Source: Candidatus Rokuibacteriota bacterium
Lineage (GTDB): Bacteria > Methylomirabilota > Methylomirabilia > Rokubacteriales > CSP1-6
Assembly: GCA_016179875.1 (NCBI GenBank)
Contig: JACPCH010000028.1
Location: 1-34,253, forward strand
Direction: 5' to 3'
Length of the DNA: 34,253 nt
The position numbers and the translations under genes were made by a program. Position 1 is the stretch's first letter. Every line of letters begins with the position of its first letter. Positions 1 to 34,253 of this stretch are shown here, in pieces. The notes beneath the pieces are model-generated. The model was given only the letters and a program-made list of their open reading frames with translations, did not search any database and was not told the origin of the DNA.

Positions 1-200
1 ATCGCGCCGGCGCCCGGCAGGTGCGAGTGCGCGTCGATCAGCGGCCCCGTGTACTCCGCCGACGCGAGCGCCGGCCACACCCCCGCCAGTGCCAGAGTAG
101 CAGCGCCGATCGCGCGCATGAAGAGGCGCCATCGGTGGTCGCGGCGGGGTGCGGGCGTGGCGAAAGCCCGGGAGCCCGCACCCTGTTCTGATGATCCCAT
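1..200 (-). CDS. Secreted amidohydrolase-type metal-dependent hydrolase, N-terminus only
   Basis: The gene runs off the left edge, so only its N-terminus is visible. From an ATG at 119 the product begins MRAIGAATLALAG and ends its signal-like stretch at PALASA, a classic 20-residue secretion signal. The mature part starts EYTGPLIDAHSHLPGAG. The D-A-H-S-H motif is the first metal-binding strand of the amidohydrolase superfamily, where the two His bind metal. An in-frame ATG at 200 would give a longer, Arg-rich leader. It has a GGAGG about 12 bases upstream, whereas the ATG at 119 has no Shine-Dalgarno, so the start is uncertain. It lies directly behind the CoA transferase gene on the same strand and overlaps its open frame. 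The substrate cannot be inferred from this fragment; the amidohydrolase assignment is fairly safe, the exact family is not. Confidence 0.6.
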   Translation of the reverse strand, partial: MGSSEQGAGSRAFATPAPRRDHRWRLFMRAIGAATLALAGVWPALASAEYTGPLIDAHSHLPGAGA

Positions 201-1411
201 CCCGCCTGAGGGCCTCCAGCTCGGCGGCGTCGAGGCCGAGCGCGCCGTAGACCTCGCCGTTGTGCTGGCCGAGCGCGGGACCGGGCCAGCGGATCGCGGC
301 CGGCGTGGCGGAAAGGCGCGGCGTCGGCGCCGTCATGCGGACGCTGCCGAGGGCGGGGTCGGGCACGTCGGCGAGGACGCCGCGCGCGAGCACGTGCGGG
401 TCCTTGGCGATGTCGGCGCTGTCGTAGACGGGGCTCGCGGTGAGGTCGGCCGTCTCGAAGAGCGTAGACGGGGCTCGCGGTGAGGTCGGCCGTCTCGAAG
501 AGCGCGAGCATCTCGTCGAGCGTGCGGGCGCCGATCGCGCGCGCGAGCGCCTCGTCCACGAGGTCGTTGTGGGCGACGCGCGCGTCGTTGGCCGCGAAGC
601 GCGGATCGTCGAGCATCGCGCCGAGCCCGAGGCCGGTGAACAGGGCCGTCGCCGAGGCCGGCGTGGAGGCGGAGAGCGCCACCCACTTGCCGTCGCGCGT
701 CCGGTAGGTGCCGCGCGGGCTCGCGTTGTCGGACTGGTTGCCGTGCCGCGTCTTCACCGTGCCGTCCAGCGCGTACTCCGCCGCCGCCGGCCCGAGCACG
801 GAGAGCAGCGGCTCGTACAGGGAGATGTCCACCGCCTGGCCGCGCCCCGAGACCTGGTCGCGGTGACGGAGGGCCGCGAGCACCGCGGCGGCGCCCGCGA
901 GCGCGGCGACCATGTCGGCCATCGGAAACGACGGCAGCGTCGGCGGCCGGTCGGCCGGGCCCGTCGCGGCCGCGAAGCCGCTCATCGCCTCGACCATCGT
1001 GCCGAAGCCCGGGCGGTCGCGGTAGGGACCGTCCTGGCCCCAGCCGGAGACGCGGGCAAACACGAGGCGGGGATTGTCGGCGGACAGCACGTTCCAGCCG
1101 AGCCCCCAGCGCTCGAACGTGCCGGGCACGAAGTTCTCGATGAGGACGTCGGCGTCGCTGATGAGCCGCCGCAGGAGGGCCTGCCCCCGCGGGTGGGCGA
1201 GGTTCAGCGTGATCGAGCGCTTGCCCCGCGCGTAGACCTTCCACCAGAGCTCGCCGCGCTCCCGGAGCCACGTCCGCAGCGGGTCGCCGCCGCGCGGGTT
1301 CTCGACCTTGACGACGTCGGCGCCGTGATCGGCGAGGAGGGTGGCGAGGACGCCGCCCGCGATGAGGCGGGAGCAGTCGATGACGCGCAGGCCGGCGAGG
1401 GCGCCGCTCAT
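189..1411 (-). pseudogene. CaiB/BaiF family CoA transferase, frameshifted by a 40-bp tandem duplication
   Basis: Class III CoA transferases (CaiB/BaiF/Frc) move CoA between carboxylic acids. From the ATG at 1411 the product has the family N-terminus (LRVIDCSRLIAGG, then ADHGADVVKVENPRGGDP), the ENFVPGTFERWGLG motif near residue 92 and the putative catalytic Asp in FPMADMVAAL near residue 166. After about residue 320 the frame fails, because 40 bases are repeated in tandem at 423-502. Removing one copy restores SPVYDSADIAKDPHVLARGV and a normal family C-terminus ending near LEALRRDGII (about position 189). In that restored frame I find no stop before the window edge, a second oddity; the 3' limit given is where family similarity seems to end. 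The start overlaps the stop of the small upstream gene (ATGA), so they are co-transcribed. Either the gene is broken or the duplication is an assembly artefact. Confidence 0.8.
423..502. repeat. Perfect 40-bp tandem direct duplication inside the CoA transferase gene
   Basis: Bases 423-462 and 463-502 are identical and adjacent, each beginning cgtagacggggctcgc. The unit length is not a multiple of 3, so the second copy shifts the reading frame of the gene on the minus strand. Confidence 0.97.
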
Positions 1412-1566
1412 GCGCCCGGCGCCTTCTTGAGGTGCCGGGCGAGGGCCTCCATGACGCGCACCAGCGCTTCCTTCTCGGTGCGGCCGGTCGCGGTCACGCC
1501 GTAGACGACGGCGGTCGCCACCCAGTCCTTGGCCTCGTCCTGGTAGACCTCGACCTCGAATTTCAC
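1408..1566 (-). CDS. Small HicB-like protein (52 aa)
   Basis: A 52-residue protein from a GTG at 1566: MKFEVEVYQDEAKDWVAT, then a Val-rich strand and a helix EKEALVRVMEALARHLKK. The strand-strand-strand-helix order, and a W after acidic residues in the second strand, resemble the short HicB-like/DUF1902-type fold, whose larger members are antitoxins. There is no HicA-like partner next to it, so a toxin-antitoxin role is not supported. It ends in a 4-base ATGA overlap with the CoA transferase start, which implies translational coupling. No clear Shine-Dalgarno precedes the GTG. The compact amphipathic pattern and the coupling make it likely to be a real gene; function unknown. Confidence 0.6.
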   Translation of the reverse strand: MKFEVEVYQDEAKDWVATAVVYGVTATGRTEKEALVRVMEALARHLKKAPGA

Positions 1567-1632
1567 GCGCGCTAGCTTACCGCAGATCGCCGACGCGCGG
1601 GGGAGCCCGGGGGTCCCCCCGCGTCCCCGTTT

Positions 1633-1786
1633 GCGTCGACCGTAGCCGGGCGCCGGGTGGGGCCAAGCGACCCGTTCGCGCCGTGCAGGACGGCGCAGCC
1701 GAGTGATGTGTGAGAGGGCACCGAGGCAGGCATCGAACAGGGCGCGTGGTCGCTGGTCTCACCCGGCGCCCGGCTACGGTCGGCGC
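1633..1786. repeat. Long inverted repeat (23-bp perfect arms, 100-bp centre) with internal hairpin
   Basis: Arms 1637-1659 and 1760-1782 are exact reverse complements (cgaccgtagccgggcgccgg... against ...ccggcgcccggctacggtcg). After one mismatch a further 3 bp pair, extending the element to 1633-1786. Inside the centre, 1678-1684 (gcgccgt) pairs with 1690-1696 (acggcgc) around a 5-base loop. It fills most of the 227-base gap between the GlcG-like and HicB-like genes, and no convincing ORF lies in it. It could be a MITE-like relic, a structured RNA or a transcription attenuator. I see no clear target-site duplication. Confidence 0.85.
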
Positions 1787-1793
1787 GTGCGGG

Positions 1794-2219
1794 CTAGTGG
1801 CTCTTGGGCACCCCCGGGTGTCCCGCCGCGTCGTCGGCGATCGCGTGGTCGTTGTCCGCGGGCACCGCCCCGCTCACGCCGACGGCGCCGACGACACGCC
1901 CGTTCTCGACGATCGGCACCGCGCCCTTGCCGAAGACGAGCCGGTAGTCGCCGAGCTGCGCGACGTTGCCGGCGAAGAGCAGGCGGCCCTTGTTGAAGCG
2001 CTCCTCGAGCTCGAGCGTGGTCGCGCGGAACGCCGCCGACGCGTTGGCCTTCGCCCGCGCGATCTCGGGCGTGATCCAGAGCGCGCCGTCCATCCGGTCG
2101 CAGGCGATCAGGTGTCCCGACTCGTCCACGACCGCGATCGCCACCTTGAAGCCGAGGGCCTGCGCCGTCGCGAAGCCCCGCTCGATGCACTCGTGCGCCT
2201 TCCGGAGCGTCAGCGCCAT
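1794..2219 (-). CDS. GlcG/HbpS (DUF336) family protein
   Basis: A 141-residue protein of the GlcG/HbpS family (PF03928), a small alpha-beta fold found beside glycolate, diol and aromatic degradation genes; some members bind haem or cobalamin. Visible family features are the N-terminal helix LTLRKAHECIERGFATAQ, the core VAIAVVDESGHLIACDRMDGA (residues about 26-46), the helix ARAKANASAAFR, and the C-terminal GAVPIVENGRVVGAVGVSGA glycine-rich segment, all in the usual order and at full length. Its start lies 10 bases after the stop of the diiron-oxidase-like gene, so the two form an operon. The exact substrate or ligand is unknown; family assignment is confident. Confidence 0.88.
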   Translation of the reverse strand: MALTLRKAHECIERGFATAQALGFKVAIAVVDESGHLIACDRMDGALWITPEIARAKANASAAFRATTLELEERFNKGRLLFAGNVAQLGDYRLVFGKGAVPIVENGRVVGAVGVSGAVPADNDHAIADDAAGHPGVPKSH

Positions 2220-2229
2220 GGTCTAGGCG

Positions 2230-2904
2230 CTACAGCTCCTCCTTGAGGACGTACGCCCGGTAGAGGCCGGTCATGTACTGCCAGCGCATCTCGGTCGCCT
2301 GGCGGACGGCCTCGACGGCCTCGGCCTGCCGCTCGGGCGCGGCGCAGTGCCGCTCGACGATCTGGTAGCCGCGCTCGCCGTGCACCTCGTCGGCCTCGAT
2401 GTGGATCGCGAAGAACGCGACCTCGTGGTCCGTGAAGCCGTAGTGCGTCGTGAGCGGCGGCAGGTTGCGCTTGTAGATACCCGGCACCTGCGATTCCAGA
2501 CCGACCAGCAGGCCGGCGGCGGCGACGTGGAACGGCCGGTGCGACATCTCGAAGCACCACGCCGTGAGCCCGCGCGTGGTGGGCAGCTGGGGCGTCGACT
2601 CGACCTGGGCCCGGCTCACGCCGCACGCCTCGGCGAACCGGATCAGGAGGTCGACGTGCTTCACGCCCGCCTCCTCCTCGATGATGTTCTCCAGCAGGAA
2701 GTCGCGGGCGTCGGCGTCGGGGCACTCGCCGTACACGGTCGCGCACCAGCGCGGGAACTGCGACACGTACTGGTAGTGCTGGGCCGCCCACGCGCCGAGC
2801 TGGGCGCGGGTCAGCTCGCCCTTGACCCACTTCTCGGTGAAGGGGTTGAGGCGGCTGTGCCGCGCGTTGACGGCGGCCTCGAGGCGCGTGCGAAATGGGC
2901 TCAT
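2230..2904 (-). CDS. Haem-oxygenase-like diiron oxidase (PqqC/TenA fold, HDO type)
   Basis: A 224-residue all-helical protein of the TenA/PqqC fold. PqqC itself is metal-free, but this protein shows the six-ligand pattern of haem-oxygenase-like diiron oxidases (UndA, CADD): E76-x6-H83 in EEEAGVKH, E137 in GLESQVPG, and H168-x3-D172-x2-H175 in HIEADEVH. The spacing E137 to H168 and the HxxxDxxH motif match that class as I know it. Such enzymes use O2 to oxidise, decarboxylate or fragment small substrates; CADD-type members make para-aminobenzoate. It is the first gene of a minus-strand operon (GlcG-like next) and diverges from a gentisate-dioxygenase-like gene 71 bases away, suggesting shared regulation in a catabolic context. 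A good ribosome site (GGGAGG) precedes ATG 2904. Substrate unknown. Confidence 0.82.
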   Translation of the reverse strand: MSPFRTRLEAAVNARHSRLNPFTEKWVKGELTRAQLGAWAAQHYQYVSQFPRWCATVYGECPDADARDFLLENIIEEEAGVKHVDLLIRFAEACGVSRAQVESTPQLPTTRGLTAWCFEMSHRPFHVAAAGLLVGLESQVPGIYKRNLPPLTTHYGFTDHEVAFFAIHIEADEVHGERGYQIVERHCAAPERQAEAVEAVRQATEMRWQYMTGLYRAYVLKEEL

Positions 2905-2907
2905 GGG

Positions 2908-2975
2908 GGGACCTCCCTCGGCGCCCGGGAGTCTAGCACGGGTGGTATCATCGGGGCACCCCGCGGGGAGGTCCC
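2908..2975. promoter_or_regulatory. Divergent intergenic region with mirrored ribosome-binding sites
   Basis: Only 71 bases separate the two divergent start codons (2904 and 2976). The two Shine-Dalgarno leaders are 10-bp inverted copies of each other (gggacctccc at 2908-2917 and gggaggtccc at 2966-2975). A TATCAT -10-like hexamer lies at 2945-2950 for the rightward gene, but I see no matching -35. Both promoters must lie here. Confidence 0.5.
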
Positions 2976-4025
2976 ATGACGACGACGCTCACCACGCGCG
3001 ACGAGAGCCTGCCGGCGCCCTATTCGGAGGCCCTGGACGCGCTGTCGGTCGGCCCGCTCTGGACGGCGCTCCACCAGCTCCTGCCCAACGAGCGCGTGAC
3101 GGCGGCGCGCCCGCACCGCTGGCGCTGGCGGGAGGTCCGGCCGCAGCTGCTCGAGGCCGCGCGCCTGGTGCCGATCGAGCAGGCCGAGCGGCGCGTGCTG
3201 GTGCTCCGGAACCCCGGGCTCGGGGGGGCCTACGCGGTCACCGCGACGCTCTTCGCGGGGCTCCAGATCATCCTGCCGGGCGAGGCGGCGCCGAGCCATC
3301 ACCACACCCCCGCGGCCCTTCGCCTCGTCGTCGAGGGCCGCGGCGCCTACACGACGGTGGACGGCGTCAAGTGCGTGATGGAGCCCGGCGACCTCATCAT
3401 CACGCCGCCGATGCGCTGGCACGATCACGGCCACGAGGGACGCGAGCCCGTCGTGTGGCTCGACGGCCTCGACATTCCGCTCGTGCGCAGCTTCGACGCG
3501 AGCTGGGCCTCGCGGATGCGCGCGGCCCGGCCGCCCGGCACCGGCACCGATTCCTCCCAGGACGAGTTCACGGCCGCCGGCCTGGTGCCGCGCCGGTCGC
3601 GCTACGAGGACACCGGCTATCCGCAGGTGCGCTGGCCCTGGAGCACCGTGCGCCGGGCGCTCGCGAGCATGGCGGCGGCGGCGCCGGCGGACCAGCCGGT
3701 GGGCCTCTGCTACGTCAATCCGAAGACGGGCGCGCCACCGCTCGCGACGATGGGCTGCGAGTGCCAGTGGCTCCGGCCCGGCGAGACGGCGCGGATTCCG
3801 CGACGCACTTCGAGCGCCGTGTATCAGGTGATCGAGGGGCGCGGCGAGAGCCGCGTCGGCGACGCGACCTTCGCCTGGGAGCCGGGCGACACGCTCGTGG
3901 CGCCGCCCTGGCACGCCGTGGAGCACGTGAACCTGGCGCCCGCGGCGCCGGCCTGCCTCTTCCAGTTCAACGACGAGCCCGCGGTCCGGGCGCTCGGGCT
4001 CTGGCGCGAGGAGCCCCCGGCCTAG
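2976..4025 (+). CDS. Gentisate/salicylate 1,2-dioxygenase-like bicupin
   Basis: A 349-residue two-domain cupin. Gentisate and salicylate 1,2-dioxygenases cleave the aromatic ring between C1 and C2 with Fe(II), feeding the maleylpyruvate route. The N-terminal cupin has PSHHHTPAALRLVVEGRGAY with putative iron ligands H108 and H110 and a third, H149, in PPMRWHDHGH; the 39-residue spacing between the last two equals that in characterised family members. WLDGLDIPLV and a second cupin with RRTSSAVYQVIEGRGESR and PPWHAVEHVN follow, as in the family. The start is fixed by GGGGAGGTCCC directly before ATG. The gene is convergent with a GGDEF gene and the two stops share one CTAG (4022-4025). Substrate preference cannot be read from sequence; no maleylpyruvate isomerase or hydrolase is in the window. 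Confidence 0.88.
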   Translation: MTTTLTTRDESLPAPYSEALDALSVGPLWTALHQLLPNERVTAARPHRWRWREVRPQLLEAARLVPIEQAERRVLVLRNPGLGGAYAVTATLFAGLQIILPGEAAPSHHHTPAALRLVVEGRGAYTTVDGVKCVMEPGDLIITPPMRWHDHGHEGREPVVWLDGLDIPLVRSFDASWASRMRAARPPGTGTDSSQDEFTAAGLVPRRSRYEDTGYPQVRWPWSTVRRALASMAAAAPADQPVGLCYVNPKTGAPPLATMGCECQWLRPGETARIPRRTSSAVYQVIEGRGESRVGDATFAWEPGDTLVAPPWHAVEHVNLAPAAPACLFQFNDEPAVRALGLWREEPPA

Positions 4026-5080
4026 AGCGTCGCGATGCGGTTCCGCCCGGCGAGCTTCGCCTCGTTCAGCGCCCGATCGGCCGCCGCGATCAGATCCTCG
4101 GCGGCGGCGGCGTCCGCGGGCAGGGAGGCCACGCCGAAGCTGGCGGTGACGGGGCCGTGGCCGAACGCGTGGGCCTCGATGGCGCCCCGGATGCGCTGCG
4201 CGTAGGCCACGGCGCCGGCCTTCGGGGTGTTGGCCAGGATCGCGCAGAAGTCGTCGCCCTCGCGGCGCGCGATGATCGTGAAGCTCCGCGAGTGCTTCAG
4301 GAGGACCCGCGCCGTCTCCTTCAGGGTGTCGTCGCCCGCCGCCCGGCCCTCGGCCTCGTTGAGCTTCTTGAAGTGGTCGAGGTCGATGAACACGAGGGAG
4401 AGCGGGTGGCCGAACCGCGCGCTCCGCTTGGCCTCTTCGTCGATGCGCAGCGCGAAGTAGCGGCGGTTGTAGAGATCGGTGAGGCCGTCCTTGAACGACC
4501 GGTCCTCCAGGCGGGCGTTGCGGATCGCGACGGCGGCCTGGGAGGCGAGGGCGCGCACGAGCTTCTCGTAATCCGGGTCGAACGGGACGATGACGTGGTT
4601 CTCGTCGAGCGAGTTGATCAGCTCGAGCACCCCGATGATGTTCCCGCCGAGGTCCTGCAGCGGCACCACGAAGACCGACCGCGTCCCGTAGTCGAGCGTC
4701 TCGTCCACCCGCCGGTTGAGCGTGGCGGTCGCCTCGACGCCGATGGCGTAGGCGTCGGTGACGTTGATGATCTCGCCGGTCAGCGCGACGTGGCCGGCCA
4801 GGCTCGGCTCGCTGAGCGGCAGCGGCTCCGCCTGCAGGCGCCGCTGCACCTCCCGCTTGCCGAACTTGCCCTCCAGGGGGTCGTTCTGGACGACCGCGTA
4901 GCGGAGGTGGTCACCCTCACGGAGGAAGAGGGTGCCGGCCTCGGCGCGCGTGAAGCGCCGGGCGTTCTCGAGAATGCGATCGAGCAGGGCGTAGAGATCC
5001 CGCTCGCTCGTGAGCGCGATCCCGATCTCCAGCAGCTCTTCCAGCAGGTGCGTGCGGTCGAAGGTCATCTCCACGCTCAT
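4022..5080 (-). CDS. GAF-GGDEF protein 3, degenerate cyclase site
   Basis: The third of three tandem paralogues, 352 residues. An N-terminal GAF sensor domain (about 22-190, ending ALASQAAVAIRNARLED) is followed by a GGDEF domain. Diguanylate cyclases make cyclic-di-GMP from two GTP. Here the signature is EGDDF (274-278, in RREGDDF) instead of GGDEF. The metal/substrate region reads DLDHFKKLNEAEGRAAGD where its siblings have DLDHFKEVNDRFGHRAGD, so the N-D and G-H pairs are changed as well. This copy is therefore probably catalytically weak or dead and may act as a GTP sensor or a dimer partner of its siblings (inference). Its ATG overlaps the stop of the middle paralogue (ATGA), so it is translationally coupled. 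Confidence 0.9.
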   Translation of the reverse strand: MSVEMTFDRTHLLEELLEIGIALTSERDLYALLDRILENARRFTRAEAGTLFLREGDHLRYAVVQNDPLEGKFGKREVQRRLQAEPLPLSEPSLAGHVALTGEIINVTDAYAIGVEATATLNRRVDETLDYGTRSVFVVPLQDLGGNIIGVLELINSLDENHVIVPFDPDYEKLVRALASQAAVAIRNARLEDRSFKDGLTDLYNRRYFALRIDEEAKRSARFGHPLSLVFIDLDHFKKLNEAEGRAAGDDTLKETARVLLKHSRSFTIIARREGDDFCAILANTPKAGAVAYAQRIRGAIEAHAFGHGPVTASFGVASLPADAAAAEDLIAAADRALNEAKLAGRNRIATL

Positions 5081-6141
5081 GGGCCCGCAACCTGGTTCCG
5101 GCCCAGCCGCTTGGCATCGTACAGTGCCTTGTCGGCGGCCACAATGAGGTCGTCCGCGGTCGCCGCGTCCTCGGGGGAGGAGGCCACCCCCAGGCTCACG
5201 GTGCCCCGGCCGTGCATGAACGAGTGCTGCTCGATCACGGCGCGGATGCGCTCGGCGTAGACGAGCGCTCCGGGCCTCGCCGTGTTGACCAGGATGATCG
5301 CGAACTCGTCGCCCCCGTAGCGGGTGACGATGCTGAAGCTCCGCGAGTGCTTGAGCAGCAGGTGCGCGACGCCGCGGAGGGCCTCGTCGCCCGCGCGGTG
5401 CCCGAAGCGATCGTTGACCTCCTTGAAGTGGTCGAGGTCCAGGAGCGCCAGCGAGAGCGGTTCGTCGAAGCGGGTGTGGCGCTTGAACTCCTCCTCCATG
5501 CGGACCATGAAGTAGCGGCGGTTGTAGACGTCGGTGAGGGCGTCCTTGAAGGAGAGGTCCTCGAGGCGGGCGTTGCGGATGGCGACGGCGGCCTGGGAGG
5601 CGAGCGAGCGCACGAGGCTCTCGTACTGGGCGTCGAACGGCACCATCATTCCCGCGCGGTCGAGCGCGTTGATCAGCTCGAGGACGCCGAGGACGTTGCC
5701 GGCCGGATCCTGTAGCGGCACCACCAGCACCGACTGGGTGCGGTAGTCGAGGCGCGCGTCCACGCGGGCGTCGAAGCTGTACGGGCGGTCCGGCGGGATG
5801 GCGTAGGTGTCGTGCAGGTTCAGGATGTCGCCCGTCAGCGCGACGTGGCCGGCCAGGGAGAGCTCGCGCAGGTGGAGCGGCTGCTCCTGGAGCTGGCTCC
5901 GCATCTCCTCCTCGCCGAGCTTCCGGGCCAGGGGGTCGTTCTGCACCACGGCGAAGCGGAGCTGGTCGCCTTCGCGCAGGAACAGGGTGCCGGCCTCGGC
6001 GCGCGTGAAACGGCGGGCCTCGGTCAGGATGCGCTCGAGCAGGGTCCCGAGGTTCCGCTCGCTCGTCAGGGTGATCCCGATCTGGACCAGGTCCCTGAAC
6101 GCCTGGGTCAGGTTGAGAGACGGAGGCTCCGGCTGGCGCAG
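5077..6141 (-). CDS. GAF-GGDEF diguanylate cyclase 2, apparent CTG start
   Basis: The middle paralogue, about 354 residues, with a GAF domain followed by an intact GGDEF domain (RYGGDEF near 274-280; DALTDVYNRRYF; LLDLDHFKEVNDRFGHRAGD). It is a likely diguanylate cyclase. The RxxD inhibitory site five residues before GGDEF reads RSFS, so product inhibition is probably absent. The frame is open through the whole GAF domain, yet there is no ATG, GTG or TTG upstream of an internal GTG at 5949, and starting there would delete half of the GAF domain. A CTG at 6141, 5 bases after a strong GAGGAGG (6147-6153), gives the same length and N-terminus as both siblings, so I take it as the start. It lies 31 bases downstream of paralogue 1 and overlaps paralogue 3 by ATGA. 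Confidence 0.85.
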   Translation of the reverse strand: MRQPEPPSLNLTQAFRDLVQIGITLTSERNLGTLLERILTEARRFTRAEAGTLFLREGDQLRFAVVQNDPLARKLGEEEMRSQLQEQPLHLRELSLAGHVALTGDILNLHDTYAIPPDRPYSFDARVDARLDYRTQSVLVVPLQDPAGNVLGVLELINALDRAGMMVPFDAQYESLVRSLASQAAVAIRNARLEDLSFKDALTDVYNRRYFMVRMEEEFKRHTRFDEPLSLALLDLDHFKEVNDRFGHRAGDEALRGVAHLLLKHSRSFSIVTRYGGDEFAIILVNTARPGALVYAERIRAVIEQHSFMHGRGTVSLGVASSPEDAATADDLIVAADKALYDAKRLGRNQVAGP

Positions 6142-6172
6142 AGTATCCTCCTCGACGCTCGGGCGTGCGGCC

Positions 6173-7228
6173 CTACTGAAGGACCGCGACCCGGTTCCGG
6201 CCGAGGCGTTTGGCCTCGTACATCGCCTTGTCGGCGGCGACCACCAGGTCCTCGCCGGTCCCGACGTCCTCGGGCAGACTGGCCACGCCGAGGCTGATGG
6301 TCACGGTGCCGTGCGCGAACTCGTGGCGCGCGACGACCTCGCGGATCCTCTGGGCGTACGTGACGGCGCCGCTCTTGGGCGTGTTCACCAGGAGCACGGC
6401 GAACTCGTCGCCGCCGAACCGCGTGACCACCGTAAAGTTCCGGGAGTGCTTGAGCAGGAGATGCGCCACCTCGCGCAGCGCCTCGTCGCCGGCGCGATGC
6501 CCGAAGCGGTCGTTGACCTCCTTGAAGTGGTCGAGGTCGATGAGGACGAGCGAGACCGGCTCGTTGAAGCGCGCGTGCCGGCGCGCCTCCTCCTCGATGC
6601 GGACCATGAAGTAGCGGCGGTTGTAGACGTCGGTGAGGGCGTCCTTGAAGGAGAGATCCTCGAGGCGGGCGTTGCGGATGGCGACGGCGGCCTGGGAGGC
6701 GAGCGAGCGCACGAGGTTCGCGTACTCGGCGTCGAAGCAGACGACCCGCTCCGCGTCGTCGAGCGCGTTGATCAGCTCGAGGACGCCGAAGATGTTCCCG
6801 GACGGGTCCTGGAGCGGGGCGATCAGGGCCGAGCGCGTCGTGTAGTCGCACCGGGTGTCGAAGAGCGGGTTGAAGCTGTACGGGCGGTCCGCCGGGATCC
6901 GGTAGGTGTCCTCGATGTTCACGACCTCGCCGGTCAGCGCGACGTAGCCCGCCAGCGAGAGCTCGCTGAGCTTGAGCGGCTCGGCCTGGAGCCGCCGCCG
7001 CATCTCCGGCTCGCCGAGCTCGCGCGTCAGACGCTCGTTCTGCACGACGGCGAAGCGGAGCGTGTCGTCCTCGCGCAGGAAGAGGGTGCCGGCCTCCGCC
7101 CGCGTGAAGCGGCGGGCCTCGGTCAGGATGCGCTCGAGCAGGGTCTCGAGATCGCGCTCGCTCGTGAGCGCGATGCCGATCTGCACCAGCTCCCTGAACG
7201 CCTCCGTCAGGTTGATCGGGAAAGACAT
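6173..7228 (-). CDS. GAF-GGDEF diguanylate cyclase 1, first gene of the operon
   Basis: A 351-residue cytosolic sensor-cyclase. The GAF domain spans about 22-188 and the GGDEF domain about 195-351, with intact RFGGDEF (272-276) and metal-site motif LIDLDHFKEVND. The RxxD inhibitory site reads RNFT, as in its siblings, so it is noncanonical. I chose the ATG at 7228 (MSFPINLTEAF), although the frame is open to 7297. A GGTGGAG ribosome site precedes 7228, the length then equals both paralogues, and the sigma-54 promoter at 7261-7276 lies just upstream, which would exclude the longer start. This gene leads a three-gene operon of diverged duplicates. The GAF ligand is unknown. Confidence 0.92.
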   Translation of the reverse strand: MSFPINLTEAFRELVQIGIALTSERDLETLLERILTEARRFTRAEAGTLFLREDDTLRFAVVQNERLTRELGEPEMRRRLQAEPLKLSELSLAGYVALTGEVVNIEDTYRIPADRPYSFNPLFDTRCDYTTRSALIAPLQDPSGNIFGVLELINALDDAERVVCFDAEYANLVRSLASQAAVAIRNARLEDLSFKDALTDVYNRRYFMVRIEEEARRHARFNEPVSLVLIDLDHFKEVNDRFGHRAGDEALREVAHLLLKHSRNFTVVTRFGGDEFAVLLVNTPKSGAVTYAQRIREVVARHEFAHGTVTISLGVASLPEDVGTGEDLVVAADKAMYEAKRLGRNRVAVLQ

Positions 7229-7260
7229 AGACTCCACCGCTGGCATAAACGGCCTTACGC

Positions 7261-7276
7261 AGCAATCCGGGTGCCA
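7261..7276 (-). promoter_or_regulatory. Sigma-54 (-24/-12) promoter of the GAF-GGDEF operon
   Basis: On the minus strand the sequence is TGGCACCCGGATTGCT. This matches the RpoN consensus TGGCAC-N5-TTGCW, with GG and GC exactly 10 bases apart. The predicted transcript start is near 7250, leaving a leader of about 22 bases that contains the ribosome site before ATG 7228. Very good match in the right place. Confidence 0.72.
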
Positions 7277-7532
7277 CGGATTTCGCACGTCTGACACCGC
7301 TGACTGTTCTTTAGAATCATGATGATGGGAGTTGCCCTTAACCGGGTATAGCCGGGTTCTGGCAATTTTTGGCCATTTCGAAGTGCACCACTGCCCAGTC
7401 TTTTGCCGCTCGGCTTGGCCAAGCTCGGGGGACAGATCGTCTCGTGCCTGGGTGTCACTCTGGCGAGATCCTGGCAGCGATGGAACCCAGGCTTGAATTC
7501 TAACCTGCTTATTTATAAGGAATTAGCCGCTG

Positions 7533-7548
7533 TGGCATAACCGTTGCT
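7533..7548 (+). promoter_or_regulatory. Sigma-54 (-24/-12) promoter of the rightward repeat-protein gene
   Basis: The sequence TGGCATAACCGTTGCT (within 7533-7548) has GG at 7534-7535 and GC at 7546-7547, exactly 10 bases apart, with TGGCA and TTGCT boxes. Predicted transcription starts near 7559, just before the AAGGA ribosome site (7562-7566) of the ATG at 7574. Confidence 0.68.
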
Positions 7549-7573
7549 TTGCTCGCCATCTAAGGATATCGGG

Positions 7574-8944
7574 ATGAAACTGACATTCCGGAAACGCGAA
7601 GTCAAGGACATCGATCAGCTCCAGGCGCTGGTGGCCGAGAACGCCGAGGCCATCGAGCCGGGCTTCCGGATCATCGCGACCAACCTGAGCCTGGGGCGGT
7701 CGGCGGTGGAGCTGGCCGGACTCGACGCGGGGCGGCGGCCCGTGTTGATCTCCCTCGGCCTCGTGGCCGACGACGCGATGATGTTCCGGATGGTCGAGGC
7801 GTACGCGTGGTGCCTCGAGTATCCCGACGCGGTGCAGCGCTTCGCCGACGACCGGTGCGACTGGCCGCCGCGCGTGGCCTTCATCGCCGAGCGCCTGCTC
7901 GAGTCCTTCCTGCGCAAGATGCGGCTGCTCAAGTTCCCGCGGGTGGACTGCTTCGAGTACCGCTACGTCGAGGTCAACGAGACGACGGGGTTCTACCTCG
8001 ATCCCGTGGACTGGGCGCGGAGCGCCGTCCCCTCGCCCGCGCCCGCCGCGGCGCGCGCCCCGGAGCTGGCGGTGGTGGTGTCGGCCGGCGCGCCCCGCGC
8101 CGGCGCGGAGGAGCGCGTGGAGACCCCCGCGCTGGCCCATGGGCGCCGCGGCACCGAGCGTGCGCGCCCGCCGGCGTGGCTCGAGTTGCTGCCGACGAAG
8201 CCCGCGGACACCGAGCGCGAGTGGGCCCGGGACGAGGCGCGCCCGGCCGCGAGCGTCGCGGTGGTGGCGGAGCCCCCGGTCGAACGGGCGCGCGTGCCGC
8301 TCGACCGCGTGCTCCTCGACGAGATCGAGGTTCCGGGCCGCGGCGAGCTCGCGCCGAGCTGGCGGAAGTTCCTCGACAAGCTCACCGGCACGTTCGAGGT
8401 GCATCCGGCCGGTGCGCCCACCGAGCCACCCGTCGCGCCCGCGCCCGTCGTCGCCGCCGCGCCGGCCGCGCCCGTCCCGGCGACGGTCGTCCGGCCGCTG
8501 GCGGCGCCCGCCGTCACGGCGCCCGCCGGCGTCGAGGCGGGCGGGGTCGACGACGCCCCCGACCGCCAGCGGGTCCTGCTCGAAGGGCTCACGCTGCCGT
8601 CGAACGGCGAGCTGGCGCCGCAGTGGCGCAAGTTCCTCGACAAGCCGGCCGGGCTCGACGAGGGCAAGGTCGGCGTCGTGCGGGAGTATCTGCAGCGCGA
8701 ATTTCCGATGTGCACCGTGTACGACTTCCACGAGTTCCAGCGCGACGGCCAGGTCTTCCAGATCCAGGACAGTCACGGCAAGGTGGTGCAGCTCCTCACG
8801 GTGACCGGCGAGTTCCTCGACGACCACCGCGAGGGTGAGATCCGCGCCTGGAGCGAGAAGCATAAGCTCGCCCAGGCGATGCGCCAGGCGGGCCAGGCCG
8901 GCGTGCTCCTGAGCAAGGCCGGCCTCGTCGTCGACCGCCGCTAG
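7574..8944 (+). CDS. Unrecognised 456-aa protein: PD-(D/E)XK-like N-terminus, internal repeats
   Basis: I do not recognise the full protein. Residues about 14-130 resemble the core of RecB/NucS-type nuclease folds (IEPGFRIIATNLSLGRSAVELAGLDAG then RPVLISLG). However, the positions that would carry the catalytic D and E-x-K read E and S-L-G, so nuclease activity is unlikely. A Pro/Ala-rich linker follows, then two near-identical 26-residue units at 244-269 and 332-357 (RVLLDEIEVPGRGELAPSW and RVLLEGLTLPSNGELAPQW, both followed by RKFLDK). The C-terminal domain (about 363-456) contains a second short alpha-beta motif, VYDFHEFQRDGQVFQIQD. AAGGA lies 8 bases before ATG 7574; the earlier in-frame start at 7544 is excluded if transcription begins near 7559. 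Its sigma-54 promoter is divergent from the GGDEF operon. Its stop shares a CTAG with the next, convergent gene. Confidence 0.8.
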   Translation: MKLTFRKREVKDIDQLQALVAENAEAIEPGFRIIATNLSLGRSAVELAGLDAGRRPVLISLGLVADDAMMFRMVEAYAWCLEYPDAVQRFADDRCDWPPRVAFIAERLLESFLRKMRLLKFPRVDCFEYRYVEVNETTGFYLDPVDWARSAVPSPAPAAARAPELAVVVSAGAPRAGAEERVETPALAHGRRGTERARPPAWLELLPTKPADTEREWARDEARPAASVAVVAEPPVERARVPLDRVLLDEIEVPGRGELAPSWRKFLDKLTGTFEVHPAGAPTEPPVAPAPVVAAAPAAPVPATVVRPLAAPAVTAPAGVEAGGVDDAPDRQRVLLEGLTLPSNGELAPQWRKFLDKPAGLDEGKVGVVREYLQREFPMCTVYDFHEFQRDGQVFQIQDSHGKVVQLLTVTGEFLDDHREGEIRAWSEKHKLAQAMRQAGQAGVLLSKAGLVVDRR

Positions 8945-9375
8945 CCCCCCCGCCAGGCCAGCGCCCGCGCGGGCGTGATCCGGATCACGGGCGCCGCCTC
9001 CCGGTCGAGCCCGAGGGCCCGGTACTGCGCGTACTTCTCCCGCAGGAGGTCCACGGCGGCGGCACGCTCGGCGCCCGCCGTCAGCAGCTCGGCGCGGCCC
9101 TCGACGATGACCCACAGGAGCTTCGACCAGTCCTCGTCCCAGCGGTCCACCACCAGCGACACGCGGGGATTCGCCACGATGTTGCGCACGCGCCGGAGCG
9201 CCCCCGCCGCGACGCGCTTGGGCTTGGCGTCGAGCGCCGAGAAGCAGGCGCGGCCGTCGAAGGCGTAGCAGACGGGCACGACGAGCGGCTGGCCGGCCGC
9301 GTCCGCGGTGCCCAGCCGGGCGACGCGGCTCTCCCGGAGGAGCGCCGCCGCCCACGGGGGAAGCCCGAGGCTCAC
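8941..9375 (-). CDS. PPOX-class F420-dependent (FDOR-B type) oxidoreductase
   Basis: A 144-residue split beta-barrel flavin/deazaflavin-binding protein of the pyridoxamine-phosphate-oxidase-like superfamily. It resembles the Rv0121-type F420-dependent group, which reduces small organic substrates with F420H2. Features are the N-terminal RVARLGTADAAGQPLVVPVCYAFD strand pair, then RRVRNIVANPRVSLVVDRWDEDW, and LLWVIVEGRAELL followed by LREKYAQYRAL, all in the family order. The gene starts with GTG at 9375 and overlaps the stop of the LLM oxidoreductase by 4 bases (GTGA), so the two are coupled, which supports a shared F420 cofactor. Whether it uses F420 or FMN cannot be settled from sequence alone. 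Confidence 0.85.
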   Translation of the reverse strand: MSLGLPPWAAALLRESRVARLGTADAAGQPLVVPVCYAFDGRACFSALDAKPKRVAAGALRRVRNIVANPRVSLVVDRWDEDWSKLLWVIVEGRAELLTAGAERAAAVDLLREKYAQYRALGLDREAAPVIRITPARALAWRGG

Positions 9376-10208
9376 CGGATCAATTTCGCGTACCGGTCGA
9401 GCAGCGACAGCACCGCGTCGCGCGGCTCCGAGGGCAGTCGCAAGATCGCGCGGGTCACCCCGGCCGCGGCGAAGCGGTCGAGCGCCGCCGCGTCGGGCTG
9501 GGCGCCGAACACCGACACGGAGATCGTCTTCATGTCGCGTCCGGCCCGCGCCGCGCGGGCCTTGAGGTCCGCGAGGCCGGTCAGGATCGCGTCGCCGGCG
9601 CGCCCGCGCGGGAACCAGCCGTCGCAGAAGTCCACCACGCGCTGCAGCGTGTGGCCGCTCTCGCCGCCGAGCAGCACCGGCGGGTGCGGCTTCTGGACCG
9701 GCTTCGGGTGCATCCAGATGGCGTCGAAGCGCACGTGCTCGCCGTGGAACGCCGCGGCCTCCTGCGTCCAGATCTCCTTCATGGCCAGCACCTGCTCGCG
9801 CAGGCGCTTGAAGCGCGTCTTCGGGTCGGTGCCGTGGTTCTCCATCTCCTCGACGTTCCAGCCGCCGCCGATGCCGAAGAGAAAGCGGCCCTTCGACACG
9901 AAGTCCACGCTCGCGACCTCCTTGGCGGTGACGATCGTGTCGCGCTCGATGATCAGGCAGATGCCCGTGCCGAGCCTGAGCCGCGTGGTGACGGCGGCGG
10001 CGTAGGCGAGCGCGACGAACGGATCCAGCGTGTGGGAGTACTCCCGCGGCAGCTCGCCGCCGCTGGGAAAGGGCGTGCGGCGGCTCGCCGGGATGTGCGT
10101 GTGCTCGGGGACGAACAGCGACTCGAATCCGCGCTCCTCGGCCGCCCGGGCCAGCTCCTCGATCCGGATGGCGTAGTCGGTGTTGAACATGCAGACGCCG
10201 ATGTGCAT
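9372..10208 (-). CDS. LLM-class F420-dependent oxidoreductase
   Basis: A 278-residue luciferase-like TIM-barrel enzyme. It starts MHIGVCMFNTDYAIRIEELA and shows family landmarks: ERGFESLFVPEHTHIP (about 30-45), DPFVALAYAAAVTTRLRLGTGICL (about 72-95), KEVASVDFVSKGRFLFGIGGGWN and KPVQKPHPPVLLGG. These match the TIGR03619-type F420 group. The start at 10208 has AAGGAG 5 bases upstream; the frame is open much further but that part is an antisense-like shadow of the amidase gene. It sits 29 bases downstream of the acetamidase-like gene and is coupled to the small F420-type protein, so one operon joins an amide hydrolase and two deazaflavin enzymes. Substrate unknown. Confidence 0.92.
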   Translation of the reverse strand: MHIGVCMFNTDYAIRIEELARAAEERGFESLFVPEHTHIPASRRTPFPSGGELPREYSHTLDPFVALAYAAAVTTRLRLGTGICLIIERDTIVTAKEVASVDFVSKGRFLFGIGGGWNVEEMENHGTDPKTRFKRLREQVLAMKEIWTQEAAAFHGEHVRFDAIWMHPKPVQKPHPPVLLGGESGHTLQRVVDFCDGWFPRGRAGDAILTGLADLKARAARAGRDMKTISVSVFGAQPDAAALDRFAAAGVTRAILRLPSEPRDAVLSLLDRYAKLIR

Positions 10209-10237
10209 GGCGCTCCTTTCAGGGCGTGAGTGACACG

Positions 10238-11176
10238 CTAGACGAAGATCGCTTCGGGCAGGAACGCGGAGACGATCCAGTTCGGCGCGTCCACGATCTC
10301 GCTGATCTTGAGGTCCACGGCCACGCTCGCCAGGACGTACGCCTCCTCGCGCGAGAGCCCACGCTCGGCGACGAGGTGATCGATCATGTAGCGGACGGCC
10401 TGCTGCGCGGACGCGAAGAGGTCCGGGCCGTGCGCGGTGGTCGCGTAGCAGGGTCCTCCTTGGGTCGCGGCGCCGATCGGCCCGCGCGTCCTGAGCTGCG
10501 GCTCCGCCAGGCGCCGTCCGGGCTCGAGCCCGAACCGCAGCGTCGCGCGCGCCATCATCTCGACCGCGGTGATGCACACCTCGCCGTCGCCCTGCGCCGC
10601 GTGGGCGTCGCCGACGCTGAAGAGCGCGCCGTCCACCCAGACCGGCAGGTAGAGCGTCGTGCCCGCGGTGAGCTGCTTGATGTCCATGTTGCCGCCGTTC
10701 TTCCGCGGCGGCATCGTGCTGTGGCCGCCCGGGGCGTCCAGCGCCGTGCCCATCACGCCGGGGAACGGCGCGATCGGCACCGCGATGTCCCGCCCCATCC
10801 GCGCGTGGGTCCCGTCGGACAGATCCCAGAGCTGGAGGAAGGGCTTCGGGAACTCGGCCTCGGGCAGCAGGCCCCGGCCCGGCCGGATCTGCGTCCAGCC
10901 GAACGAGGCCGCTGGCACGACCTCGAGGATCTCGACCGCCAGCACGTCGCCGGGCCGGGCGCCGCGCACGCGCACGGGCCCGGTGAGGGGATGGCCCCGG
11001 AAGGGGCCGCGCGCGAGGACGTCGGCGTGCGTGGAGGCGGGCGAGTAGTAGCCGTCGGCCGCGTCGCGCGTGTCGAAGACGACGGTGTCGCCCGGGTCGA
11101 TCTCGAGACGCGGCGCGAGCGCGTTGTTCCACTCATAGTGGACCTGGCCCGCGTCGAGGCGGTGGATGCGGGGCAT
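10238..11176 (-). CDS. Acetamidase/formamidase family protein
   Basis: A 312-residue FmdA/AmdA-family amidohydrolase. It should hydrolyse short amides such as formamide or acetamide to ammonia and the acid. Landmarks are WNNALAPRLEIDPGDTVVFDTRDA near the N-terminus, GARPGDVLAVEILEV, FPGVMGTALDAPGGHSTMPPRKNGGNMDIKQL (residues about 140-170, with the conserved G-G-N-M-D), and GDAHAAQGDGEVCITAVE. Length and order are typical. It is preceded by a 16-codon ORF with a strong ribosome site whose stop (TGA) is 3 bases before this ATG, so translation may be coupled to that leader. It heads the operon with the two F420-type genes. Confidence 0.93.
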   Translation of the reverse strand: MPRIHRLDAGQVHYEWNNALAPRLEIDPGDTVVFDTRDAADGYYSPASTHADVLARGPFRGHPLTGPVRVRGARPGDVLAVEILEVVPAASFGWTQIRPGRGLLPEAEFPKPFLQLWDLSDGTHARMGRDIAVPIAPFPGVMGTALDAPGGHSTMPPRKNGGNMDIKQLTAGTTLYLPVWVDGALFSVGDAHAAQGDGEVCITAVEMMARATLRFGLEPGRRLAEPQLRTRGPIGAATQGGPCYATTAHGPDLFASAQQAVRYMIDHLVAERGLSREEAYVLASVAVDLKISEIVDAPNWIVSAFLPEAIFV

Positions 11177-11179
11177 CGC

Positions 11180-11230
11180 TCAGGGCACGCGCGGGAGGTG
11201 GATCAGGACGAAGATCACGCCGTTGTTCAT
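11180..11230 (-). CDS. 16-aa leader ORF upstream of the amidase gene
   Basis: The small ORF MNNGVIFVLIHLPRVP begins at ATG 11230 after a good AAGGAG and ends 3 bases before the amidase start. It is hydrophobic and short, and I know no family. It may serve translational coupling or be the remnant of a longer gene. Confidence 0.45.
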   Translation of the reverse strand: MNNGVIFVLIHLPRVP

Positions 11231-11358
11231 GAGACGCCTCCTTCGGCGGAGTGCCTAGTGTAAGCGATCTCGCGCCGCCAGTCATCCCGATCGCTTCTTA
11301 GAACCGATAGGTATCTTAGCGGCCCTAACGAGCTGAATCGGCGGTATTTATCTGTTCA

Positions 11359-11374
11359 CGTTTCACGTGAAAAA
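11359..11374. promoter_or_regulatory. parS-like palindrome upstream of the HTH-PAS-GAF gene
   Basis: A perfect 12-bp palindrome, TTTCACGTGAAA (11361-11372), sits 26 bases before the ATG at 11399. The 16-mer CGTTTCACGTGAAAAA matches the ParB-binding parS consensus TGTTTCACGTGAAACA at 14 of 16 positions. It could be a chromosomal parS site near the origin or the operator of the adjacent regulator, which itself carries an HTH domain. Confidence 0.5.
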
Positions 11375-11398
11375 TTCTGTGGTATGTAAGAGACGGCG

Positions 11399-14300
11399 AT
11401 GAACCGATTTCCCGGCATTGGCACGCGAATCCAATCACGGCTAAAGATGCTCGGCTATTGGCGAAACAGCAGGCCGGATGTCTCCAGATTCTGCCGAGAC
11501 AAGGAGTATCGTCCCCAGTATCTATATGCGTGGCTCGGCGATCGCCTGCCCAGCTACGAGAACCTGACCCGTCTGGCTCGGGATCTCGAAGTACCCGCGG
11601 AGTGGATCATGTTCGGCAGCGGACCCGCCGCGCGCCCGGCGAAGGAGCCGGCGGACGGCGGCCGGCCCGCGCGGCCCGCTCAGATCATCGACTTCACACG
11701 GCTCCGCGAGGTGACCAGCAAGCTCGTGCGCCTCGAGGCCGAGCTCGAGGCGATCTTCCGCGCGTTCCCGGACGTCTACTTCTGGCTCGACGCGCCGGGC
11801 ACGATCCTCGCGTTCGAGGCGGGGCGCGGCGCCGACTTCGCGCAGCCGCTCGAGCTGATGGTCGGCAAGCGCATCGGCGACGCGTTCCCACCCGAGTGGG
11901 GCGCGCCCCTCGAGGCGGCCGCCGCCGAGGCGATCGGCACCGGGGCGCCGGTCTCGGTCGAGTTCGCGCTCGCGGCGAGCGGGGCGGACAGGGCCGAGGG
12001 CGGCGAGCGGAGCTACGAGGCGCGGTTCGTGCCGCTCCCGGCGCGCGGCCCCGCCGAGCGCCAGCTCCTGATGATCGTCCGCGACATCGCGGAGCGGAAG
12101 CGGGCGGAGAACGCGACGAAGGCGCTGGCGAACGCCGGGCGCGAGCTCGCCGCGACCCTCGACGTCGCCCAGGCGGTGGAACGGGTCGTCGCGGCGGCGC
12201 TGCAGGTGTGCCGGGTGCGCTCGGCCGCGCTCTTCACGCTCGACCGCGCCGCCAGCCGGCTCACCTGCGTCGCCGTCTCGGGCGTCCGTGAGCCCGCGGC
12301 CTGGGTCGGCCGGACGCTGGCGCTCGGCGACGGCATCACCGGCCGCGCCGTGCTCGAGGCGCGGCGCGTCGGGTCCACGGACGTCCGGCGCGACGTGCGC
12401 GCGACGATTCCCGAGTGGCTCCAGGCGGCCGCGAGCGCCGAGGGGCTCGGCGCCGTGCTGAGCGTGCCCCTCGCCTGGCGGGGCGAGGTGCTGGGGGCGC
12501 TCACCCTCGCCGACGCCGCCGGGCGGGTGTTCGCCGCGCACGAGCTGGAGATGGTCGCGGGGCTCGCGAGCTCGGCGGCCCTCACGCTCCAGAACGCCCG
12601 CCTCTACGACGAGACTGTGCGGCGGCGCCGGGAGGCCGAGGTCATCGCCGAGCTGGCCCGCTCCCTCAACGCCTCGCTCGAGCTCGACGTCGTCCTCCAG
12701 CGCGTCGCGGACGGCTCGCGGGAGCTCTGCGGGGCGGACATGGCGGCCATCGGGCTCCGGGAGCCGGACTCCGACGCCGTCATCCTGCAATACCGGTCCG
12801 GGTACGTCGTGCCCGAGCCCGTGCGCATCGAGCCCGGGCAGGGCATCGGCGGCCAGACCCTCCTCACCGGCCGCCCCTTCCGCACCGACCGCTACATCGA
12901 AGACGCGCGGATCAGCCGGGACTTCGACCGCCAGATCCGGGAGCGCGGGATCGTCTCGAGCCTCGTGGTGCCGATCACGCCCGGCCGGCGCGTCGAGGGC
13001 CTGCTCTACGTGCATAACCGGTCGCCGCGGCCCTTCACCGACCGCGACGAGTCCATCCTGGTCCGGCTGGCCGACCACGCGGCGGTCGCGATCCGCAACG
13101 CGCGGCTGTTCGAGGCGAGCGAGAGCCGGCGGCACGCGGCCGAGGCGCTCGCCGACGTGGGGCGGCTGATCTCGCAGTCGCTCGATCCCGACGTCGTCGC
13201 CCAGCGCATCGCCGACAGCGTCCTGACCCTCCTGGGCGCCCGCGCCTCGGAGCTGCTCCGGATCGCCGACGAGTCGGGTGAGCTGGTCGCCATGGCCGCG
13301 GCGGGCCACGTCGACTCGGGCGTCGTGCGCGGGGCGCACTTCCCGGCCGGCGAGGGCGCGGCCGGGCTCGCGATCCGCACCCGCGAGCCCGTGATGACCC
13401 CCGACCTGCCGGGCGACGCCCGCGTGATCCTGGCCCCGGCGCTGCGCGAGGTGTTCGCGCGCTCCGCCTGGCAGGCGACGCTCGCCGTGCCGCTCCTCGT
13501 GCAGGACCGCGCGATCGGCGCCCTCGTCGTCAAGGATCGGACGGGCCGGCGCTTCGACGACGAGGACGCGCGGCTCCTGCAGGCGTTCGCCGGCCAGGCG
13601 GCGCTGGCGCTCGAGAACGCGCGCGTGTTCCAGGAGACCGAGCGCGGCCGCGCGCGGGCCCAGGCCGCGGCCGTGGACTCGGCCGAGCGCTTCGCCAGCC
13701 TCGTCCGCGGGCTCACCGCCATCGTGTGGGAGGGCGACGCGGCGACCTGGCAGACCCTGTTCATCAGCGAGGCCGCCGAGGACATCCTGGGCTACCCGCT
13801 CATCCGGTGGTACACCGAGCCGGACTTCTGGCTCGCCCACGTGCACCCGGACGACCGCGAGCGGTTCCGGGGGATGCGGCCGACGACCCGCACGGACGAC
13901 CACGAGCTCGAGTACCGGATGATCGCCGCCGACGGCCGCGTCGTCTGGTTCAGCGACCTCGTCCACGCCGTCCGGAGCGCCGACGGCCGCGTCCGGCGGC
14001 TCCACGGCGTCATGGTGGACATCACGGAGACCAAGCGCGCCAAGGAGGCGGCGCGGGTCCTCGGCGATCTCGGACGGGCCCTCGGCCACGCGCCGGACGC
14101 CGGCCCCGTGTCGCGGCAGGTCGCCGAGAGCGTCCGGCGGCTCTTCGGCGCGTCGGCGGCGGCGCTCTACCGGGCGGACCGCGAGACCGGCGCGATGGCG
14201 CTGATCGCGGTGGCGTACGAGGCGGGCGTGAGCTTCGAGTGGAACGCGGAGCTGCCGGCCGGCGCGGGCGCGATCGGGCTCGCCGCGCGCGAGCGGCGGG

Positions 14301-14530
14301 CCGTCGTCTCGCGCGACGTCGTCACCGACCCGCGCATCGTCTTCCCCCCGGAGGCGCGGGCGCGGGCCGAGCGGGGCGGGGTGCGCAGCGCGCTCGCGGT
14401 GCCGCTGCTGGTCAAGGGCCAGGTCGTCGGGGCGCTGATCGTCGGCGAGGGCGCCGGCCGGACGTTCACCGACCGCGAGGTGATCCTCGCCGAGGCGTTC
14501 GCGAGTCAGGCGGCGTTCGCGCTCACCTGA
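11399..14530 (+). CDS. HTH-PAS-GAF-GAF-GAF-PAS-GAF sensor protein without kinase
   Basis: A 1043-residue cytosolic multidomain sensor. Residues about 8-75 resemble a Cro/CI-type helix-turn-helix domain (RIQSRLKMLGYW, then YLYAWLGDRLPSYENLTRLARDLEVPAEWIMFG). PAS about 115-235 (ending IVRDIAERKRAE), GAF about 245-405, 415-575 and 580-745 (each ending in a AAVAIRNARL-like helix), PAS about 765-880 (WQTLFISEAAEDILGY; HVHPDDRERF; VDITETKRAK), and a final GAF about 885-1043 ending FASQAAFALT. Such arrays normally feed a histidine kinase, GGDEF or PP2C output, none of which follows; the stop comes exactly at the end of the GAF fold. The DNA-binding head may therefore be the output, or the C-terminus has been lost. 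The first 220 bases look clearly less GC-rich than the rest, suggesting domain fusion. It overlaps the convergent solute-binding-protein gene by 8 bases. Confidence 0.88.
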   Translation: MNRFPGIGTRIQSRLKMLGYWRNSRPDVSRFCRDKEYRPQYLYAWLGDRLPSYENLTRLARDLEVPAEWIMFGSGPAARPAKEPADGGRPARPAQIIDFTRLREVTSKLVRLEAELEAIFRAFPDVYFWLDAPGTILAFEAGRGADFAQPLELMVGKRIGDAFPPEWGAPLEAAAAEAIGTGAPVSVEFALAASGADRAEGGERSYEARFVPLPARGPAERQLLMIVRDIAERKRAENATKALANAGRELAATLDVAQAVERVVAAALQVCRVRSAALFTLDRAASRLTCVAVSGVREPAAWVGRTLALGDGITGRAVLEARRVGSTDVRRDVRATIPEWLQAAASAEGLGAVLSVPLAWRGEVLGALTLADAAGRVFAAHELEMVAGLASSAALTLQNARLYDETVRRRREAEVIAELARSLNASLELDVVLQRVADGSRELCGADMAAIGLREPDSDAVILQYRSGYVVPEPVRIEPGQGIGGQTLLTGRPFRTDRYIEDARISRDFDRQIRERGIVSSLVVPITPGRRVEGLLYVHNRSPRPFTDRDESILVRLADHAAVAIRNARLFEASESRRHAAEALADVGRLISQSLDPDVVAQRIADSVLTLLGARASELLRIADESGELVAMAAAGHVDSGVVRGAHFPAGEGAAGLAIRTREPVMTPDLPGDARVILAPALREVFARSAWQATLAVPLLVQDRAIGALVVKDRTGRRFDDEDARLLQAFAGQAALALENARVFQETERGRARAQAAAVDSAERFASLVRGLTAIVWEGDAATWQTLFISEAAEDILGYPLIRWYTEPDFWLAHVHPDDRERFRGMRPTTRTDDHELEYRMIAADGRVVWFSDLVHAVRSADGRVRRLHGVMVDITETKRAKEAARVLGDLGRALGHAPDAGPVSRQVAESVRRLFGASAAALYRADRETGAMALIAVAYEAGVSFEWNAELPAGAGAIGLAARERRAVVSRDVVTDPRIVFPPEARARAERGGVRSALAVPLLVKGQVVGALIVGEGAGRTFTDREVILAEAFASQAAFALT

Positions 14531-16016
14531 GCGCGGCCGCGTGGAAGAGCATCCACTGATCGGCGCGCGGCGTCCAGCCGAGCCGCTCGCGCGCGGCGTA
14601 GACGTCCACCTGCTGCATGAGGAACACCCAGGTCGCGTCCTGGACCATGGCCCGGGCGAGCTCGCCGTAGACCGCGCGGCGCCGGGCCGCATCCATCGTG
14701 CTCCGCCCGAGGTCGAAGAGCTGGTCCACGCGCTCGTTCTTGTAGTAGAGGCCGCGGCCCTTGGACGAGACGAGGTTGAACAGCTCGTCCGCGTCCTGCA
14801 TCGGCCCGCCGAGCCCGAGCAGGTACGCGTCCTGGAACTGCCGGCCGAGGTACCGCTTGAAGTACGCGCCCCACTCGGCGATCTGGACCCTCGGCTTGAA
14901 GCCGGCCTTCTGCCACTGGCCGCCGAGCGCCTCGGCGATCTCCTTGTCGCCCTGGTACCGCCCGGCGGGCGACTCGAGCGTGATCTCGACGCCGTCGGGG
15001 TACCCGGCCTCCGCGAGGAGCTGGCGCGCGCGGGCGGGATCGTGCCCGTAGCCGCGCACGCCCGGGTCGTGGCCGAACATGGCCGGCGTGAAGGGGCCGG
15101 GCTGGCGCCGCCCGTTGCCGTCGAGCACGTTCTTGATGATCGCGTCCACGTCCGTCGCGTAGTTGAGGGCCTGGCGCACGCGGACGTCCGCGAGCGGCTT
15201 CCGGAACGCGTTGAGCCCGAGGTAGATCTGCCAGGTGCTCGGCACGCGCAGGACGCGCAGGCCGGCGACGCGCTCCAGCTCGCGCGCGAGCGTGGGCGGC
15301 ACGGTCGTGATCAGGTCCACCTCGCCGGCGCGCAGCGCGGCGGCGCGGGTGAACGGCTCGGGGACCGGCTTGAACGTGATCTTCTGGATCCGGGGCGCTC
15401 CCCGCCAGTGCCGGTCGAAGGCCTCGACGACCATGCGCTCGTCCTTGACCAGCTCGACGAAGCGGAAGGGGCCGGTGCCGACGGGCCGGAGCGCGAACGC
15501 CGCGCCGCGCTCGGCGGTGTACTTCGGCGGGACGATCGGGAAGTCGATGAGCCGGCCGAGGAGCGCGGCGTAGGGCTGCCGCGTCACGAGGTTCACCGTG
15601 ACGTCGTCGAGGACGTCCACGCGGACGATCTCGGCGATGTTCGCGCGGTTCGGCGACTTCTGGCTCGGGTCGAGGACGCGCTGCACGGTGAAGCGGACGG
15701 CCTCGGCGGCGAACGGCTCGCCGTTGTGGAACACGACGCCCCGCCGGAGCCGGAGCTGCCAGGTGGTGTCGTCGAGGAGCTTCCAGGACTCCGCCAGCTC
15801 CGGCACGATCCGCCCCTCGGCGTCCCGGCCGACCAGCGAGTCGAACAGGCTCACGCCGACGGCGGCGCGGATGGACGAGAGGTTCATGGTGGGATCGAGG
15901 TTCTCCGGCGTCCAGGGGATCGCCACGCGGAGCTCGCCCCGGGGATCCGCGGCGCCGGCGGGGACCGCCAGCACCAGCAGCGCGGCGAGCGCGACGGACA
16001 ACGGATGGCGTGTCAT
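14523..16016 (-). CDS. ABC transporter solute-binding protein, family 5 (peptide/nickel type)
   Basis: A 497-residue periplasmic binding protein of the DppA/OppA/NikA cluster. It has an N-terminal signal (MTRHPLSVALAALLVLAVP, cleavage near AGAA), then the family 5 landmarks WTPENLDPTMNLSSIRA, LFDSLVGRDAEGRIVPELAESWK, RRGVVFHNGEPFAAEAVRFT, VGTGPFRFVE and the LNYATDVDAIIKNVL helix with QPGPFTPAMFGHDP. Its ATG overlaps the stop of the URO-D-like gene (ATGA), so it belongs to a three-gene minus-strand operon. The two DppB/DppC-type permeases at 18844 and 19822, on the other strand, are probable partners, but no ATPase is in the window. Substrate unknown: peptides, nickel or other small solutes are possible. 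Confidence 0.93.
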   Translation of the reverse strand: MTRHPLSVALAALLVLAVPAGAADPRGELRVAIPWTPENLDPTMNLSSIRAAVGVSLFDSLVGRDAEGRIVPELAESWKLLDDTTWQLRLRRGVVFHNGEPFAAEAVRFTVQRVLDPSQKSPNRANIAEIVRVDVLDDVTVNLVTRQPYAALLGRLIDFPIVPPKYTAERGAAFALRPVGTGPFRFVELVKDERMVVEAFDRHWRGAPRIQKITFKPVPEPFTRAAALRAGEVDLITTVPPTLARELERVAGLRVLRVPSTWQIYLGLNAFRKPLADVRVRQALNYATDVDAIIKNVLDGNGRRQPGPFTPAMFGHDPGVRGYGHDPARARQLLAEAGYPDGVEITLESPAGRYQGDKEIAEALGGQWQKAGFKPRVQIAEWGAYFKRYLGRQFQDAYLLGLGGPMQDADELFNLVSSKGRGLYYKNERVDQLFDLGRSTMDAARRRAVYGELARAMVQDATWVFLMQQVDVYAARERLGWTPRADQWMLFHAAALR

Positions 16017-16999
16017 GGCTGGCTCCTCTTCACGGCGTCCACGACGGCGTCGAGGTGCGCGTCCGGCACGTCGAGCGGCAGCACGCACCCCGGCGCGACG
16101 ACGACGCCGCGGCCGCCGGTCTGGCGGAGCGCGTCGGCGACCTCGGCGGCGACGGCGGACGCGGGTCCGCGGCGCAGCGTGTCCCACTCGGCGAGCCCGC
16201 CGACGACCGCGCCCCGGAAGCGGCGCTGGGCCTCGCCGAGGGCCGGCGGCGTGACCCGGTCGTGCCAGTTGATCGCGTGGACCGGCAGCCGCGCCAGCTC
16301 GTCGAACGCGACGTCGCGACCGTGGGCGTGCAGCAGGGTGAGCGGCGAGCGCGGGGCGACCGCTTCGGCCACACGCCGCGTCGACGGCAGCTCGAACCGA
16401 CCGAGCTCCTCGGCGGTCACGGCGTCGCGGCTCGCGGTCTGGGTCGCGAGGAACAGCCCGTCGGCGCCGGCCTCGAGGGCGGCGAGCGCGTAGCGCGCGA
16501 CGGTGGCCGTGATGGCCTCGAGCGCGCCGGCCACCAGGTCGGGGGCGGCGCGCAGGTCGTCGGCGAGGGCGTCGCCCCGGAGCTTCCGGGCGACCGTCAG
16601 GGGCGCGAAGACCGTGTGGAGGACCGGCGCGTCGTCGCCGCGCTCCTTGACGATCAGCCGGAGCGCCTCGAGCTCGCGGCCGAGGGCGCCCGCGCCCGGG
16701 TCGAGCGGCGCGATCCGCGTCCAGTCACCCGGCGCGTTCACCGCGTGCTCGACGCACTGCTTGGCGCCGCTCGGCGCGCCCGCGTAGGCGACGCGGCAGC
16801 CCCAGTCCTCCACGCAGTAGACGCCGCTCGACATGACCTTGACGAGGTCCAGGTCGAAGCGGCGGTGGAAGGCGAGCATCGCGTCCGCGAGGCCGCGGGC
16901 GGTGTGATCCACCTCGGGCGCGTGGCGCCAGAACGCCACCGGCGCGCGGTCCACCGGCCCGCGGGCGACGGCGGCGAGGACGCGCTCGCGTTTGGTCAT
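16013..16999 (-). CDS. Uroporphyrinogen-decarboxylase-like (URO-D superfamily) protein
   Basis: A 328-residue TIM-barrel protein of the URO-D superfamily, which includes haem-pathway HemE and corrinoid methyltransferases (MtaA, CmuA). It starts MTKRERVLAAVARGPVDRAPVAFW, the usual N-terminus, then DLDLVKVMSSGVYCVEDWG, VLHTVFAPLTVARKL, ALEAGADGLFLATQTAS, LLHAHGRDVAFDEL and INWHDR. The C-terminal motif is VVVAPGCVLPLDVPD. True HemE residues are not recognisable and the gene sits with a solute-binding protein, so I favour an uncharacterised decarboxylase- or methyltransferase-like role over haem synthesis. The start is 15 bases after the lipoprotein stop, making an operon lipoprotein, URO-D-like, binding protein. 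Confidence 0.87.
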   Translation of the reverse strand: MTKRERVLAAVARGPVDRAPVAFWRHAPEVDHTARGLADAMLAFHRRFDLDLVKVMSSGVYCVEDWGCRVAYAGAPSGAKQCVEHAVNAPGDWTRIAPLDPGAGALGRELEALRLIVKERGDDAPVLHTVFAPLTVARKLRGDALADDLRAAPDLVAGALEAITATVARYALAALEAGADGLFLATQTASRDAVTAEELGRFELPSTRRVAEAVAPRSPLTLLHAHGRDVAFDELARLPVHAINWHDRVTPPALGEAQRRFRGAVVGGLAEWDTLRRGPASAVAAEVADALRQTGGRGVVVAPGCVLPLDVPDAHLDAVVDAVKRSQP

Positions 17000-17014
17000 G
17001 GGCCGAGTCTAGCA

Positions 17015-17308
17015 CTAGCGGCAGACTTCGAGCGGCTCGCCGACCGCGGCCCGGCGCCAGGCCGCCTCGGCCACGCGGTGCCAGTGCCCCTCCTGGTCGC
17101 GCACCCAGTACTCGAGCACGATCACGTCGCGCCGGCGCTCGACGACGCGGCCGGCGTGGTCCGTGGTGACCCCGAGGAACTCGCTCTCGAGCCGCACGTG
17201 CGTGTCCTTGGCGGCGACGACGATCGTGGCGGGCCGGCAGATCACGCCCGCGCAGCCGGCGAGCGCCGCCAGAGCCACGAGGGCGGCGAGCGTCACGTGG
17301 CGCCTCAC
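17015..17308 (-). CDS. Small lipoprotein, unknown function (97 aa)
   Basis: The N-terminus MRRHVTLAALVALAALAGC is a lipoprotein signal with lipobox L-A-G-C (lipidated Cys at 19), so the mature protein of about 79 residues should be membrane-anchored. The rest is beta-rich: ATIVVAAKDTHVRLES, then RRDVIVLEYWVRDQEGHWHRVAEAAW. It is the first gene of the minus-strand operon with the URO-D-like and solute-binding proteins. No family recognised. Confidence 0.75.
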   Translation of the reverse strand: MRRHVTLAALVALAALAGCAGVICRPATIVVAAKDTHVRLESEFLGVTTDHAGRVVERRRDVIVLEYWVRDQEGHWHRVAEAAWRRAAVGEPLEVCR

Positions 17309-17452
17309 GAGTGTCCATTGTAGTCGCGTCCCGCGATTCCGTCCCGGCGACCGCGACCCCGCGGCCTTGACTTCTCGCGGCTTTGATCTGACAGTGCACG
17401 CGACGCCGCCGCCGGCGAGCCGAGGGCTCGCCCGGAGGGCGGACCTCAGCCC

Positions 17453-17571
17453 ATGACGACACTCATCCGCAACATCGGCGCGCTCGCGAGCGCCGCCCGG
17501 GGCACGATGGTCCGGCCCGGCGCGCGGCGGAGGTCGTGAGGGGCGCGGGACCGGCGGGCGGGGGCCACTAG
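17453..17571 (+). pseudogene. Possible amidohydrolase remnant (start and tail only)
   Basis: An ATG at 17453 opens MTTLIRNIGALASAARG, which resembles the N-terminal beta-strand of imidazolonepropionase/dihydroorotase-type amidohydrolases. The frame then stops at 17537-17539 after 28 codons. In another frame a C-terminal-looking stretch (RAAEVVRGAGPAGGGH) ends with TAG at 17569-17571, 2 bases before the GTG of the next gene. The simplest reading is a gene whose middle was deleted, but the similarity is short and the call is tentative. Confidence 0.35.
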
Positions 17572-17573
17572 GC

Positions 17574-18794
<1,221 letters not shown>

Positions 18795-18843
18795 TCCGGG
18801 GGCGGGTCACCGCGGCCGAGGGGCCGCGGCGCCGGCTCGACCG

Positions 18844-19818
18844 GTGAACCGCCTGGGGTACGCCGGACGCCGGCTGCTCCAGGCCGTGCCGATCGTCCTC
18901 GCCATGGCCGTCTTCAACTTCCTGCTCCTGCACCTGGCGCCGGGCGACGCCGCCGACGTCCTGGCCGGCGAGGCCGGCTCGGCCAGCCCGGAATTCGTGG
19001 CCCGGCTCCGCGCCGACTTCGGGCTCGACGAGCCGCTCCCGCTGCAGCTCCTCTTCTACGTCAAGCAGGTCGTGACGCTCGACCTCGGCTTTTCGTTCCG
19101 TCACCGGACGCCGGTGCTCTCGCTGATCCTGTCGCGGCTGCCCGCGACGCTGATTCTCATGACGGCGGCGATCGGGCTCGCCGTGAGCCTCGGGATCCTG
19201 CTCGGCGTGCTGGCGGCGCGCCACGTCAACACGTGGGTGGACAATGTGATCAGCGTGTTCGCGCTCCTGTCCTACGCGACGCCGATCTTCTGGATCGGTC
19301 TCATGCTGATCGTGCTCTTCGCGATCCGGCTCGGCTGGCTGCCCACCCACGGCTTCGCGGCCGTCGGCGCCGCCGGCTCGGGCCTCGCCCACGCGCTCGA
19401 CGTCGGCCGGCACCTGGTGCTGCCCGCGACCACGCTCGCCCTCTTCTACGTCGCGCTCTACACGCGCCTCATGCGCGCCTCGATGCTCGACGTGTACGGC
19501 CTCGAGTACGTGCAGAGCGCGCGGGCCAAGGGACTCTCGGAGCGCCGCGTCGCCGTGAAGCACGTGCTGCGGAACGCGCTGCTGCCGGTGGTGACGATGG
19601 CCGGGATCCAGGTGGGCCACATGCTCGGGGGCTCCGTGCTGGTCGAGACGGTCTTCGGCTGGCCCGGGCTCGGGCGCCTCGCGTTCGAGTCCGTCTTCGC
19701 GCGCGACGTCAATCTGCTGCTCGGGCTCCTGCTGTTCTCGTCGGTCCTGGTGGTCGCCGCCAACCTCGTGACGGACCTGCTCTACTCGGTCCTCGACCCC
19801 CGGATCACGGTGCGCTAG
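18844..19818 (+). CDS. ABC transporter permease, DppB type
   Basis: A 324-residue inner-membrane permease of the peptide/nickel ABC class. It has TM1 (RRLLQAVPIVLAMAVFNFLLLHLAPGD), the periplasmic region with ADFGLDEPLPLQLLFYVKQV, and further helices starting at about residues 90, 130, 190 and 280. The EAA loop is MLDVYGLEYVQSARAKGLSERRVAVKH, which contacts the ATPase. The GTG start at 18844 lies 49 bases after the DUF1015 stop. The following permease begins 3 bases after its stop. Cognate ATPases (DppD/DppF type) are not in the window; the binding protein at 14523-16016 is the likely partner. Confidence 0.94.
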   Translation: MNRLGYAGRRLLQAVPIVLAMAVFNFLLLHLAPGDAADVLAGEAGSASPEFVARLRADFGLDEPLPLQLLFYVKQVVTLDLGFSFRHRTPVLSLILSRLPATLILMTAAIGLAVSLGILLGVLAARHVNTWVDNVISVFALLSYATPIFWIGLMLIVLFAIRLGWLPTHGFAAVGAAGSGLAHALDVGRHLVLPATTLALFYVALYTRLMRASMLDVYGLEYVQSARAKGLSERRVAVKHVLRNALLPVVTMAGIQVGHMLGGSVLVETVFGWPGLGRLAFESVFARDVNLLLGLLLFSSVLVVAANLVTDLLYSVLDPRITVR

Positions 19819-19821
19819 CCG

Positions 19822-20646
19822 ATGCCGGCCTTCTGGCGGCACTTCCGGCGGAACCGGGCGGCGGTCCTCGGGGCGGGCCTGCTGGCGCTCGTCGGGACGG
19901 TCGCGCTGGCGGGGCCGGCGCTCTACCGCGTGGACCCGTGGGAGCTCGCCGGGCGGCCGTTCTCACCGCCGTCCGGCCAGTTCCCGCTCGGCACCGACAC
20001 CCTCGGCCGCGACCTGGCGGCCGGCCTCGTCCACGGCGCGCGCGTGTCGCTCCTGGTCGGGCTCGTCGCGACGGGCGCCGCGCTCCTCGTCGGCATCGTC
20101 CTCGGCGCCCTCGCCGGCTACGCCGGCGGCTGGCTCGACGACGTCCTCATGCGCTTCACCGAGTTCTTCCAGACGATCCCGTCGTTCATCCTCGCGGTGG
20201 TGCTCGTCGCGATCTTCCAGCCCAGCCTCACGTCCATCGTGGTCGCCATCGCGATGGTGTCCTGGCCGACGGTGGCACGCCTCGTCCGGGGCGAGTTCCT
20301 CGCGCTCCGGCACCGCGACTTCGTCCAGGCGTGCGTCGCCCTCGGCATGCCGGTCCGGGCCATCGTCTTCCGCCAGATCCTCCCGAACGCCGCCGCGCCG
20401 GTGATCGTGACGGGCTCGCTCATGGTGGCGACGGCGATCCTGCTGGAGTCGGGGCTCTCGTTCCTCGGCCTCGGCGACCCCAACGTCATGTCCTGGGGGT
20501 TCATGATCGGCTCCTCGCGCACGGTGCTCCGGCAGGCGTGGTGGATGTCGGCGATCCCCGGGCTCGCGATCCTCGTCACCGTGCTCGCGCTCAACCTCGT
20601 CGGCGAAGGCCTCAACGACGCCTTGAACCCGCGCCTCCGGCGCTGA
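19822..20646 (+). CDS. ABC transporter permease, DppC type
   Basis: A 274-residue inner-membrane permease, second subunit of the dipeptide/nickel-type importer. Landmarks are the N-terminal FWRHFRRNRAAVLGAGLLALVG, PLGTDTLGRDLAAGLVHGARVSLLVGL (the DppC signature, about 54-80), an EAA loop with ALRHRDFVQACVALGMPVRAIVFRQILPNA, and the C-terminal LGLGDPNVMSWGFMIG and LNLVGEGLNDALNPRLRR. Complete and in operon with the DppB-type gene and, 26 bases downstream, formate-tetrahydrofolate ligase. Confidence 0.94.
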   Translation: MPAFWRHFRRNRAAVLGAGLLALVGTVALAGPALYRVDPWELAGRPFSPPSGQFPLGTDTLGRDLAAGLVHGARVSLLVGLVATGAALLVGIVLGALAGYAGGWLDDVLMRFTEFFQTIPSFILAVVLVAIFQPSLTSIVVAIAMVSWPTVARLVRGEFLALRHRDFVQACVALGMPVRAIVFRQILPNAAAPVIVTGSLMVATAILLESGLSFLGLGDPNVMSWGFMIGSSRTVLRQAWWMSAIPGLAILVTVLALNLVGEGLNDALNPRLRR

Positions 20647-20672
20647 CCACCCCTCGACGGAGACCCGACCCC

Positions 20673-22295
20673 ATGGGCAAGCAGGACATCGAGATCGCGC
20701 GGAGCGTGAAGCTCCGGCCGATCCAGGACGTCGCCGCGACGCTCGGGCTCGGCCCCGACGACGTGGAGCCGTACGGCCGCCACAAGGCCAAGATCCGCTG
20801 GGAGGCGCTCGAGCGGCTCGCCGCGCGCCCCGACGGAGCGCTCGTGCTCGTCACCTGCATGACGCCGACGCCGGCGGGCGAGGGCAAGTCCACCACGACG
20901 ATCGGGCTCGCCGACGGGCTCACGCGGCTCGGCGCGCGCGCCGCCGTCGCGCTGCGGGCGCCCTCGCTCGGGCCGGTCTTCGGCACCAAGGGCGGGGCGA
21001 CGGGGGGCGGGCACGCGCAGCTCGCGCCCATGGAGGACATCAACCTCCACTTCACCGGCGACACGCACGCCGTCGGCTGCGCCCACAACCTGCTGGCCGC
21101 GATGCTCGACAACCACCTGGCCCAGGGCAACCCGCTCGGCCTCGACCCGCGGCGCATCCTCTGGAAGCGCGTGGTGGACATCAACGACCGCGCCCTCCGC
21201 CACATCGTGGTGGGTCTGGGCGGCCCGGTCCACGGCGTGCCGCGCGAGAGCGGGTTCGAGATCACGGCCGCCTCCGAGGTCATGGCGATCCTGTGCCTCG
21301 CCGCGGACCTCCACGACTTCAAGGCGCGCGCCGAGCGCATCGTGGTGGGGGAGGCCGGCGACGGGCGGCTCGTGGCCGCTCGCGAGCTTCGCGCGGCGGG
21401 GGCGATGGCGGTCCTCGTGAAGGACGCGATCAAGCCGAACCTCGTCCAGACGCTCGAGGGGACGCCGGCGCTCGTCCACGGCGGCCCCTTCGGTAACATC
21501 GCCCACGGGTGCAACAGCCTGATCGCGACGCGCCTGGGGCTCAAGCTCGCCGACGTCGTGGTGACCGAGGCCGGGTTCGCGACCGACCTCGGCGCCGAGA
21601 AGTTCGTGGACATCACGTGCCGGACGGGCGGGCTCGTGCCGTCCGTCGCGGTCGTCGTGGCCACCGTGCGGGCCGTCCAGCTCCACGGCGTCGAGAACCT
21701 CGCCAAGCACGTGGAGAACGTACGCCTCTTCGGCCTGACGCCGGTGGTGGCGCTGAATCACTTCACCGGCGACGCCGACGCGGACGTCGCGCGGATCCTG
21801 GGCGCGTGCCGGGACCTGGGCGTCCGCGCCGAGATCTCGCGGGGCTGGGAGCTCGGGGCCGCGGGCACGACCGCGCTCGCGCGCGCCGTCCTCGACGCGA
21901 CCCGGGCCGCGGACCGCCCGGCCCTCCGCTTCCTCTATCCGGAGGACCTGCCGCTGGTGAAGAAGATCGAGGCGATCGCGACGGAGATCTACGGCGCCGA
22001 CGGCGTGCGGGTGGCGCCGGCCGCCGCGGTCAAGCTCGCGCGCTGGGAGGCGCTCGGGTACGGCCGGCTGCCGGTCTGCGTGGCCAAGACCCAGCACTCG
22101 CTCTCCGACGACGGCAAGCGGCCCGGCCGCCCGCGCGGCTTCACGGTGACGGTCCGCGACGCGAGGCTCTGCGCCGGCGCCGGGTTCGTGGTCGCCTACG
22201 CCGGCGACATCCTCACCATGCCGGGCCTGCCGAAAGCGCCGGGGGCCGAGTCCATCGACATCGACGCCGCCGGCAACGTCGTCGGCCTGTTCTGA
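20673..22295 (+). CDS. fhs: Formate-tetrahydrofolate ligase
   Basis: A 540-residue cytosolic enzyme that joins formate to tetrahydrofolate with ATP, giving 10-formyl-THF for one-carbon metabolism. It has the N-terminal IARSVKLRPIQDVAATLGL, the P-loop TPTPAGEGKSTTT (about 64-76), KGGATGGGHAQLAPMEDINLHFTGD, DINDRALRHIVVGLGG, FGNIAHGCNSL, TEAGFATDLGAEKF and the C-terminal GDILTMPGLPKAP, all characteristic. The usual length is about 555, so it is essentially full. It follows the ABC permease genes on the same strand. The GGAG about 10 bases before ATG 20673 is a modest ribosome site. Other folate-pathway genes are not in the window. Confidence 0.97.
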   Translation: MGKQDIEIARSVKLRPIQDVAATLGLGPDDVEPYGRHKAKIRWEALERLAARPDGALVLVTCMTPTPAGEGKSTTTIGLADGLTRLGARAAVALRAPSLGPVFGTKGGATGGGHAQLAPMEDINLHFTGDTHAVGCAHNLLAAMLDNHLAQGNPLGLDPRRILWKRVVDINDRALRHIVVGLGGPVHGVPRESGFEITAASEVMAILCLAADLHDFKARAERIVVGEAGDGRLVAARELRAAGAMAVLVKDAIKPNLVQTLEGTPALVHGGPFGNIAHGCNSLIATRLGLKLADVVVTEAGFATDLGAEKFVDITCRTGGLVPSVAVVVATVRAVQLHGVENLAKHVENVRLFGLTPVVALNHFTGDADADVARILGACRDLGVRAEISRGWELGAAGTTALARAVLDATRAADRPALRFLYPEDLPLVKKIEAIATEIYGADGVRVAPAAAVKLARWEALGYGRLPVCVAKTQHSLSDDGKRPGRPRGFTVTVRDARLCAGAGFVVAYAGDILTMPGLPKAPGAESIDIDAAGNVVGLF

Positions 22296-22349
22296 GCGGA
22301 CCCGCTCGTGTGTGCTAGTATCCCTCGCAATCCGACCGAGGAGGAACCC

Positions 22350-22393
22350 ATGGTCGCGGCGAGGTGCGCGAGGTGCTGAACGCCTCCGGGTGA
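22350..22393 (+). pseudogene. Short gene remnant with intact ribosome site
   Basis: A strong GAGGAGGAA lies before ATG 22350, with an extended -10-like TGCTAGTAT upstream (22312-22322). The ORF ends after 9 codons (MVAARCARC). In another frame the same bases read GEVREVLNASG and a stop at 22391-22393, which looks like a protein C-terminus. Well-formed start signals leading into a tail suggest a gene whose body has been deleted. Identity of the lost gene cannot be told. Confidence 0.35.
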
Positions 22394-22400
22394 GCGCGCC

Positions 22401-22781
22401 GTGCCCGGCGACGCCGAGGCGCCCGTGAACGTCCCGGCGGCCCTGCGCTGGCTGGGCGGCGACCGCGCACTGCTGCGGGACCTCGCGCGCGTGTTCGTGG
22501 AAGACGCGCCCGGGCGGAGCGCCGCGCTGCGGGCGGCGGCGGCGTCGCGCGACGCCGCGCAGCTCGAGCGGCTCGCGCACAGCCTGAAGGGCTCCGCGGC
22601 GATCCTCCGCGCCGCGCGCCTGCAGGCCGCCTGCGCGGCGCTCGAGAGCGCCGCGCAGGCGGGCGGCGTCGCGCCGGCGCCGGCGTTGCTGGACGGCGTC
22701 GACCAAGAGCTCGCGCGCGTCGCGGAGTTCTTCGCCGACCCGGGCTGGACGGCCGCCCTGGAGGGGGAGGCGCCCTCGTGA
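22401..22781 (+). CDS. HPT (histidine phosphotransfer) domain protein
   Basis: A 126-residue single-domain HPT protein, which relays phosphoryl groups in multistep phosphorelays. The motif LERLAHSLKGSAAILRA carries the phosphorylatable H60 in the consensus H-x-L-K-G. Helices before it (LRWLGGDRALLRDLARVFVED) and after it (LQAACAALESAAQ) complete the four-helix bundle. The GTG at 22401 is the only start in frame downstream of a stop. It overlaps the response regulator gene by 4 bases (GTGA), so the pair is co-translated and presumably partners. No hybrid kinase is adjacent. Confidence 0.88.
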   Translation: MPGDAEAPVNVPAALRWLGGDRALLRDLARVFVEDAPGRSAALRAAAASRDAAQLERLAHSLKGSAAILRAARLQAACAALESAAQAGGVAPAPALLDGVDQELARVAEFFADPGWTAALEGEAPS

Positions 22782-23413
22782 AGGTGCTGGTCGTGGACGA
22801 CGAGCCGATCGTCCGGCGGCTCCTCGAGACGTCGCTCACCCAGTGGGGCTACGAGGTCGTGTCGGCGCCCGGCGGCGAGGAGGCGTGGGCGGTCCTCCAG
22901 CGGGACGAGGCCCCGTCGCTCGCCATCCTCGACTGGACGATGCCCGGCATCGACGGGCTCGAGCTCTGCCGCCGGGTCCGCCTGCTGGACCGGCCGGCGC
23001 GGCCCTACCTGATCTTCGTCACCGCCCGGGCCCGCACGCAGGACATCGTGACGGGCCTCGAGGCGGGCGCCGACGACTACATCGTCAAGCCGTTCCAGCG
23101 CGAGGAGCTCAAGGCGCGCGTGCAGGTCGGCGTGCGGATGCTGGAGCTGCAGGCGGCGCTCGCCGAGCGCGTGCGCGAGCTCGAGGAGGCGCTGGCGCGG
23201 GTCAAGCAGCTGCAGGGCCTGCTCCCGATCTGCTCGTACTGCAAGAAGGTGCGCGACGACCAGAACTACTGGCAGCAGGTCGAGATCTACATCGAGGGCC
23301 ACTCGGACGCCCAGTTCACCCACGGCATCTGCCCGGAGTGCCGCGAGAAGTATGTCGAGCCCGAGCTCGAGCGCCTGCGCGAGATCCGGCGCACCGGCGA
23401 GGCCGCGCCCTAG
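22778..23413 (+). CDS. Response regulator with coiled coil and CxxC...CxxC zinc-ribbon-like tail
   Basis: A 211-residue protein. Receiver domain about 1-120 with acidic pair D7-D8, phospho-acceptor D52 (AILDWTMPG), T82 and K104 (YIVKPFQ). A Leu/Glu-rich coiled coil about 118-148 follows. The tail about 149-195 reads LLPICSYCKKVRDDQNYW, then EGHSDAQFTHGICPECREKY, with C152, C155, C185 and C188 plus H175 and H182, suggesting zinc or redox binding. I have seen this CSYCKK...HGICPEC tail on other bacterial signalling proteins, but know no assigned function. It lacks any DNA-binding or enzymatic output. GTG start overlapping the HPT stop. The tail is likely the output, possibly a redox or protein-interaction module. 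Confidence 0.88.
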   Translation: MKVLVVDDEPIVRRLLETSLTQWGYEVVSAPGGEEAWAVLQRDEAPSLAILDWTMPGIDGLELCRRVRLLDRPARPYLIFVTARARTQDIVTGLEAGADDYIVKPFQREELKARVQVGVRMLELQAALAERVRELEEALARVKQLQGLLPICSYCKKVRDDQNYWQQVEIYIEGHSDAQFTHGICPECREKYVEPELERLREIRRTGEAAP

Positions 23414-23415
23414 GG

Positions 23416-24114
23416 TCAGGCCAGGTCGAAGAGCAGCACCTCGGCGGGCTCGCGGCCGGCGAGCACGACCGTCGGCTCGTCACTCACGGCGGCGCCGTCC
23501 CCCGCACCGAGGGCGCCGCCGTTCACGCGCGCCGCGCCGCGCGCCACCTGGACCCAGGCGTGCCGGCCGCCGGCGAGCGCGTGCACGACCTCCCGCCCGG
23601 GCTCGAGGAGCGCGGCGTAGACGCGCGCGTCGGCGTGGAGCGTGACCGCCCCATCCGCGCCGTCGCGCGCCGCGACGAGCCGGAGCCGGCCGCGCGTGTC
23701 CTCCGGCGAAAACCGCTTCTGCTCGTACCCCGGCGGGAGGCCCCGCCGCTCGGGCAGGATCCAGATCTGGAGGAAGTGAACGGGCTCGGTCGCCGAGGCG
23801 TTGAACTCGCTGTGCATGACGCCGGTGCCCGCGCTCATGCGCTGCACGTCCCCCGGACGGATGACCGACCCCGTGCCGAGGCTGTCCCGGTGCTCGAGTG
23901 CGCCCTCCAGCACGTACGAGAGGATCTCCATGTCGCGGTGGCCGTGCGTCGGGAACCCCGCGCCCGGCTGCACGCGGTCCTCGTTGATCACGCGCAGGCC
24001 GCGGAAGCCCATCCAGCCCGGGTCGTGGTAGTCGGCGAACGAGAACGTGTGGCGCGTGTCGAGCCAGCCGTGGTCGAAGTGGCCGCGCTCCCCGGCGCGC
24101 CGGACGGTCAGCAT
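23416..24114 (-). CDS. Pirin family protein (quercetinase-like bicupin)
   Basis: A 232-residue bicupin of the pirin family. Bacterial members such as YhhW oxidise quercetin, while others act as redox sensors or cofactors. Metal ligands H57 and H59 (FPTHGHRDMEI), H101 and E103 (GVMHSEFNAS) sit at exactly the positions of characterised pirins. The N-terminus MLTVRRAGERGHFDHGWLDTRHTFSFADYHDPGWMGF is typical. I chose ATG 24114; the frame is open further upstream but that part is not pirin-like and overlaps the next gene. It follows the SDR gene by 13 bases on the same strand. Physiological substrate unknown. Confidence 0.94.
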   Translation of the reverse strand: MLTVRRAGERGHFDHGWLDTRHTFSFADYHDPGWMGFRGLRVINEDRVQPGAGFPTHGHRDMEILSYVLEGALEHRDSLGTGSVIRPGDVQRMSAGTGVMHSEFNASATEPVHFLQIWILPERRGLPPGYEQKRFSPEDTRGRLRLVAARDGADGAVTLHADARVYAALLEPGREVVHALAGGRHAWVQVARGAARVNGGALGAGDGAAVSDEPTVVLAGREPAEVLLFDLA

Positions 24115-24127
24115 GGGAGCTCCGTGC

Positions 24128-24886
24128 TCACAGGCCGGCGAGAATCCCGCCGTCCACCGGCAGCGCGACGCCCGTGACCCAGCGCGCCTCGTCGCTCGCG
24201 AGGTAGACCGCCGCCCACGCCACATCGTCGGGCCGGCCGAGGCCCAGCGGGTGCTTCGCGACCAGCGCGTCCCAGGCGCCGGTGAGCTTGAGCGACGCGA
24301 GGTAGTCCCGGTTGAGGTCGGTCTCGACGTAGGCCGGGCAGACGGCGTTCACCCGCACGCCCTCCCACGCGTAGTCGAGGGCCATCGTCTTGGTGAGGTT
24401 GACGACGGCGGCCTTGGCGGCGGCGTACGCCGTGAGGCCGGGGCTGCCCTTGAGCCCCGCGGCCGAGGCGATGTTCACGATCGTGCCTCGGGACGGGATC
24501 AGCTCGGGCAGCGCGGCCTTCGAGCAGCGGGCCACCGAGAGGAGGTTGCCCTCGAGCGCTCGCGTCCAGGCCGCGTCGTCGGTCTCGCCCGCGCGGGTGC
24601 GGGAGGCCATGACGCCGGCGTTGTTGACGAGGACGTCGAGCCGTCCCCAGGCGTCCACCACCGCGCGGACGATGCGCTCGGCGTCGGCCGCGCGCGTGAC
24701 GTCGCCGGCGACCGCCAGGGCGCGCCCGCCCGCCCGCGCGATCTCCGCGGTGACGGCGGCCAGGGGCGCCTCGCGACGGCCGCAGACCGCGACCGACGCG
24801 CCTTCCGCGGCGAAGCGGCGCGCGATCGCCAGGCCGATGCCCGTGCCGCCGCCGGTGACGAGCGCGAGTTTGTCTTTGAGCCGCAT
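24128..24886 (-). CDS. Short-chain dehydrogenase/reductase (SDR) family oxidoreductase
   Basis: A 252-residue classical SDR using NAD(P)(H) on a carbonyl or alcohol. TGGGTGIG (11-18) binds the cofactor; NNAG (88-91), N114, S141 (NIASAAG), Y154 and K158 (TAYAAAK) form the active-site tetrad. The C-terminal VTGVALPVDGGILAGL is standard. R37-R38 after the second strand (AVCGRREA) hints at NADP preference. It is the upstream gene of a pair with pirin. Substrate cannot be assigned. Confidence 0.94.
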   Translation of the reverse strand: MRLKDKLALVTGGGTGIGLAIARRFAAEGASVAVCGRREAPLAAVTAEIARAGGRALAVAGDVTRAADAERIVRAVVDAWGRLDVLVNNAGVMASRTRAGETDDAAWTRALEGNLLSVARCSKAALPELIPSRGTIVNIASAAGLKGSPGLTAYAAAKAAVVNLTKTMALDYAWEGVRVNAVCPAYVETDLNRDYLASLKLTGAWDALVAKHPLGLGRPDDVAWAAVYLASDEARWVTGVALPVDGGILAGL

Positions 24887-24945
24887 GCGTCGACATAGGC
24901 TACCCGATCGGGAGGGCCCCGTCAGGTCTTCCTCGGGAGGCTGGG

Positions 24946-25683
24946 CTAGGACCCGACGAGGGTCGCGGGCAGCGGCTGCTCCTGGGCCCGGCGCGTCCGA
25001 TGCCGGCCGCCGGCGAGAAGCGATCTCGCCGCGATGCTGGCGCAGCGCCAGTAGCCGAGCGGCCGGCTCACGACGCCGACCTGCCGCTTCCTGATGGCGT
25101 CCAGCACCGACTCGACGCTCGCCTCCGCCTCGATCACCGAGAAGGTCGTCCCGAACTGCTCCGCGAAGTGGCTGTCGGAGGTGCCGACGAGCGGGAGCCC
25201 CGCGGCCCGCGCGAGCCGCACCGCGGGCCGGTTGAAGTCCACCCGCGGCGTGTAGAAGTGGCTGAACTCGATCGCGTCGAACAGGTCGATCTCCTTCAGG
25301 AGTTGGTCGCGCAGGGAGAAGGAGGCCGGGAAGAACGGGTGCGGGGCGATGACGAGCCAGTCGGGCGTCCGGTAACGGCGCAGGTCGGCGAACGTCTGGA
25401 GGCGCGCGACCGACACGTCCGCGTTGTAGACGAGGACGTGGCGCCCCTCGATCGTCGCCTCCACGCCGGGGATCAGCACGATGCCCCGGTCCTGCGCGTA
25501 GTCGGCCAGCGCGGCGCTCCAGGTGAGCTCATCGTGGTTGGTGATGCTGAGCACGCGGAAGCCCTCGCGCGAGGCCCGGTCGATCAGCCCGCGGGCGTCA
25601 TGGGCGACGGCGGCTTCCGCCTCACGCGTGTGCAGGTGAAGATCGGCCTTGAGGGCTGCGCGAAGGCTGCCGAGCCTCGTCAT
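24946..25683 (-). CDS. PHP-domain metal-dependent phosphoesterase
   Basis: A 245-residue PHP (polymerase and histidinol phosphatase) domain protein, a trinuclear-metal phosphoesterase fold. Metal motifs are DLHLHT (H16, H18), ITNHDEL (H50, D51), GVEATIEGRHVLVYN (E75, H82), IAPHPFFP, IEFSHFYTPR and GTSDSHFAEQ near the C-terminal third, in canonical order. I took ATG 25683 (MTRLGSLRAALKADLHLHT), because PHP proteins begin close to their first motif; an in-frame ATG at 25791 would add 36 unrelated residues. Substrate unknown: relatives act on AMP-type or histidinol-phosphate substrates. It is divergent from the ArsR operon. Confidence 0.9.
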   Translation of the reverse strand: MTRLGSLRAALKADLHLHTREAEAAVAHDARGLIDRASREGFRVLSITNHDELTWSAALADYAQDRGIVLIPGVEATIEGRHVLVYNADVSVARLQTFADLRRYRTPDWLVIAPHPFFPASFSLRDQLLKEIDLFDAIEFSHFYTPRVDFNRPAVRLARAAGLPLVGTSDSHFAEQFGTTFSVIEAEASVESVLDAIRKRQVGVVSRPLGYWRCASIAARSLLAGGRHRTRRAQEQPLPATLVGS

Positions 25684-25845
25684 GACGTTTTCCGTAAAGC
25701 AAGGCCGATACCAGGTCCCGTGCGTTGCAAGTGGCTGCCCGGTCAGATCGCGCAACGCGTCAGGGTGGCCGCCGCAGCGAAAACGCGTCACCAGGCTGGT
25801 GAAGAGCGTACCAGCGCGACGCGACCGCGCACTTGACAGCGGGGT

Positions 25846-25863
25846 ATTATTTGCGCATTTAAT
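25846..25863. promoter_or_regulatory. Putative operator/promoter of the ArsR-DsrE-RND operon
   Basis: ATTATTTGCGCATTTAAT is an 18-bp imperfect palindrome (14 of 18 positions symmetric), 26 bases before the ATG at 25890. Size and AT-rich arms suit an ArsR-family dimer. TTGACA at 25833-25838 could be a -35 box, with ATTTAA at 25857-25862 as a weak -10 (spacing 18). The operator would then overlap the promoter and allow autorepression (inference). Confidence 0.5.
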
Positions 25864-25889
25864 GAAATAGGCGAATACAGGGAGAACCG

Positions 25890-26246
25890 ATGCAAGATAT
25901 CGACGATCAGGCCTACGTACTCCACGCGAGCGTCTGCCAGACGCTCGCGAATCCCACCCGGCTGAAGATCCTCAACGCCCTGCGCGACCAGGAGATCCCG
26001 GTGGCCGAGCTGGCGCGGCGGACGGGGACGAGCATGCCGAATCTCTCCCAGCATCTGGCCATCCTCCGCCAGCGGCGCGTGGTCCTGACGCGCCGCCAGG
26101 GCGTGACGATCCACTACCGCATCGCGAACCCGAAGATCCTGCAGGCCTTCGACATCATGCGCGAGGTGCTGTTCGAGCAGCTCTCCGAGGGGCGTCGGCT
26201 CGTCGCCGCGGTCAACCGCGCGCGGCGCGGCGGCGCCAGGAGATGA
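25890..26246 (+). CDS. ArsR-family winged-helix transcriptional regulator
   Basis: A 118-residue ArsR/SmtB-type repressor. The winged helix is clear: LANPTRLKILNALRDQEIPVAELARRTGTSMPNLSQHLAILRQRRVVLTRRQGVTIHYRI (about 19-78), with recognition helix SMPNLSQHLAIL. The only cysteine is C16 (HASVCQTLA). The metal-binding ELCVCDL motif of arsenic sensors and the paired Cys of sulfide sensors such as BigR/SqrR are absent, so sensing would need one Cys per subunit or a non-metal ligand. Good GGGAGAA ribosome site. It is the first gene of the operon, 4 bases ahead of the selenoprotein-like DsrE gene, so it most likely regulates the DsrE/RND genes behind it. Confidence 0.92.
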   Translation: MQDIDDQAYVLHASVCQTLANPTRLKILNALRDQEIPVAELARRTGTSMPNLSQHLAILRQRRVVLTRRQGVTIHYRIANPKILQAFDIMREVLFEQLSEGRRLVAAVNRARRGGARR

Positions 26247-26250
26247 GGCG

Positions 26251-26607
26251 ATGGAGAAGCGGCTGACCTTCGTCCTGACCGCGAGCCCGTACGCGGGGGA
26301 AACCGCGGGGACCGTCCTCAAGCTGGCCACGGCGGCTCTGGACGTCGGTCACCGGCCGGCGATCTTCGCCACCGCCGACGGCGCCTACGGATTCGTCAAG
26401 GGGCAGGCGCCGGCGGGCGTCTTCGACGTCGGCGCGGCGGCCCAGGCCTTCCTGGCGCGCGGCGGCGAGGTCCACCTCTGAGGCTCGTGCCTGCGATTCC
26501 GGGGAATCGCCGATGACGATCTTCTGAGCGGCGCGAGCGTCGGGAGCCTCTCGCGACTCATGGCGCTGCTCGAGGAGAGCCAGGTCGTGCTCACCTTCGG
26601 GCGATAG
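26251..26607 (+). CDS. DsrE-family protein with in-frame TGA, probable selenoprotein
   Basis: DsrE/TusD-type proteins are small sulfur (persulfide) carriers. The frame starts MEKRLTFVLTASPYAG at 26251, shows the family core TVLKLATAALDVGHRPAIFAT, and meets TGA at 26479-26481 right after GGEVHL. The same frame then continues without a break through GSCLRFRGIADDDLLSG and LMALLEESQVVLTFGR to TAG at 26605-26607. Total length is 118, normal for the family. Family members have C-G-x-C at this point, so TGA replaces the first Cys (residue 77), giving U-G-S-C. A hairpin 11 bases downstream fits a bacterial SECIS. Sec-containing DsrE-like proteins have been reported, to my memory. The next gene begins with its own AGGAG overlapping this TAG. 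A nonsense mutation is the alternative; I judge Sec much likelier. Confidence 0.8.
26493..26510 (+). promoter_or_regulatory. Putative bacterial SECIS hairpin
   Basis: Bases 26493-26499 (gcgattc) pair perfectly with 26504-26510 (gaatcgc) around the loop cggg (26500-26503). The loop begins 18 bases after the in-frame TGA, and its second base is G. Both facts meet the published bSECIS rules as I remember them (16-37 bases to the loop, G among the first two loop bases). Confidence 0.7.
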
Positions 26608-26616
26608 GAGCGCGTC

Positions 26617-26982
26617 ATGCCGCGCCTGCTCTGCCTCGTCGTCGAACAGGGACCCTACGGGAGCCTCAACCCGGCCGAGGCGATTCGCCACGCGGGCGGG
26701 GCGCTCGGCAAAGGCTGGGAGGTGGTGCTCGCCTTCCTGGGGAACAGCGTGTACACGGCGCTGCCCAGGCAGTCGCCGCCGACCGGCGAATGGCTCTCCC
26801 TCTCCGAAGCCCTGACGAAGCTCATCGCCGACGGGAAGGAACGGGTGCAGGTGCTCGCGGAGGCCGGCTCCCTCGATGCGTGTCGGATCTCGGCGAAGGA
26901 CATGGTTTCTGGAGTGCAGCGGGCCTCGGCCGGAGACATCGCGCGGGTGATCGCCGAATGCGATCGCGCGCTGCTCTTCTGA
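26617..26982 (+). CDS. DsrE/DsrF (TusC-like) family protein
   Basis: A 121-residue cytosolic protein of the DsrE/F superfold. It starts MPRLLCLVVEQGPYGSLNPAEAIRHAGGALGKGWEVVLAFLGNSVY, with the usual first strand, helix and second strand, followed by AEAGSLDACRISAKDM (C89 in the region that precedes the active-site loop) and the final strand DRALLF. It lies 9 bases after the DsrE selenoprotein stop with a good AGGAG, and probably forms the second subunit of a DsrEFH/TusBCD-like complex. C89 could be a persulfide carrier, but it is not in a clear C-x-x-C motif. Confidence 0.85.
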   Translation: MPRLLCLVVEQGPYGSLNPAEAIRHAGGALGKGWEVVLAFLGNSVYTALPRQSPPTGEWLSLSEALTKLIADGKERVQVLAEAGSLDACRISAKDMVSGVQRASAGDIARVIAECDRALLF

Positions 26983-27320
26983 GCAGATCCCTGGCCTCGA
27001 TTCTCCTCACCCTGATCAGCGCCCCCGAAACAGCCGGGGGCCGGCAGGCCCTGGCGCTGGCGGAGTCCCTTGCCGCCGAGGGCCATCGCCTCACGGTGTG
27101 CTGCCTCCAGGACGCCATCATCCTCGGCAGCAACCGCGCCCCGGGTGATGCGCGAGCCGTGCTCGACCGGCTCCTCGATCGCGGAGCCCGCTGCCTGGTC
27201 TTGCTCGACGATCTCGTCCTCCGCGGCCTCGTGGCGGGCGAGCGCGCAGTGACGGTCGATCGCGCCGGGATCGTCGCCGCGCTGACCGCCGACCACGACC
27301 GGGTCATCGGAGCCTTCTGA
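26958..27320 (+). CDS. Third DsrE-family protein
   Basis: From ATG 26958 the product is 120 residues, with a core (LASILLTLISAPETAGGRQALALAESLAAEGHRLTVCCLQDA) typical of the DsrE family, then DRLLDRGARCLVLLDDLVLRG (C79) and a C-terminal DHDRVIGAF. C48-C49 are adjacent in a strand. The start overlaps the previous gene by 25 bases; no ATG or GTG lies closer to the first strand, so a rarer start near 26992 is possible. It completes three consecutive DsrE-type genes, matching the three-subunit DsrEFH/TusBCD architecture, although this one is not a clear DsrH/TusB. It ends 1 base before the RND gene. Confidence 0.78.
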   Translation: MRSRAALLSRSLASILLTLISAPETAGGRQALALAESLAAEGHRLTVCCLQDAIILGSNRAPGDARAVLDRLLDRGARCLVLLDDLVLRGLVAGERAVTVDRAGIVAALTADHDRVIGAF

Positions 27321-27321
27321 C

Positions 27322-29559
27322 ATGCGGGCGGCTGCGGCGTGGGCTGCCGTCCGCCGGAGCACGGTCGAGTGGTCGGCGGATCACCCCTGGATCGTGATCG
27401 CCCTGACGCTCCTCCTGACGCTCGCCTTCGGCAGCCAGCTGCCCCGGATCAAGACCGACACCGACCCGAAGAACATGCTCCCGGTCACGTCCCCCGTCCG
27501 CCAGTACAACGACCAGGTCGAGGGCTGGTTCGGCCTGCACCCGGACGTCCTGGTGGTCGGCGTCTGGAGCCCCGACGGGATCTTCACGTCCGAGACGCTG
27601 GCGCGCGTCAACCGGCTCGCCGAGGCGGTGCTGCGCCTCCCCGGGGTGATCGCCCGGGACGTGGTGGCGCTGCCGACGGTCAACGACGTCACGGTCGTCG
27701 GGGGCACGCTCCAGGCGCGCCCGATCCTCGACGGCGTCCCGCGGGATGCCGGGGAGGCGGAGCGGCTCCGGCGCCAGGTCCTCGGCAACGCGCTCCTCGT
27801 CAACCGCCTGGTGTCGTCCGACGGGACCACCACCGCGCTGTACGTCCCCATCGAGAAGAGCGCGAACGGCAAGCTCATCGCCGCGGAGATCCGCCGGATC
27901 GCGGAGAAGGAGGCGGGACCCGAGCGCTACTACATCGCCGGCGACCCGGTGGCGCGCGACACGTTCGGCGCGGAGATGTTCCGCCAGATGGCGCTCTTCT
28001 CGCCGCTCGCCGGGATGCTGATGTGCGGGGTGCTCTTCCTGATGTTCCGGAGCTGGTGGCTGGTGGCGGCCAACATGCTGGTGGCGATGCTCGCCATCGT
28101 GTGGGCGATGGGGCTCTTCATCGGGCTGGGCATCCCCGTCCACATCATGGCCTCGATGAGCCCCGTCTTCCTCATGGCCATCTCCACCGACACGGTGCAC
28201 ATCTTCAACGAGTTCACGTTCCGGCGGCGCGAGGTGGGCGACCGGCGCCAGGCGATCCTCCAGACGATGGACGCGGTGGGCACCCCGGTCCTCTTCTCGG
28301 ATCTGACGACGATCGCCGGCTTCGCCTCGCTGGCGATCGGGCCGATCATCCCCGTGCGCGTCTTCGGCCTGCTGGTGGCCTTCGGCACCCTCGTGGTCCT
28401 CCTCATGAGCTTCACCCTGGTGCCCGCGCTCCTCGCGCTCACGCGCCAGGGGCGCTCGGCCGCCGCGCCACGGGAGCTGGAGCCGGCCTCGCGCTGGCTC
28501 GGGCGTGTCGGCGGGATCTGCGTCGGGTGGAAGACGACGGTGGCGCTGGTCGGCGTGGCCCTGGTCGCGGTGTCGGCCGTCGGCATCGCGAAGATCCGGA
28601 TCAACAACAACCTCATCGCCTGGTTCAAGCCGGGGAGCGAGATCCGCGTGGCCGACGCCCACCTGGGCCGGGCGCTCGGCGGCACGGCGACCCTCTACCT
28701 GGTGGCCGACGGCCGTCGGCCGGACACCGTGACGGAGCCGGCGTTCCTGCGCGCCCTCGAAGGGCTCCAGCGACGGATCGAGAAGGAGCCGGTCGTCGGC
28801 AAGACCGTCTCCGTGGCCGACGTGGTGAAGCGTGTCCATCGGGTGCTCAACGACGACGACCCCACGCGCGAGATCATTCCCGACTCGCGGGAGGCCGTCG
28901 GGCAGGCGCTGCTGCTCTTCAGCATGGGCGCCCGTCCGCGGGACCTCGCCAACCTCGTCGACAATCCCTATCAGAAGGCCAACGTCATGGTCCAGCTCAG
29001 GAGCTGGGACGCCGTGGACACGGAGGCGCTCCTGGCGGTGGTCCGGCGCCACCTGGCCGAGCGCCCGATTCCCGGGGCCGTACTGAAGCCGGCGGGGATC
29101 GCCTACTTCAACATGGTGTGGAACGACGAGGTCCTCATCGGGATGCTGGAGGGCTTCATCGCCTCCTGCGTCCTCGTCCTGTTCCTCCTGATCCTGTTCT
29201 TCCTGCCCTGGCTGGATCGCAGCCCCGACATGCCGATCTCGGTCCTGTCCACGCTGTCCCTGGGCATGGCCATCGACTTCGCCATCCATTTCGTGAGCCG
29301 GTTCCAGCAGCGTTATCGGGAGACGCGCGACCTCGAGGACGCGCTGATCTGGACCGCCGCGAGGCCGGGTCTCGGCATCGTGCGGAATGCCGTGCTCTTC
29401 GCCTCCGGGTTCGCCGTGATGCTCGCCGCCGCGCTCACGCCCTATATCACCGTGGGCGCGTTCATGATCGCCATCATGCTGCTCTCGGCGCTGGCCACGG
29501 TCGTCTACCTCCCCGCGGTCATCGCGCTCTTTCCCGGGCGGCTGACCCGGGGGCTGTAG
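27322..29559 (+). CDS. RND superfamily transporter (MMPL/HpnN type)
   Basis: A 745-residue inner-membrane protein with two RND repeats. TM1 about 23-40, a periplasmic domain about 41-225, a TM cluster about 226-372, TM7 about 405-423, a second periplasmic domain, and a last TM cluster about 615-740. PVFLMAISTDTVHIFNEFTFRRRE (D290) and LGMAIDFAIHFVSRFQQRY contain the Asp residues expected for proton relay. MMPL/HpnN-type pumps move lipids, hopanoids or hydrophobic compounds towards the outer envelope. It starts 1 base after the DsrE-type gene and is followed by a LolA-like and a barrel protein, which makes a complete inner-membrane, periplasm, outer-membrane chain. Cargo unknown. Confidence 0.93.
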   Translation: MRAAAAWAAVRRSTVEWSADHPWIVIALTLLLTLAFGSQLPRIKTDTDPKNMLPVTSPVRQYNDQVEGWFGLHPDVLVVGVWSPDGIFTSETLARVNRLAEAVLRLPGVIARDVVALPTVNDVTVVGGTLQARPILDGVPRDAGEAERLRRQVLGNALLVNRLVSSDGTTTALYVPIEKSANGKLIAAEIRRIAEKEAGPERYYIAGDPVARDTFGAEMFRQMALFSPLAGMLMCGVLFLMFRSWWLVAANMLVAMLAIVWAMGLFIGLGIPVHIMASMSPVFLMAISTDTVHIFNEFTFRRREVGDRRQAILQTMDAVGTPVLFSDLTTIAGFASLAIGPIIPVRVFGLLVAFGTLVVLLMSFTLVPALLALTRQGRSAAAPRELEPASRWLGRVGGICVGWKTTVALVGVALVAVSAVGIAKIRINNNLIAWFKPGSEIRVADAHLGRALGGTATLYLVADGRRPDTVTEPAFLRALEGLQRRIEKEPVVGKTVSVADVVKRVHRVLNDDDPTREIIPDSREAVGQALLLFSMGARPRDLANLVDNPYQKANVMVQLRSWDAVDTEALLAVVRRHLAERPIPGAVLKPAGIAYFNMVWNDEVLIGMLEGFIASCVLVLFLLILFFLPWLDRSPDMPISVLSTLSLGMAIDFAIHFVSRFQQRYRETRDLEDALIWTAARPGLGIVRNAVLFASGFAVMLAAALTPYITVGAFMIAIMLLSALATVVYLPAVIALFPGRLTRGL

Positions 29560-29570
29560 GAGAGGTGTCG

Positions 29571-30377
29571 ATGAAACGGATGCTGTGCGGCTGGATCGTG
29601 GGTCTGACGATGGTCGCGGGAGCCGCCACGGCGCCCGCCCAGGCGCCCGGGGGCGAGGAGATCATGCGGCGGTCCCATCTCGCCATGTATTACCCGGGTG
29701 AGGACATGCGGGCGCGGATCACGATGCGCCTGGTGTCCAGGGACGGCGGGGAGCGGGTCCGGGAGATGACGATGACCCGGCGCACCGTGAAGGCTGGCGG
29801 CGAGCAGCGGTACTTCATCTTCTTCCATCGTCCCCCCGACGTCCGCGATCTGGCCTTCCTCGTCTGGAAGTATCCCGGACGCGACGACGATCGCTGGCTC
29901 TACGTCCCGGCGCTCAAGCTGGTCCGCCGGATCGCGGCGAGCGACAAGCACACGAGCTTCGTCGGGTCCGACTTCAGCTACGAGGACGTCTCGGGGCGGG
30001 AGCCCGAGGACGACGCCCACAAGCTCCTGCGGGACGACACGGTGGTGGGGCGCGACGCGTGGGTCGTCGAGAGCGTCCCGAGGGAGTCGGGGAGCGCCGA
30101 CTTCAGCCGCAAGCTCTCGTGGATCGACAAGGCCACGGGGCTGCCGTTGAAGGAGGAGTACTACGATCGCCGCGGCGATCAGGTCCGCGTCTTCACGGCG
30201 GAGGAGCTGAAGGAGGTCCAGGGTTTCTGGACCGTCACCCGGCGCGTGATGAAGAACGTCCAGAGCGGTCATCGGAGCGAGGCCGTCCTGGCCGACGTCC
30301 GCTACAACCAGAAGCTGTCGCCCGACCTCTTCAGCGAGCGCGCGCTGCGGGCACCGCCGGTGGAGCTCACCCGGTGA
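29571..30377 (+). CDS. Outer-membrane lipoprotein-sorting (LolA-like) periplasmic protein
   Basis: A 268-residue exported protein with a signal peptide (MKRMLCGWIVGLTMVAGAA, cleavage near APAQA). It is of the LolA-like group that travels with RND/MMPL transporters. Landmarks: MRARITMRLVSRDGGERVREMTMTRR, RYFIFFHRPPDVRDLAFLVWKYPGRDDDRWLYVPALKLVRRIAASDKHTSFVGSDFSYEDV (about 84-143) and SWIDKATGLPLKEEYYDRRG. The S-F-x-G-S-D-F-x-Y-E-D motif is characteristic. Good AGGAGAGG ribosome site. The gene overlaps the downstream barrel gene by GTGA. It probably shuttles hydrophobic cargo from the RND pump across the periplasm. Confidence 0.92.
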   Translation: MKRMLCGWIVGLTMVAGAATAPAQAPGGEEIMRRSHLAMYYPGEDMRARITMRLVSRDGGERVREMTMTRRTVKAGGEQRYFIFFHRPPDVRDLAFLVWKYPGRDDDRWLYVPALKLVRRIAASDKHTSFVGSDFSYEDVSGREPEDDAHKLLRDDTVVGRDAWVVESVPRESGSADFSRKLSWIDKATGLPLKEEYYDRRGDQVRVFTAEELKEVQGFWTVTRRVMKNVQSGHRSEAVLADVRYNQKLSPDLFSERALRAPPVELTR

Positions 30378-31627
30378 AGCGCGGCCTCTTCGTCCTCGTG
30401 TCGTTCTTCGCCGTCGCGCGGGTATCGGCGGCAGCGGAGCTGCCCATTCACGGCTTCCTGCAGGCCGCGTCGGCCTACCGGCTCACCCGGCCCGCCGCTT
30501 GTCCTCGCCCCCAGCGGCTCGCCTGCGCCGAGGACTTCGTCCTCGGCGAGGGCCGGGCGCGACTCGAGCTCTCCCCACGCGGGGACCGGTGGTCGCTCAT
30601 GACGAAGGGCGAGCTGACCTGGGATGCCGTCGGGGGCGAGGTGGACGGGGAGCTCCGGGAGGGCTATCTCGACCTCAAGTTCCCCGCGCTCGACGTGCGC
30701 GCCGGGCGCCAGGTGATCACGTGGGGCGTCGGCGACCTGGTCTTCATCACGGACGTGTTTCCCAGGGACTGGGTGGCGTTCATCTCCGGCCTCCCGCTCG
30801 AGTACCTCAAGAAGGGCTCGGACGCCGTCAGCGCCACCGGCCACTGGGCCGGCACGTCGCTCCAGGTCGTCCTGATTCCTCGCTTCGAGGCCGATACGCT
30901 TCCGGCGGCCGGCGGGCGGCTCGCGTTTCACGATCCGATGGCCGCGATCGAGCGACGACGCACCGACGACCCGTCGCCCGCGCTCGAGCGGACGGAGGCG
31001 GGCCTCAGGCTCTTCGGGAACATCGGCGGATGGGACGCCTCGCTCTACGCCTATCGGGGATTCTTCCACTCGCCGGCGGGAGAGCCGGAGCCCGGCCCGC
31101 GGCTCCGGCTGTTCTTCCCGCCGCTCAGCGTCTACGGGGCCAGCGTCCAGGGCGCCGCGCTGGGCGGCGTGGTCAGCGTCGAAGCGGGCTACTACGACTC
31201 GCGATCGGATCGGTCTGGAGGAAACCCGGCCGTCGAGAACTCTTCCGGTCGGCTGCTCGCCGGCTATCAGCGCGAGCTCGTGCCCGACCTCACGGCGTCC
31301 GGGCAGTACTCCGTGCAGGTGATGCAGGACCACGACGCGTACATGAGCGCGCGGGGCCCCGGGATGGCGAAGCGCGCGGAGGCCCGTCACGTGCTCACGC
31401 TCAGGCTGACGCAACTGCTGCTGCATCAGACGCTCAGGCTCGGCCTCTTCGCGCTGGCCAGCCCCAACGAGGGCGACTGGTATGCGGGGCCCGAGGCGCG
31501 ATACCAGATCACCGACGCGTTCTCAGCGACGCTCGGCGTGAACGCGTTCGGCGGTCCCCGCCGCACCGAGTACGGCCAGTTCGAGGGCAACTCGAACGTC
31601 TACGCCGTCGCCCGCTATGCGTTCTGA
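30374..31627 (+). CDS. Outer-membrane beta-barrel protein of the RND/LolA operon
   Basis: A 417-residue exported protein. After the signal (VKRGLFVLVSFFAVARVSAAAEL) come alternating amphipathic strands, GFLQAASAYRL, RLELSPRGDRWSLMTKGELTWD, LDVRAGRQVITWGVGDLVFITDVFPRDW and many more. The chain ends in aromatic F (YAVARYAF), the usual outer-membrane insertion signal. It resembles the DUF1302-like/porin-type proteins found beside MMPL and LolA-like genes. Starts with GTG overlapping the previous stop by 4 bases. It is the likely outer-membrane exit of the transport chain (inference). The stop is immediately followed by the truncated methyltransferase frame. Confidence 0.88.
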   Translation: MKRGLFVLVSFFAVARVSAAAELPIHGFLQAASAYRLTRPAACPRPQRLACAEDFVLGEGRARLELSPRGDRWSLMTKGELTWDAVGGEVDGELREGYLDLKFPALDVRAGRQVITWGVGDLVFITDVFPRDWVAFISGLPLEYLKKGSDAVSATGHWAGTSLQVVLIPRFEADTLPAAGGRLAFHDPMAAIERRRTDDPSPALERTEAGLRLFGNIGGWDASLYAYRGFFHSPAGEPEPGPRLRLFFPPLSVYGASVQGAALGGVVSVEAGYYDSRSDRSGGNPAVENSSGRLLAGYQRELVPDLTASGQYSVQVMQDHDAYMSARGPGMAKRAEARHVLTLRLTQLLLHQTLRLGLFALASPNEGDWYAGPEARYQITDAFSATLGVNAFGGPRRTEYGQFEGNSNVYAVARYAF

Positions 31628-31675
31628 GCACGCCGGGACGGAGACCGGCTCGTCGATCGGCTCGAAAAGAACGCG

Positions 31676-32281
31676 GTGCTTGCGCTCGTCGGAGACCGGG
31701 CGGAAGGTGTTGCCCTCGACCTCTCATGCGGGACGGGCAACTACGCTCTGGCGCTCGCCGAACGGAGTTTCCGGGTCGTCGGGGTGGACGTGTCAGAACC
31801 CATGCTCCGCGTCGCCCGAGCGAAAAGCGCGCAGGCGAACCTCGACATCTCTTGGCTTCGGGCCGATGCGAGCGCGCTGCCGTTCCGCTCAGGCGCGTTC
31901 GACCTCACAACGATCGTCCTCGGGCTCGAGTTCACCGCGGAGCCCGGCCGGGTCGTCGGTGAAGCTCATCGCGTCCTCAAGCCCGAAGGCGACCTCGTCG
32001 TGGCGATCCTCAATCGAGGCGGGCTCTGGACCCTCTGGCGACGGCTCAAGCGCCTGGTCGTTCCTTCGGTCTGGCGCCGTGCGACCTTTTTTCGCCCCGA
32101 CGAGCTGCGCGACCTGCTGCGGGCGCGAGGCTTCGCGGCGCAGGGGTGGCGGAGGGCGGTACACTTTCTTCCTCTCTTCGCGCGAGACCGGGTGGGCTGG
32201 CTCGAGTGGTGGGAGGCGATCGGGACTCGATGGATGCCCGCCTCCGCGACCTTCGTGGCCGTGGCGGCGCGGCGTCTCTAG
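31676..32281 (+). CDS. Class I SAM-dependent methyltransferase, N-terminally truncated
   Basis: A 201-residue class I methyltransferase core. The SAM motif ALDLSCGTGNYAL comes near residue 14, followed by VVGVDVSEPMLRVAR (acidic D after strand 2), ADASALPFRSGAFDLTTIVLGLEF and VVGEAHRVLKPEGDLVVA. The C-terminus is complete (RWMPASATFVAVAARRL). Homologues normally have about 30-45 residues before this core (a YDxWF-type helix). Here the frame runs back only through GDRLVDRLEKNAVLALVG to the TGA of the barrel gene in the same frame. The N-terminus therefore seems to have been lost by a deletion up to the barrel stop. GTG 31676 could still initiate. Activity is doubtful. Confidence 0.68.
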   Translation: MLALVGDRAEGVALDLSCGTGNYALALAERSFRVVGVDVSEPMLRVARAKSAQANLDISWLRADASALPFRSGAFDLTTIVLGLEFTAEPGRVVGEAHRVLKPEGDLVVAILNRGGLWTLWRRLKRLVVPSVWRRATFFRPDELRDLLRARGFAAQGWRRAVHFLPLFARDRVGWLEWWEAIGTRWMPASATFVAVAARRL

Positions 32282-32293
32282 GAGGAACGGCCA

Positions 32294-33372
32294 ATGGCCG
32301 CCGGCACCGGATCATCGTCATCGAGCGCAGCCCGCGGCACGTCTTCACGCCGTCGTTCCTCTGGATGATGCTCGGCTGGCGTGAGCCTCAGGCGATCAGC
32401 CGCGACCTGGCCCGGCTGGGCCGCAAGGGAATCGAGGTGGTCCAGGAGGAGATCCGCGAGATCGACCCCGTGCGGCGCCGGGTGAGGACCGAGCGCCAGG
32501 AGATCGCGGCCGACCACCTCGTCGTCTCGCTCGGCGCCGAGGGGTGGCTGGGCGGCCCGCCGGGCCTCGCGGAGGCCGGCCACAACCTCTACGACCTGGG
32601 CGGCACGCTCCGCCTCCGCGACGCGCTGAGCGAATTCCGCGGCGGCCGGGTGGCCGTCCTGATCGCGGGACTGCCCTTCAAGTGCCCGGCCGCGCCCTAC
32701 GAAGCCGCGATGCTGCTCGAGGCCTCGCTCCGCCGGCGCGGGCTGCGCGAGCGATCCCCCGTCGATCTCTACACGCCCGAGACGCTCCCGATGCCCGTCG
32801 CGGGCAAGGCGCTGGGCGAGGCCCTGAAGGGGATGGTGGAGGACAAGGGCGTCGGCTTCCACCCCCAGCACAAGCTCGCCTCGGTCGATCCCGCGCGGCG
32901 GGAGCTGGCGTTCGAGAACGGCGTCAAGGCCGGCTACGACCTCCTCGTGGTCATCCCGCCGCACCGCTGTCCGCCCGTCGTGAAGGAGGCGGGGCTCACG
33001 GGGGAAACCGGATGGGTGCCGGTGGACAGGGCGAGCCTCGCGACCTCCCACGAGCGCGTGTTCGCGATCGGCGACGTGACGGCCATCAAGCTGCCGGTCG
33101 GGCTGATGCTGCCGAAGGCGGGCGTCTTCGCCCACGCGGAGGCCGAGGTGGTCGCCCACAACCTCGCCGCCGAGATCACGGGGCGGGGAGTGCCCAGGCA
33201 CTTCGACGGCTTCGGCTCCTGCTTCGTGGAAATGGGCGACGGCGTCGCCGCCTACGCCAAGGGGAACTTCTATGCCGAGCCGGCGCCGGCGATGACCCTC
33301 CGGTCGCCGAGCCGCGTCTGGCACTGGAGCAAGATCTACGTCGAGAAGTCGTGGCTGCGGCGCTGGTTCTGA
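32294..33372 (+). pseudogene. Sulfide:quinone-reductase-like FAD oxidoreductase, N-terminal FAD motif missing
   Basis: The body (frame of 32293-33372) is an SQR/NDH-2-like flavoprotein: HRIIVIERSPRHVFTPSFLW, LARLGRKGIEVVQEEIREIDP, LVVSLGAEGW, GLPFKCPAAPYEAAML (Cys in the C-P-A-A-P-Y-E motif), FAIGDVTAIKLPVGLMLPKAGVFAHAEAEVVAHNLAAEI and the C-terminal amphipathic YVEKSWLRRWF. Cys also occur in PPHRCPPVV and FGSCFVE. The expected N-terminal GxGxxG FAD-binding strand (about 30 residues) is absent. A good GGAGGA and ATG at 32294 remain, but the ATG is out of frame with the body, so a deletion removed the FAD motif and shifted the frame. Sulfide:quinone reductases oxidise sulfide to sulfane sulfur, which fits the DsrE genes upstream. 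Confidence 0.78.
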
Positions 33373-33411
33373 CTCCGATGAGGCCGAAGCGCAACAAAGA
33401 GGATGACGCCG

Positions 33412-33567
33412 ATGGGACCGATGATGGTCATGGGAGGAGGCGGTGGGCGGTCGGCGGTGGCCGGCACGGATCGCGCGCTTGAAATCCTCAGAGAGCGTTA
33501 TGCTCGCGGGGACATCGACAAGGAGGAGTTCGAGACGAAACGCCGGGACCTGCGGCCGCAGGCGTGA
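33412..33567 (+). CDS. Short SHOCT-domain protein, probably missing its membrane segment
   Basis: A 51-residue product from ATG 33412 with AGAGGA upstream. The C-terminal part, DRALEILRERYARGDIDKEEFETKRRDL, is a SHOCT (short C-terminal) domain. Typical SHOCT proteins of this type are M/G-rich at the start, then have one hydrophobic transmembrane helix, then SHOCT. Here MGPMMVMGGGGGRSAVAGT leads straight into SHOCT, so the membrane helix appears deleted in frame. SHOCT domains are thought to mediate oligomerisation. It ends just before the PIG-L gene. Confidence 0.7.
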   Translation: MGPMMVMGGGGGRSAVAGTDRALEILRERYARGDIDKEEFETKRRDLRPQA

Positions 33568-33579
33568 TGGGGAGCGCCG

Positions 33580-34253
33580 TTGATCGAGCGCGTGGTCGTG
33601 GTGGCGGCCCACCCCGACGATGCGGAGACCGGCGCCGGAGGCACCGTGGCCACGCTGGTCCGGCAGGGTGCTCGGGTCACCTACGTCATCGTCACCAGCG
33701 GCACCATGGGGTCGAGCGACCGCGCGATGACCCCGGACCGCCTCGCACGGATCCGCGAGGCCGAACAGCGGAACGCCGCGCGGACGCTCGGGGTGGAGCA
33801 CGTCGAGTTCCTCGGCTACGACGACGGAGAAGTAGCGGACACGCGCGATTTCCGGCGAGACATCACCCGCCAGATCCGAAAGTGGCGCCCCGACCTCGTC
33901 ATCGCCCAGAACCCGCACCGCACGTACAACCTCTTCGCCTCGCATCGGGATCATCGCGTCACGGGAGGGGTCGTGCTCGACTGCGTCTACCCGCTCGCCC
34001 GCGATCACATGGCCTTTCCCGAGCTGCTCCCCGTGTACGAGCCCCACCGGGTGCGCGAGGTCTACATCATCAAGTGGCAGGAGGATGCCCACCAGGTCGC
34101 CGTGGACATCTCGGAGACGATGGACCTCAAGCTCGAGGCGATCGCGTGCCATCGGAGCCAGTTCCCCGACTTTCCGGCGATGGAGGCGCGCGTGCGCGAC
34201 CGTTGCGCGGCGCTGGGCAGGCCCCACGGGTATGCCTACGCCGAGACCTTCGA
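33580..34253 (+). CDS. PIG-L/LmbE-type deacetylase, 3' end beyond window
   Basis: At least 224 residues of a PIG-L (LmbE) family zinc-dependent N-deacetylase, which acts on GlcNAc-type sugars in thiol, antibiotic or glycolipid pathways. Zinc-site motifs are AHPDDAE (H11, D13, D14) and ASHRDHR. Other landmarks are GARVTYVIVTSGTMGSSD, RIREAEQRNAARTLGVEHVEFLGYDDGEV and AIACHRSQFPDF. The start is a TTG at 33580 with GGGGAG 5 bases upstream; the ATG at 33567 is in another frame. Family members in mycothiol/bacillithiol synthesis make low-molecular-weight thiols, of interest next to DsrE genes, but substrate is not shown here. Confidence 0.9.
   Translation, partial: MIERVVVVAAHPDDAETGAGGTVATLVRQGARVTYVIVTSGTMGSSDRAMTPDRLARIREAEQRNAARTLGVEHVEFLGYDDGEVADTRDFRRDITRQIRKWRPDLVIAQNPHRTYNLFASHRDHRVTGGVVLDCVYPLARDHMAFPELLPVYEPHRVREVYIIKWQEDAHQVAVDISETMDLKLEAIACHRSQFPDFPAMEARVRDRCAALGRPHGYAYAETF

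Follow-up and report, generated by a model that had tools for sequence, protein, structure and literature searches.

The stretch of DNA analysed here (the window, 34,253 nucleotides) comes from an uncultured Rokubacteria-type bacterium. It carries a row of genes in which a DsrE-family frame is crossed by a single in-frame TGA. The gene order, largely conserved in relatives, is ArsR, DsrE(Sec), DsrF-like, DsrH-like, MMPL transporter, LolA-like, barrel, methyltransferase and type III sulfide:quinone reductase (SQR). The features are the following.

25890-26246, + strand: ArsR/SmtB-family repressor, likely the operon regulator (PF01022, 2e-12; NF033788 HTH_metalloreg, 83 bits against a cut-off of 55)
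26251-26607, + strand: predicted DsrE-family selenoprotein gene, 118 residues, Sec77, motif UGSC (PF02635, 4.5e-19; AlphaFold2 model of the read-through protein)
26479-26481, + strand: in-frame TGA, predicted to be read as selenocysteine (Sec); aligned with DsrE-Cys78 and the active-site Cys of TusD and YchN
26493-26510, + strand: bSECIS-type hairpin, 7-bp stem, 4-base loop CGGG (bSECIS criteria from PMC13188914)
26617-26982, + strand: DsrF-like subunit gene (PF02635; best PDB profile match DsrF, 2hy5_B, 3.2e-9)
26958-27320, + strand: DsrH-like subunit gene, start codon uncertain (best PDB profile matches DsrH, 2hy5_C, 1.5e-4, and TusB, 2d1p_C, 1.9e-4)
27322-29559, + strand: MMPL/HAE3-type RND transporter (PF03176, 1.9e-24; TIGR00921, 186 bits, under its cut-off)
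29571-30377, + strand: LolA-like periplasmic protein (PF17131, 1.5e-62)
30374-31627, + strand: putative outer-membrane beta-barrel protein (weak PF14052/PF06980, below gathering; synteny)
31676-32281, + strand: class I methyltransferase (PF08241, 2.1e-24)
32294-33372, + strand: type III SQR-like gene (NF049943, 206 bits, below the cut-off of 525)

The DsrE-family gene and its TGA codon

The gene starts at ATG 26251, with AGGAG upstream, and its frame closes with TAG at 26605-26607; a second AGGAG and the next ATG, at 26617, follow. The first-pass annotation had described one TGA within a DsrE-type frame, followed in the same frame by 41 codons that end just 5′ of the ribosome site of the next gene, and this is borne out: the TGA is codon 77, with 41 sense codons beyond it. 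The PF02635 match reaches 69.2 bits against a gathering score of 22.7 and covers the whole profile (1-116 of 116). As had been foreseen, a mechanical ORF call does end at the TGA, which truncates the product at 76 residues.

A search of 148 genomes, covering the class of the source organism and genomes beyond it, yielded 14 carriers of the gene. Eleven belong to the order (the source and 10 relatives with 70-88% identity) and three lie elsewhere in the same class (43-47% identity); the genes of five carriers were matched in named public Rokubacteria assemblies. Every one of the 14 has exactly one TGA, always at the same codon and always followed by G-[S/T]-C. Eleven distant homologues (28-34% identity) have Cys in the Sec77 column, in agreement with the earlier proposal that the TGA stands for the first Cys of a C-G-x-C motif, giving U-G-S-C. 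In an alignment around residue 77, this column is C or U in 25/25 sequences.

The sequence after the TGA had been called family-like, and it does evolve as protein. Between the window gene and its ten orthologues, the post-TGA differences number 45, 36 and 141 at codon positions 1, 2 and 3 (p ~1e-20, without correction for shared ancestry); before and after the TGA alike, dN is considerably lower than dS. These results bear on whether the TGA is a genuine stop, leaving a pseudogene or a 76-residue product only. TGA ends other genes in the window, the mechanical call stops at this one, and selB and tRNA-Sec were not found in the source bin. Against a stop are the purifying selection past the TGA, the same-codon TGA in 14 genomes, the conserved hairpin discussed below, and the structural model, in which ending at residue 76 would cost the fold its last strands and helix; termination at this codon is thus very improbable. 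The source being a metagenome assembly, a Cys codon might also have become TGA through faulty sequencing or assembly. Since 13 other genomes share the TGA, and several of these are from assemblies named independently, this explanation keeps only a vanishingly small probability. The comparative evidence, namely the TGA shared by 14 genomes and the selection beyond it, is the reason for rejecting both pseudogene and sequencing error.

The hairpin and the selenocysteine machinery

The hairpin consists of GCGATTC (26493-26499), the loop CGGG (26500-26503) and GAATCGC (26504-26510), which form seven perfect Watson-Crick pairs. It had been reported to lie 11 nt past the TGA, at bSECIS distance, and measurement confirms this, with 18 nt from TGA to loop. 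The published bSECIS rules allow 4-16 bp for the upper stem, 3-9 nt for the loop, which must have a G among its first two bases, and 16-37 nt between TGA and loop, and they require a minimum free energy of -7.5 or lower (PMC13188914). The hairpin of the window agrees with them at 7 bp, CGGG, 18 nt and -14.0 kcal/mol over 45 nt. Among all TGA trinucleotides in the window, only 2.5% are followed by a Watson-Crick stem that has at least 7 bp and fits bSECIS geometry. When the Sec-DsrE gene is recoded synonymously, about 0.1% of the recodings yield a comparable stem; this probability is larger for the genes of some relatives, reaching 0.39. By itself, the hairpin region has an unremarkable folding energy (p 0.65), and this energy was dropped as evidence. 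The hairpin therefore counts as support, and the main weight rests on the comparative data. A scan of the window against Rfam gave no match at gathering scores.

Within the order, the stem is identical in 10 of 11 sequences and is reduced to five contiguous pairs in the remaining one. It is built on rare codons that the clade has retained, namely CGA at +5 (2% usage) in 10/11 and GGA at +8 (7% usage) in 11/11. Unlike the fixed GGA of the stem, Gly columns elsewhere in the gene are variable. The three distant members of the class have different hairpins in another register, with 7-8 pairs when G-U is allowed and G-first loops at 19-22 nt, and these also fit bSECIS geometry. Covariation is unusable as evidence, since the hairpin is almost invariant in Rokubacteriales and the three distant members use another register.

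In the source genome, a bin that is 77% complete, the search for sel genes succeeded in part. A selD gene is present (L086, G000:C259:6663-7604) and has its own in-frame TGA (ACAGUASK) and an 8-bp hairpin; selA, selB and tRNA-Sec were not found in this bin, which has a contig break beside the locus. Some tRNA-Sec-like matches in the source genome proved to be ordinary tRNAs and were rejected. In the congener G003, tRNA-Sec(tca), selA and selB stand in a row. Source contig C58 is 83% identical to this sel region and starts, at L089:14034, 3 kb beyond the congener's selB, so the selA/selB/tRNA-Sec locus of the source genome very probably falls in an assembly gap. Among the 14 carriers, selB was found above cut-off in 12 and tRNA-Sec in 11; the two carriers lacking selB are bins 77 and 81% complete.

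The source genome contains a second Sec-type DsrE frame (L090:2454-2800, G000:C224). Its TGA falls within a UGKC motif, and its hairpin, GTGGCCC-GTG-GGGTCAC, is bSECIS-like.

The claim of the first-pass annotation that this is a true selenoprotein is therefore upheld by the same-codon TGA in 14/14 carriers, Cys in distant homologues, the conserved hairpin of bSECIS type, a selD that itself contains a TGA, and sel genes in relatives. From these sequence comparisons, TGA 26479 is almost certainly decoded as selenocysteine, which would make 26251-26607 a selenoprotein gene. Insertion of Sec most probably depends on the hairpin at 26493-26510 together with SelA, SelB, tRNA-Sec and SelD.

The active site and the DsrEFH-type partners

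The AlphaFold2 model of the read-through protein has a pLDDT of 94.7, and the solved folds closest to it are YchN, DsrF, DsrE and TusD, the last three from the complexes DsrEFH and TusBCD. Profile alignment sets Sec77 on DsrE-Cys78, the same place as the active Cys of TusD and YchN. In Allochromatium vinosum DsrEFH, DsrE-Cys78 binds sulfur and passes it on (PMC3397948). Alignment and model together thus place the predicted Sec77 at the position of the sulfur-carrying Cys of DsrE (Cys78), TusD and YchN.

The two genes that follow resemble the other subunits of such complexes. For the DsrF-like family, the TusC/DsrF model TIGR03010 stays below cut-off in 12/13 members (best 2.2e-9), and for the DsrH-like family PF04077 (DsrH) was found in 11/11 members (best 6.3e-10). 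The trio is contiguous in relatives wherever contigs run on. By remote sequence similarity, then, the three adjacent genes are a DsrEFH-type set. The curated cut-offs for TusB, TusC and TusD (TIGR03010-03012) are not reached; Sec-DsrE scores 25.8 bits against 94.15 for TusC, and the others are weaker. The DsrH-like subunit has no Cys at the position aligned with DsrH-Cys20. Given Sec77 at the place of the carrier Cys, followed by genes for DsrF-like and DsrH-like subunits, the three products probably assemble into a hexamer of the DsrEFH/TusBCD type.

Several known systems invite comparison. The A. vinosum DsrEFH, type I (PDB 2hy5; PMC3397948), is likewise encoded by three adjacent E-, F- and H-like genes, and its Cys78 is the residue aligned with Sec77; the present set differs in having Sec for Cys, an extra Cys at +3 (UGSC vs CVAA), no DsrH-Cys20 and no linkage to dsrABC. 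The type II DsrEFH described in 2026 from cable bacteria and sulfate reducers is also a divergent triad with a single active Cys in DsrE and an H-like subunit that lacks Cys20 (PMC13293266; PMC13047784). Compared by description only, type II differs in being linked to tusA and yeeE and in using Cys67, and selenium is not mentioned in either account. With E. coli TusBCD (PDB 2d1p), the set shares the three-subunit sulfurtransferase fold, the active Cys of TusD being aligned with Sec77; the differences are the Sec itself and the absence of a DsrC/TusE partner from most carriers.

YchN of E. coli is a homohexamer of unknown function. It is the closest solved relative (PDB 1jx7) both by sequence profile (5.9e-27) and by fold (TM 0.88), and its CKTC motif lies at the same place, with Cys there and Sec here. 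This kinship supports another reading, in which the Sec-Cys pair of the selenoprotein is a thiol/selenol redox centre for disulfide, polysulfide or peroxide reduction and not a sulfur carrier. The UxxC motif is of the redox type seen in thioredoxin-like selenoproteins, and published surveys put DsrE-like UxxC proteins among the thiol-based oxidoreductases. The DsrF-like and DsrH-like neighbours and the SQR of the operon point instead to the handling of sulfane sulfur, and we consider a redox centre rather unlikely.

The operon and a possible sulfur relay

An ArsR/DsrE/RND operon had been proposed for this locus. The ArsR and RND-type neighbours are indeed there, and the ArsR gene adjoins Sec-DsrE in 9/13 of the relatives' contigs examined; the setting is wider than had been stated, with DsrF-like, DsrH-like and type III SQR genes, and no description of it was found in the literature searched.

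The last gene is a relative of the type III SQR selenoprotein subtype. The window copy falls outside the family model SQR_III_seleno (NF049943), with 206 bits against 525 and Cys instead of Sec. It has a Cys codon, TGC at 33220, where the orthologues of three relatives (G009, G013 and G073; L094, L092 and L103) have an in-frame TGA near the C-terminus, followed by 6-bp hairpins. The motif in these Rokubacteria is DGYU, vs HxxU listed for the family. Sec and Cys are thus exchanged within one operon, the SQR being of the Sec type in those three genomes and of the Cys type in the window. The window copy (32281-32320, 32294-33372) lacks about 21-23 residues at the N-terminus, which in relatives hold the GxGxxG motif for FAD binding, and the ATG at 32294, its likely start, lies in a different frame from the remainder. 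Judged from its sequence, either the gene is damaged or the assembly is at fault here; relatives have intact SQR copies.

The most likely reading is a sulfur relay of the DsrEFH type that would be supplied by SQR and have a selenol at its active site; we put its chances at about even. In such a relay, the type III SQR would convert sulfide to sulfane sulfur, which Sec77 would accept as a selenenyl-sulfide, to be resolved by Cys80 or some other acceptor. The products of the RND, LolA-like and barrel genes may carry a product across the envelope, and ArsR would be the controller of the operon. DsrC is excluded as the acceptor in most carriers, where dsrC and dsrA are absent: a search of the 14 carriers did not find them in 10, the source bin included, and found them in 4. 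A canonical relay from DsrEFH through DsrC to DsrAB is accordingly weakened as an explanation of the operon.

In G012, G017, G030, G032 and G043, dsrA-like and dsrC genes lie on other contigs, apart from the Sec-DsrE operon.

An ArsR/SmtB regulator beside an RND-type transporter also suggests a metalloid or heavy-metal resistance operon, in which ArsR would sense the metal(loid), the Sec/Cys pair bind it and the RND protein export it; many Sec proteins are tied to Hg or As. The transporter matches the lipid/hydrophobe MMPL/HAE3 type, with a LolA-like partner, rather than a metal exporter, and sulfur chemistry is what the DsrEFH-like triad and the SQR point to, so that metal resistance seems improbable. 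The explanation we favour, and hold to be reasonably likely as a whole, combines a Sec-decoded gene, a DsrEFH/TusBCD-type complex, an SQR-fed relay, envelope transport and ArsR control. More tentatively, and at somewhat less than even chances, the set may represent a distinct further DsrEFH-like type with a Sec carrier, coupled to SQR (Sec-containing in some) and RND export and independent of DsrC/DsrAB.

It had been stated in the first pass that Sec-containing DsrE-like proteins are known, and they are in fact a recognised UxxC family, known since 2004. This PF02635 family has members described in Desulfovibrio vulgaris and in marine metagenomes (PMC1794560; PMC1088965; PMC2398784; PMC13188914), and one Methylomirabilota genome is reported to hold 63 predicted selenoprotein genes. 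The present gene resembles them in its DsrE family, the Sec placed first in UxxC and the downstream bSECIS; the passages compared mention no DsrF/DsrH triad, SQR neighbour or Rokubacteria. A literature search on the operon, on DsrEFH with selenocysteine and on Rokubacteria selenoproteins, with most subscription journals outside its reach, found no description. The Sec-bearing DsrEFH-type triad and SQR operon therefore appear to be an undescribed setting of a known Sec DsrE family.

The DsrEFH genes serve as markers for sulfur oxidation, and dsrEFH has been noted in Rokubacteria unlikely to be sulfur oxidisers (PMC7596348). Surveys needing three intact genes would miss the Sec forms, because the standard gene call ends DsrE at residue 76. 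For sulfur relays, a selenol in the carrier's place would, if true, mean a different chemistry, and in Rokubacteria, which are uncultured, the operon provides a pathway open to testing.
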